Source of the DNA: Caenorhabditis remanei
Taxonomy: Eukaryota; Nematoda; Chromadorea; Rhabditida; Rhabditidae
Assembly (NCBI RefSeq): GCF_010183535.1
Contig: NC_071332.1
Location: 18,352,001 to 18,416,000, forward strand
Length of the DNA: 64,000 nt
Direction: 5' to 3'
The notes beneath the pieces were generated by a model. That model ran no database searches and was not told the origin of the DNA. It was given only the letters and a program-made list of their open reading frames with translations. Of this stretch, positions 1 through 64,000 are shown piece by piece. Every line of letters starts with the position of its first letter. The first letter of the stretch is position 1. Both the position numbers and the translations under genes were made by a program.

Positions 1-1113
1 TTTTTGTCAAGAAATGGTATGGATCCAATTCTTTTGGAAATCTCAGTTGAAGTCACTTCTCGTTGTTGATAATATTCAGTTTCATTCATGGTTTTAGCAC
101 GTTGACATATCTTGTAAAATGTCTTCATTGCTTTCTCGGATTTCGAAGTGGAAGTGGACGGTTGTTCGAGGAATTCTGCGATTATGGATGTTTTGAAAAC
201 GGGAAGATTTACTACTACAGTAAGTTTTACAAGTTTACCTTTTTCAGTCGAAAATGACCATCTTTCAGAGGGTGTTACGGTATCACTGATTGTTCCACAA
301 AGTAAATTATGTGTAACCCATACAGAACAAAAGTTGAGCTTCATTTTTGAAGTTGACAACTTTTTTGTACGAGTACTCCCTAGAGAGTTATGGTCATTTT
401 AAGGGGACAGCTTAAAAATCACTCTATTTTGCAGTGAAATGGGGCGATTTAAGGGAGAAACCACTTTGTAAATATGTAACCTCTAGGGAGTGTCCGTACA
501 AAAAAGTTGTCAACCGGAAAAAATGAAGGTCTACCTTTGTTATGTATGGTTTATACATAACTTGCTTTGTGGGACAATCAGTGTTACCGTAACACCCTCT
601 GGTCATTTTCAGCTGAAAAAGACCGAATTGTATATCTTACTGCACGGTACTGTAAGTCTTTTTAGGCAAGTTTTAAGTATATCCTAATCCCAATTTACTC
701 ATTTCCAGCTAATCACCTTTCAAAAGTTGCTCCACAATTTTCGTTTTCTTCATCATTCTATGCCCATCAACCAGCGTATCTTCATTATACTTTCCGCATA
801 CAGCTTTATAAAAGTTTTGACATGGATCCACAGAGACATCTCGCCAATTGTGCTATAACTTTGATATTCAGGGATTAGGCCTTCCTTAAATGAAACCAAC
901 CAATTGATGAGCGAGAAGGATACATTCCGGTGATTTACAGACACCGTTATGCTTCACAGACTGGAATTCTGAAGGTCTGGAAGGCGTGGTCTTCGTTGGC
1001 TCAGAACCTCTTATAATGATAACTGCCACGTAGAGAGCGAATATCCAGATGAGAAAGATTGTGAGAGATCTCAGTGGATGATGAGGCTTCGTTTCTTTGT
1101 CTTCTTGAGGCAT
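1..1113 (-). CDS. Neprilysin-like M13 metallopeptidase, N-terminal part
   Basis: Partial gene running off the left edge. Exon 1 (1113-901) encodes a short cytosolic tail, one membrane segment (about residues 17-36, core IFLIWIFALYVAVIII) and then VCKSPECILLAHQL. A 48-nt intron (900-853) leads to exon 2 (852-717), which reads HNWRDVSVDPCQNFYKAVCG, the classic start of the M13 ectodomain with its paired cysteines. After an intron of about 500 nt, exon 3 (about 214 to beyond 1) continues with an M13 N-terminal segment containing EKAMKTFYKICQRAKTMNET. The catalytic HExxH part would lie outside the window. The family are type II membrane zinc peptidases that cleave small peptides outside the cell; activity here cannot be judged. 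Exon 1 is 213 nt and exon 2 136 nt, and the frame carries through. The exon 3 acceptor (AG at 215-216 or 212-213) is weak. The next gene upstream ends 151 nt away. Confidence 0.85.
240..620. repeat. Foldback element (inverted repeat) in neprilysin intron 2
   Basis: The two arms, about 240-391 and 473-620, are imperfect reverse complements over roughly 150 bp. Both arms begin TTTTTCAG, continue with GAAAATGACC, and later share GTTGACAACTTTTTTGTACG. The arms enclose an 80-bp centre. No open frame of note lies inside, so this resembles a MITE or foldback transposon. A clear target duplication was not found. It fills most of the intron between exons 2 and 3. Confidence 0.75.
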
Positions 1114-1263
1114 TCTTTGATTTTTCGTCAAAAAGAGCAAATGACTACAATTTATTGACAGATTCTATTTATTGTTTTCTAAACCAGAACAAACTAAAAG
1201 TTCACGGAATCAAAAACAAAAAACAACATTTAACATCAATTCTATCAAAAACAGAACAAAAAA

Positions 1264-2650
1264 TTACAATCTCTTCTTCGATATTATCATTTTCTGTTGA
1301 TCATAATCCAATTTGAACTCCAAAATCTGGTTTGAATCGTCAGGAATCTTGTAGTTGTAGAGGAGAACGTCTTCATCTCCGGTATCGACTTGCTCACAGA
1401 ACGATTCTAGGTATTCAGAGCTGTCGTCGAGATCTGATTCGACAGTGCATGACTCGAAGTTGGTAGACGTGGAGAAGAACTGTAATGAAGAAATTGATGA
1501 ATTGACGTCCATAACATTTGAAAATAATCAGACTTGCTAGATTCCGGGCCGGGCCGGTCGGCCCGGATTTGAATTTTTGAACTTTCTCCACTACAATTTT
1601 TTGTCGAAAAATTTACTTTCTGAAAATTTTTCATATTTTTCCTCAAGTATATTTTTCAACCACCTTCGAAACCTACAAAAAGTTGTTCTTAAGAAATATT
1701 TTTCAAAAAAAAAATCGGGAAATTTTCGAAAAAAAATTTTGAATTTTTTTCGGTACTGAACTTCCAGGCCGGGCCAGGCCCTGGAAATTTTAATTCCGCC
1801 CCGGCCCGTTGCAAATCTGAAAATAATCATTGCAGTAATAAAATAACTAACATCTCTGAGGTTTATCAAGGATTGCTCTGTGACATCCCAATCTAAGATC
1901 ACAAAACGTTTGAAATGCATTAGAAATTCGGATGGGAAGTAATGGAAACAATCTTCAGCAGTGAGTTGCTCCGCTTGCTTCCACTGTTCCAGACTCGAGA
2001 TTTTTTTGACTCTTTCCGCTCCTTTTTCTGATGCCCAAATTTCAGTGCCTCCTCCTCCTCCTAAAACTTCAATATTCGCAAGCATTTTCGGTTTGAGAAA
2101 GGGAAGAATCGAGAGAAGAAATTCCGGATTTCCCGCATGGACTGTCAATGTTTTGACGTGTATTTGGTGATTCAGACTATTCGGAAGCAATCTGAATCGA
2201 TTCATTACATCAGGGGAGGGATGATAGACTGTCAGGTTTAGGTCATCCAATCGCAATTTAGGATTATTCAGTGCAATCGCCACATCATTCAAAGCGATTT
2301 TCACGTAATCGTTGCTTCTGATAAAGCATCCCTTATAATCGAAACCAAATGCATTCTTCTGATCAAAGTTCATGCCTGCATACACAACGTTTTTGCCGTT
2401 GTACACACAAGAGAAAAACGATTCAGTCAAATAGATCGCGATCGATTTGTATGCACTTTTCTGTTCATCGACGAGAGAACGCAGGTCTTTCGACACTTTT
2501 CGGAGAGTCAATCTGAAATTTCGAATAAATTTAGTTCGTTCCCTGCGGTTTTTGGGTTACTCACTGCTCTTTGAGATCACATTTCTCAATGATTTTCCCA
2601 ATTGCATCGGTGGGCAAATTGGAGAATTCGAGGGCAGAGGTAGTCGACAT
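1264..2650 (-). CDS. F-box/FTH protein FB1
   Basis: Three exons: 2650-2565, 2512-1852 and 1479-1264, 320 aa. Residues 1-29 are an F-box (FSNLPTDAIGKIIEKCDLKE). The rest is an FTH/DUF38 domain, including NPKLRLDDL, LNHQIHVKTL, LPFLKPKMLANIEV and LEQWKQAEQL. There is no HTH module. F-box proteins bind SKP1 and present substrates to CUL1 ligases; FTH domains are thought to bind the substrate (in C. elegans FOG-2 this region binds GLD-1). The start is supported by a TTTCAG site 14 nt upstream that could be a trans-splice acceptor. Intron 2 is lengthened by a 291-bp hAT-like MITE. No lesions seen. Confidence 0.88.
1529..1819. mobile_element. hAT-like MITE (GGGCC-rich), copy 1
   Basis: 291 bp in FB1 intron 2. 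The ends are CAGACTTGCTAG and the reverse complement of CAGATTTGCAAC. It is flanked by a perfect 8-bp duplication AAAATAAT (1521-1528 and 1820-1827), the size made by hAT transposases. Each subterminal region has runs of GGGCCGGGCC, and the centre is AT-rich. It has no coding capacity. Confidence 0.8.
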
Positions 2651-2793
2651 ATTTCGAAAGCTTCTGAAATTGTAATGAAAATCTATAAGAAAGAAAATAA
2701 TTTAACTGAGATAATTACAGCGTTTCAGACGCTTCAAGGAATAAAGAAACGGAACAACTTTTATCAACATTTCATAACAATAACAACAACAAA
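2651..2793 (-). promoter_or_regulatory. Representative intergenic spacer with stem-loop and candidate trans-splice site
   Basis: This spacer between FB2's stop and FB1's start is the type specimen for the left array. Read on the minus strand it holds an AT-rich stretch, a short stem-loop (2719-2734; AGCGT-rich stem, in sister spacers AGCGTTTCGAACGCT), a U-rich stretch, and a TTTCAG acceptor at 2664-2669 that ends 14 nt before the ATG. Spacers of almost the same length and content recur between most left-array genes. This is compatible with polycistronic transcription and spliced-leader trans-splicing, or with duplication of a gene-plus-spacer unit. Confidence 0.5.
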
Positions 2794-3840
2794 TCAGAAA
2801 TTCTTCTTCTCGATAATCATTTGGCAACCATACAATTTGAATTCCAACATCTTGTTCGAATCGTCAGGAATCTTGTAGCAATAGATCCCTTTTCTTCCAG
2901 ATCCCACTTTTTCACAGAACGATTCGAGGAATTTAGGGCAGTCGTCGAGATCTGATTCGACGGTGCATGACTCGAAGTTGGTCGATTTGGAGAATAACTG
3001 TAATGAAGAAATTCATAACATTCGAAAATAATCATTGCAGTAATAAAACAACTAACATCTCTGAGATTCATCAGAAAAACCTCGTCGACATGCCACTTGT
3101 AAATCACAAAACGTTTGAAATGCATTAGAAATTCGGATGGGAAGAAACCGAAATAATATCCAATAGTGAGTTGCTCCGCTTGCTTCCATTGCTCCAGACT
3201 CGAGATTTTTTTGACTCTTTCCGCTCCGTGTTTTGATGCACAATCTTCAGTGTCTCCTCCTCCTAAAACTTCAATATTCGCAAGCACTTTCGGTTTGAAA
3301 AAGGGGAGAATCGATAGAAGAAATTCAGTAGATCCCACATGGACTGTCAATGTTTTGACGTGTATTTGATGATTCAGACTATTCAGAAGCAATCTGAATC
3401 GATTCATTACATCAGGGGAGTCATAGATTCTCAGGCCCAGCTCATCCAATCGCAATTTTGGATTATTCAGTGCAATCGACAAATCATTCAAAGCCATTTT
3501 CACGTAATCATCGTTACTGATAATGGAGATTTCGATAGGCATGCCATTCTTATCCCAATTCTTGCTGGCATACACAATATCTTTGTCGTTGTACACACAA
3601 GAGATATACGAATCTGACGGATCGATCTCGATCCATTTGTATGCAATTTTCTGTTCATCGACGAGAGAACGCAGGTTTTTTGACACTTTTCGGAGAGTCA
3701 ATCTGAAATCTCAAATAAATTTAGTTCGTTCCCTGCGGTTTTTGGGTTGCTCACTGCTCTTTGAGATCACATTTCTCAATGATTTTCCCAATTGCATCGG
3801 TAGGCAAATTGGAGAATTCCAAGGCAGAGGTGGTCGACAT
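2794..3840 (-). CDS. F-box/FTH protein FB2
   Basis: Exons 3840-3755, 3702-3057 and 2997-2794, 311 aa in frame. The F-box (FSNLPTDAIGKIIEKCDLKE) is near-identical to that of FB1. The FTH exon shows LNHQIHVKTLTVHVG, LPFFKPKVLANIEV and LEQWKQAEQL, and the last exon ends KIPDDSNKMLEFKL...IIEKKNF. It is the closest relative of FB1, separated by 143 nt. A TTTCAG-like acceptor precedes the ATG. There are no stops or shifts. The substrate is unknown. Confidence 0.87.
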
Positions 3841-3901
3841 GTTTCGAAAGCTCCTGAAATTATATTAAAAATCTAAAAGAAGAAAGAGAATAAGATAACT
3901 A

Positions 3902-4148
3902 GTTGCCCGCGTACGAATACGGGGTGATAGGTTCCGGATAAAATATGACGACAAAGAACAGTTTCTTACAATAAATTTACTTTATTGCAAGAAAATAAAA
4001 TAAGAGAGCGTAACTTACAAAACAAAGGTTGAAACAACCAAAGCTAAAACTAGAACTAACTCTGAAAGCCAACCGACTTCAGAAAACTACTTGTTGCCAC
4101 GTGGAGTACACGTGTCCACGTGAACTGACGCGCTGAGGTTACGGTAGG
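3902..4148. mobile_element. 247-bp insertion of unknown class in the FB2-FB3 spacer
   Basis: Comparison with sister spacers such as the one at 10510-10530 (AAGATAACTAAGATAATT) shows this block interrupting that motif precisely, with CTA (or TA) repeated at 3899-3901 and 4149-4151. It has no coding potential and no convincing terminal inverted repeats. It contains AATAAA and an internal near-palindrome around 4100-4125 (ACGTGG...CCACGT). Removing it brings the spacer to about 160 nt, like its neighbours. Confidence 0.55.
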
Positions 4149-4250
4149 CTAAGATAATTACAGCGTTTCGAACGCTTCAAGGAACAAAGAAAAGACATTT
4201 TTTTTAATAACATTTCATTACAATAACAACAACAACAACAACAAGAAAAA

Positions 4251-5304
4251 TCAAAACTTCTTCTTTTCGATAACGATTTCGTCTTGGTTATAGTCTACTT
4301 TAAACTCCAAAATCTTGTTCGACTCATCAGGAATCTTGTAGTGGTAGATGACTTCTCCTCCAGATTCCACTTTTTCACAGAACGATTCGAGGTGTTCAGT
4401 GCAGTCGGCGAGATCTGATTCGACAGTGCACGACACGAAGTTGGTAGACGTGGAGAATAACTGCAATAAAGAAATTCATAACATAAGAAAATTATGATTT
4501 GTTTAATGAAAATAACTAACATCTCTGAGATTCATCAAGAAATCCTTGTCGACACGCCACTTGAAAATCACGAAACGTTTGAAATGCATGAGAAATTCGG
4601 CTGGGAAGTCACCGACATAATATCCAGTAGTGAGTTGTTCCGCTTGCTTCCACTGTTCCAGACTCGAGATTTTTCTGACAATTTCCGCTCCTTTTTCTGA
4701 TGCCCAATCTTCAGTGTCTTCTCCTCCTAAAACTTCAATATTCTCAAGCACTTTCGGTTTGAGAAAGGGGAGAATCGATAGAAGATATTCCGGATTTCCC
4801 GCAGGGACTGTCAATGTTTTGACGTGTATTTGGTGATTCAGACTATTCAGAAGCAATCTGAATCGATTCATTACATCAGAGGAGAAGTCGCAGAATGCCA
4901 GGTATAGGTCATCCAATCGCAATTTTCGATTATTCAGTGCAATCGACAAATCATTCAAAGCGATTTTCACGTAATCATCGTTTCTGATGACGGAGACTTC
5001 ATTAGTCATATAATTATCCCAATTCTCGCTTGCATACACAACATCTTTGTCGTTGTACACACAATCGATATACGAATCTGACGGATTGATCAGGATCGAT
5101 TTGTAGGCGAGTTTCTGTTTATCAACAAGAGAACGCAGGTCTTTCGACACTTTTCGGAGAGTCAATCTGAAATTTCGAATTAATTTAGTTTGTTCCCAGC
5201 GGTTTTTGGGTTACTCACTGCTCTTTGAGATCACATTTCTCAATGATTTTCCCAATTGCATCGGTGGGCAAATTGGAGAATTCCAGGGCAGAGGTAGTCG
5301 ACAT
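4251..5304 (-). CDS. F-box/FTH protein FB3
   Basis: Exons 5304-5219, 5166-4521 and 4460-4251, 313 aa. The domain order is F-box (residues 1-29) then FTH, with LNHQIHVKTLTVPAGNPEYL, LPFLKPKVLENIEV and LEQWKQAEQL, and last-exon motif YHYKIPDESNKILEFKVDY. The exon lengths 86 and 646 nt equal those of FB2, pointing to recent duplication. The protein is intact and has no HTH. The spacer to FB4 is 155 nt. Confidence 0.87.
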
Positions 5305-5459
5305 ATTTCGAACGCTTCTAAAAGAATAGTAAAAATCTATAAGAAAGGAAATAATTTAACTGAGATAATTACAGCGTCTCGAACGCTTCACGGAATAAAA
5401 AAAAACAATTTGAATCAACTTTTCATGACAAATAACAACAGAAACAACAACAAGAAACA

Positions 5460-6551
5460 TCAAAAATTCTTCTTCTCAATATCAATTTGGTCGTAGAAGT
5501 CATAATTGTATATTTTGAATTCCAATATCTTATTCGAATCGTCAGGAATCTTGAAGTGGTAGATGACTTCTCCTTCAGATTTCACTTTTTCACAGAATGG
5601 TTCGAGATATTCCGGGTAGTTGTCGAGACCGAATGATTCGACAGTGCACGCCTCGAAGTTGATAGATTTGGAGAATAACTGTAATGAAGAAATTGATAAA
5701 TTGACATCCATAACATTCGAAAGTAATCAGTCGTTGTCTGAAAATAACTAACATCTCTGAGATCTATCAAGAATTGCTCTGTGACATCTCGATTTAAGAT
5801 CAAGAAACGCTTGAAATGCATGAGACATTCTAATGGGAGGTAATGGAAACAATAGTGAGCAGTGAATTGTTCCGCTTGCTTCCATTGCTCCAGACGTGCG
5901 ACTTGTCTGACTTTTTCCGCTGCTTTTTCCGATAATCCTTCGTAAATTTCAATATTCACAAGCACTTTCGGTTTCAGACATGGGAGAATCGATAAAAGAT
6001 ATTCAGGGGATCCCGCACGGAATGTCAATGTTTTGACATGTATTTGATGATTCAGATGTTTCAGAAGCCCCTCCAATCTGAATTGAGTCACTTCATCACG
6101 AGAGTCAAAGCTGACTGTCAGTTCATCCAATCGCAATTTTGGATTATTCAATGCAATGGACACATCATTCAAAGCGATTTTCTTATAATCGTTGCTTTTG
6201 AGAATCCAAAATTCTTCATAAGCCAAACCAAGTTCCTCCTGTTCATACTCCTCATACTCTTCATCCCAATTCCCGCTTGCATACGTAACCCTTTTGTCGT
6301 TATACCCGCAAATGATATACGAATCATTCAAAATGATCGCGATGGATTTGTACCCAAGTTTCTGTTCATCGACGAGAGAACGCAGTTTTCTCGACACTTT
6401 TCGGAGAGTCATTCTGGAATTTCGAATAAATTCAGTTTGTTCCGAACAATTTCTGGGTTACTCACTGCTCTTTGAGATCACATTTCTCAATGATTTTCTC
6501 AATTGTATCGGTAGGCAAATTGGAGAATTCGAGGGTAGATGTAGTCGACAT
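5460..6551 (-). CDS. F-box/FTH protein FB4
   Basis: Exons 6551-6466, 6413-5753 and 5678-5460, 321 aa. The F-box starts MSTTSTLEFSNLPTDTIEKI. The FTH exon has an acidic insert (EEYEEYEQEELGLAYEE) in its first third that is shared only with FB13, marking a subgroup. LNHQIHVKTLTF, LPCLKPKVLVNIEI and LEQWKQAEQF follow. The frame is intact. The spacer to FB5 is 155 nt and carries the AGCGTTTCGAACGCT stem-loop at 6620-6634. Confidence 0.87.
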
Positions 6552-6706
6552 ATTTCGAAAGCTTCTGAAATTATAATGAAAATCTATAAGAAAGAAAATA
6601 ATTTAACTGAGATAATTACAGCGTTTCGAACGCTTCACGGAGAAAAGAAAATGAACAATTCTAATCAACTTTTCATAACAATAACAACAGAAAAAACAAC
6701 AACAAA

Positions 6707-7796
6707 TCAGAAATTCTTATTCTCGATAACCATTACGTATTCATTGTAGTCAATTTTAAACTCAAAAAACTTTCTCGAATTGTCAGGAATTTTGAAGTGG
6801 AAGAGGAGGATGGACGGATCTCCTGATTCCACTTCCTCACAGAACGATTCGAGGTGTTCAGTGCAGTCGGCGAGATCGTATGAATCGATAGTGCATGACT
6901 CGAAGTTGGTAGACGTGGAGAAAAACTGCAATGAAGAAATTGACATCCATAACATTCGAGAGAAATAATTTGTTTACTGGAAAAAACTTACATCTCTGAG
7001 ATTTATCAAGAAATCCTCTCTCAAACCACTTGCAAGAATCACAAAACGTTTGAAATGCATGAGAAATTCCGATGGGAAGTCATCGAAACAATCTTGAGTA
7101 GTGAGTTCTTCCGCTTGCTTCCATTGTTCCAGATTCGCAATTTTCCTGACTGTTTTCAATGCTTCTTCCGGTTCCCGATCGTCAAGGTCTTTTACGAAAA
7201 CTCCAATATTCCCGAGTTCCTTCGGTTTCAAGCAGGGAAGAATCGATAGAAGATTCTTCTGAAGATATTCAGGCGATTCCGCATGGACAAACAGTTTTTT
7301 GACGTGTATTTGGTGATTCAGATCTGGCAGAAGGCTATTCAATCCGAATAGTCTCATTCTATCATTGGAGTAATAGCTGACGATCAATTTATCCAATCGC
7401 AATTTTGGATTTTTCAGTGCAATCGACAAATCACTCAAAGCGATTTTCTCATAATCTTCGCTTCGGAGAATGCAGGATTCGTCAGTAACGATACGCACGC
7501 CCTTCTTATCCCAATTCTCGCTTGTATACACAACTCTTTTGTCGTTATACCAACAAATGATATACGAATCTGTCATATCAATCTGGATCGATTTGTACCC
7601 AATTTTCTGTTCATCGACGAGAGAACGCAGGTTTTTTGACACTTTTCGGAGAGTCAATCTGAAATCTCGAATAAATTTAGTTCGTTCCCTGCGGTTTTTG
7701 GGTTACTCACTGCTCTTTGAGATCACATTTCTCAATGATTTTCCCAATTGCATCAGTGGGCAAATTGGAGAATTCGAGTGCAGACGTAGTCGACAT
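6707..7796 (-). CDS. F-box/FTH protein FB5
   Basis: Exons 7796-7711, 7658-6992 and 6925-6707, 323 aa. F-box then FTH; the FTH region has LNHQIHVKKLFVHAE, LSILPCLKPKELGNIGV and LEQWKQAEELTTQDCFDDF. It pairs with FB6 (shared YYSNDRMRLF and LKPKEL), so these two form a subgroup. There are no lesions. The donor of the FTH exon is GTAAGT, in contrast to GTTAGT in FB1-FB4. Confidence 0.87.
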
Positions 7797-7952
7797 ATCT
7801 CGAAAGCTTCTGAAATTATAGTGAAAATCTATAAGAAAGAAAATAATTTAACTGAGATAATTACAGCGTTTCGAACGCTTCACGGAGAAAAGAAAATGAA
7901 CAATTCTAATCAACTTTTCATAACAATAACAACAGAAACAACAACAAAACAA

Positions 7953-9245
7953 TCAAAAATTCTTCTTCTCGATATCAATTTGGTATTCATTATAGTCTAC
8001 TTTAAACTCAAAAATCTTGCTCGAATTTTCAGGAATTTTACAGTGGTAGAGGACGACGGATGGATCTCCAGATTTCATTCTTTCACAGACCGATTCGAGG
8101 TATTCAGTGCAGCTGGAGAGAATACCGTATGTACCGACAGTGCATGACTGGAAGTTGGTAGACATGGAGAATAACTGTAATGAAGGAATTGATAATTTGA
8201 CATCCATAACATTCGAAAGAAATAATTTGTTTACTGGAAAAAACTTACATCTCTGAGATTCATCAAGAAATCCTCGTCCAAACCACTTGTAAAAATATCA
8301 AAACGTTTGAAATTCATGACAAATTCCAATGGGAAGAGATTGAAAAGGTCTAGAGTAAGTTCTTCCGCTTGCTTCCATTGCTCCAGATTCGCGATTTCCT
8401 TGACGCATTTCAATGCTTGTTCCGGTACCCAATCGTCAGGGTCTTCTACGAAAACTCCAATATTCACGAGTTCCTTCGGTTTCAAGCAGGGAAGAATCGA
8501 TAGAAGATTCTTATGAATATCTTCCGGAACATTCGCTTGGACTGACAATTCTTTGACGTGTATTTGATGATTCAGATGTTGCAGAAGGCTATTCAATCTG
8601 AATAGTCTCATTCTATCATTGTAGTAATAGCTGACGATCAATTTATCCAATCGCAATTTTGGATTATTCAGTGCAATCGACAAATCATTCAAAGCGATTT
8701 CCACATAATCTTCGCCTCTGATAGTGAAAGATTTCTTATTATCGAAACCACCATGTTGCTTATTCTCATCCCAATTCTCGCTGGCATACACAACCTTTTT
8801 GTCGTTGTACACACAAAAGATATGCGAATCCATCAGATGAATGTGGATCGATTTGTATGCAATTTTCTGTTTATCGACGAGAGAACGCAGGTCTTTCGAC
8901 ACTTTTCGGAGAGTCAACCTGAAATTTCGAATAAATTTAGTTTGTTAGGGAGCGGTTTTTTGCTGCTCACTGCTCTTTGAGATCACATTTCTCAATGATT
9001 TTCTCGATAGCATCATTATGCAAATTGGATAATTCGAGGTTTGAGATAATCGACCCAACATCGTAATCCAAATCGAATTCTCCACGTGAAAATCGATAAT
9101 ACCAGAACTCAAATTCCTTGAATTTGATGGCTTCGTATCCCATCACTTCACAGAAGTTTTTATAAGTATCGAAAACTGGTTTTCCGCGGAAATATTCAAA
9201 AAGGATGCATGATCGAAAGATTTTGGGAGAGGTAAGTTGGTCCAT
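7953..9245 (-). CDS. HTH-F-box-FTH protein FB6
   Basis: Exons 9245-8971, 8918-8249 and 8174-7953, 388 aa. Unlike FB1-FB5, the first exon starts with a mariner-type HTH (residues about 1-60: SCILFEYFRGKPVF, then FEFWYYRFSRGEFDLDYD). It reads straight into an F-box (NLHNDAIEKIIEKCDLKE) without an intron. The FTH domain follows, with LNHQIHVKELSVQA, LPCLKPKELVNIGV and LEQWKQAEELTL. The RFSRGEFDLDYD tail still matches the linker of mariner transposases (HTH_48/Mos1 type), so this is a domesticated transposase module. The frame is intact. The start was chosen by alignment with FB10 and FB11, which begin MDQL at the same place. Confidence 0.87.
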
Positions 9246-9406
9246 GAGTTCTGGAAATTTTGCATTTTTTAAATTAGGAAGATAAACATGTAAACTGGAG
9301 AGAAAATAAAGTGCTGCGCTAAGAACGCTTCACGGAATAAAGAAAAAAAAACAATTCTAAACAAGATTTCATAAGAATTACAACAGAAACAACCACAAGA
9401 AAGAAA

Positions 9407-10463
9407 TCAAGAATTCTTCTTTTCGATAACGATTTGGTATTGATCATAATCCAATTCGAACTCCAACATCTTGTTTGAATCGTCAGGAATCTTGTGGTGG
9501 AAAACAGATCGATCTTCGGTGTCGACTTGTTTCACAGAACGATTGGAGGAAGCCAAGGAAGTCGTCGGGATCTGATTGGACAGTGCATGACTCGAAGTTG
9601 ATAGACGTGGAGAATAACTGTAATGAAGAAATTCATAACATTCGAAAATAATCATTGCAGTAATAAAACAACTAACATCTATGAGTTTTATGAAGAAATC
9701 CTCGTAGACACACCACCCTAAGATCCCAAAATGTTTGAAATGCATGAGAAATTCGGATGGGAAGTAGTGGAAACAATCTTCAGCAGTGCTCCGCTTGCTT
9801 CCACTGTTCCAGACTCGAGATTTTTCAGACTCTTTCCCCTCCTTCTTTTGATGCCCAAATTTCAGAGTCTACTGCGTAAACTACAGTATCCACAAGCACC
9901 TTCGGTTTGAGAAAGGGGAGAATCGACATTAGAAATTCCGGATTTCCCGCATGGACTGTCAATGTTTTGACGTGTATTTGGTGATTCAGACTATTCAGAA
10001 GCAATCCGAATCGATTCATTATATCAGAGGAGAAGTCGCAGAATGCCAGGTTTAGGTCATCCAATCGCAATTTTAGATTTTTCAGTGCAATCGACACATC
10101 ATTCGAAGCGATTTTCTTATAATCTTCGCTTCTGAGAATGTAACTCTCGCCACGAACGAAACGCACGCACTTCTTACCCCAATTCTAGCTTGTATACACC
10201 ACTTTTCTGCCGTTATACGCACAAGAGATATACGAATCTGTCGGATAGATCTCGATCGATTTGTATGCATTTTTCTGTTCATCGACGAGAGAACGCAGGT
10301 CTTTCGACACTTTTCGGAGAGTCAATCTGAAATTTCAAATAAATTTTGTTTGTTTAAGCAGTTTCTGGGTTACTCACTGCTCTTTCAAGTCACATTTCTC
10401 AATGATTTTCCCAATTGCATCGGTGGGCAAATTGGAGAATTCGGGGGCAGACGTAGTCGACAT
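9407..10463 (-). pseudogene. F-box/FTH pseudogene FB7
   Basis: The exon layout is like FB1 (10463-10378, 10326-9677, 9617-9407), but it is broken in several places. An in-frame TAG sits at 10185-10187, where sisters have GAG in the motif VVYTSENW. About five bases are missing near 9788, just before the LEQWKQAE motif, compared with the sister reading. The last exon carries a small indel near 9530. F-box and splice sites survive, so inactivation looks recent. Confidence 0.85.
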
Positions 10464-10953
10464 ATCTCGAAAGTTTCTGAAATTATAGTAAACATTTGTT
10501 ACAAAGGGAATAAGATAACTAAGATAATTACAGCGTTTCAAACGCTTCAAGGAACAAAGAAAATGAACAATTTTTAAACAACATTTTATAACAATAACAA
10601 CAAAAAAAATCAAAAATTCTTCTTCTCGATAACGATTTCGTCTTGGTTACAGTCTACTTTAAACTCCAAAACCTTGTTCAAATCGCCAGGAATCTTGTAG
10701 CGGTAGAGGACTTCTTCTCCTGATTCCACTTTTTCACAGAACGATTCGAGGTATTCAGAGCAGTTTTCGCCTTCATTTGATTCGACAGTGCATGACTCGA
10801 AGTTGATAGAAGAGGAGAATAACTGTAATCAAGAAATTGACAAAGTGGCATCCATAAAAATCGGAAATAATCATCATTAAAAAACTAACATCTCTGAGAT
10901 TTATCAAGAATTGCTCTGTGACATGCTGATCCAAGATAACAAAACGTTTGAAA

Positions 10954-13900
10954 ACTGTGCCGTATATATCCGATTCTTTTCGATTAAATCCAGCGGAGCG
11001 CGTTTGCATATCTTCTTTTGGCGCCACGTTTAAATATTGATTTCTTGCTCACTCTTGTTTACGCTTAAAACTGAAACGATTTTTGTGTTTATTTTTCGAA
11101 CAAAATGTATGTTACGTTTGAAAAAAAGTTATTTTCCGTAAAATTTTCAATTTTTATCGATAATTTAGCAAAAAGAAACAATAAAAATTAACAAAAAAGC
11201 AGAAAACAAACAAAATGATTAACATGATGTGAATAGGTTCACATATTGAATAATAGAGCAATAAAAAATTTTAAAATCGAAAAAATCTTGATTTATTCAC
11301 CCTCACGGTCCCCTTCCTCCTCACTGAAATCGCTGAAATCGCTATGCTCGCTGTATAAGCGGTACTTTTCCCCACAAACACCGCAGATCTTTTGTGCTAA
11401 AGCGCATTCCATGTGCACTGCCAAACCACAACCATTGCATTTCTTCCATTCTGTGATCTGAGCGATCAATTCAACTGGATTGGTGTCCTCAGGAAGCAAT
11501 GGATCAGCCTCAAAAAGGTAATATTGTTGTTAGTTTCTGTAAATCACTCATTAAAAATTACTTTCAGGCAAATATCACAGATTGAGATGTTTCGTGGATT
11601 CATCAGACTAGAGCCGGGAGTATCAGATGTCTTTGGAGGTGCCAACGATCGATGCTGAAAGGCGGACGTAGGTGAAATTAGAATGGTATAATTTGTTTAC
11701 TTTCAGTTTCATGTTTTGATTCATTGTCTGTCTTGCAGTGAGAGATGGTGCTGATGGACGGAGTGGAAGTGACGGTGCAGAATTCGGAATGTGCTTCGAC
11801 ATTTCCTCAAGAAGCGACTGCATTGCATGGGTTGCCGTCAATGGATCAGTTTTCAGAGCTTTGCGGAAGTGATTTTGAAGAGCGGAAGTCATCCCAACAA
11901 AGTTATCATACATTCTCATGGCTTTATCTTCTACTGAGTTGCTAGGAGAAGGGGCGGGATGGTGAGACGAGGAGCCCTGGTCAGTGGTGTCGGTTCTGTC
12001 GAAGGAGAAGTCGAAGCTTTGGGGTTGGCGAGCCGAAATAGAAGACTGGGTAGCTGCAAGCAATGTTGGAGCTCTTTAAAATTGTAAGTTTTTGTACCAT
12101 TCTGTGAAACGACCAAATGCGTGTGCTTACACGCTACACCCGCTTGCTGGTAAAGACATGAGCATCTGAATCTGTATCCACAAGCCCCGCACTCGCAATG
12201 AGTGTTTTCCTTTAAAAATCATTATCACCACGTTTTTTCAGTGTTCAACAAACGTTTTGCAGGCATTCACAGCAACCTCTGTCAACTACAAGATACTCTC
12301 TCTCGATAATTCCATTCTTCAACAACCCAACAGTGTACTCCTTCTCTCCCTCTTCTGCAAATTTAGCTACCTGCTCGGCAACAATATAAGAAGAGGCTTC
12401 TTTGGAAGCTGTGCGACAGTTTTTTCGATTTGCGGAGAGACGTGGACAAGCTTTCACCACTCCTCTTAATGCCTGAGTTTAAATTTAAAAATATGACGCA
12501 GTAGGGACCAGTTTTATTACTTGTGTTAGGTTTTTGTCTACAATCCAGTCAAAAGCTCGGTAGAGGTGATGCAGAAGAGCGTCGATGCGAATATTTGTTT
12601 TACCACCAAGCACTTCTTTCTAAAACGGATTTTAAATAATCGAAACGCCGCATTTCAAAAACCTTGAGCATACTGTGCCACGATTCAGCGAACATGCTTG
12701 TGTGGTAAATTGCATCGCCTCGATCTGTTGTAGCCCATTGTTCAGTACGACCTGAACAGAAAATCACTTTTCCACCTAGCATTTATTTCCAAACCCATGT
12801 ATCTTGTTCTAAAATATTCTGCAAATTTCTGACCGGATGCATTGCTCAAGTGATCTAAATAATGCAGTACATCTCCGATTCTTTGCCTGAAGCGCAACGG
12901 ATCCGATTCTCGCAAATTTTCTTGATACATTCAAACAGAACCGCGACATCCTCTGTTGTTGTGGAATGGGAGAGCAAGAAACCTGAATTAAGAGTTGAAA
13001 ACTTTGTTAGGTTGATGCGTTATTTCTACCAGCTGGTATCCCCCTGTCTAAGCCATTGCACACTAATAAAGTTGTCAGTTTCAGATTGTAACGTGTGACG
13101 TGGAACGTGTCGTCAAGAGTGATACCTCTATGTGAGTACTTTTCGAGCACATCGAGTTGGGAGGGAGTAATAATTACTGTAATTCATAAATTCTTTTTTC
13201 CGGTAAGTCTGTTATACCTAGTTGAAACTGTTCGCCAGTTTCGTTGATAGGTGGTGCGAAATGTCGGATTCCGTCTCTGTAATTTCCCTCAGCCACCCTC
13301 GTTTGCAGCGAAATTAGATCCTCCCGATGATACTGTCCTGGGTTGATATTTTCTTTGTTTCTGATATTTCGGAGATCATCTGGGAGGATATAGCGGAGGC
13401 GCTCGTCGCGATGGTGATTTTCATTCAACTTCTCGATAATTTGGCGGTTCGTGAACCCCTCATTCATATACCTAAATGGGATTTCATCTAATTTCGGATT
13501 GCTACTATAATTTACTTTTTTATTTCAGATAGCTCATCTTCATGGAGTCTTTGGACGGCAACGTTGGTTTCGTGCCCATAGTGTTGGAAAGACGCAACAC
13601 ATCTGTACTCCCCGTCTTCATCATTTCTTTCAATTTGCATGAATGCGGGACAAATGTCAGCTCCTGTTCCTTTTTTCGTCCGATGACCCACTCTCTCTGA
13701 CCCTTTTCCTTCATAGTTTCCTTCCTGATGGCACTTCATGTAAGTGACTACCATTTTTCCTCGTCGGTTTGTCTTATCGACGATGAAACTAGTTACTGAA
13801 TCACGCGTTTTCTCATCACACCAGATCTGAACATCTCTGTTATGGCTAAAAAATGTTTATATCCACCTTCAACTCCTTCTCCGAATCGAACTTTTTTGAA

Positions 13901-15011
13901 AATACCACGAATCGATCGTCATGAATTTCATTTATATGTGCCACCAAAGCGCTTCGGGTTCCGCAAGAGAAGCTACAGTCAGCAAAACAACACCTCACGC
14001 GCATCTCTTTGTTCTCTTTATCACCGCTACTCGTTGTTTTCGGCAGTGGTGGGTTGTTCGAAAACAATTTCACTTCTACCCCCTGCGTCCCGTCTAAATG
14101 GAATTTCTGAAAATATTTTTTCCCGTTAATTCTATTTTTTTTCAGATTTCTCAACCTTCGCTTTCGGTTCCGATGCCTCGCCGACGTCAAACAATGAAAT
14201 TTCCGCTGGATTTGGCACAGCACGATGCTTTTCGTAGACATGCTTCTTGATGCCTGCCAATGAAGCGCAAACCTTATCACACTCATCGCACCGGTGTTTC
14301 TCTGTTCCTTTGATTTTCGCTTTAGTCTCTATCAACGCCTCATTAAATTTTTTCAGGTCTTCTGCGGCGTGCTTCGCTTTAATATGAGTCCGAATATTCG
14401 AAGGAAGTCCCTTGGCGTCGCATTTTGGGCATTGAACCTTCTGTTCCGACAGTCGAATCATCTCCTTCAATTTTTATTCATATAAAACCAAAAAACCCGC
14501 TAGAAAAAAATGAATGACGATTAAAAATTTCAGTCTGACCGCTTCTCAGTGTAGCACGTTTGCTATCAGTTTCAATAATTTATTTCCGGAAAAATTCTAC
14601 AATGTCACCGATTATAAGAACAAACATTATTACATCGTCTATACTTTCGAAGTAGGAGAGGGGCATCACTGATGAGACCATCCCTTCTCTGAATTTTTCA
14701 ATTATTAAGTCTCGTCTGATGATAATGGTCGAAACGAGCAGTTTTCCTTCCCTTGCTTCTCCTCATCTTCCGTTCTCTCTTCTTTTCCCTTCTTTTTCTT
14801 TTTTTTCTCTTTTTATTTATTTTTCTTCTCCCCACGAATAAATATTTTCATGAAATTCAATTTTTCTGTTTCTGTTACTCGTTTCTTACGAAAAAAATAT
14901 ACTTGTGAAAGTTTAAATTAATTTTTATTATTTAAACGTGGCGCCAAAAGAAGATATGCAAACGCGCTCCGCTGGATTTAATCGAAAAGAATCGGATATA
15001 TACGGCACAGT
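10954..15011 (-). mobile_element. Mutator-like DNA transposon (MULE-1)
   Basis: 4058 bp. The 83-bp terminal inverted repeats (10954-11036 and 14929-15011) match essentially perfectly, starting ACTGTGCCGTATATATCCGA. The flanking duplication CGTTTGAAA (10945-10953 and 15012-15020) is a perfect 9 bp, the hallmark of Mutator transposition. The interior encodes a MULE-type transposase on the minus strand. Near-identical TIRs suggest recent movement. Confidence 0.93.
11293..14470 (-). pseudogene. MULE-type transposase, probably degraded
   Basis: Read on the minus strand from 14470: two N-terminal C2H2 fingers (CPKCDAKGLPSNIRTHIKAKH and CDECDKVCASLAGIKKHVYEKH), a third CCFADCSF...HINEIH finger near 13950, and a basic region around 13520-13750. 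A catalytic-core piece follows near 13030-13130 (GITLDDTFHVTRYNLKLTTL, likely first Asp), then FAESWHSMLK near 12680 (family motif near the catalytic Glu). A SWIM zinc finger lies near 12120-12205 (HCECGAC, RCSCLY, ACKHTH), and a C-terminal zinc ribbon at 11380-11460 (CNGCGLAVHMECALAQKICG). The stretch expected to hold the second catalytic Asp between FECIKKI and the ESW motif looks deleted, and the frames break repeatedly. It is probably inactive, though unresolved introns could explain some breaks. Confidence 0.75.
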
Positions 15012-16078
15012 CGTTTGAAATGCATGAGACATTCGGATGGGAAGTATTCGAACCAATCTTGAGCAGTGAGTTGTTCCGCTTGCTTCCATTGCTCCAGACT
15101 CCCGATTTCCTCGATTGTTTTCGATACATCGTCACGATCGTCATATCCGTCAATTTCGATATTTACAAGCACTTTCGGTTTGAGAAAGGGAAGAATCGAT
15201 AGAAGATATTCAGGGGATCCCGCATAGAGTCTCAAAGTTTTGACGTGTATTTGGTGATTCATATGTTCCAGAAGACTCTTCAAATAGAATAGATTCATTA
15301 CATCATTGTAATAATAGTTGACTGCCAAGTCATCCAATCGCAATTTTGGATTATTCAATGCAAACGACAAATCATTCGAAGCGATTTTCACGTAATCTTC
15401 GCTTGCGAGAATGCAAGAGTCCTCATAATCGAAACGAAGATCAACTTCCCAATTCTCGCCTTCATACACAACTCTATTTCCGTTGTACACACAAGAGATG
15501 CTCCCTGTCAGATCAATCTCGATCGATTTGTATGCACTTTTCTGTTTATCAACGAAAGAACGCAGGTCTTTCGACACTTTTCGGAGAGTCAATCTGAAAT
15601 TTCAAATAAATATAGTTTGTTTTGAGCAATTTATGGGTTGCTCACTGCTCTTTGAGATCACATTTCTCAATGATTTTCTCGATAGCATCATTATGCAAAT
15701 TGGATAATTCGAGGTCAGAGATAATCGACCCAACATCGTAATCCAAATCGAATTCTCCACGTGAAAATCGATAATACCAGAACTCAAATTCCTTGAATTT
15801 GATTGCATCGTATCCATCACTTCACAGAAACTATTATAAGTATCGAAAACGGGTTTTCCGCGGAAATATTCGAACAGAATGCATTTTCGCAAAGATTTGG
15901 GAGAGGTGAGTTGGTCCATGAGTTCTGGAAATTTTGCATTTTTTCAATTAGGAAGATAAACATGTAAACTGGAGAGAAAATAAAGTGCTGCGCTAAGAAC
16001 GCTTCACGGAATAAAGAAAAAAAAACAATTTCAATCAACATTTCATAAGAATAACAACAGAAACAACAACAAGAAAAA

Positions 16079-17143
16079 TCAAAAATTCTTCTTCTCGATA
16101 TCAATTTGGTCGTAGAAGTCATCATTGTTTATTTTGAATTCCAACATTTTATTCGACTCATCAGGAATTTTGAAGCGGTAGATGACTTCTCCTTCCGATT
16201 CCACTTTCTCACAGAACGATTGGAGGAATTCACAGAAGTTGTCGACGTTGGGTGAATCGACAGTGCATGACTCGAAGTTGATAGACGTGGAGAATAACTG
16301 TAATGAAGAAATTGATAAATTGATTTCCATAAGATACGAAAATAATCATTTTAAAAAGAAAAAAAACTAACATTTCTGAGTTTTATCAAGAAAGTCTCGT
16401 CGACAAGCCAATTTAAGATAACAAAACGTTTGAAATGCATAAGAAATTCGGATGGGAAGTTGTGGAAAGAAGATTGAGCAGTTAGTTGTTCCGCTTGCTT
16501 CCATTGCTCCAGACTCGTGACTTGTCTGACTTTTTCCAGTGCCCAATCGTCACCCTCGTATACTCCGTCAATGTCGATATTCGCAAGCACTTTCGGTTTG
16601 AGAAAGGGGAGAATCGAGAGAAAAAATTCCGGATTTCCCACATGGACTTTCAATGTTTTGACGTGTATTAGATGATTCAGACTATTCAGAAGCAATCCGA
16701 ATCGATTCATCATATCAGGGGAGTTATAGACTGTCAGCTCCAGCTCATCCAATCGCAATTTTGGATTTTTCAGTGCAATCGACAAATCATTCAAAGCCAT
16801 TTTCTCATAATCATCGTTTCTGATGACGGAGGTTTCGATAGGCATGTAATTCTTATCCCAATTCTCGCTGGCATACACAACATCTTTGTTGTTGTACACA
16901 CAAAAGATACACGAATCCATCAGATCAATCTCGATCGATTTGTATGCACTTTTCTGTTCATCGACAAGAGAACGCAGGTCTTTTGACACCTTTCGGAGAG
17001 TCAATCTGAAATTTCAAATAAATTTAGTTTGTTTTGAGCAGTTTCTGGGTTACTCACTGCTCTTTGAGATCACATTTCTCAATGATTTTCCCAATTGCAT
17101 CGGTAGGCAAATTGGAGAATTCGAGAGCAGAGGTGGTCGACAT
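16079..17143 (-). CDS. F-box/FTH protein FB9
   Basis: Exons 17143-17058, 17005-16372 and 16297-16079, 312 aa. F-box (MSTTSALEFSNLPTDAIGKI) then FTH with LNHLIHVKTLKVHVG, LPFLKPKVLANIDI and LEQWKQAEQL. The last exon ends NDDFYDQIDIEKKNF, close to FB4 and FB13. The frame is intact. The spacer to FB8 is 159 nt. The upstream spacer to FB10 is 506 nt only because a 338-bp MITE sits in it. Confidence 0.87.
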
Positions 17144-17175
17144 GTTTCGAAAGCTTCTGAAATTATAGTAAACAT

Positions 17176-17513
17176 CATAGTTGTCAAGGCCCGGCCTGGG
17201 CCTTGTCGGCAAAATTAGGGCCCGGACAAATTGGCGCGAAAGTCAAATTTTCAAATTTTTTCAAAATTTTTGAATTTTTTCGCGAAAAAGTCAAATTTTC
17301 GATTATCAGTCAGAATTAGAAGAAATTCTGAAAAATAGTCAAAAATGGTCACATTTCCGATGAAAAATTGAAAAAATTTCGAAAAAAAATTGGGAAAAAG
17401 GGTCATTTTTTGAAGCCGGGCCTTGAAAATTTTCTACCGGCCCGGCCCGGCCCGGCCCGGGCCAGCCCGGGCCTTCGGGCCTTGCCGGGCCGGGCCGGGC
17501 CTTGACAACTATG
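17176..17513. mobile_element. hAT-like MITE (GGGCC-rich), copy 2
   Basis: 338 bp in the FB9-FB10 spacer. The terminal repeats CATAGTTGTCAAGGCCCGGC are a perfect inverted pair, followed by stacked GGCCCGGCCC runs that can fold into a long GC hairpin. The flanking duplication GTAAACAT (17168-17175 and 17514-17521) is 8 bp, as in hAT elements. There is no coding content. Removal restores a spacer of about 160 nt. Confidence 0.88.
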
Positions 17514-17649
17514 GTAAACATTTGTTACAAAGGGAATGAGATAACTGATTGTAAGATAATTACAGCGTCTCGGACGCTTCAAGGAATAAAGAAACGAAAC
17601 AACTTTTATCAACATTTCATAACAATAACAACAACAACAACAACAAAAA

Positions 17650-19052
17650 TTACAAGCTCTTCTTCGAAATCATAATTTTCCGTTGATTATATTCTAATTT
17701 AAATTCCAAAATCTTATTCGAATCGTCAGGATTCTTGAAGTGGTAGATCTCTTCTCTTCCAGATTCCATTTCTTCACAGAACGATTTGAGGTATTCAGAG
17801 CAGATTTGGAAATTGGGTGAAGTGAAAGTGCATAACTCGAAGTTGGTTGATTCGGAGAAGATCTGGAATGCATGAAATTAGTGATGATCTGTCTTTAACA
17901 ACTGCTAACCTCTCTCAAATGAATCAATCTCTCCCGATCGAGAATACAATCCGTGAAATGGAATCTTTTGAAATGAATGAGATCTTCATCATAGAAATAA
18001 TCCCAATTGTACTTCAAATGCAACTCCTCAGCCTCTTTCCATTGCTCCAATTCGGTAATTTCATAAATTTGATCCTTCAAGAAACAAGCTCTCCGATAAT
18101 TGGATTTTGCTCTTTTATAAGCTTCGCTTGGTTCAACTCCAGGTTCCGGGCTGGTGGGCCTCTCGACATTCAACTCTTCGCGTTTTAGATCAAAACCCGG
18201 AATTGCAATGGATTTCAGGTATCCTGGCTGAAGGCGTGAGAGAATGTATTCGACATGATTGAAGTTCGGGCGGAAAGTATCGATTTGCAGCTTTTGAACA
18301 TGACCTCTCCAAACTGATTCAAGAGCCTCCCTGAGCTTCATGAAAAACTCTCCCAACCTCTCGAGTTTCGTGTCCTCCTTCAAGCTACCTCTAGGGTCTT
18401 TGCACTCAATTTTGAGAAGTTTCAATCGAAGTTTTGGATTTTTTATCGAAATTTTCCAGTCTTGAATCGCCAATTTCTGATAGTCCTTATCAATTATTTT
18501 GATGACATTAGCAACATCGTATTTGATATTTTTTCTCTTCGAATACACAACTAATTGATTATCAAATCGACATTCAATATGATCTGAGTACCAAACCATT
18601 TCAATCGATTTCAGGGAACATCTCATGGAATCAACGACTGATTTGAGATCACGACACACTTTTCGGACAGTCATTCTGAAATCATTTGAATTCTCATTTT
18701 AAAAAATATTGCTTTATTTCACTCACTGCTCTTTATAGCACAATTTTTCCAATACTTTCTCAATGACACAAGTCGGCAGTTGACAGAAATCACGAGTTTT
18801 TGGCTCCGATCTGAAATTTTTAAAACTATAAATTGTCAAAGGAGCGAACTTCCTCTCCCACCTGATATCGTAATCTAGATCGAATTCTCCGCGAGAAAAT
18901 CGATAATACCAAATCTCGAATTCCTTGAGTGTAATTGCATCGTATCCTATCACTTCACAGAAACTATTATAAGTTTCGGAAACTGATTTTCCGCGGAAAA
19001 ATTCAAAAAGAATGCATTTTCGCAAGCTTCTGGGAGAGGTGAGTTGGTCCAT
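17650..19052 (-). CDS. Divergent HTH-F-box-FTH protein FB10
   Basis: Exons 19052-18862 (HTH: LRKCILFEFFRGKSVSETYN, then IWYYRFSRGEFDLDYD), 18810-18727 (F-box: CQLPTCVIEKVLEKLCYKEQ), 18675-17910 (FTH) and 17862-17650; 417 aa. The FTH exon is about 100 nt longer than in neighbours and diverged, with a proline-rich insert (ERPTSPEPGVEPSEAYKR), yet it keeps NPKLRLKLL and LEQWKEAEEL. The 51-nt intron 1 is a multiple of three without a stop, so its retention would still give an open protein. It may be an older lineage than the FB1-FB9 group. Confidence 0.85.
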
Positions 19053-19223
19053 GAGTGCTAAAAGGAAACAAAATTTTAAAAAACATGAAAAATGGATCGA
19101 AAGTATAGTTTTAAGTGATTGAAACGCAGTGAAAAAATAAGAAAAATCAACAGTTTTCATTTCATTTCAAGAAAAAAAAACAACATTTTTTAACAACAAC
19201 AACAAAATAAGGAAAAAAAAATT

Positions 19224-21309
19224 TCAGACATAACTCTCCCTTGTCATAATCAGTTCTTTTCGATCAAAGACAATTTTGAACACCAAATACTTGTCAGAAT
19301 TGGGAATATTGTAATCGTAGAAGAGAATATTTGGATCTTCGGATTCCAATTCTTCACAAAACGATTTGAGATAACGAGAGGCCTTGCGGAGATCGTATTG
19401 TGAACTGATGATGACGCATTGCACAAAGTTGGTTAATTTGGAGAAGATCTGGAATATAGATATTTGTGAACTGAAAAGTAGCAGCTACTATCCCTGATTT
19501 TTTATTACAACTGAGTCACCATACATATGGCAGAAGTCAGTAAAATTTGAGGGGAAAAGATTTCGAGCTAGTGTACCAACTGGGCTACCAACATTGTATT
19601 TTCGACACCTCCAAAAAGACTAAAAAAATATGTAGGACTTTAGTTTTTATCGATAAAAACATTGTGGAAAATTCTACGTTAAAAATCAAAACTTCAAATT
19701 TTTGTTCTGAAACCCGGCCCAGCACGTTTCGAGTCAGGCGGGCATAAATAAGTAAAACACGGCAAGCCCCGGTCTTTTTTCGAAAAAAAAGCTAGTTTCT
19801 GAAATCGCTGTATAACTGCTAACCTCTTTCAAATGAAACAATCTCTCTCGATCAATATTACGCCGATCCAAAAAGACTGTAGCAAAAAAGCAAGAGACCA
19901 TACTTGCAACGGGCCGGGCCGGGCCGGGCCGGGCCGGGCCGATTTGAGAATTTTCACCGGCCCGGGTCACAGTACAAAAATTTGAAAATTTGAATTTTTT
20001 TGAAATTTTTTTGTTTTTTTCGCAAAAAAGTCGAATTTTCGACTATGTTTTTACATATCGATAAAACTCAAGTTTACATAGGATTTTTGACTATTTTTGA
20101 CGAAAATTTCAAAAAATTTCGAAAAATTTTGTGAAAAAGTTGTGCTCATTTTTTGACTCCGGGCCGACCGATATTTTGCAAGTCTGCAAGAGACTGTTAG
20201 CAAAAAATGGTTTTTTTGCTATCTCCAGAACAGGCCCATAATAAAAATAACTAACATCTCTGAGATTTATCAAGAATTTTTTCTCTTTGAGATGCCAAGT
20301 TGAGATCACAAAACGTTTGAAATGCATGAGACATTCGGATGAGAAGTATTTGAAACAATCCTGAGTAGTGAGTTGTTCCGCTTGCTTCCATTGCTCCAGA
20401 CTCGAGATTTTTCTGACACTTTCCGCTCCTTTTTCAGATGTCCAACCTTCAATGTCTGCATTTCCTAAAACTTCAATATCCACAAGCACTTTCGGTTTGA
20501 GACATGGAAGAATCGATAGAAGATATTTAGGGGATTCCGCATGGAGTATCAATGTTTCGACGTGTATTTGGTGATTCATATGTTTCAAAAGACTCTCCAA
20601 TCTATATCGAGTCATTCCATCATTGGAGATATGGCTGATTGTCAGTTCTAGATCATCTAGTCGCAATTTTGGATCTTTCAGAGCAATCGACAGATCATTC
20701 AAAGCAACTTTCTCATAGTCTTCGCTTCTGAGAATGTCATAATCTTCGCCTCTGATACAGGATTTCTCCCATTCGAATCGGTCCTCCTCCTCCTCCGCCT
20801 CCTTCTTATCCCAATTCTCGCCTGCATACACAACTTTTTTGCCGTTATACGCACAAAAGATATACCAATTTCGAGACCATCGCGATCGATTTGCATTCGA
20901 AACGATCGCGATCGATTTGTAGGCAATTTTTTGCTTATCGACAAGAGAACGCAGGTCTTTCGATACTTTTCGGAGAGTCAATCTGAAATTTCAAATAAAT
21001 TTAATTTGTTCCGAGCGGTTTCTGGGTTACTCACTGTCCTTTGAGATCGCATTTTTCGAAGACTTTCTCGATAATATCATTCGGCAAATTGGAGAATTCG
21101 AGATCAGAGGTAATCGACCCAATATCGTAATCCAAATCGTACTCTCCACGGGAAAATCGATGATACCAAACCTCGAATTCCTTGTATTTGATGGCTTCGT
21201 ATCCCATCACTTCACAGAAATTCTTGTAGGTTTCGAAAACTGGTTTTCCGCGGTAGAATTCGAAAAGAATACACGATCTAAAGATTTTGGGAGAGACGAG
21301 TTGGTCCAT
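19224..21309 (-). CDS. HTH-F-box-FTH protein FB11 with a replaced 3' end
   Basis: Exon 1 (21309-21035) encodes HTH plus F-box without an intron (FRSCILFEFYRGKPVFETYK, YDLDYDIG, NLPNDIIEKVFEKCDLKG). Exon 2 (20982-20256) is the FTH domain (MNHQIHVETLILHAE, LPCLKPKVLVDIEV, LEQWKQAEQL), with a small internal repeat RGEDYD/RSEDYE. The family-type third exon is missing downstream. The next usable exon (19448-19224, IFSKLTNFVQC...) belongs to the FB10 lineage, and a stub of an FB10-like FTH exon lies at 19800-19866. Joining exons 1-2 to that exon gives 408 aa in frame. The model is firm for exons 1-2 and tentative for the end. Confidence 0.7.
19899..20186. mobile_element. hAT-like MITE (GGGCC-rich), copy 3
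   Basis: 288 bp in the long intron or 3' region of FB11. The ends are CATACTTGCAAC and the reverse complement of CAGACTTGCAAA. The flanking duplication CAAGAGAC is perfect at 8 bp (19891-19898 and 20187-20194). It contains five tandem GGGCC units near its left end, and the centre is AT-rich. It is related to the copy at 1529-1819 by its ends. Confidence 0.82.
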
Positions 21310-21523
21310 GATCTCTCTGAAAAACAGAACAAAAATTAACAAAGCCTGAAAGTTGATTAAAAAAAAGTACAGATTTCAGCGATTAAAACGCTCAAAAAAT
21401 ATGATAAAAAACAACAAGTTTTCCATTTTAAAAAGTTTAACAAACAATAAAGAGAAATTTTTAAAAAAGAACAGAGAAAAACCAAAAAAGGTGAACAACA
21501 ACAATAACATAAATCTCAATAGT

Positions 21524-22682
21524 TTAGAGCATTTCCATGTATGAAACACGACGAATTTCGATGTGATCCATCCAGAATTCGTAGATCAAAACGTCGGTAG
21601 AGTCTGGGATGAGATATTGATAGAATACTGGAAGATAATTCCCCGGTTCCAGACGAAGACCCAATTCGACGGCGAGTTCTTCGATGAGTGGAAGATAGAC
21701 GCACTCGATGTTACAGTGTTTGAATGTTGGAGAGCGCGAGAATATCTGGAAGTAATTAGGGGTAATTAGGAGTTAATTGGGGATAATTTTTGTAGGCGTG
21801 GCTTAATTTAGCACTAAAATTTCGAAAAGTGCGGGATTTTAAAAGCGGAGAAAACCTTCAAAAACTCAAAAAATGAACCAATTTTTTTCACATTTTTGGA
21901 TTTTTCATCGAAAATGAGATGGTTTCGAAAAATTTATTCTATTTCTGAATGATAGTCGGAAATTTGACTTTTTCGCGTAAAAAATTCAAAAATTCGAAAT
22001 TTGAACTTTGGCGCCAAGTGCGAAATCTCTTTTCTGGGCGAAAAATCAGGTTTCATGACTAAAATTCTCACTTCCTTTCAATTAAAATCACTCAGAATAT
22101 CAGAAAAGTCAATTTCGAAAGTAGGGGATTTTTGCAAATTTTCGCAAATTTTGAAGTGAAAATAAGATTTTTCGCACTGAAATTCACAATTTTATGCCAA
22201 AATATATCAAATTTTCGCTAGTCCAGCCCTAAAACTGTTTTTGTTCCGAAAATATTCCTCGAAAACCTTTGAAACCTAAAAAAGGCGCTCTCAAGAATTT
22301 GTTTTCAAAAAAAATTGGAAATTTTTCAAAAATCTAATATTTTTATTACTGAACTTCTTTTCGTTAAGAAATTGACAGATATCATGCCAAAAAATATCAC
22401 ATTTTTGCTATCACACCATCAAAACTGTTGCAAACACGCTCCACCGCACACTAACATTTCTCAAGCTGAACAGGGTGTCCATAGTGAGACAGTAGAACTT
22501 GAATCCACACAAAACGGCGTCGGAGATTCGATCGAAGAGAAAGAATCCAGTGGAGAACATGATTCTGACGAGTTTCGCCTTGTTGTACTGATCCATCTGT
22601 ATGATATTATAGGTTCCGAAATTCTGCATCCAGAACATATCGATCCCATAAATATCGATTTGAGGGTGGAGGTGGTCGACAT
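21524..22682 (-). pseudogene. Chimeric F-box/FTH pseudogene FB12 (partial copy of FB14)
   Basis: A start codon with only about seven F-box codons (22682 to about 22663, MSTTSTL) is joined abruptly to the 3' end of an FTH exon that matches FB14 (22663-22456 against 25302-25095). It continues through a matching but longer intron to a copy of the FB14 last exon (21745-21524, 222 nt). The junction is out of frame and most of the F-box and FTH is absent. The normal 155-nt spacer to FB13 is preserved, so a segment from FB14 has replaced the body of an array unit. Confidence 0.82.
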
Positions 22683-22837
22683 ATTTCGAAAGCTTCTAAA
22701 AGTATAGTGAAAATCTATAAGAGCGAATAAGATAACTGAGATAATTAAAGAGTTTCGAACGCTTAAAGAAATAAAAAAAAAGAACAATTCTAATCAACTT
22801 TTCATTGCAATATCCACAGTAATAACAACAAAAAAAT

Positions 22838-24025
22838 CTAAAAAGTCTTCTTATCGATAACAATTTGGTCGAAGAAGTCATCATCATTTACTTTGAACTC
22901 CAACATTTTATTCGACTCATCTGGAATCTTGTAGTGGTAGATGACTTCTTCTCCAGATTCCACTTTTTCACAAAACGATTCTAGGTAATCAGGGTAGTCG
23001 CGGAGACCGTATGATACGACAGTGCAAGACTCGAAGTTGGTAGACGTGGAGAATAACTGTAATGAAGACATCCATAACAGGGTTGCCGCCGAAAAAAAAA
23101 ATTATTTTCGGTTTTTCGAGTGTATTTAACCGAAAATAATTTATTTTTTTTCGGCGGCAACCCTGGTCCATAACAATCAAAAATAATCATTATAGTAATA
23201 AAAAAACTAACATCTCTGATTTCTATCAAGAATTGCTCTGTGACTTCCCGAAATAAAATCGTAAAACGTTTGAAATGCAAGCGACATTCGGATGGGAAGT
23301 AATCGAAACAATCTTGAGCAGTGAGTTCTTCTGCTTGCTTCCATTGCTCCAGACTCGCGATTTCGTTGAGACTTTTCGATGCTCGTTCCGGTGCCCAATC
23401 GTCACTGTATCCTTCGATGATTTCGATATCCACAAGCACTTTCGGTTTGAGGCAGCGAAGAACCGATAGAAGGTATTTAGGGGATCCCGCACGGAGTGTC
23501 AATGCTTTGACGTGTATTTGGTGATTCAGTTGTTTCAGAAGGCTATTCAATCTGAATCGTCTCATTCTATTATTGGACTGAAAGCTGACTGTGAGCTCAT
23601 CCAATCGCAGTTTTGGATTATTCAGTGCAATCGAGATATCATTCATGGCGGTTTTCACGTGATCGTTGCTTCTAAGAATGCAAGATTCCTCATAAGCCAA
23701 ACCAAGTTCCTCCTGCTCATTCGCCTCAAACATTTCGTCCCAATTCTTTCTCGCATACGTAACCTTATTGTTGTTATACACACAAGTGATATACGAATCA
23801 TTCGAAATGATCGCGATCGATTTGTATGCAAGTTTATGTTCATCGACAAGAGAACGCAGGTCCTTCGACACTTTTCGGAGAGTCAATCTGAAATTTCGAA
23901 TGAATTTTGTTTGTTGCGAACGATTTCTGAATTACTAACTGCTCTTTGAGATCACATTTCTCAATGATTTTACCAATTGCATCGGTGGGCAAATTGGAGA
24001 ATTCGACGGTAGAGGTACTGGACAT
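22838..24025 (-). CDS. F-box/FTH protein FB13
   Basis: Exons 24025-23940, 23887-23212 and 23056-22838, 326 aa in frame. F-box (MSSTSTVEFSNLPTDAIGKI), then FTH with EQEELGLAYEES, LNHQIHVKALTLRAG, LRCLKPKVLVDIEI and LEQWKQAEELTAQDCFDYF. It is closest to FB4 by the acidic insert. The second intron hosts an 88-bp MITE. The spacer upstream holds a 177-bp inverted repeat and a stray TTGGTCCATGAG that equals the MDQL start of HTH-bearing sisters, perhaps the remains of a lost first exon. Confidence 0.87.
23078..23165. mobile_element. 88-bp hAT-like hairpin MITE
   Basis: A near-perfect hairpin: CAGGGTTGCCGCCG followed by an A-run, and its reverse complement CGGCGGCAACCCTG at the other end, with a short GTTTTTCGAGTG loop region. 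CAGGG ends plus the flanks ATCCATAA and GTCCATAA (7 of 8 identical) fit hAT insertion. It lies inside FB13 intron 2. Confidence 0.75.
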
Positions 24026-24058
24026 ATTTCGAAAGCTTCTGAAATTATATTATGTGTT

Positions 24059-24235
24059 ATTATGAATTCAATTTTTTCTGTGCAAGGAACGTTCGCCCCG
24101 CCCCCTCGCGGGGGCCACGCCCATTTCTTGCGGCAGTGTTCAAAAATTGAACGCAGCATTGAAATGGAAGTGGGCGTTGCTGCCGCATGGGGGCGAAGCG
24201 AACCTTCCTTGCACAGAAAAAATTAAATTCATAAT
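24059..24235. repeat. 177-bp inverted-repeat element with GC-rich core
   Basis: The arms ATTATGAATTCAATTTTTTC and TGTGCAAGGAACGTTCGC are mirrored at the right end with a few changes (AAGGAAGGTTCGC), giving arms of about 40 bp. The core is unusually GC-rich (CGCCCCCTCGCGGGGGCC) and includes a second small inversion around TTCAAAAATTGAA. It is probably a MITE. The target duplication is unclear, possibly TA-type. Confidence 0.65.
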
Positions 24236-24449
24236 AGTTGGTCCATGAGTTTTAAAAATGAAGGAAAAATAAACAAAATCTGAAAAATAGAAAAAATAAT
24301 GTTTTCAGCGATTGAAACGCTGTAAAATATGAGGAAAAAACAACAAGTTTTCTATTTAAAAAAGTTTAACAAACAATAAAAAAATTTTTAAAAAAGAACA
24401 GAGAAAAACCAAAAAGGTGAACAACAACAATAACAAAAATCTCAAGAAT

Positions 24450-26906
24450 TTAGAGCATTTCCATGTATGAAACACGACGAATTTCGATGTGATCCATCCA
24501 GAATTCGTAGATCAAAACGTCGGTAGAGTCTGGGATGAGATATTGATAGAATACTGGAAGATAATTCCCCGGTTCCAGACGAAGACCCAATTCGACGGCG
24601 AGTTCTTCGATGAGTGGAAGATAGACGCACTCGATGTTACAGTGTTTGAAAGTTGGAGAGCGGGAGAATATCTGGAAGTAATTAGGGGTAATTAGGAGTT
24701 AATTGAGGGGTAATTGAGGGGTAATTGAGGTAGGCGTGGCTAAGTTTAGCGCTAAAATTTCGAAAATGAGGGATTTTAAAAGCGGAGAAACCTTCAAAAA
24801 CTCAAAAAATGAAACAATTTTTTTCAAATTTTTTGGATTTTTCATCGAAAATGAGATGGTTTCGAAGAATTTATTCTATTTCTGAATGATAGTCGGAAAT
24901 TTGACTTTTTCGCGTAAAAAATTCAAACATTCGAAATTTAAACTTTGGCGCCAAGTGATTTTTGCAAATTTTCGCAATTTTTGAAGTCAAAATCAGTTGT
25001 TCGCACTGAAATGGGCAATTTTCAAGCCAAAAATACCAAGTTTTCGCTATTCCACCCACAAAATTATTGCAAATACGCTCTACCGCACACTAACATTTCT
25101 CAAGCTGAACAGGGTGTCCATAGTGAGACAGTAGAACTTGAATCCACACAAAACGGCGTCGGAGATTCGATCGAAGAGAAAGAATCCAGTGGAGAACATG
25201 ATTCTGACGAGTTTCGCCTTGTTGTACTGATCCATCTGTATGATATTATAGGTTCCGAAATTCTGCATCCAGAACATATCGATCCCATAAATATCGATTT
25301 CCTCGAGAATTCCCGCCTTCAAAAATGGAAGAATCGCGTGAACTTGAGCCTCGTTGGACACTTTCAATGTTATTTTTCTGACTGAAAGCTGATGATTCAA
25401 CGATTTTATTTCATTTTTGATCTGCTCAGCAAACCATCTCATCTCTCTATCCTTCTCCCAATGATAACTAATCTCGAGACTTTCCAAATGAAGTTTCGGA
25501 TTTCTGAGAGCAACCATAATATCTCGGAGTGCTCCACGCAATGGTTCATAGAGACAAGTACTGACGATGGCTGTATTACGGTAGCAGATATTCAAATCGT
25601 TGAATGACACTGAAATCCAATTGTCGTCGCATATCATCTCGATTGATTCGTAGAGTGGAGTACGTTCAGAGATGACTGAACGAAGGCCGCGGGATACTTT
25701 TTCAAGGCAGATGCTGGAATAAATGCGTGATTTTTAAATTGAAAATTAGATGTTTAAGCTCCGCCTAGATCTATAAAGTGGGCGGAGCTTAAGTCAGTGC
25801 TGATGGAATTGGAACGAGACTCCGCCCACTTTTAATCCATTTTTGAATTCGTAGGAAAATTTTAATTCCAGCGCCACGCCCTTTTTTTAAAGCAAAACTG
25901 ACAAAAATTGAAAAGTGGGCGTGGTCAAGAAGTGGGCGGAGCTTAGCTTTTCTCTATTTTCACAAAAAAATCAATTAGATTTTAACTTCGCTCCCAGACC
26001 ACGCCCATTTTCGGAAATTTATCGAGGTTTCTGGAACTAATTATGCAAAAGTAGTGATAAATGGGCGTGGCCAAACGTGGGCGGAGCTTAATTTCACGCG
26101 ATTTTTATTCGAAACTCCGCCTTTTTTCCAGACCACGCCCATCTCTCCACATCAAATGTGCTCAAAGGCAACGGCATATGTCATGATGATGCAATAATGG
26201 GCGTGTCTTTAAAGTGGGCGGAGCTAAATCTCTGAAAATCAAACTTACTGATCTCTGAACTCGGTGTAATTCAATATTTTATTGAGAGTATCGACTGGAA
26301 GTTGAGAGAAAGTTGTCGGACGTGGATGCTTGCTGAAAAATCGATAAATTGACAAGCCACGCCCCTTTTTGGCGCGAAATTTCTTGATTTTTCAAGTTTT
26401 TCAAAAGAAATTTCGCCCCAAAACTGCGAAATTGGCTGAATTCTTACGAGATATCGTAGAACAAATCGCGTTTTCCGTTGTAGAACCAGTAGTACCAGAA
26501 ATCGAAAGTCGGATACGAAATTCGGATATTTCCGACGACTTCCAACACTTTTCTGTACGATCGATCGATTGAAACGCCATTGATGACGTCATTGAGAATG
26601 CACGTACGCATAGAAAACTTGTTTGTCATCAGAAAGTCGCGGAGATTGCTGAAAAAAAGATTTGTGCTTTTTTTGTGATTTGTGTGAAAATTTATAGTTA
26701 TTTGATGAAAATTACATTCTATTGATGGTCTCATCCCAATTCGTTTGTACTTTTTTGACAAAAATCGATTGATAATCGTCGAAAGAGATCATGTCGTTGC
26801 CGAGCATTTGGCGCATTGTCTCATAGGAGCTTTCGGCGGTTTTCCAGTTCAAAATGTCATACAAAACGCATGTTTCAATTACCGCCGACTGTTCTTCGGC
26901 TGACAT
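24450..26906 (-). CDS. HTH-HTH-F-box-FTH protein FB14
   Basis: Exons 26906-26716, 26648-26448, 26332-26249, 25713-25095 and 24671-24450, 438 aa. The first exon is an HTH module (VIETCVLYDILNWKTAESSY). The second exon is another HTH module (RTCILNDVINGVSIDRSY, then FDFWYYWFYNGKRDLFYD). F-box (FSQLPVDTLNKILNYTEF) and FTH (NPKLHLESLEISYHW, LNHQLSVRKITL, LPFLKAGILEEIDI) follow. The last exon ends EFWMDHIEIRRVSYMEML. The start is tentative because an acceptor-like TTTTCAG lies just before the ATG. It is the apparent donor of the FB12 segment. The 535-nt third intron is full of GGGCGTGG and GGGCGGAGC repeats. Confidence 0.82.
25714..26248. repeat. Intron filled with GGGCGGAGCTTA/GGGCGTGG repeats
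   Basis: Within about 500 nt I count roughly a dozen short copies of two related motifs, AGTGGGCGGAGCTTA and TGGGCGTGGC, in both orientations (for example near 25775, 25825, 25915, 25935, 26000, 26065, 26080, 26120, 26140, 26205 and 26215). Adjacent inverted copies could fold into hairpins. No transposon ends were identified. Confidence 0.6.
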
Positions 26907-27166
26907 TCTGAAAATTTCAGAAAAATTGAGTAATTTTAAGCCGAGAAATGCTGAAAATAGGGGAAAAAGGACGAATGATTGCGTAACAGAGCATGCTCGT
27001 AACTTCCGGCACATTGTACGCAATGAACTTTTTCGCATACCGTACTCCGAGAGAAAAATATAAATGAAGAAGAAACTTCGATGAATCATGAGATAATTTC
27101 GAACAAAAATGTCATAAATAACAAATTAAGTTTTATTCCAAAAATAATTAACAAAAAGGAACAATT

Positions 27167-28677
27167 TCAAGCGTTTTTGCTCGTTTTGAGCAACAATGTG
27201 AAATGGAAAAACTCTACAACAATAGTTGAATTAGGAATGCTATATTTCTCGGAAGATTCACTTTTTTGGAGGTTTAATGCTTCTTTAATTGCGTCCTCAT
27301 CCAGCGATTCCCGTGTTTTGATGGTACAAGCCTCGAAGTTGGTCGATTTTGAGAGATGCTGAAAGGAGAAACATGTATTAAAAAGCTGAAAAACTAGAGG
27401 AAATTACATCGCACAGCAAGACCAAATCGTGAACTGAAATCGTTTCGAAAGTTGTTTGAAATGTTGAAAAATGGGAAAAGTTTTCAATCGGCAGAGAGCG
27501 TGTTCCAAGGAGTTTCAGGTGTTTCGCCTGTTTCCACTGATCCATTTCGACCAATTCATTACTCGAAAGCCTCTCATTGATTTCCAGTTCTTTCAGTGTT
27601 CCCGATTTGAAACATTTCAAAATTCTCATAGTGTCTTCTTCATTACGTGCATTGATAATGCATTTCTGGGAATGAATTTTATAATTTATTGAGTTGAGCA
27701 ACTCAAAGAAGTTCTTCTCATAGTTTCGAAGCGCCGCAATCCATCCAATTCTTTCAACGGAATGAGCAACAGGGGGGAACGACCAGAATCGAAAAGATTC
27801 CAATCGAAGTTTTGGATTCTTCAGAAGAACTTCCAGCTCTCGGAATACACGCTTCTCGATAAAATCCAGTGAACAATAGCGTGAATGATTCAATTCAATT
27901 GGAAAAGAATCAATGAAATCTGCTTTATTCACTTCGATTAGAAAGTAATCTCCTCCAGAAAACACGAAAATATCAGTGCAAGGAGGTGGTCGTTGATCGA
28001 CAATTGTTCGGAGAGAATGAGACACATTGCGGAGATTCAGACTGCAAAATAACAATGGGGAAAAATCGATAATAAGGTCTTACTATGACTTCAAGTCACA
28101 TCGATCCACAATTTCAGCAATCACATCTTCTGGAAAATCGGAAAATGAAAGGTTTACATTATTAGTGGCATCAAGGCCCTTTTTCGGCTGCTCAGCTCTG
28201 ATGCAAGCCAGCTGCTGGCTGAAAAAGTGTCACTATTCAAAAAATATCAAGTGAATTCTTACACATCCATATCTAGAAGTGTATACCAATCTGCATGTTG
28301 ACCCTCATCAATTTCAATATTTCCAGATGCATCACACATATCTTTATAAGAGTTTTCAGTCGATCTTCCGTCAATGATATCAGCAAAAATGCAGACTTCT
28401 AAGTCTGCAACTCGGTGAGCTCTGAAAATATTCTATGGGAAAAGAAATTCAACTAAAAATACTATAATTACCTTCCATCTTTTGCTGAATAATAGGCTTC
28501 TTTGAGATATCGATTGAACCAATACTCATAATTGTCATAAGAAATTGCTTCTTTTTCTTTCACCTCACACAGTTTTTCATAGTTTTTATACGATTTTTCA
28601 ATAGTTTTCCATTGAGAAATATGGTAGAGAATCAGTGATCGAAACTGGTTTGGAGAATTCAGTGGCAATTCAATCAT
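27167..28677 (-). CDS. HTH-HTH-F-box-FTH protein FB15
   Basis: Exons 28677-28472 (HTH 1, RSLILYHISQWKTIEKSYKN, then YWFNRYLKEAYYSAKDGR), 28421-28263 (HTH 2, diverged: EVCIFADIIDGRSTENSYKD), 28218-28084 (F-box: LSFSDFPEDVIAEIVDRCDL), 28041-27408 (FTH: NPKLRLESFRF, INYKIHSQKCII, MDQWKQAKHLKL) and 27358-27167; 441 aa in frame. It belongs to the right-hand group, whose FTH exon starts LNLRNVSHSLR and whose last exon contains the YSIPNSNLV motif. The F-box exon has about 50 nt extra at its 5' end compared with FB20, so an alternative acceptor is possible. Confidence 0.83.
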
Positions 28678-28844
28678 TTTCGAAAGTGTCTGGAAAAATT
28701 ATGCAATTTTTTCGATATAAGTCTTCAAAAAGTATTTGTAATAGCAAGTCGAACTGTTAAAATCGATTGAATTTGGATTGAAAATTCAGATGATCGAATC
28801 AACAAAAATAACTTTATAACAACAAAATCAACAGAAAATAACAA

Positions 28845-30340
28845 TTATACAGAAGATTTACTCAATTGTATTACGTGCGTATCGAGAAATAACTCAACGA
28901 CAAGATTTGAATTGGGAATTGAATAAACTTCTGGAGAAGTGGTTTCTTGGAGGTTCAGCGCTTCCTTGATTGCTTCAGTGTCCAATCTGTCGTAAGTTTC
29001 CATAGTACCCCATTCGAAATTGTTTGATTTGGACAGACCCTGAAAATTGTATTTAGGAATTTTCTACAAAATATATTTGAGAATTACGTTGCATAGTTGA
29101 ACCAGATCCTCCATAGAAAACTGTTCAAACTCCGTTTCGATAGTTGTGAAATGAAGCAAATGCTTGATCGATGGCAGGTTGAATCCATAGAGTCTCAGGT
29201 GTTTCGCTTGTTTCCATTGATCCATTCTGACGATATCATTGATATCATATCTCCGACCACAAGGATCGTTAGTAAGTTCAAGTGTTTCAAGTGTTCCAGG
29301 CTTTAAATATTCTAGAATTCCAATAAAATTTTCTTCAGTCTGCACACTAATCGAACATTCCTCCACATGAATTTTGTGATCCAACTCGTCGTCCAGAAAA
29401 TAGATAAACCGATATTTGTAGAATAGCCATTCCTCACTAATATCGCCTCCTCCTGTCATCATTTCATGTCGATAATGGTTAGAAACCGCTTCAAAAGAGA
29501 AAAATTCCAATCGAAGTTTCGTATGATTCAGAAGGAACTTCAGCATTTTAAGAACTTCTGGTTCAGCGATTTGATATGAAAAAAGGTTTTGTGAAACGAA
29601 AAATGCATTTCCCGCATTAATTTCCATTCTGCCATCTTCACAGAATACGTAGAATTCAGTAAATGCAGGTGGCTTCTGATTAACGATGGTTCGAAGTCCG
29701 TATGAAACGTTTCGGAGATTCAAACTGTAAAAATGTTAATTAAATCTATTTGTTTGCTACAATTATTAAAGCTTACTAAGCTTCCAATTCACATTTTCCA
29801 ATAATTTCAGCTATAACGTCTTCTGGTAGATCGGAGAATGTGACACGAGTAAATAGGTGTCCATTTTTGAAACGTTTATACCAATAATCATGATCTTCTT
29901 TATCGATTTTTTGCTCTTCAAACGCTTCACACAAATCATTCAACGATTTTTCAGCAGTTTTTCCATTGATGACGTCAGAGAGGATGCATCCACGAATGTC
30001 TGGTAGCGGGAGACCTCTGAAAAAGACATTATTTTATTGATTTTAACAATTCAATGTTTTCAAAAGAGGAAAGGCGTAATTTTCATCTGATATTTAATAT
30101 ATAGACAGTTTTATTTTCTGAAAACTTCGCGAACCTTTTGCTGTCCTTTGAATAATAAGCTTCTTTGGAATGAATATTGAACCAATTTTCATATTCTTCA
30201 TAAGAAACTGATTGTGTTCCGAATGCTTCACACAGTTTCTTATAATTCGAATATGATTTTTCGGGAGTTTTCCATTGAGAGTTATCGTAAATGTTGAGTG
30301 CACGAATATCGATTGGATGATCCGAGAGCGACGTGACCAT
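28845..30340 (-). CDS. HTH-HTH-F-box-FTH protein FB16
   Basis: Exons 30340-30135 (HTH 1: IDIRALNIYDNSQWKTPEKS), 30016-29777 (HTH 2 fused to F-box in one exon: DIRGCILSDVINGKTAEKSL, then TFSDLPEDVIAEIIGKCELE), 29724-29088 (FTH: TKLRLEFFSFE, LDHKIHVEECSISV, LKPGTLETLEL, MDQWKQAKHLRL) and 29039-28845; 425 aa. No lesions. The 429-nt spacer upstream shares a 25-bp block with the region upstream of FB14. Confidence 0.87.
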
Positions 30341-30769
30341 TTCGTCGGGAAATCTGAAAGTTGTAAATGTGGAAATCATACAAATCGGGGAGGAACGATT
30401 CGGCAAGAGAAAGGAGCGGAGTTAGTAGAAATATTGCGCGGTGCATATTTTCATTACTCTAATTTTATGAGGAAAATTAACATGAACAATTCTTCCCTTT
30501 CTAAAAATTATCGTGGACAATGAGATTCCGGAAATCGGTTGGGCAACTCAGCAGCGAATCGAGCATTTTCAGAAACCAAATGGAAAAGACACGTCGGATC
30601 AAGTTGCGCGTAACTTCCGGTGCATTGTACGCAAACACCGGTGTGCTCACCGTAGTCTAGATAAAAAAGTAATTGAGAAAGCGAATTTAACGCATTCGGA
30701 TTGAAAATTCAGAGGAGTAAATCAACAAAAAAGTAAGTTTATAACAAGAAAATCAACAGAAAATAACAA

Positions 30770-33629
30770 TTATACGGAGTATTTACTCAATTTCAACACT
30801 CTTGATCCCCATGAAAACTCAATGACAAGATTTGAATTGGGAATCGAATATATTCCTGGAGAAGTGGTTTCTTGGAGATTCAGCGCTTCCTTGATTGCGT
30901 CTGTATCCAATCTTTCTCGAGCTTTCATAGTATACGATTCGAAATTGATTGATTCGGACAAACCCTGAAAATAAGAAGTTTCGGGTTTTTCCAAAAAATA
31001 TATATAGGTATTACGTTGCATAGTTGAACCAGATCCTTCATAGAAAACTGTTCAAACTCCGTTTCGATAGTTGTGAAATGGAGCAAATGCTCGATCGATG
31101 GCAGGTGAATTCATAGAGTCTCAGGTGTTCCGCTTGCTTCCATTGATCCATTCTAACGATTCGATTGATACTATGTCTCCGAATTCCGTCTCTAATAACT
31201 ATTTTCTGAAGAATTCCGGGCTTGAGACAATGTAAAACTTCAATCGATTCTTTCTCGGTTTCAGTATCAATGAAACAATTTTCCACGTGAATTTGGTGAT
31301 GCAACGAATTTAGAAGATCAAAAAAGTGCTTCTTATAATTTCGGATTTTGGAATTTGTTTTGAGACCAGGGAGCACATGTCTTGATACCGTTTTGATACT
31401 CAATTGTTTCAGTCGAAGTTTCGGATTTCGCAATAAAAATTCCAGTTCTCTGAACATCTTTTGTTGATTCCTACCGCGCGGATCTGGCAAATGTAAGAAG
31501 TCGTGCGAAATACCAATGCCATAATCTACAAAAACCGTATAAAGTTTAGTACATGCAGGTCTCTTCTGGTCAACGACGGTTCGAAGTCCATATGAAACGT
31601 TTCGGAGATTCAAACTGCAAAAAAATTGAATTTGATATAGTTTTCTTCGATAAATAACGGCCTACTGAGTCTCCAAATCACATTTTTCCACAATCTCCGA
31701 AACGACATCAATCGGCAAGTCGGAGAATTGGAGTGGTGTCGAGGGATGACTGAAAATTGGAACAATCAGGCAAATACTCATTGACTACGGTACTCATTGC
31801 CTACGGTTACTCATTGACTACGCTGTCTCATTGCCTACTCATACTCATTGCCTACGGTCAGCTCATTGACTACGCTTGGCTCATTGCCTATATATACTTA
31901 TTACCTACGCTTGACTCTTTGACTACGCTTGGCTCTTTGCCTACTCTTGCTCATTGCCTACGCTCGGCTCATTGACTCCCTTTTTTTTAATTTGTAGCAG
32001 AGATTCTGGAACTGGTAATTGGTGAATACCTATACTTTATATATAGGTTTCTGGTTAATTTAAGATTTGTTGTTGGGACATAAGAGCATGTGTTTCCCAA
32101 GATTGTGAAGTACCATCTAAAGTTGTTGAAAAAGGGTCCTGATCATAGAATAAGTTGAACCAGTGGGTAAGTTTCGGAGCTCTGGTAATGGGTACTTTAG
32201 TGGGATTATCGTAGGGTAGATCAAGTCCAATGTCTCATACTAAAAACAAAGAAGCTCTCCCTCTTCTTTTCTTCTTGCAGTAAGAGGGTACCTCTATCCG
32301 GCAGCAATTCTCTGGATGACTCATATACTACTAAATTTATCTACTTTCCTATATTTGATAAATAGCCAATACCTAAATTATTCCTTGGTTAAATTATTTC
32401 ATATTTGAACCTTATAGTTTCGTATGTAAACTCTATAATTACCCATCCAGATCGTATAGGTTCGAGCTTACAAAGTTCTGTCCAACTCTATTTAGAACTT
32501 TTAATTTAAAAAGAAAAGCCGAATCCGGGGGATACACTCGGGGACCTTCTCTTGTCAGAACTCATTGAAGTTGAATTTAACTACTTAATTCAGATTTTTC
32601 CAGATTGTGTCTTGATTTTAGACAAATGATCTAGTTAAAGTTGTTGTGAATAGGAAGCGATTGAACAATCATAGCCAGAAATAATAATTATTCTAGGCTT
32701 TACAGCTCTGTGTATTATCTTATCCAAAAACATTGCCTGAATCACGCAGCTCCCTAAATGGAAGTTGAGTCCACAGTGAATTAACTTATACAGAAACATA
32801 CGCCATCAAACATCTGCATTGAGAGTTGACCTTCAGGATATTGGTATCAGTTTCTAAATTGCGTACTCCTTATTGTTATTGCAAACTTTCATGAAACGTT
32901 CCTTGGGCTCGTCTAGGTATTCACCAATTACCAGTTCCAGAATCTCTGCTACAAAGTAAAAAAAGGGAGTCAATGAGCCGAGCGTAGGCAATGAGCAAGA
33001 GTAGGCAAAGAGCCAAGCGTAGTCAAAGAGTCAAGCGTAGGCAATGAGTATATATAGGCAATGAGCCAAGCGTAGTCAATGAGCTGACCGTAGGCAATGA
33101 GTATGAGTAGGCAATGAGACAGCGTAGTCAATGAGTAACCGTAGGCAATGAGTACCGTAGTCAATGAGTATTTGCCGAACAATCACTCGATGTTTCATTT
33201 TCCGAGTGTGTAAAACTCACCGTGTATACTTATAACGTTTGTACCAGTAGCCATGTTCTTCCTTATTGATTTTAATGAATCCAAACGCTTCACACAAATC
33301 AATCAAAGATTTTTCAGCAGGTTTTCCATTGACTACATCAGATAGAATGCAGCAACGAATATCTGTCACCGGGGGTTGGCTGAAAAATATATATTATCAG
33401 AAAAATGTTTCTCTGTCAAAAACCTTTTATTTCTAGCGGAATAATAGGCTTCTTTGAGATATTCATTGAAGTAATACTCATAGTCTTCATAAGAAATCGC
33501 CACATTTCCTGATGTTTCACACAGTTTCTCATAACTATTATATGATTTTTCGGCTGTTTTCCATTGAGAATTATCGTAAAGGATAAGTGCACGAATATCG
33601 ATAGGAGGATTCTTCGGTACACTGATCAT
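30770..33629 (-). pseudogene. HTH-HTH-F-box-FTH gene FB17 with a frameshift and a transposon-bearing intron
   Basis: Exons 33629-33424 (HTH 1), 33379-33221 (HTH 2, CCILSDVVNGKPAEKSLID), 31749-31666 (F-box: LQFSDLPIDVVSEIVEKCDL), 31614-31015 (FTH) and 30964-30770. The FTH exon is 600 nt, one short of the family phase. The missing base lies near 31105 compared with the same spot in FB16 (29183), and the protein runs out of frame after HLRLYEF. The 1471-nt intron 2 (33220-31750) contains a 1408-bp element, but the donor GTGAGT and acceptor TTTTCAG survive. The lost part is the C-terminal third of the FTH domain plus the tail. A partly functional truncated protein cannot be ruled out. Confidence 0.82.
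31769..33176. mobile_element. Long-TIR MULE/foldback element (nonautonomous)
   Basis: 1408 bp with inverted repeats of about 263 bp (31769-32032 and 32914-33176) starting GGCAAATACTCATTGACTAC. The flanking duplication GAACAATCA (31760-31768 and 33177-33185) is a perfect 9 bp, as for Mutator-like transposons. Each TIR is itself built from about 12 units of 17-18 bp with the core CTCATTGMCTACG. The 880-bp centre has no convincing coding frame, so it would need a transposase in trans. It sits in FB17 intron 2. Confidence 0.87.
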
Positions 33630-33917
33630 TGCCGAAACCAACTGAAATGAAATTATTTATATTTAACTTTTCGGAAAGCCAACACCAATATAGTTGTTAT
33701 AATTGTATGCAAAGGAACTTCATTTCCAAAACTTGCTTCTACAAACAAATATATTTAAATATACTGAAAGTGAAATGAACGCATTACGTTATCAAATTTG
33801 AAGATAAACAAGAACAGTTTTATAACAATAAAATCAACAGTGATTCAAATAAAAAAGGAAATTCAGATTTTGGTTATTTGGATAGTATCAAAAAATAGGA
33901 ATTCAACAACGAGATCC

Positions 33918-34393
33918 TGTAAGGTATTCGGATGAATCCCTTAGGCCTGCTCGGCTCTTTGTCTAAAGCCCACAGTTGTTTCACCAAATTTGACACTTTC
34001 AGAAGTCAATAATTTCGCGTCGAAACTGCTCGCCTCCGCTCACAGTCTCGTCGCCTCAATTCCTAGGCCTGCAACTGTCATCGCCGCCGTCGTCGTGTCT
34101 GCTGCCTCTCTCGTCGCCAACGCTCTCTCGCCGCCACCGCCACAACGACACTCCGCCACCACGAGGACTGTTTGACCTGGCGCTCAACCGCCATGGCGCC
34201 AATCTATGGATTTACGAACTCCGCCCCCTTTTCACCACTATATAAGCTGAGAATTCCCTTTCTCTTGGCAGTTCTTACGGGTGAACTTGCACCAGTCCCT
34301 ATTTCTCTTTGTAACCCTCTTTCACCCTTTCACTTGTAACATTTGAGTAATAATAAACTAGTAGTTGAGTATAAAAGTCTTGCGTTGCTTACT
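33918..34393 (+). repeat. 5' LTR
   Basis: 476 bp starting TGTAAGG and ending GCTTACT (short inverted ends TGTAAG/CTTAC). It holds a TATA-like TATATAAG near 34239 and AATAAA at 34352-34357, so promoter and polyadenylation signals are in the usual order. A 61-codon open frame inside is low-complexity and repeated in both LTRs, and is not called as a gene. Confidence 0.9.
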
Positions 34394-35350
34394 GGTAGCA
34401 GCGACTTAGGTTTTTCTTATTTTTTTAGATTAACTTATAAAGACCCACCCACGCTTCCCACCCTTTGTATTCTTCTTACTCTTTTATTGATTTTTGCCTC
34501 TGGCTCGGGACCATAACCCGATTTTATTCTCTCTTGTTACTTCCTTTCACTCTCTTTTTCTAGACAGGGCCCGTTTAGTTTAAGTTCTTTTTGTGTTAGG
34601 TTAGGTGTTAGATGTTTAGGTTACCCATGTAGGGAATTAGGGCGTAGGACATTGCTCTCTATTGTATGCCTCTACGTTAATTTTTGTCACGTATCTTTTC
34701 GTAGCCGGCTCCCTAGATAGCAGTGAGCACGGGTTCCAAGACCTGTGCGCTGTCGAAGGAGTGCAGGTTGATAAATTCACAATACTGTTTTATCAAACCA
34801 ATTGCCCCTTCCCAAAAACCCGGTTTTTTCGACCGATATTCTCTCAAATCGGTCAGCACGGATCGACACTCTTCATGCTCCTGGTTCTCGAAGAATTTTC
34901 TGGAAATCCCGTCGCGAAGGATCTTCTGGATGCCGTCATCGAGTGACAACCATGGAACGAGCAACAATTCGGGAGAGAGCTGTTTTGGTCGTCGGCAAGC
35001 TGGGATCGTTGGTTTCGATGCTCAAGGAACACGTTTTCGAATTTGGAGTCGCCTTCAATCGACTTGGAAACTTTTAGATGGGGATCAAGCACGCGGGTTC
35101 TGAAACCTGCGCGATCGCCTCTATTAGTGTGTTCACGCTGCATTGGATTTTCATCCAACAAAACCATATCAGGTTAGCGAATCTATTCGCGAAGCCGTTT
35201 CATAGGTCAACTGCTGGAGTTGACGATGTCGATAGTGTGAGATTGCACACTCGCCGGACGTCTTCTACAACAATGGCAAAGACTACAACGTCTCCGAAAC
35301 GTCGGAAAATCGTGACAGCTGGGGATTCGGCGGGAGCCAATTCCCTTTCT

Positions 35351-35809
35351 GAGAAGACCAGATCTGCTGGTGATGCCGAGAAGACCAGACCTACTGGTGA
35401 TGCTAAGAAGACCAGACCTACTGGTGATGCTGAGAAGACCAGACCTGCTGGTGATGCTGAGAAGACCAGACCTGCTGGTGATGCTGAGAAGACCAGATCT
35501 GCTGGTGATGCTGAGAAGACCAGACCTGCTGGTGATGCTGAGAAGACCAGACCTGCTGGTGATGCTGAGAAGACCAGACCTGCTGGTGATGCCGAGAAGA
35601 CCAGACCTACTGGTGATGCTATGAAGACCAGACCTACTGGTGATGCTATGAAGACCAGACCTACTGGTGATGCTGAGAAGACCAGACCTACTGGTGATGC
35701 TAAGAAGACCAGACCTTCTGGTGATGACAAGATGCCCAGGTCAACTGGAGAGGACAAGATGCCCAGATCAACTGGAGATGAAAAGATGCCCAGGTCTACT
35801 GGAGATGGG
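35351..35809 (+). repeat. 27-bp minisatellite in the retrotransposon leader
   Basis: Fourteen tandem 27-bp units (35351-35728), encoding EKTRPAGDA-type 9-residue repeats on the plus strand, are followed by three diverged units (KMPRSTGDE-type). They lie inside an open frame from 35078 to 35950. Because the unit is a multiple of three, all six frames tend to stay open, including a 185-codon antisense frame. This makes protein coding uncertain; it may be structural or a length-variable spacer. Confidence 0.8.
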
Positions 35810-37859
35810 ATGCTTGGAGCATCGGAAGATGAGATGCTTGGAGCATCGAAAGTTAAGATGCTCGAAGCATCGGATTCTGTTAAATGTCCGGGACATCGGA
35901 GTCATGTGGGTACTGAAACCCTGGAGTCTACTCTTCTGGAAACGAAGTAGTAGAGGCACTCACAGCTTCCTGTATGCGAAGGTTCTACGACCGACGCGGA
36001 AGTTGCCAAAAAAACCTGAAAGATATTCGCCATCGTGCTGTTAGTGGATCGAAGTATGGATCCCTGGACTATAATCGCCCTCGTGCTGAAATCGAGGATC
36101 AACGGATGGATCCCCGGAAACATTCGACATCGTGCTGTTTTAGTGGATCGACAGAAGGATCCCTGGAAAATCACGTCTCAGTGAGGAACCCTGGAAACTA
36201 CGCTTCTGGAAACGAAGCAGTAAAGGTATTCACGGCTTCCAGTACGCGAAGATTCTATGACCAACGCGGAAGTTGACTTTAAGTCTGAAAACATGATAGT
36301 TGGCTCTAACGCCGTCTCGATCCCACTTGGCTTGACAAGCAACGTGGAAGACGTCACAATGGTCGGTACAACATCTACTCAACCGACATGAAAGGAATCT
36401 GGTTCCGATAACCCTCCTGGAAACGGAGACGAATGGATGAAGCTGATTGGCCAGACGGAACGACTTCATCGGTGGAAAGTCGTCAGAAGTCTCAACAAGG
36501 CAAAGTTGGGAGCAACAACAAAGAAGGATCTCCACGAGAACATGGTGGAGCGAAGTACTTTGGCTCTTCTGGAAACGAAGACCTGTAAGCAAGTCTCGCT
36601 TACGCGGTTTCAGCATGCGAAGGTTCCATGACCAACGCGGAAACTGAAACATAAAGCTGTAAACTTGGAGCTTAGTTTTGAGCCGATGGAATCGCTCTCG
36701 ACTTGGCAATCGATGCAAACGAGACCGTTTTTGGCAAGAATGACAACTGAACTATGGTCAGCTCTGGAAACGCTTCATCTTCCAGGCGTGAAATCGTCAA
36801 GCGTTATGGGAATTAAAACTCCCAGATTCGGTGTGCTTCAACTCGAGATGGTTCAGAACCATTGGTCCATCGTCTTACGAAAAGCAGAAGAAGACGTGCG
36901 ATGAAATTCGTGAGAAGTATTCTGAACGGAAACCAACTCGGTTTGGCAACCAAAGTGGACGATACAGAGTCCGGAACATCAGTGTTCGAAGACTGAAGAA
37001 GAAATCCAGTCGTGACATCTCTCCCGGAAACGGAGAAGGACAGAAGACTCGTATCAGTCGAGAAAAGAGGGCTCGCAAAAGTCGGATCACAAACCCAGAA
37101 GACGTGTCGGGCTGAGAACAACTACGTTGGGTTCAACAGAAGTAGGCACTGAAGAGACAATGTGCGAGCAACGAAGCCCGTGTTGTGGTAACAACAAACT
37201 GGGGGGCGTCCCTTATAGCCCGCACAGGAAAACACATGCTGGATGCTCAATCGGCCAATTGAAGCATCGGAGAATCTTCGAGACGATAATGGCAACCTGC
37301 ACTGATCGGAGAAGTCCTGAAGACGTGGAAAATCGCCTGAAAACTCTGCAAATAGCCAGTCTTGGATCGTTTTGGACGTTCGACGACAAGAACGAAGGAC
37401 ATTTCACTCCTGAAATTTTGGTGTCGCCGAAATTTTTCACTAGAATCGCTGGTTCTCGATGCGATTTGGCTCAATTCCATTCGGTCGCCTACCCTGGAAT
37501 TTTAATTCGTGGCATACGGTATTAAAGGCGCGCCGACTTTTGCAAAGGAGAGGTCTCGCACCGACAACCGACAGTGACGCGGGAAACGCAAGGAATTGCA
37601 AAATTCGTTTGGTTTTTCGTCCTAAAAACCAATGATCGCTCATTTTTCGAGCATGTTTCGATCAAATGTGGTGTCACACGAGCTTTGTCATTTTTCGCTC
37701 GTCACATTTAACGGTTTCATAACCTGGAAGGCGTGTTCGGACACCAGTTTTATGTGCCAATCGCCTCGAAAATCATTTATCCGCGTGTTCTAACGTTTCT
37801 TTGTGGTATTTGTCTTACATAATACCTGAATTCTTCCAGTCTACCTCATCCTTGGGAAG

Positions 37860-39083
37860 ATGCAACGAGCAAAGAAGAAAGAGTCAAGGGAGAGCGACGC
37901 CGGCTCTTCCCCGGAACGTTCCGGAAGCAAGGTGTCATTGTCAAATGACAAAACGGTGAGCAGATGGGTTGCTGGTGGCGCGGGTTCTATGACCTGCGCG
38001 GCAGTCCGTTCTGCTCTGACAACCGTCCATTTCTCTATAAATCAGCTCAGTGAGCATGTTGTCAAAACACAATCCACTCCATGCGAAGTTCGGGAAGTTC
38101 AAGAAGTTGAAACTGTTCAAGAAGACGAACGCGAGCCAAGAAGGGAGATGCCAGGACAGGATCCACGTGACGTCTGGTCGGACGAAGTCACTCAGCCACT
38201 TCAGGAGGTCGGTCAATTGGTCCCAATGTTTCCTCAGCAACCGAGATACAGCAACTACTACCGTGAGCACTACTACGGCGAAGCAGGACATCTCATCTCG
38301 CAATGGTCGGAGAAAGCCCGAGAAGGATTCGCTGAAGCTGCTCAAGCAAAGATTGATCTCGCGGATTCCAGGGAGACGATCGAGAACCTCCGGCGAGACC
38401 TGAGAAGCAGAGATGCACATATAGAACCGTTGAATCTGAAACTGGAATTGCTAGCTGCAAACATCAAGCACGCCGAAGTTCAGTTCGGCAAGAAAATCGT
38501 CCCGCTAGGAGAAGAAACTAAATGTCGGGAAGGTCATCGTCGACTATCAGCGAGCAGCGTTGCAAGCAGTCACTCGACACGGACCAGCAAGGATCATAGT
38601 GACAACACTGACCCGATTAGCGATATCGGTAGTTGGTCAAACAAGATGGATTCAAGGTTCATTCCAGAGTTTGCCTCAACGGAGAAGTTGAAGTCTTTCA
38701 AGCGCTCCAAGAGCCAGTCACCTCTGAATCGGAAAGAGATTTGCTTCTTCTGCGGACAAGTTGGTCACTTCGCTTGGGAATGCCCCAAGAAGGCAAAGCA
38801 ATCTGTCGCTACGGCAGGAAGGCTAGGATCGGCTTCACGCTCTCCAAGCAAGGAAAGGAAGGTCACATCTGACGGACCGAGATCTGGACCCAGAGTCACA
38901 AACCAAAGCCAGCCCAGAGTTAACAATCGAACTCTCGGAGGAACACGCCAAAAGGCCTCGCCAGTCTCCAGTCAGTCGCACTTAGCTCAGGAGATTGTGA
39001 AGCTCCAGAAGCAAGTCGGGAAGCTCTTCGAGATGAATGAGAAACTTATGGCAAGCCGTCCAACCACAAGCAAGCTCAACTAG
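37860..39083 (+). CDS. Gag-like protein with CCHC zinc knuckle
   Basis: 407 aa in the retrotransposon. There is a charged N-terminal part, a central region likely helical (about residues 150-215), and one zinc knuckle near residue 298 (CFFCGQVGHFAWEC, pattern C-x2-C-x4-H-x4-C). A basic, serine-rich tail (SRSPSKERK) follows. This is the layout of retrotransposon nucleocapsid proteins that package element RNA. No protease or polymerase follows: the 830 nt downstream hold only broken frames. The frame is intact, consistent with a young element. Confidence 0.83.
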   Translation: MQRAKKKESRESDAGSSPERSGSKVSLSNDKTVSRWVAGGAGSMTCAAVRSALTTVHFSINQLSEHVVKTQSTPCEVREVQEVETVQEDEREPRREMPGQDPRDVWSDEVTQPLQEVGQLVPMFPQQPRYSNYYREHYYGEAGHLISQWSEKAREGFAEAAQAKIDLADSRETIENLRRDLRSRDAHIEPLNLKLELLAANIKHAEVQFGKKIVPLGEETKCREGHRRLSASSVASSHSTRTSKDHSDNTDPISDIGSWSNKMDSRFIPEFASTEKLKSFKRSKSQSPLNRKEICFFCGQVGHFAWECPKKAKQSVATAGRLGSASRSPSKERKVTSDGPRSGPRVTNQSQPRVNNRTLGGTRQKASPVSSQSHLAQEIVKLQKQVGKLFEMNEKLMASRPTTSKLN

Positions 39084-39913
39084 TGCATCTTTGGATCACT
39101 GTCGTTAGCAGTCCGAGCTTATGTCCAACAACAGGCAATCACAGTCGAGGAGGACTTCTCAGGAATCTTTCAAGATTCGTGCACCATTCGTTAGGACGTC
39201 AATAGCTCCAGCTATGTCAAGCTAGATCCGGAAGGTTCAACTCCGAAGTTAATCATTTTTGGTTCTACCAACAATTCGTGAAGGAACGGTCGCCACGACT
39301 GAAGGTTCATACCTTGGAGGATTACTTGCAGTAATCACCGTCCCTCAAGTCGATTCGCCATCATCGAACCAAGGGGGGAGGTAGCTTCCGAAGTAAGGAA
39401 TGATCCAGTTCGGATCATTTGGTCAACAGGGGACAACAAAATCGTCAGCTCATTTTGGTTCAATGAAGTCTGCATCGACTTCAAGGACATCAAAGCCGTC
39501 AGCCAAGACGAGGAAGAACAAGAAGGAAGCTGCTCCAACGTCGGAACCAGCTACAGGATCAAGGCAGAAGTCGGTTCGGAACCGAAGGAAACCGAAAGGT
39601 TCGACGAGCAAGCCTACGATCGACAACTTCTGAGAAGAAGATCCATTTCGACAAGGATCAAGTACGATGTCGAAATATCCAGTAAGCGTTATGCGCGGGT
39701 TCCAAGACCTACGCGCTCTGGTCTCTATACTTTCCAACCACCCACAACATGGCTACGTCCAAGCCCAAGGACCATCAGAAGTCTGAACTCTACAAGAGGA
39801 CGCAACGTCTGCAGTCAAATTTGAAGTTCACGCAAGTTTACTTAAGTGTATCTTCAACCCGAAGGTTGTTTAATTGCCGACCGAGGGCGGTCGTTTTATT
39901 TAAAGGGGGGAGG

Positions 39914-40389
39914 TGTAAGGTATTCGGATGAATCCCTTAGGCCTGCTCGGCTCTTTGTCTAAAGCCCACAGTTGTTTCACCAAATTTGACACTTTCAGAA
40001 GTCAATAATTTCGCGTCGAAACTGCTCGCCTCCGCTCACAGTCTCGTCGCCTCAATTCCTAGGCCTGCAACTGTCATCGCCGCCGTCGTCGTGTCTGCTG
40101 CCTCTCTCGTCGCCAACGCTCTCTCGCCGCCACCGCCACAACGACACTCCGCCACCACGAGGACTGTTTGACCTGGCGCTCAACCGCCATGGCGCCAATC
40201 TATGGATTTACGAACTCCGCCCCCTTTTCACCACTATATAAGCTGAGAATTCCCTTTCTCTTGGCAGTTCTTACGGGTGAACTTGCACCAGTCCCTATTT
40301 CTCTTTGTAACCCTCTTTCACCCTTTCACTTGTAACATTTGAGTAATAATAAACTAGTAGTTGAGTATAAAAGTCTTGCGTTGCTTACT
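39914..40389 (+). repeat. 3' LTR
   Basis: 476 bp, same sequence as the 5' LTR by eye along its whole length. It is preceded directly by the polypurine tract and followed by the ATCC duplication and FB18 exon sequence (GAATTTGGAATCG). Confidence 0.9.
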
Positions 40390-42282
40390 ATCCGAATTTG
40401 GAATCGAAAACATTTTAGGAGAAGCAGTTTGTTGAAGATTCAGCATATCTTTGACTGTTTCCAAATCCAATATTTCCAAACGGCAACTCTTGAAGTTGAT
40501 GAATGTAGAAACTGCCTGAAAATGTAAAAGCACAATTTTTCAAGTATGTATACCACTAACATTGATCAATCCGACAACTTCTTCAGCAGAAAACATTGGA
40601 ATAGAAACATCGAATGAAGTGAAATGAGAAAAGTGCTCGATAGAAATGAACACGTCGTCGACGTCCACGTGTTTCGCTTGTTTCCACTGTTCCATCCCAT
40701 ATAATTGATCGACAATCATCTGATCGTCTTCTTGCCTAGCCAACGTTAATTTCTCCAGTACACCAGGTTTCAAATGCTTCACGACATCTGGCACACAGGT
40801 CACATAAGGGGTTCGAAACGAGAAGTGCTTCACGTGGAGTTGATGATTCAATGAGTTGAAAACATCAAGGATCATTTCAAACATCTCCCTTTCCGCCTCT
40901 TGCCAATGGACAATGTGAAGACTGTCCAATTGGAGTTTTGGATTGCTAAGTATTAATTTCAGACAATTGAGAGTCATTACTGTGTCTTCCGGTTCGAACT
41001 CCTCCTCTTCAACATATATCAATGATTCCTTATCGTTCAACATGAATTGAATGAAATCATCTGCAACGTCGACAGATATACTAGTAAACGCAGGTTTAGA
41101 GCGATCGACAATGTTTCGGAGACGACGTGACACGTTTCGAAGTGACAGACTGTAAGAATTATTAAATAGTCTCATTTTTAAAGTCTGAACGCTTACTATG
41201 ATCTGAAATGATCACATTTTCCTACGATTTCAGCGATAATTTCATTTGGAAGATCGGAGAAAATGATACGAGTGAATAAGCCTCCGTTGCCGAAGCGCTT
41301 GTACCAGTAGCCATGATCTTCCTTATCGACTTTATGATCTTCAAACGCCTCACACAAATCATTCAATGACTTTTCAGCAGATTTTCCATTGATGACATCA
41401 GAAAGAATGCATCCGCGTATGTCTGGTTTTGAGGTATCACTGAAAATAGAAAAAATCATAAAATTCTGGCGGAAACGATTCGCAAACCTTTTAATTAAGC
41501 TGAAGCGCTCGCGGTAATATTCAATTCCCGATTTTTTGAGATATTGGAGAGTGTACAAAGGAACAATCAGATAATCTCTGGACACGATTGCTGTTCCGCT
41601 GAAAAAAATGACCCGAGTGTAATTTTTTCTCGAAAAAACTTGATGAAATAAAATAGAAAGTATAAAAACCTCGCATCATTTTCCCTTCTCGCCAGGTACT
41701 CTTCCTTGTGATATTGATTGAACCAATACTCATAATCATCATAGGAAATCACTTTTTCTCCAATCCTGTCACACAATTTCTCATAACTTTCATAAGATGT
41801 TCCAGCGGTTTTCCATTGATGAATATCATAGAGAACAAGTGCACGAATATCGATTGGAGACTCCGGAAGTGGTCGATTCATTTTTTGAAATATTCTGCGA
41901 AAATGTTAATCTGTGCTAGTCGAATCACAGTTGTCAGAAAGTAATAGAAGCGAGTGGAACGCAGGAGGAATAACAATTTAAAACGAAAAAACATAATCAA
42001 CTTTATCAGAAATGACAACAAAACCGAAATGTTTCGTCACATGCAGCTTTTTTCCTCCGCCACCAGAATTGAATCAGTTGTATCCGATTGATAATTTATC
42101 GGACAGCGTTTCCAATGAGTAAAATAAACATGAAAATAACAAAATGCGGGTCATACGCATTACAGATATTAATAGAAGAAACGGTTTTTCTTCAAGAAAC
42201 AACACAAAAAAAAACAATTCAACAACAAAGTTAACAACAAAAAAACCAACAACAATTGAAATGAAACAAGAGAAAATAGCAT

Positions 42283-43663
42283 TTAATTTTTGTAGATTTT
42301 AAAAGATTCCGAACCGAATCGATTCAAAAACTGAAAAAACAAATTTGAATTAGGAATTGAGTAAACTTCTGAAGAGGCAGTTGGCTGTAGGTTCAGACCT
42401 CTCATCACTTCTTCCGTATCCCACATCTCCTGATTTTCGATTTTGATATGCTCGAAGTTGGTCCATTTGGATACACTCTGAGATTCAATTATATGAAGTT
42501 TGTCAGAAAATATAAAAATTACATCACAAAGGTTGACTATATCTGTCAAAGAAATCGAGTCAAAATACGCTTCAATTGTTGAAAAATGAAGAAAATGATC
42601 GATAGGTGGCAATCCGTCTCCAAATACACGCAATTCGAGATGTTTCGCCTGTTTCCATTGATCCATTTCGGAAATTTCGTTGATATAGTTTTGTTCAAAT
42701 CCTTGGGAAATACTCATTTGTTCGAGTGTTCCCGGTTTCAAACACCGTAAAACGTTCATTAAGTCCTTTGGTTCTTCAGCGAAAATCGTGCAGTTCTCCA
42801 CGTGAATTTTACGATCCAATGAATTGAGTAGATTGATTACGGCATCAGTATGCAAAAAAGCGCCTTCAAACCAGAAACGAGAATTGGTATAAAACGTGAA
42901 ATTTTTCAGACGAAGTTTCGGATTTCTCAGTAAAGGTTCCAATACTCCGAGTACACGTGTTTTAATCACTTCCAATGGAAGACGGGACAAAACATCACAT
43001 TCCCATTCAACGATAAGTGCACCATCCACAATGACGTCTGGGCAACCAAACACTGTATTATCGAACTCGATGTGAGTACAAGGAGGCGCCTGCTGATCTA
43101 TAATGGCTCGAAGTCGATATGAAACGTTGCGAAGATTCAAACTGAAAACTAAAACGTTTAAAAGTTTTCCCTTCATAATTCGCTCACTATGATTGGATAT
43201 CACATCTATCAATAATTTCAGAGATCACATCTTCTGGGAAATCGGAGAATGTTACACGAGTAAATGACTGTCCATTTTCAAAGCGTTTGAACCAATAATC
43301 ATGATCTTCCTTATCGATTTCATGATTTTTGAATGCTTCAGACAAATCATCGATTGATTTTTCAGCAGATTTTCTATTGATGACATCAGAAAGAATGCAT
43401 CCACGAATGTCTGGTATTGGGAGATCTCTGAAAATTAAAAAAATATATATATTTAATTCAGAATTCTTTTCTTGCCTATCATTCTCTTTGGAGTATTGTT
43501 TGAACCAATACTTATAGTCTTTAAATGCAATCGCTCCTTTTCCCATTATTTCACACATTTTCTCATAACTTTCGTATTATTTTTTGGCTCCTCTCCATTG
43601 ATGAAAATCATAGAGAATGAGTGCACGAATATCGATTGGAGACTCCGGAGGTGGTCGATTCAT
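42283..43663 (-). pseudogene. HTH-HTH-F-box-FTH gene FB19 with early stop
   Basis: Exons 43663-43476, 43427-43188, 43141-42523 and 42477-42283 keep the family phase (414 codons), but TAA at 43577-43579 interrupts HTH 1 after QWRGAKK, where FB21 has TCC. The first donor is GC (AG|GCAAG) instead of GT, a rare but functional class; it may be a second lesion. Downstream parts are well kept: RGCILSDVINRKSAEKSIDD, FSDFPEDVISEIIDRCDI, LDRKIHVENCTIF, MDQWKQAKHLEL. Translation from a later Met (MCEIMGKG) could still yield HTH 2, F-box and FTH, so this may be a shortened gene. Confidence 0.72.
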
Positions 43664-43873
43664 TTTATGAAAATTTCTGTAAAAAGTTAATCTGTGAAGT
43701 TTGAATCACAGGTGTCAGAAAGTAATAGAAGCGAGTGGAACGCAGCAGAAATAACAATGTAAAAAGAAATAACAAAATCAACTTTATCAGAAATAACAAC
43801 AAAAAAACAGAAGCATAACAAAAGATTTTCAATAACGTCGAAATCCGTCATGTCCCGTCTGAAATTGTCCTAA

Positions 43874-44565
43874 TTATTGCCTCCAACCCGACTCAGTCAT
43901 CTCCCTCCAACCCATAGTGTCTCGAGCAGGAACCTTATAATTATAACTGATTGTATTCAATTCGATTTGTCGATCCAAAATTTTCGCTTTCACATTCGCC
44001 GAAAATCCCAAAAATTGTTTCATCGGAACGAGTTCCTCTTTCGTTTTGTACAGTTTCAGAGCATGAGAAAGAAGATTTTCTAGCTCATGTTTTCCGGCCA
44101 ATTCGAGTTTTTTATTCGCATCAAAATCAGTAGAAATTATAAAAAATTCCACGTGGTATTTAGCGGCTGGCAGCAAGAATCGATCGGCAAGTTCAAGAAG
44201 TTTCTCGGCGTTTTGCTCTGAAAAAATGAGATTTATCAGTTTTATAAATATAAAATTAGTACCTGTCGGCTTGATTGGATACGGATGGACAAGACTCAAA
44301 AGTGTGGCAAAGTCTTCGAATTTAACGTCGTAAATCGGGATTTCCTGCATTGATTTTTCCTTGAAATCTCCATTGAAAAGAGCGTTAAAATAGTCGGAAT
44401 GACAGGAGAGAAGCTGGAAAATAATACAATTTGATTTGAAAAAAAAAACAAATTTACCGTTTTATTAACATGCAATTTCTTTCCTTGAACGACAAGTATC
44501 GCATCCGTTTTGTCCGTTTGTGCAAATACCGATTCGTAGATATTGATTGCAGGAGTTACTGACAT
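43874..44565 (-). CDS. BTB/POZ protein BTB1
   Basis: Exons 44565-44458, 44413-44263 and 44217-43874, 200 aa. The BTB fold shows DKTDAILVVQGKKLHVNK, LLSCHSDYFNALFNGDFKEK, IYDVKFEDFATLLSLVHPYP and AEKLLELADRFLLPAAKYHVE. A short helical tail follows (KLELAGKHELENLLSHALKL). BTB proteins dimerise and bind CUL3 as substrate adaptors; no MATH domain is present. The exon lengths 108 and 151 nt recur in all BTB genes of the window. About 95 nt upstream lies GCGGTGTTTGCGTACTTTC, shared with BTB2. Confidence 0.86.
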
Positions 44566-44659
44566 TTTCTCTGCAAAATATGAATAAATTTTGAGACGGA
44601 AACACGGAATTCAAGTTTAAAACTCGTTTTTGCTGAAAATTTTTCTCACTGAGCAAGCG

Positions 44660-44695
44660 CGGTGTTTGCGTACTTTCCGAACTACAGTAACCACA
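44660..44695. promoter_or_regulatory. Conserved block upstream of BTB1, shared with BTB2
   Basis: GCGGTGTTTGCGTACTT followed by GAACTACAGTA occurs here and again at about 50941-50973, in each case roughly 100 nt before a BTB start codon. A weaker match lies near 62202-62235. The conservation stands out from the surrounding AT-rich sequence, so a promoter element is likely, though the trans-acting factor is unknown. Confidence 0.45.
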
Positions 44696-44915
44696 CCCAA
44701 TAATAAGAAAAGTGCGACAGCCAAATTCGATCGAATAAATTAACAAAAAAGTTAGAAAATAATGACTAAAAACTGTCATTTAAATATCTGATAATCTCAG
44801 GGAAGTATCTTGGATAACAGCGCACCAGAAAGATGACTTTAAAATTTGAGAAAAAGAGAACAATATGCATTTTATTTTCAACAAATTAACAAGGAAAACA
44901 CGGGAAAGCGAATGG

Positions 44916-46421
44916 TTATTTGACTTGGACGGTGATTTTGATCTTGTTTGCTAAATCACGAAAATAGTTTGTTTCGTGCATAAACTCAAGGACGAGATTT
45001 GAATTTGGAATCGAATATATTTCTGGAAAAGCATTCCGTTGAAGGTTCAGTACTTCTTTGATGGTTTCTTCATAAATTCTTGGTGTGATGATTATCGTGC
45101 ATGATTCGAATTTTGAAGAATTGGAAACCAACTGAAAACACTTTAAATGTATATGAAATCTTTTCTTTTGATTACACTAACATCAACGAGCTCAACCAAA
45201 TAATCAGCTGTAAAAAACCGAAATTCGATTACAAATGTTTTAAAATGACCAAAATATTCGATCGATGTGGGAACTTCTCTGGTGATAACCAAATGTTCAG
45301 CTTGTTTCCATTGTTCCATCTCCACCAAACGATCAATATTTGACACTTTATTCGATCCACATAATGACAATTTCTCGAGTACTCCAGGTTTCAGACTCTT
45401 CAAAACAGTAATCGCATCTTCTGTAGTTTTAGAACTAATCAAGCAGTGTTCCACGTGGATTTTGTGATTCAATGAATTGAAAAGATAGTTGAACATCTTC
45501 TGATTTCGTTCGTTCTTTTTTTTAGGGCGCGATATTTTTTCTCCGCAATAGTTGAATGTTTGAACGTCAAGAGAGTTCAATCGAAGTTTCGGATTGTGGA
45601 ATGCCAACTTCAGCGCATCGAAGATTTTCTTTACGTTGTCATCATGGTTACACAGTTCAGAATACTCATCCTCCGCGTTCGGGCCAGAGAATACTGATGT
45701 AACTTCTTTATCGCAGTGCAAGGAAACCCAATCTTCTAGACATTCTATTCTGATATCAGCGCAAGGAGGTTTAGAATGTTCGATAACGTTCTTGAGACTA
45801 TGTGACACTTTTCGAAGATTCACACTGAAAAATTATAGTTTGAATGAAGAATCAATGATATTATGACTCACATAGAGAATAAATCACATTCTTCTACAAT
45901 TTTCTCAACGACATCATATGGCAAATTGGAAAATTCTGGTGGTGTTGAGGGATGACTGAAAATTTGAAAAAATTCTCGATTTCGTGATATTCCGGGTGTA
46001 ACACTTACCGTTTATCCTTATATCGTTGGTACCAATAACCATGATCACTCTTATCGATTTCAATGGATCCAAACGATTCACACAACTCAGTATAAGAGCC
46101 ATCAACTGATTTTCCATTGATGACATCAGATAGAATGCAGTAACGAATATCTGTCACCGGGGGATCTCTGAAAATATAGATTATATCGGAAAAATGTATC
46201 CCAGTCAAAAACCTTTCTTCATTTTTTGTCGGAAAATTGGCTTCTTTGAGATATTGATTGAAGTAAAACTCATATTCTTCATTTGGCATCGCTTCTTTTC
46301 TCAATACTTCACACAATTTCTCGTAATTTTTGTACGAATTTTCGACAGTTTTCGACTTATGAGCGTCATAGAGAACAAGTGCACGAATATCGATTGGAGA
46401 ATCTGGAGGTAGACCGGTCAT
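44916..46421 (-). CDS. HTH-HTH-F-box-FTH protein FB20
   Basis: Exons 46421-46213 (HTH 1: IDIRALVLYDAHKSKTVENS), 46167-46009 (HTH 2: RYCILSDVINGKSVDGSYTE), 45955-45872 (F-box: EFSNLPYDVVEKIVEECDLF), 45824-45182 (FTH: NPKLRLNSLDVQTF, LNHKIHVEHCLISS, LKPGVLEKLSL, MEQWKQAEHLVI) and 45131-44916; 436 aa in frame. Here HTH 2 and F-box lie in separate exons, as in FB17, and unlike FB16 and FB18 where they are in one exon, so the intron between them has been lost or gained within the family. Confidence 0.87.
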
Positions 46422-46564
46422 TTCCTGAAATAACCTGAATAGATTGTTGATTTCCGTGGAATACTAGCGGAGAAATAGGTTAATTGCAATAAAAGCATCA
46501 TACAAATGTTTTTAAATAACAAAACAAAAAGAAAACGAAGTTTATTAGAAGTTTATAACTTTCT

Positions 46565-46698
46565 GCTCAGAAACGTACGATATTTCAAACGATACCACGT
46601 GTTTTTTATAAAAAGCTTTAGAGCGTTTTTGAATAGGTATCGTTTGTCATATCATGGAAACGTCAAAAGTGCAGGGAACAAGTACGATGTTTCTGAGC
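46565..46698. repeat. 134-bp imperfect hairpin
   Basis: GCTCAGAAAC at the left is mirrored as GTTTCTGAGC at the right, and CAAACGATACC at 46586-46596 is mirrored exactly by GGTATCGTTTG at 46636-46646. The arms enclose an AT-rich loop. It overlaps the end of the broken BTB2 gene. It could be a small MITE or a structured RNA; target duplication not seen. Confidence 0.5.
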
Positions 46699-46751
46699 GA
46701 TAAACCGAGTTTATGATGAAATATGAAACTTTTAAATTTTTTCGAAAGTCC

Positions 46752-49700
46752 CACAGTCTTTCAAAGTGATAATCCGCAACGGAGCGCGATTGCGCCGATT
46801 GCTGGCGCGTTACCCGTTTTTATGAAAAAATGAAGTTTTTTTCAATTATTTCAAATTTAACCAATTTTCTTCGCACCAAATGTAGTAACAATTCATAACA
46901 GACTGAAAACGGATCGAATAAATGTAAAAACGTAAAATTTGGTTGAGAAATTGCAGAGATGAATAAGTTTTTAAAAAATCAACTGAAAAATCAAGATTTT
47001 CAAGGTTTTCAGGCTATAAAAGTTGTTGGAAATGTCGATGCGTGTTCTAAAGAAGTAACAATTGTGCAGTTTTTGACGGCGAACATTTCAAGACCAAAAA
47101 CAAGTCACATCTCTCCGGAAAAAAAAAGTTGAAAGGAAAAGAATAACATTTTTTCGACAAAATTTTTTTTTTCGAACGTTAAAAGAAGAAGGTTTTGAAT
47201 AAAATAAGCTGAAATATTATCGAATTTGAAAGAGTTTAGTGCAAAAAGAGTGTTTGATATGTTCCATTGTTATTTCGAGATCTCTATAGGATTGCATTTC
47301 AATTACATACAACTGTTTCAGAGAAGACAGGGTTCAGTGAGACGGGAGGCGGCTGTTGGGTCAAGATTGTTAGAGACAAGGTTGGTAAAGAGTGGAAAAA
47401 GCTAAGATTCGTAGTGGTAGATTCATAATGGAAATGGGAACATTAAGCTGACAAAGAGTAGGAAGATAGCAAATATGAGAAAAAATCATTTTAAAACAAG
47501 TACGATTCAGATGCCGAAACCGTCACCTCGTTCGAAAGCCGGCGCCAGCAACGTGAAAAAAAGAAAAGTTGAAACGGCAAACGTCGAATCTTTGCTCTGG
47601 AAATCAAAATTTGACACCCTGAATGAATCACTGATAAAAGAACAAAAACTGAAAATAGATCTGCAAGAAACTCTCGAAAAATTGAGTGAAAAGCTACAAA
47701 AAAAGATACCGAGTTGAACCATGAGTGCAAATCTCATTTGACAACAAAAAGAGAATTACAAGATGCATACGGAAAATTATCTATATTAGAAATGGAAAAC
47801 GATAATTTGATAAATGAGCTGAAAGAAGAGAAGAGAAAATCGATTTCATCGTCGCCATCAGGAGGCAAAATATTGAAGAAATACGCAGAAATTGGAAAAC
47901 TGACGAAGAATGTTAGGTGTCAGCGAGTCGTTAGATTCATGGAAGAGCTAGTTGGTAAAGAAGACCTGGACCTCTTTGTCACTGATTTGGTATCTTTTTT
48001 TGATAGAAATCATGAATTTCAATTTCGATTGAAATTAACTCCTGAGGAAACATTTCATGTGGTTCTCCAATTCAAGTTGTCGGCTTCTGTTATGCAGGGA
48101 TTAAAACATTTCTTATCTTCAAAGTTATCGTTCGATGTGTTTGCTTCACGATTGTCTGTTGATAGTATAAGGAAAAGATACGACCCTCGAAGCGACTACA
48201 GTATCGTGGCGACTATGTTGGAAAAGACAGTTTGCGGAAGGCTATTTCGGGTGCCAAAGACCGTAGTTGCATGTCTGAATGTGGAAAGTGTTTTGAGGAG
48301 AAGACTTGAATCTTTGGATGCTTTCTCCAATCTTGTTTTTGATAGTGGAACAAAGGAAGATATCGTGATTGCTGTAACGGGAGACAAAGGAGGAGAAGAG
48401 ACAAAGTTATGTATTATCATTGAAAATTGTAGTAAGCCAAATAGCTCACACTCGTTGCTACTGTTAGGATGGTACACTGGAACAGACAACCATGATTCTC
48501 TGAAAGAGAATTTCGGAATTATTTTCGACAGTCTGAATAAATTGACATCGATTGAGTACTGTGAAAATGGAAAAATCGTGAAACGTAAAGTTCGAATTAA
48601 AATGGTCGCAGACTGCAAATTTATCAGCTCAATTTACCAGCATCCCGGACAGTCGTGTTCCGATCCGTGTTTTACATGTAACATCAAGATTTGTAAATCA
48701 GGAAAAAATCGGGATACCATCGGATCTTTTGATTTTGCCACTTCAGGAGAAATTCGCACACTGGAGCAGATGAGAACCGATGGATGGAATCCATTATTGA
48801 ATATTGAGCCATATGATGTTGAACCACCTCCATTACATATATTCATGGGTTTGGTAAAAGCCTACGTGGTCGATCCTCTTTTTGCATTATGTAACAAAGT
48901 AGATTTCAAATTTGGAGATTTGCCGGAATCTTCTAAAGAGCAACGGGAATATCTGAAAATGCTTAATGCTGAATTAGATGATTATACTCGTATTCACATC
49001 GGATTGCAGGACACAGAGAATCTCATGCTCGACGTCATTTCAGTTTACGAAAAAATGGAGAACAATATTACACCTACCACTCCGTTTGTTTTTGGTTGCT
49101 CATCTCCACACTGCTGCTTCAATTACCTACATTCAAAGCATCAGAATCAAGATGTATTTCAGTGTTCAGAGTGCTCCCAAACATTTCACACCTCATGTGG
49201 AAACCTATTCTCACTGGAAGAATGCATGAATTCAACATCAGCTTTCACTTCTTGCTTTGATTGCAAATTGAATGTGAAACCCACTATCACTGAACGAAAA
49301 GATCATGTCGAAGATAGGCTGTTGTATGTCAGAAAGAGAATCGAATCAAATTCTAATTTGGTAATTACCGTTATGAAAGAAAAGGAAAAGTTGGAGGAAG
49401 AGCTTTTTGTTGGGAAAGGACCAACTAGACAAAAGTTGGAAACTGTACTGGTCTCAATCAAATGTGACCCTCGAGTTTATTACCAGCAAATGACGGGTAA
49501 TCAGGTAGCTAAATACGTTAGAAGGCATGTCTAGATGTCTCTTTTTTACAGACCCGCCGAGTCCTGAACCCAGAAAACGCCACCAAAATCTTATCTGTTT
49601 TCCCCCCTTCTGTGGACGTGTCCGGATTCCGAAATATAATGACCACACTATCAGAAGGAATGGGATTTAGTAATAACTGTACGAAATCCCAAGAAGAAAT

Positions 49701-50284
49701 TGAAGCGATGGAGAATAATTTGGGGTTGCTCATAGAACAATTGAAAACACAACACCCCCATTTGAGCATAACTCCCAAGCTACATATATATTCTTCACAT
49801 GTAATTCCTTTCGTTAAAAAAAATAATACTTGGGGGAGGTGTAGTGATCATTGCGTCGAGTCCCTCCACCCATTATTCAATAACCTGTTAGTTCGGTATG
49901 CGTCCGTTCAGAATCCCGAATTTCGTGCATTATTGATGCTTCAGTATCACGCAAACTTGAATTTTCTATTTGACAAAGGGGTTTCCTGGGATCAAAATTG
50001 AATTCATTTATTTTCACTGCGTGTTTATGATTTTTAAGTTTTTTTTTAAATTAAAATTACTCTTATAATATAAATTGTTTCTTATTGATCTAGATTTTTG
50101 CTTTTTACGATATAATTTTACAAAATTTCGTCCATTTTCAACAGAAAAATTCATAGCAAAAATCAATAATTCTCGCCGCGCAGGGAACAGCTCAAAAAGA
50201 GAGGGCGCAGACGAGAGGAGAAATTTGTAACGGGAAGCGCGCCAGCTATGTCTGTTGTGCGCATTATCACTTTGAATGACTGTG
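46752..50284 (+). mobile_element. CACAG-ended DNA transposon (CMC/CACTA-like)
   Basis: 3533 bp. The ends CACAGTCTTTCAAAGTGATA and, reversed, CACAGTCATTCAAAGTGATA form a TIR of about 26 bp, with a second conserved subterminal block GCTGGCGCG. The flanking duplication TCC (46749-46751 and 50285-50287) is 3 bp. CACAG ends with a 3-bp duplication fit the CMC (CACTA/Chapaev) group, but the encoded protein is not a family I can place firmly. The insertion point is confirmed because the flanks join into an in-frame BTB tail. Confidence 0.82.
47475..50001 (+). CDS. Putative transposase with coiled coil and PHD-like finger (DUF1280-like?)
   Basis: Three pieces of one frame. 47475 to about 47700 is a basic start and coiled coil (ESLIKEQKLKIDLQETLEKL). 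About 47705-49496 holds the coiled-coil remainder, a core with AVTGDKGGEETKLCIIIENC and MVADCKF, and a C-rich finger near 49095-49260 (HCCF...CSECSQTFHTSC...CFDC). 49551-50001 contains CVESLHPLFNNL, which resembles the terminal E/H motif of cut-and-paste transposase-like proteins. A probable 54-nt intron (49497-49550) joins the last two. An A-run at 47698-47704 is one base short of an open frame, so either the copy is frameshifted or the run is misread. The similarity to worm-restricted DUF1280 proteins is from memory. Confidence 0.65.
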
Positions 50285-51156
50285 TCCGGGAAATTGAGTG
50301 ATTGTATCAAGTTCTTCAAACGTTTTAAACAATTTCAGAGCATGTCTGAAAAGATTTTCTAAATCATATTTTACAGCCAGTTCCAGCTTATATTGCGTAC
50401 CAAAATCTATAGAAATTATGAAAAATTTCGCGGCGGGGAGCAAGAATCGATCGGCAAGTACCAGAAGTTTCTCGGCGTTTTCTTCTGAAAATATTCTATC
50501 TGTACAATAAACTTTTCAGTGATAACTACTTGTTGGCTTAATTGGTTTGGGGTAGATAAGACTCAAGACAGCGGCGAAATCCTCAAATGTGACGTCTTCA
50601 ATCGAGATTTCTTGCATAGACTTCTCCTTGAAATCTCCGTTAAAAAGAATGTCAAAATAGTCGGAATGAAATGAGAGAACCTGAAAATAGTTCAATATTT
50701 ATTTGTTAATTCGAAAAAAAACTAACCGCTTTGCTGACATGCAATTTCTTTCCCTCGACAACCAGAATCGCATCAGTTTTGTCAGATTGAGCGAATGGTG
50801 ACTCGTAGATACTCATTGCTGGAGCTGCAGACATTTTCAGCTGAAAAAATCAACGAATTTTTCGAAATACTGTCGAACTTCAAGCAGAAAACTCAGTTTT
50901 GCTGAAAATTTATTCTTTTTCAGAGACGGAGTTTCCGATGAGCGGTGTTTGCGTACTTTAAGAACTACAGTACTCAGAAACACGAAATTCTCGACAATTT
51001 TCAATCGTTACTAGTCTGAAGACCGCAACAAATTGTTTTAAAAGTTGTAAGTAGAGTGCGAATCGAACGCATCAAAATTATCAATTGACACAAAGAAAAC
51101 CAGTGTTTTTGTATTTCAAATAACATCGGAACCAATAGGAAAAGGAACTAGAACAG

Positions 51157-52677
51157 TTAACAAGTGAGAAATTTGTTAATATTAATAGATCGAAACATAT
51201 TGAAGAACTTGATGGAAAGTGTCGAGTGCGGGAACAAATACGTATTGTGATTCGAAGCATTGGGAGATTTTTCGAGTTGAAGCAGACGCTGAACTTTTTC
51301 AACGTCAATCATTCGCCACGTTCGTATAGTACATGACTCGAAATTGGTCGATTTGGAGAGTGCCTGAATTTAGAAGTTCTTACAACTGCGCTCTTCCAAA
51401 ATGCTCTTGAAAACTGTCTCTTTTTCTCCGAGTCTCTCAATTTCACACACTTTTTTTTTCGGTTTCGGTAGAGCGCGTTTGTAAGAAGCGTGTCGGGCTA
51501 ATAAACAGATAATGGATTATCTAATAATAATCAATACTTACTTCAGTCAGTTTGATCAGATCTTCGATTTCCAGCGACAGAATATGGATATGAAAAGAAG
51601 TGAAATGAAAGAAGTGCTCAATCGGTGTAAAAATCAACTTTTCGATTTTCACATGTTTTTCTTGCTTCCATTGATTTAAAGTAATGATAGTTCCAATATC
51701 CAAAGCCCATTTTCCATTATCTTGATCATCTTCCAATGTCAATTCTTCGAAATCGCCAAGTTTCAAACATTTCAAAATGGATTCAATTCCTTCTTCATGA
51801 TTCAATTGAATCAAACATTTTTTCACATGAATTTTGTGATTCAACGAGTTGAAAAGGTTGATGAGTCCTTCACTTTTTTTAGTAGGCCGCCTGCAATAAT
51901 TCCAATTAGCAATGTAGAGAGTTTCCAATCGAAGTTTCGCGTTATTAAGTGCGACTTCCAAAACTTTGAATGTCGCCTGCATGTAATCGCAATCTCCCAA
52001 ACTTTTTTGATAAAAATTCATTGATGGTACACAGTTTAGTTGGACGGCGTAGACTTGGCCGTCTATACCCTCTACTTTAATATTTCTAATTGGAAGTTTT
52101 GACTGATCAACGATGATTTGAAGGCCGTGCGACACATTCCGAAGGTTCCAACTGCAAAATTAGAGGGTTATTGGGCAAATTCATAATGAATCAATTCTTA
52201 CTATGACTGCAAATCACATTTTCCAACAATTTCAATTATCACATCTTCCGGCAAATCAGAGAATGTTTTACGAGTGAATAGATGTCCATTTTCAAATTGT
52301 TTATACCAGTAGCCATGATCTTCCTTATCGATTTTATGATTTTTGAACGCGTTACACAAATCATCGAATGAATTTTCAGCTGATTTTCCATTGATGACAT
52401 CGGAGAGAATGCATAAACGAATGTCTGGGATCGGGAGATCTCTGAAAATTTAAAAAAAAAACATATTCAAGTCAGAATTATTTTCTTACCTATCTTTCTC
52501 TTTGGAATATTGTTTGAACCAATACTTATAGTTTTTAAATGCAATCACTCCTTTTCCCATTGCATCACACATTTCCTCATAAGTATTATAGGATTTTTTG
52601 GCTCCTCTCCTTTGATGAAAATCATAGAGAACAAGTGCACGAATATCGATTGGAGAATCCGGAGGCGGTCGATTCAT
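51157..52677 (-). CDS. HTH-HTH-F-box-FTH protein FB21
   Basis: Exons 52677-52490 (HTH 1: IDIRALVLYDFHQRRGAKKS), 52441-52202 (HTH 2 plus F-box: RLCILSDVINGKSAENSFDD, FSDLPEDVIIEIVGKCDLQ), 52151-51542 (FTH: NAKLRLETLYIANW, LNHKIHVKKCLI, LKLGDFEELTLEDD, LNQWKQEKHVKI) and 51363-51157; 414 aa in frame. It is the closest intact relative of FB19 (same GAKK and FKxYKYWFKQYSKE region). The last exon is joined across a 178-nt intron, longer than usual. Confidence 0.85.
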
Positions 52678-52901
52678 TTTTTAAAATGCTCTGTAAAAAG
52701 TTGGTTAGTGACTAGTTGCGTTATAGGTTTCAGAAAGAAATAAGAACGGATAGAACCCAGAAGAAACAGCAATTAAGAGAAAACAAAACAAAATCAACTT
52801 TATCAGAATTTATAACAAAAAACAGAGGCTTAACAGTAAATTTTAAAACATAATGCCTAGAAACAACAACATAAGTTTTATAGTATCAAAAAATCCACAA
52901 A

Positions 52902-54792
52902 TCAATACATTCTAAAATTAGCTTTAAAGATTTCAATGCTAGATGTGGAAAGGCGAAAGACAAGATTGGGATACAGTTCTGATTTAAGACGCGGGGCTGA
53001 AGAATGATTATATTGAAGGCGCAGTGCGTTCTTGACAGCTTCCTGATCATATCTTACAACTGTTACTCTACAGTACTTGAAATTTGCCGAATTGGAGAGC
53101 ACCTGTGAATGAAATACTTATAAATGCTTTCCGATTCTATTTAACTAACACTTGTCAAATTCATCACGTCTTCCATCGAAAGCGATTTAATATTGATTAA
53201 AAACCTGCCGAAATGGAAGAAATGCTCGATCGATGTGTCTAGAAGTTTCCCGCTCAAAAAAATTTCAGCATTTCTCCATTGTTCCGTTTCAACCAATTCA
53301 TGAATAGTCGAGAGCTCTTCGTCGTCTTTGTTTTCGGACACCGTCAAATATTTGAGTGTTCCAGGTTTGACACATTTCACCACAGTAATGATATCCTTGT
53401 CCGTCAGAAAATGAATGAGAAATTCTTTCACGTGGATTTTATGACTCAAAGAGTTGAAAAGATCGCGAAACATTTGATTGTTTTGATTATGCGTATCATC
53501 GGAAAATACAAGTTGAACATAGTCCAATTGAAGTTTAGGATTTTTCAGCAACATTTCCAAATAGTTGAACGCCACTTTTTGGTAATCGTTGTCCTTAAAC
53601 TTGTAGAAATGATCAGGGAAATCTGAAGGAGGGTCCACGTCGTTAAGATCAGTAAAAATCACTGGCACTTCATTGTTCAGATTCAAGGAGATCTGGTTTT
53701 CTTCACATTCGACTATGATATGTGTAATTGGTGGTTTTGAGTGATCGAGAATGCTTCGGAGGCTATGTGACACGTTTCGGAGTTGAACACTGAAAAATTA
53801 AGAAAATTATATCATCAATTGGAATATATGAATGCTTACTATGACGTCAAATCACACTTTTCCGCGATATCAGAGACCACATCTTCTGACAAATTAGAGA
53901 ATGTAACTTGACTGAATAAGTGTCCATTTTTGAATCGTTTGAACCAATACGCATGATCTTCTTTATCGATTTTATGGTCTTTGAATGCTTTACACAAGTC
54001 ATTCATTGATTTTTGAGAAGTTTTTCCATTGATGACATCTGAAAGAATGCATCCACGAATGTCTGGAATCGGGAGATCATCTCTGAAGATACATAATTGT
54101 AAAAATCATCCACAAAACATGATTTCTTACCTTTCTTTTTGTTTGTAATACACTTGGAACCAATATTTATATTCTTCATATGAAATCGCTTCTTTTCCCA
54201 TTGCTTTACACAGCTTTTCATATTTTTTATACGATGTTTCAGCGGATTCCCACAGACGAAGATTATAGAGAACGAATGCAGATAGATCGATTGGAGAATC
54301 CATGAATTTGCATTTGTCAGCAATTCGAATCTTGTTCATTTTTTCCATTTTGCACATTTTCATAAATAGTTCCAACGAATGCTTGGCAGATGGAATGAGG
54401 AATCGATCGGCAACTTCCAGAAGTTTCTCGGCGTTTTCTTCTGGAAAAATGAATATTTGTTCAGTTTAATAAATTTAATTTTGTACCTGTCGGCTTGATC
54501 GGAGATGGATAAAGAAGACTCAAAGTCGCTGCGAAATCTTCGAATTTGACATCTTCAATCGGAATTTCTTGAATTGATTTTTCTTTGAATTCTCCATTGA
54601 AAAGAGTGTTGAAGTATTCAGAATGGAATGAGAGAACCTGAAAATAGTGCAACATTTCATTTTTTAAATCGAAATGAAACTTACCGCTTTGTTAACATGT
54701 AACTTTTTTCCGTCAACCACCAGAATTGCATCAGTTTTGTCCGATTTAGCAAATGTCGACTCGTAAATACTCATTGCTGGAGTCACAAACAT
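52902..54792 (-). CDS. BTB-HTH-HTH-F-box-FTH fusion protein BF1
   Basis: Six exons: 54792-54685, 54637-54487, 54440-54131, 54082-53840, 53789-53150 and 53102-52902; 550 aa. Residues 1 to about 125 are a BTB domain (DKTDAILVVDGKKLHVNK, VLSFHSEYFNTLFNGEFKEK, AEKLLEVADRFLIPSAKHSL). Exon 3 continues without interruption from the BTB tail (KIRIADKCKF) into HTH 1 (MDSPIDLSAFVLYNLRLW). HTH 2 (RGCILSDVINGKTSQKSMND), F-box (FSNLSEDVVSDIAEKCDL) and FTH (NPKLQLDYVQLVF, LSHKIHVKEFLIHF, VKPGTLKYLTV) follow. Phases agree throughout. By family knowledge it could contact CUL3 through BTB and SKP1 through the F-box; that dual role is inference. The F-box proline after NL is replaced by serine. Confidence 0.82.
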
Positions 54793-55349
54793 TTTTCGCT
54801 GAAAAAATGATTGAATCCATGTTTTCTGTGAATTCTCCTATCAACACGTGTAATTTTCGTAAATTAAATGCACACAAATATACTCAAAGCGGAAAGAACG
54901 CATTATATTGATAAAGTCAATAACAAAAAACAAAACAGTTTTATTGTACTCACTCCTGAAATATTGTACTCAAAAACAGGTTTCTATGAGCCTTTCCTTG
55001 AAGTACTTACAGTTTTCATACAAATTCAAGATTTGTGCCTCCGAAAAACTGATTTTTTCAGACAGTTTTCGTGAAAATGTTATTACTTTTTTTTTGAATT
55101 TTTCGGTCAAAACTTTTCGAAAAAAAGGTTTGTCGATTTTTTCGGTACGAAATTTTCAAAAAATAAAGTTTTTCGAAAATTGTTCGGAAAAGTTTTTCGC
55201 ACGGCCCTGGTTCCGGCGCCGAGTAGGTAATTGTCGACAAGAAATAATAATTTTAAGAAGCGAAGCAAACGCTTGAGAACATAACGACAAAAAACAATCG
55301 AATACATTTCACAGCAACGAAATATCATTAAATCAAACATCAGTTACAT
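54793..55349. other. Intergenic region, duplicated at 59839-60396
   Basis: No gene is supported here. The block is almost the same as 59839-60396, part of the 5.05-kb duplication. It includes a GCG...CGC pair near 54892, an AT-rich poly(T) tract near 55085, and GAAGCGAAGCAAACGCTTGA near 55258, which can form a short AAGCG/CGCTT hairpin like that in other spacers. Confidence 0.6.
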
Positions 55350-56730
55350 TTAAATATCAGCTATTTCAATAGAATTTGGGTAAAGATAGAATAAAAGATT
55401 TGGAAAGAGTTCTGAGAAACAGCCCTGATGAAGACGTAGCGCGTTCATGACAGCTTCCTGATCGTATCTTTTAACTTTTACTCGACAGCTCTCGAAATTG
55501 GGCGAATTGGAAAGAGCCTGAAAATCAATAATTTAGAAGTAATTTCAGATTCTATTCAACTGACGTGGGACAGATTCAGTACGTCTTCAATCGACATCGA
55601 CACAATATTGATATAAAACTCGTCGAAATGGAAGAAATGTTCGATCGATGTGTCTAGAAGATTCTCGTACGAGAACAATTTAGCTTGTTTCCATTGTTCC
55701 GTTCCAATCAATTCATCAATATTCGACAGCTCTCCGCCTTTGCACCCGAACACTATCAATCGTTCGAGTATTCCAGGTTTCATACATTTTAGCACATTAG
55801 TGATATCTTCGTACTTTGGAACAGAAAGGAAAAAGTGTTCCACGTGGATTTTATGGCTCAATGAGGTGAGAAGATCACGAAAGATTGGGAAGCTTTTCTT
55901 TGAGATATCATTGCGAATTTCAACTTGAAGAAAGTTCAATTGAAGTTTCGGATTTTTCAGTAACATCTCCAAATAGTTGAATGCGATCTTAGTGTAATCA
56001 TCGTCCACAAACTTGCACAAATGTTTAAAATATACTTTAGAAAAGTCCACGCCTTTACGATCAGTAAAATATACTAATATTTGATTGTTCAGCTTGAAAG
56101 AGACGTGGTTTCCTCCACATTCGACTATGATATGTGTAATTGGTGGTTTTGTGTGATCGACAATGCTTCGAAGGTCATGTGACACGTTTCGGAGTTGAAA
56201 ACTGAAAAAAATTGATAACTATTTCCATTAATTGGATTTTATAATTGCTTACAATGACACCAAATCACATTTCTCCACAATTTCAGTTATCAAATCTTCC
56301 GGCAATTTGGAAAATGTAACTTGATTGAATAAGTCACCGTTTTCAAATCTTTTGAACCAATAGCCATGATCTTCCTTATCGATTTTATGGTCTTTGAATG
56401 TTTTACACAAGTTATCGATTGATTTTTCTGCAGATTTTCCGTTGATGACATCAGAAAGGATGCATCCACGAATGTCTGGTTTTGGGAGATCATCTCTAAA
56501 AGAAAAGTGAAACATCTCACCCCACAAAACAAGTTTTCTTACCTTTCTCTTTGTTTGGAATATTTTTCGAACCAATATTTATATTCTTCATATGAAATCG
56601 CTTCTTTTTCCATTGCTTCACTCAGCTTTTCATAGTTTTTATATGAAGTTCCAGCGGATTTCATTTGATAATTGTCATAGAGAATAAGTGCACGAAGATC
56701 GATTGGAGAATCCAGAGGCGGTCGATTCAT
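55350..56730 (-). CDS. HTH-HTH-F-box-FTH protein FB22
   Basis: Exons 56730-56543 (HTH 1: IDLRALILYDNYQMKSAGTS), 56495-56253 (HTH 2 plus F-box: RGCILSDVINGKSAEKSIDN, FSKLPEDLITEIVEKCDLVS), 56201-55565 (FTH: NPKLQLNFLQVEIRN, LSHKIHVEHFFLSV, MKPGILERLIVFG, TEQWKQAKLFSY) and 55517-55350; 411 aa. It is near-identical to FB23 (offset 5046-5047 nt). No BTB exons lie upstream. The frame is intact. Confidence 0.88.
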
Positions 56731-56932
56731 TTTATGAAATGTTCTGTAAAAAATTAATTTGTTAATTTCGAATCACAGGTGCCAGAAAGTAATAGAAGCG
56801 AGTGGAACGCAACAGAAATATCTATTTAAAGATAAAAAAAAAACTAAACTATATTTATTAGAAATGATAACGAAAAACAAAAGTTTAACAAAAGATGTTA
56901 GAACATAATGCCAAGAAACAACAACATGAGTT

Positions 56933-58810
56933 TTATAGAAAAGGATCTGAATAGTCAATGTTCCGAATCAAGAACTCTGATATGTAAAATTGAAGGACAA
57001 GATTTGGATACAGTTCTGACAAATTGTTCTGGTCAAGACGAAGCGCATTCTTGACAGCTTCCTGATCGTATTTTTTAACTTTTATTTGACAGATCTTGAA
57101 ATCTGAATTATTGGAGAGAGCCTGAAAATCAATAATTTATAAATGCTTTCAGATTGTATTCAACTGACGTGTGCCAGATTCAGTGCGTCTTCAATCGAAA
57201 GCGAGATAATATTGATATAAAACTCGTTGAAATGGAAGAAGTGCTCGATTGTTGTGTCTAGAAGTTGTACGATATCAAGGAATTTAGCTTGTTTCCATTG
57301 TTTCATCTCCACCAATTTATCAATACTCGGGAGTTCTTCTTCGTCTTCGGGGTATCCGCCCACCGTCAAATTTTCGAGTGTTCCAGGTTTGACACATTCC
57401 AGCATAGTAATGACATCCTCGTCATTTTCAAAACAAATGACAAAATCTTTCACGTGGATTTTATGACTCAATGAGTTGAGAAGATCACGAAACATTTGAT
57501 TGCTTTTATTATGCTTTTTCTTGGAAAATACAACATCAAAATGGTTCAATTGAAGTTTCGGATTTTTCAGCACCATCTCGAAATTGTAGAATGCCACTTT
57601 CTGGTAATCGTTGTCCTTAAACTTGTAGAAATGAGAAGGGAAATCACAAGGAGGGTCCACGTCGTTAAGATCAGTAAAAATCACTGGCACTTCATTGTTC
57701 AGATTCAAGGAGATCTGGTTTTCTTCACATTCGAATACGATAAGTACGAGTGGTGGTTTTGAGTGATCGAGAATGCTTCGGAAGCCATGTGACACTCTTC
57801 GGAGTTGAAGACTGAAAAAATTAAGATAATTATATCATTAATTGGAATATATGAATGCTTACTATGACGTCAAATCACACGTTCCCGCGATTTCAGAGAT
57901 CACATCTTCCGGCAAATTAGAGAATGTAACTTGACTGAATAAGTGTCCATTTTTGAATCGTTTGAACCAATACGCATGATCTTCTTTATCGATTTTATGA
58001 TTTTTGAATGCTTTAGACAAATCATCAAATGATTTGCTAGCAGATTTTCCATTGATGACATCTGATAGAATGCATCCACGAATGTCTGGAATCGGGAGAT
58101 CATCTCTGAAGATACATAATTGTAAAAATCATCCACAAACATGATTTCTTACCTTTCTTTTTGTTTGTAATACACTTGGAACCAATATTTATATTCTTCA
58201 TATGAAATCGCTTCTTTTCCCATTGCTTCACTCAGCTTTTCATAGTTTTTATATGAAGTTCCAGCGGATTCCCACAGACGAAGATTATAGAGAACGAATG
58301 CAGATAGATCGATTGGAAAATCCATGAATTTGTATTTGTTAGCGATTCGAATCTTGTTCATTTTTTCCATTTTGCACATTTTCATAAATAGTTCCAACGA
58401 ATGCTTGGCAGATGGAATGAGGAATCGATCGGCAAGTTCCAGAAGTTTCTCGGCGTTTTCTTCTGGAAAAATGAGTTTTTTTTGGTTTAATAATTTTAAT
58501 ATTATACCTGTCGGCTTGATTGGAGATGGATAAAGAAGACTCAAAGTCGCTGCGAAATCCTCGAAGTTTACATCTTTGATTGGGATTTCTGGCATCGATT
58601 TTTCTTTGAATTCTCCATTGAAAAGAGTGTTGAAGTATTCAGAATGGAATGAGAGAAACTGAAAATCGAACTTTTTAAATTTTGATTTTAAATGTAACCT
58701 ACCGCTTTGTTAACATGCAACTTCTTTCCCTCAACCACCAGAATTGCATCCGTCTTATCCGATTTAGCAAATGTTGACTCGTAAATACTCAATGCTGGAG
58801 TTTTAGACAT
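56933..58810 (-). CDS. BTB-HTH-HTH-F-box-FTH fusion protein BF2
   Basis: Exons 58810-58703, 58658-58508, 58462-58153, 58105-57863, 57811-57169 and 57121-56933; 547 aa. The domain order is the same as BF1: BTB (KTPALSIYESTFAKSDKTDA, FLSFHSEYFNTLFNGEF), a BTB tail running directly into HTH 1 in exon 3 (KIRIANKYKF then MDFPIDLSAFVLYNL), HTH 2, F-box (FSNLPEDVISEIAGTCDLTS) and FTH (NPKLQLNHFDVVFS, LSHKIHVKDFVICF, VKPGTLENLTV). Intron 2 is 45 nt, a multiple of three and open, so retention would not break the protein. All phases agree. Two independent intact copies argue that the fusion is not a chance model error. Confidence 0.83.
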
Positions 58811-59051
58811 TTTTCGCTGAAAAATTATTGATTTTACCAAAAAAAGGAGATTGTAGTCGCGTTACAGGTCTCAGAAAGTAATAGAAGCGGATAGAACGCA
58901 AGAGAAGCAACAAAAATCAAACAAAAAACTTTCTCTTTTTTCAAAAATACAACAAGAAAACCAACAGAAATTATGAAATTTTAACAACAATTTCAGTTAA
59001 TCGAAGCCAGCAAGAGTTAAATAATAACTCAAAAGGTCTAACTTTGCCTTA

Positions 59052-59838
59052 TCAGATAAAAGCTTGTAGACTGCGTGCCTTTTGATTCCTTTGAACGAGA
59101 TTGCATTGAATTGCCTGATTCCATGATCCATCAGACACAGGGATGCAAAACGCAAGGTCGCTTAAACGCGCTCCGTCGCTCAGCGGTTGGCACGGTGCCA
59201 AAAACTGACTTGGCTGAGTGCCAAGTTCAAGTTTAGCGTGTGTTTGTTGTATATTTTGATGAAAAACGCGACGCACACGCATCGCGACTCGGTCGGTAAT
59301 TTCAAAACTTTTCGTTGCGGACCTTACGCCTCGCACCCCTGTGTCAGATCGTCGAATTTATATTTGTCGGCGATTCGAATCTTGTCCATTTTATCCTTAC
59401 TGCTTGTTTTCACGTATAGTTCCAATGTATATTTGACAGAGGAAATGAGGAATCGATCAGCAATTTCCAGAAGTCGCTCGACGTTTTTATCTGGAAAAAT
59501 GGGGGTTTTCCAGTTTTGACATCATGATTTTATACCTGTCGGCTTGATCGGAGATGGATAAAGAAGACTCAAAGTCGCTGCGAAATCTTCGAATTTGACA
59601 TCTTTGATTGGGATTTCTGGCATCGATTTTTCCTTGAATTCTCCATTGAAAAGCGTGTTGAAGTATTCAGAATGGAATGAGAGAACCTGAAAATCGAACT
59701 TTTTAAATTTTGATTTTAAATGTAACCTACCGCTTTATTAACATGCAACTTCTTTCCCTCAACAACCAGAATTGCATCAGTTTTGTCCGATTTAGCAAAT
59801 GTCGACTCGTAAATACTCATTGCTGGAGTCACAGACAT
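59052..59838 (-). pseudogene. BTB/POZ gene BTB3 with a MITE in its last exon
   Basis: Exons 59838-59731, 59686-59536 and 59490 to about 59052. The BTB fold is complete (DKTDAILVVEGKKLHVNK, ERLLEIADRFLISSVKYTLE). After KIRIADKYKFDDL a 207-bp MITE brings a stop within about seven codons. Without it the tail would read on to GIRQF...RSLQAFI, about 161 aa in phase, aligning with BTB1 KLELAGKHELENLLSHALKL. Up to KYKF the protein matches the fusions BF1 and BF2, so this gene is the unfused form and shows where the fusion breakpoint lies. A shortened BTB protein may still be produced. Confidence 0.78.
59137..59343. mobile_element. 207-bp MITE in BTB3
   Basis: The ends CACAGGGATGCAAAACGCAA and, reversed, CACAGGGGTGCGAGGCGTAA are an imperfect TIR of about 25-30 bp. 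The flanks repeat TCAGA (59132-59136 and 59344-59348), a 5-bp candidate duplication. It is GC-richer than its surroundings (GCTCCGTCGCTCAGCGGTTG) and has no coding capacity. The superfamily is uncertain. Confidence 0.72.
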
Positions 59839-60396
59839 TTTTCGCTGAAAAATGATTGAATCCTTATTTATGTGAATTCTCCTATCAACAAGTGTAATTT
59901 TTCGTAAAATAAATGCACACAAATATACTCAACGCGGAAAGAACGCATTATATTGATAAATTCAATAACAAAAAACAAAACAGTTTTATTGTACTCACTC
60001 CTGAAATATTGTACTCAAAAACAGGTTTCTATGAGCCTTTCCTTGAAGTACTTACAGTTTTCATACAAATTCAAGATTTTTGCCTCCGAAAAACTGATTT
60101 TTCAGACAGTTTTCTTGAAAATGTTTTTTTTTTAATTTTTCGGTTTTTCGGTCAAAACTTTTCGAAAAAAAGGTTATTCGATTTCTTCTGTACGAAATTT
60201 TCAAAAAAAAAAAGTTTTTCGAAAATTGTTCGGAAAAGCTTTTCGCACAGCCCTGGTTCTGACGCCGAGTAAGTAATTGTCGGCAAGAAATAATAATTTT
60301 AAGAAGCGAAACAAACGCTTTGGGAACAAAACGACAAGGAACAATCGAATACATTTCACAGCAACAAGATATCAATAAATTAAACATTAGTTACAT

Positions 60397-61776
60397 TTAA
60401 ATATCAGCTATTTCAATAGAATTTGGGTAAAGATAGAATAAAAGATTTGGAAAGAGTTCTGAGAAGCAACCCTGATGAAGACGTAGCGCGTTCATGACAG
60501 CTTCCTGATCGTATCTTTTAACTTTTACTCGACAGCTCTCAAAATTGGGCGAATTGGAAAGAGCCTGAAAATCAATAATTTAGAAGTAATTTCAGATTTC
60601 ATTCAACTGACGTGGGACAGATTCAGTACGTCTTCAATCGACATCGACACAATATTGATGTAAAACTCGTCGAAATGGAAGAAGTGCTCGATCGATGTGT
60701 CTAGAAGATTCTCGTACGAGAACAATTTAGCTTGTTTCCATTGTTCCGTTTCAATCAATTCATCAATATTCGAGGGCTCTCCGTCGTTGTATCCGAACAC
60801 TATCAATCGTTCGAGTGTTCCAGGTTTCATACATTTTAGCACATTAGTGATATCTTCGTACTTTGGAACAGAAAGGAAAAAGTGTTCCACGTGGATTTTA
60901 TGGCTCAATGAGGTGAGAAGATCACGAAAGATTGGGAAGCTTTTCTTTGAGATATCATTGCGAATTTCAACTTGAAGAAAGTTCAATTGAAGTTTCGGAT
61001 TTTTCAGTAACATCTCCAAATAGTTGAATGCGATCTTAGTGTAATCATCGTCCACAAACTTGCACAAATGTTTAAAATATACTTTAGAAAGATCCACGCT
61101 TTTACGATCAGTAAAATATACTAATATTTGATTGTTCAGCTTGAAAGAGACGTGGTTTCCTCCACATTCAACTATGATATGTGTAATTGGTGGTTTCGAG
61201 TGATCGACAATGCTTCGGAGGCCATGTGACACGTTTCGGAATTGAAAACTGAAAAAATTGATAACTATTTCCATTAATTGGAATTGATAATTGCTTACAA
61301 TGACACCAAATCACATTTCTCCACAATTTCAGTGATCAAATCTTCCGGCAAATTGGAAAATGTAACTTGATTGAATAAGTCACCGTTTTCAAATCTTTTG
61401 AACCAATAGTCATGATCTTCTTTATCGATTTTATGATGTTTGAATGTTTTACACAAGTTATCGATTGATTTTTCTGCAGATTTTCCATTGATGACATCAG
61501 AAAGAATGCATCCACGAATGTCTGGTTTTGGGAGATCATCTCTAAAAGAAAAGTGAAATATCTCACCCCACAAAACAAGTTTTCTTACCTTTCTCTTTGT
61601 TTGGAATATTTTTCGAACCAATATTTATATTCTTCATATGAAATCGCTTCTTTTTCCATTGCTTCACTCAGCTTTTCATAGTTTTTATATGAAGTTCCAG
61701 CGGATTTCATTTGATAATTGTCATAGAGAATGAGTGCACAAAGATCGATTGGAGAATCCGGAGGCGGTCGATTCAT
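60397..61776 (-). CDS. HTH-HTH-F-box-FTH protein FB23
   Basis: Exons 61776-61589, 61541-61299, 61248-60612 and 60564-60397; 411 aa with the same exon lengths as FB22 (188, 243, 637, 168 nt). The intron before the FTH exon is one base shorter. Differences are few, for example HHKIDKEDHDYW against DHKIDKEDHGYW, and FGYNDGEPS against FGCKGGELS in the FTH domain. The frame is intact. It is a recent tandem duplicate. Confidence 0.88.
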
Positions 61777-61817
61777 TTTATGAAATGTTCTGTAAAAGAT
61801 AATCTGTGAAAATCGAA

Positions 61818-61984
61818 CAGTGATGGGCGCGAGTGAAGCTGAGCTTCACTCTAAAATCCACGGGGGGGAGAAAAAATGTCTGCGTCTCTCGTTATCGGTA
61901 ATGGTGGGGCGCGCTCTCTCGCACTCTCTTCCCCCGCGCTGCCGCCACTGGGGAGTCACTTTTTTCACTCCGCGCCCACCACTG
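61818..61984. mobile_element. 167-bp hAT-like MITE upstream of FB23
   Basis: The ends CAGTGATGGGCGCGAGTGAA and, reversed, CAGTGGTGGGCGCGGAGTGA form TIRs that begin CAGTG, as many hAT elements do. The flanks AAATCGAA and AGTTCGAA match at 6 of 8 positions. It contains GGGGGGGAG and CCCCCGCGC runs. It interrupts the block AATTTCGAATCACAGG seen intact upstream of FB22, which pinpoints the insertion. Confidence 0.75.
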
Positions 61985-62559
61985 AGTTCGAATCACAGGT
62001 GTCAAAAAGTAATAGAAGCGATCAGAACGCAAAAGAAAAAATGATCGAATTTTCAGGATAAAGTGTTGAATTTAAGCTAAAAATCAAGTTTTAACAGTGA
62101 AGAGGTGGAAATTTATAATTTTTGTTAATGGGAACAGTCGAAAAATGATGATTTTAAGCACATTTCCGAGAACAATATTCAAAATTTGCAGCTTCCCGCC
62201 ATTCGGTGTTTGCGGACTTTGTCGTCGCTTACCGTACTCCAAACAGTTTTTTATAAAATATTGAGCGATTCCAACGCTTTCGGAATAAGTGAAAATACAC
62301 AACTTATAATAAAAAAAAACAAAATTTCATTAAAAACTATTAGTAATCTTAACAGCAGACACAATAAAGAAGAATTCAATAAAAATATTCGAATTTTTGA
62401 AATTTTCAAAAAATAAAGTTTTTCGCACAGCCCTGGTTCCAGCGCCGAGTAAGTAATTGCCAACAAGAAATAATAATTTTAAGAAGCGAAGCAAACGCTT
62501 TGAGAACATAATGTTAAAGAACAATCGAGTACATTTCACAGCAACAAAATATCATTAAA

Positions 62560-64000
62560 TCAAACATCAGTTACATTCAAATATATTTCAATACAATTTG
62601 GGGAAAGATAGAAGACAAGATTTGGATAGAGTTCGGAGCAATTATACTGATAAATGCGCAGCGCTTTCTCGACAGCTTCCTGATCGTATCTTTTAACGTT
62701 TACTTGACAGATCTTGAAATCGGGTGAATTGGAGACAGCCTGAAAATCAATAATTTAGAAGTAATTTCAGATTTCATTCAACTGACGTGTGACAGATTCA
62801 TCACGTCTTCAGTCGACAACGACACAATATTGATGTAAAACTCGTTGAAATGGAAGAAGTGCTCGATCGATGTGTGTAGAAGTTGATCGCTCGAAAAGAT
62901 TTTAGCTTGTTTCCATTGTTCCATTTCGACCAATTCATCAATAGTCGAGAGTTCTCCGCCTTTGCATCCGAACACTATCAATCGTTCGAGTGTTCCAGGT
63001 TTCACACATTTCAGCACAGCAATTATATCCTCGTCCTTTTGATCATCAAAGAAAATGTGTTCCACGTGGATTTTATGACTCAATGAGCTGAGAAGATCAC
63101 GAAACATTTGATTGCTTTTATTATGCGTATCATTGGAAATTCCAACCCGAAAATTGTACAATTGAAGTTTCGGATTTTTCAGCACCACTTCCAAATAGTT
63201 GAATGCCACCTTCGCGTAATCGTCGTCCACAAACTTGTAGAAATGTTCACCAAAATATGAAGAAGGGTTCACGCCGTTCATATCAGTATAACAGACTGTT
63301 ACTTTACAGTTTAGATCGAAGGTGAAGTGGTTTTCTCCAAAACGAACTGCGATAAATGTAAGTGGTGGTTTTGAGTGATCGAGAATGCTTCGGAGGCCAC
63401 GGGACACTTTTCGGAGTTGAAGACTGAAAAAAATAAGATAATTATTAGCATTAATTGAAATTTATACTATAAATTTTATAATAGCTTACTATGCCTTAAT
63501 ATCATATTTCTCCACAATTTCAGTTATCACATCTTCGGGCAAATCGGAGAATGTAATTGGATTGAATAGGTGTCCATTTTGAAATCGTTGGTACCAGTAA
63601 TCATGATCTTCCCTATTGATTTTATGTTGTTTGAATGCTTTACACAAGTCATCCATCGATTTTCCAGCTGATTTTCCATTGATGAAATCTAATAGAATGC
63701 ATCCACGAATGTCAGGAATCGGGAGATCATCTCTGAAATTACAGAATTCTAAAATATCATCCACAAAACATGTTTTCTTACCTTCCTCTTTGTTTGGAAT
63801 ACTTTTTGAACCAATATTTATAGTCGTTAAATGAAAACGTTGGTTTTCTCATTGCTTCACACAACTTTTCATAATTTTCATATGATTTCTCAGCAGTTTT
63901 CCATTGAGAGCTATCATAAATAATGAGTGCACAAATATCGATTGGAGAATCCTTGAATTTGTATTTGTCGGCATTTCGAATCTTGTCAATTTCATCCATA
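62560..64000 (-). CDS. BTB-HTH-HTH-F-box-FTH fusion BF3, 5' part outside the window
   Basis: Exons from beyond 64000 to 63782, then 63732-63490, 63423-62787 and 62739-62560. The incomplete exon starts inside the BTB tail (KIRNADKYKFKDSPID) and runs into HTH 1 (CALIIYDSSQWKTAEKSYEN), exactly the join seen in BF1 and BF2. HTH 2 (RGCILLDFINGKSAGKSMDD), F-box (FSDLPEDVITEIVEKYDI) and FTH (NPKLQLYNFRVGISN, LSHKIHVEHIFF, VKPGTLERLIV, MEQWKQAKIFSS) follow with the correct phases. The BTB domain itself must lie beyond the edge and is inferred from the tail. Confidence 0.78.

What the first reader, a model, noticed from the sequence alone, without database searches (positions are those of the whole stretch)
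52902..64000. Three genes fusing a BTB/POZ domain to HTH-HTH-F-box-FTH
In BF1 (exon 54440-54131), BF2 (58462-58153) and BF3 (exon ending 63782) the coding frame runs without a splice site from the BTB tail (KIRIA-KYKF) into the mariner-type HTH. Exon phases agree across all six exons. BTB domains bind CUL3 and F-boxes bind SKP1-CUL1, so one chain would hold adaptors for two cullin ligases. I know of no described protein family with this order. It could bridge the two ligase types, cross-regulate them, or have lost one function.
Basis: partly seen in the sequence, partly recalled or inferred. Interest (0 to 1): 0.87.

Follow-up and report, generated by a model that had tools for sequence, protein, structure and literature searches.

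The report
BTB gene fused onto F-box genes
In the worm Caenorhabditis remanei a BTB gene and an F-box gene have been joined in frame into a small gene family that would carry, in a single protein, the docking modules of two different protein-disposal machines; whether it is made and works that way is untested.

Summary
BF1, BF2 and BF3 are six-exon genes whose third exon runs without stop or splice site from the BTB tail into the mariner-type HTH. The junction exon occurs 7 times in the genome: 3 here, 3 in a duplicate cluster 0.58 Mb away, 1 on contig C4. Six of 7 genes are open; one has a stop in the F-box. Three fused proteins with this junction come from another C. remanei assembly. All nine complete proteins tested pass Pfam cut-offs for BTB, HTH_48, F-box and FTH. 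The HTH replaced the BTB parent's second 3-box helix and BACK tail, so CUL3 binding is probably weakened. I read it as an A2-type SCF receptor with an added BTB pairing arm. No RNA-derived sequence across the junction was found. The low BTB dN/dS (0.22) is confounded by exon exchange with an unfused BTB gene. Searches of the held papers showed no description of this architecture.

The parts
54685..54792 (-). BF1 exon 1 (BTB; ATG six bases behind TTTTTTCAG, an SL-acceptor-like site)
54487..54637 (-). BF1 exon 2 (BTB core, holds FKE = phi-x-E)
54131..54440 (-). BF1 exon 3: BTB tail running into HTH1; junction codon ATG at 54303-54301
53840..54082 (-). BF1 exon 4 (HTH2 and first part of F-box)
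53150..53789 (-). BF1 exon 5 (rest of F-box, FTH)
52902..53102 (-). BF1 exon 6 (C terminus)
56933..58810 (-). BF2, six exons: 58810-58703, 58658-58508, 58462-58153, 58105-57863, 57811-57169, 57121-56933; 547 aa, open
62560..64000 (-). BF3: exon 3 from 64091 (outside) to 63782, exons 63732-63490, 63423-62787, 62739-62560; exons 1-2 lie beyond the window; 542 aa, open
55350..56730 (-). unfused A2 F-box gene (HTH-HTH-F-box-FTH, starts MNRPPLDSPIDL behind its own TTTTTTACAG), the non-BTB parent type
60397..61776 (-). second unfused A2 F-box gene, same structure
58997..59838 (-). unfused BTB gene (exons 59838-59731, 59686-59536, from 59490) of the BTB parent type, its tail split by about 208 bases (59136-59343) that the duplicate cluster lacks

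Best explanation
A single in-frame gene fusion, since duplicated. In the mixed BTB / F-box arrays of this chromosome a BTB gene of the BTB-3-box-BACK type was joined, after codon 132 of about 180, to an A2 F-box gene that lost its own start and first 5-6 codons, probably by deletion of what lay between two neighbours (inferred). The hybrid keeps the BTB gene's start and acceptor and encodes BTB, HTH, HTH, F-box, FTH in one ~545-aa chain (shown at DNA level; transcription inferred). Most likely working: an SCF substrate receptor of the A2 kind (F-box to an SKR protein and CUL1; HTH and FTH to targets) that has gained an N-terminal BTB arm for pairing with itself or with unfused BTB siblings; CUL3 contact through the BTB remains possible but weakened, because the second 3-box helix and BACK tail were replaced by the HTH (inferred).
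Against: No ORF from an RNA-type contig across the junction in three protein searches. In four genomic copies an ATG stands at the junction, and exon 3 has in-frame ATGs before it in all 7 (by eye), so a BTB-less product is possible. The BTB dN/dS of 0.22 (0.15-0.31) is confounded: against the unfused BTB gene at 59838, exon 1 is 90.7-96.3% identical in 5 of 7 copies and exon 2 90.7-95.4% in 6 of 7, but exon 3a only 78.8-86.1%; exon 3a alone gives 0.45, and the six pairs of M-type copies sum to 16 nonsynonymous against 3 synonymous differences there. F-box and FTH dN/dS are near 1 in the fusions (0.84 and 0.94). HTH_48 scores are lower in the fusions (54.3-70.4 bits) than in P0006 (86.8). One of 7 copies carries a stop in the F-box.
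Confidence: 0.45

Rival explanations
1. Two-cullin bridge: the BTB holds CUL3 and the F-box holds SKR-CUL1 at the same time, so one target meets two ligases.
For: phi-x-E kept as FKE in 6 of 7 copies, aligned on SPOP's MEE; F-box over cut-off in 9 of 9; chains from CUL3 and from SKP1 complexes both listed for one model.
Against: Second 3-box helix and BACK tail are gone; a passage of PMC3616122 gives SPOP BTB alone a far weaker CUL3 affinity than BTB-BACK.
Confidence: 0.13
2. CUL3 adaptor with a fading F-box: the BTB has taken over the link to the ligase, HTH and FTH are the substrate arm.
For: BTB is the most constrained part (dN/dS 0.22) and the F-box looks less constrained in fusions (0.84, interval 0.40-2.06) than in 5 unfused A2 genes (0.36, 0.19-0.76); one copy has a stop inside the F-box.
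Against: Intervals overlap; the BTB value is confounded by exon exchange; F-box scores of the fusions (22.2-37.5 bits) spread around that of one unfused sibling (31.8); 3-box/BACK lost.
Confidence: 0.13
3. BTB-directed SCF: the fused BTB pairs with unfused BTB siblings and delivers them to SCF for degradation, a built-in control of CUL3 adaptors.
For: Exon 2 of 6 of 7 fused copies and exon 1 of 5 of 7 are 90.7-96.3% identical to the unfused BTB gene of the window, apparently kept so by exon exchange; F-box proteins that take BTB dimers as targets are known (FBXL17: listing, titles of solved complexes).
Against: No interaction data; the similarity may be only recent ancestry and gene conversion; BF3 exon 2 is 78.8% identical, exon 1 of the C4 copy and Bb3 80.6-81.5%; the neighbouring BTB genes of this type are damaged in both clusters.
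Confidence: 0.14
4. Passenger chimera: recombination in a fast-turning array gave the A2 gene a BTB promoter and start; the BTB part has no role, or only BTB-less isoforms matter.
For: Other BTB-A2 junctions occur nearby: a gene with only the first ~21 BTB codons in front of the HTH (L009 about 6114-5833) and an out-of-frame A2-to-BTB exon-1 junction in the duplicate cluster. F-box genes are very numerous in C. remanei (1426; PMC8665587, passages).
Against: BTB part open and without length change in 7 of 7 copies and present in the three fused proteins of the other assembly.
Confidence: 0.15

Closest known systems
A2 F-box family of Caenorhabditis (HTH-F-box-FTH; Thomas 2006, known to me here only through passages of PMC12062965)
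   Same: Two Mos1-type HTH stretches, F-box, FTH; splice phases of the shared exons as in the unfused neighbours.
   Different: A complete BTB domain stands in front, the MNRPP start is gone, and the start site and acceptor are those of a BTB gene.
BTB-3-box-BACK proteins of the C. remanei array (CRE_09861, CRE_09858), SPOP-like without MATH
   Same: BTB exons 1-2 and the first part of exon 3; phi-x-E motif; first post-BTB helix.
   Different: Second 3-box helix and BACK tail replaced by HTH-HTH-F-box-FTH.
FBXL17 and other F-box proteins that recognise BTB domains (titles and listings only)
   Same: They connect SCF with BTB proteins.
   Different: There BTB and F-box are on separate chains; here on one. 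No sequence kinship was tested.

Membership tests
A2 F-box family (HTH-F-box-FTH) | Mos1-type HTH N-terminal of the F-box | tested here: met
   HTH_48, 2 stretches, 54.3-70.4 bits, cut-off 24.1, in 9 of 9 proteins
A2 F-box family (HTH-F-box-FTH) | F-box over the curated cut-off | tested here: met
   22.2-37.5 bits, cut-off 20.5, 9 of 9; the seventh genomic copy, Bb3, has a stop there and was not scanned
A2 F-box family (HTH-F-box-FTH) | C-terminal FTH domain | tested here: met
   91.2-98.7 bits, cut-off 22, 9 of 9
A2 F-box family (HTH-F-box-FTH) | binds an SKP1-related (SKR) protein | not testable with these tools
   SKR-1 is a top predicted interactor of the C. elegans F-box proteins tested in PMC12062965 section 10; not tested for the fusion
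CUL3 adaptor of the BTB-3-box-BACK type | BTB fold | tested here: met
CUL3 adaptor of the BTB-3-box-BACK type | phi-x-E motif | tested here: met
   FKE in 6 of 7 genomic copies, FKD in BF3; by eye FKD in P0002, FKE in P0003 and P0004
CUL3 adaptor of the BTB-3-box-BACK type | complete 3-box and BACK helices after the BTB | tested here: not met
CUL3 adaptor of the BTB-3-box-BACK type | binds CUL3 | not testable with these tools
   no binding data
one expressed fusion gene | transcript spanning BTB to FTH | tested here: inconclusive
   no ORF from an RNA-type contig across the junction; these databases are not an RNA survey, and one search listed 120 of 183 hits

The most novel reading that the evidence does not exclude
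One polypeptide in which a BTB taken from a CUL3-adaptor gene and an SCF F-box work together: the BTB pairs with the closely similar unfused BTB proteins of the same arrays and puts them, or the CUL3 ligases built on them, under SCF control (or holds both cullins at once), with exon exchange keeping the pairing surfaces matched.
Probability: 0.2. Interest if true: 0.85.

Novelty: new variant of a known kind. Interest (0 to 1): 0.6.

Why it matters
BTB and F-box adaptors are two large, fast-evolving receptor families that feed CUL3 and CUL1 ligases in nematodes. A duplicated gene family that joins the two in one chain would be a natural experiment on whether the two ligase classes can be wired together, and it gives a clear test: does one protein bind an SKR protein, CUL-3, both, or only its own BTB siblings? 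It also shows how mixed arrays can make new receptors by in-frame joining.

Tried and rejected
Annotation merge: rejected for the BF genes. P0013 has the same domain content, but at its locus (L028) the BTB frame runs on to a stop near 6860, an AATAAA follows and the A2 gene starts afresh behind TATCAG, so the model needs an intron over all this; most likely two genes. P0012 and P0016 carry a full BTB tail before the HTH, P0015 joins parts of neighbours in the other order, and P0023 of C. tropicalis (920 aa) reads as three joined tandem genes (by eye; their DNA was not checked). Operon with two cistrons: rejected, there is no intergenic stretch inside exon 3, 310 nt in 7 of 7 copies.

Further fusions in the genome: six long partial matches were fetched (six of 99 matches other than the seven); none holds HTH_48 and the four whose frames I listed go on as ordinary BTB tails.

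Constraint on the BTB as proof of post-fusion function: tried, then withdrawn as proof. Exons 1, 2 and 3a have different kinships and exons 1-2 resemble the unfused gene at 59838, so part of the low dN/dS may have been earned in unfused genes. Pairs of copies are not independent. Synonymous divergence of the BTB part (0.31) exceeds that of HTH1, HTH2, F-box and FTH (0.14-0.23) but not that of exon 6 (0.33).

Transcript evidence: searched with the whole BF1 protein, a 281-column profile across the junction and a 158-column profile of exons 2-4. P0155 spans the junction but reads through intron 2 and is therefore genomic. Annotation of this assembly: of the fused copies only Bb1 appeared as a fused model (P0001, GCK72_021183, cut before exon 6); BF1-BF3 and the C4 copy did not appear.

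Other species: among the hits listed (73; 120 of 183; 13), no named protein outside C. remanei shows the junction; I read 28 of the sequences and judged the rest by domain column and coverage. Source organisms of the ena and lgn proteins are unknown. This is not a survey of genomes; C. latens was not searched. Whether the second cluster is a true duplication or a second haplotype left in the assembly could not be settled; the C4 copy and the other assembly do not depend on it. VIA rows were filled by the BTB; the F-box and FTH parts were not folded and searched alone.

Statements that the architecture is not in print rest on searches of the held open-access library only.
Full report
WHERE IT IS. 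The window is bases 18352001-18416000 of contig C5 of a 130.5-Mb genome; C5 is 22,502,457 bases long. Protein P0001 is named Caenorhabditis remanei GCK72_021183 and its longest contig has exactly that length, so the organism is C. remanei. That this is strain PX506, that C5 is chromosome V and C4 chromosome IV, and that CRE_ names belong to strain PB4641 is recalled, not from a call.

ANATOMY. BF1 has six exons on the minus strand: 54792-54685, 54637-54487, 54440-54131, 54082-53840, 53789-53150, 53102-52902, 550 residues, no internal stop. BF2 (547 residues) and BF3 (542 residues) have the same structure; BF3's exon 3 begins 91 bases beyond the window and its exons 1-2 follow outside. Exon lengths 108, 151, 310 and 243 are the same in 7 of 7 genomic copies and the last two differ by multiples of three. 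Introns are 44-66 bases with GT donors and AG acceptors, except Bb2 intron 1 (433) and Bb3 intron 5 (416). In BF1 the BTB sequence KIRIADKCKF runs into MDSPIDL of the HTH at 54303; four genomic copies have M there (BF1, BF2, Bb1, Bb2), three K (BF3, Bb3, C4 copy). The unfused A2 genes at 61776 and 56730 read MNRPP(P/L)DSPIDL behind their own TTTTACAG. TTTCAG stands six bases before the BTB ATG in 7 of 7 copies, and exon 3 holds neither TTTCAG nor AATAAA in any copy. AATAAA does occur at the end of coding exon 1 in four copies (Bb1, Bb2, C4 copy, Bb3), in intron 1 of Bb2 and in exon 5 or 6 of six copies; I take these as chance, but premature ends are not excluded.

COPIES. A search of the genome with the 104-residue junction exon gave 106 matches (150 of 214 candidates scored, so a lower bound), of which 7 cover it to residue 103 or 104: BF1, BF2 and BF3; three at C5:18986455 (Bb1), 18990464 (Bb2) and 18996603 (Bb3); one at C4:24888487 (IV). 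Six of the other long matches were fetched and hold no HTH_48. Bb3 has a TAG at codon 264, inside the F-box, and a repeat in intron 5. The second cluster matches the window cluster in mostly collinear blocks at about 85-96%; a further stretch matches at 96.3% over 5.5 kb. It is either a segmental duplication or an unmerged haplotype. Another C. remanei assembly (CRE_ names, other contigs) holds three fused proteins, P0002 (546 aa), P0003 (580 aa) and P0004 (542 aa), with the same junction; P0003 has two extra stretches near the junction. By eye P0003 is the counterpart of the C4 copy from the FTH on, but its junction is of the other type, which points to exchange between copies. P0155, from an unnamed 606-base contig, holds the fused exon in unspliced form.

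DOMAINS AND FOLD. In 9 of 9 complete proteins (6 genomic, 3 from the other assembly) BTB, HTH_48 (two stretches), F-box and FTH exceed Pfam's cut-offs. The AlphaFold model of P0002, with 58 aligned sequences, has mean pLDDT 88.3 and pTM 0.62: the parts are well formed, their mutual placement is uncertain. The BTB aligns with SPOP, FKE lying on SPOP's MEE; the phi-x-E motif and its part in CUL3 contact are from passages of PMC3616122, its place in SPOP is recalled. Foldseek places CUL3-bound BTB chains high and lists chains of SKP1-SKP2 complexes at ranks 33, 47 and 50 of the 50 shown, with low TM-scores; that these chains are SKP2 is taken from their length. The intact BTB parent, seen in P0081 and P0086, goes on for 48 residues (P0081) after the junction point; its model aligns along its length to SPOP residues 191-363. 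The fusion thus keeps BTB and the first following helix and loses the second 3-box helix and the BACK part. Passages I saw: SPOP BTB alone binds CUL3 far more weakly than BTB-BACK (13 nM; PMC3616122, where the weak value is printed as 1.0 mM in the held text, perhaps for micromolar), and the 3-box groove takes up the CUL3 N terminus (PMC10564622). Hence my reading that CUL3 binding is weakened but not excluded.

SELECTION. Pooled pairwise NG86 over the 7 copies gives dN/dS 0.22 (0.15-0.31) for the BTB part, 0.84 for HTH1, 0.37 for HTH2, 0.84 (0.40-2.06) for the F-box, 0.94 (0.68-1.29) for the FTH and 0.62 for exon 6; five unfused A2 genes give 0.69, 0.17, 0.36 (0.19-0.76), 0.56 (0.43-0.75) and 0.12 for the same parts without BTB (exon 6 from four of them). 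Nine unfused genes were tried: three gave no model and one (T3) has an internal stop; these four were left out. Taken alone this would say that the BTB is the guarded part. But against the unfused gene at 59838 exon 1 is 90.7-96.3% identical in 5 of 7 copies, exon 2 90.7-95.4% in 6 of 7, exon 3a 78.8-86.1%, and synonymous divergence in exons 1-2 (0.34, 0.39) exceeds that of exon 3a (0.21). Exon exchange with unfused BTB genes therefore explains part of the signal. What stands is that the frame is kept: at 0.08 substitutions per site a neutral copy stayed open in 0.5% of simulations, and 6 of 7 are open; exchange between copies weakens this too.

WORKING HYPOTHESIS. In C. elegans SKR-1 is a top predicted interactor of F-box proteins with and without the HTH, in line with the authors' mass spectrometry, and they suggest that the HTH is a protein-binding platform (PMC12062965, section 10). 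The fusion adds a BTB, a fold known for pairing and for CUL3 binding (PMC1257465, passages). The simplest working is an SCF receptor with a BTB pairing arm. Bridging to CUL3, or use of the BTB as bait for unfused BTB proteins, are the bolder versions. Steps shown: the open reading frame, the copies, the domain matches, the predicted folds, the lost helices. Steps inferred: transcription, translation, dimerisation, SKR and CUL3 binding, targets.

NOVELTY. The HTH-F-box-FTH order is known as family A2 (PMC12062965, abstract, passages and one section). The F-box survey PMC8665587, which covered C. remanei, does not contain the words BTB or POZ in the main text; it mentions further domains 'data not shown'. 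PMC12062965 mentions BTB with other partners in the passages shown (12 of 36 places). Exact-phrase searches for proteins with both domains gave five papers; in the passages I opened of three of them none described this architecture, and two (PMC2724416, PMC4358073) I saw only in the listing. PMC12680543 (F-box antidotes in C. tropicalis) I saw in passages; it does not mention BTB. I file the fusion as a new variant of a known kind.

Noticed in passing
L009 about 6114-5833 (C5:18418114-18417833), minus strand: An A2-type gene whose start and first ~21 codons are those of BTB exon 1 (acceptor-like site included), running straight into the HTH: a separate BTB-A2 junction that took the BTB start without the BTB domain.
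   Followed up: partly
C5:18981725-18981502 (L024, about 3725-3502), minus strand: The reverse kind of junction: the HTH2 exon of an A2 gene runs out of frame into BTB exon 1, apparently through a shared CATG; looks like a broken gene. Annotated model P0156 (GCK72_021181) ends there.
   Followed up: partly
window coordinates about 40390-70310 (running past the window's end) and C5:18979802-19000876: Duplicated, mostly collinear blocks at about 85-96% identity 0.58 Mb apart; also about 18.5455-18.5510 and 19.1228-19.1282 Mb at 96.3%. Segmental duplication or second haplotype left in the assembly.
   Followed up: partly
window 59136-59343: About 208 bases split the tail of the unfused BTB gene at 59838; the duplicate cluster lacks them, but its BTB copy has extra bases with an in-frame TAG near the end of exon 1.
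   Followed up: partly
P0012, P0013, P0015, P0016, P0023: Gene models that seem to merge neighbouring BTB and A2 genes; checked in DNA only for P0013, where a stop and AATAAA lie between them. Domain-architecture databases may therefore overcount BTB-F-box proteins.
   Followed up: partly
P0003 against the C4 copy: Counterparts in two assemblies that agree in the FTH part but carry different junction types (MDSPID against KDSPID), which suggests exchange between copies.
   Followed up: no
window 34067-34339 and 40063-40335: The same 90-residue open frame, letter for letter, occurs twice about 6 kb apart; a long open frame with repeated KTRPTGDAE-like units (35078-35950) lies between.
   Followed up: no
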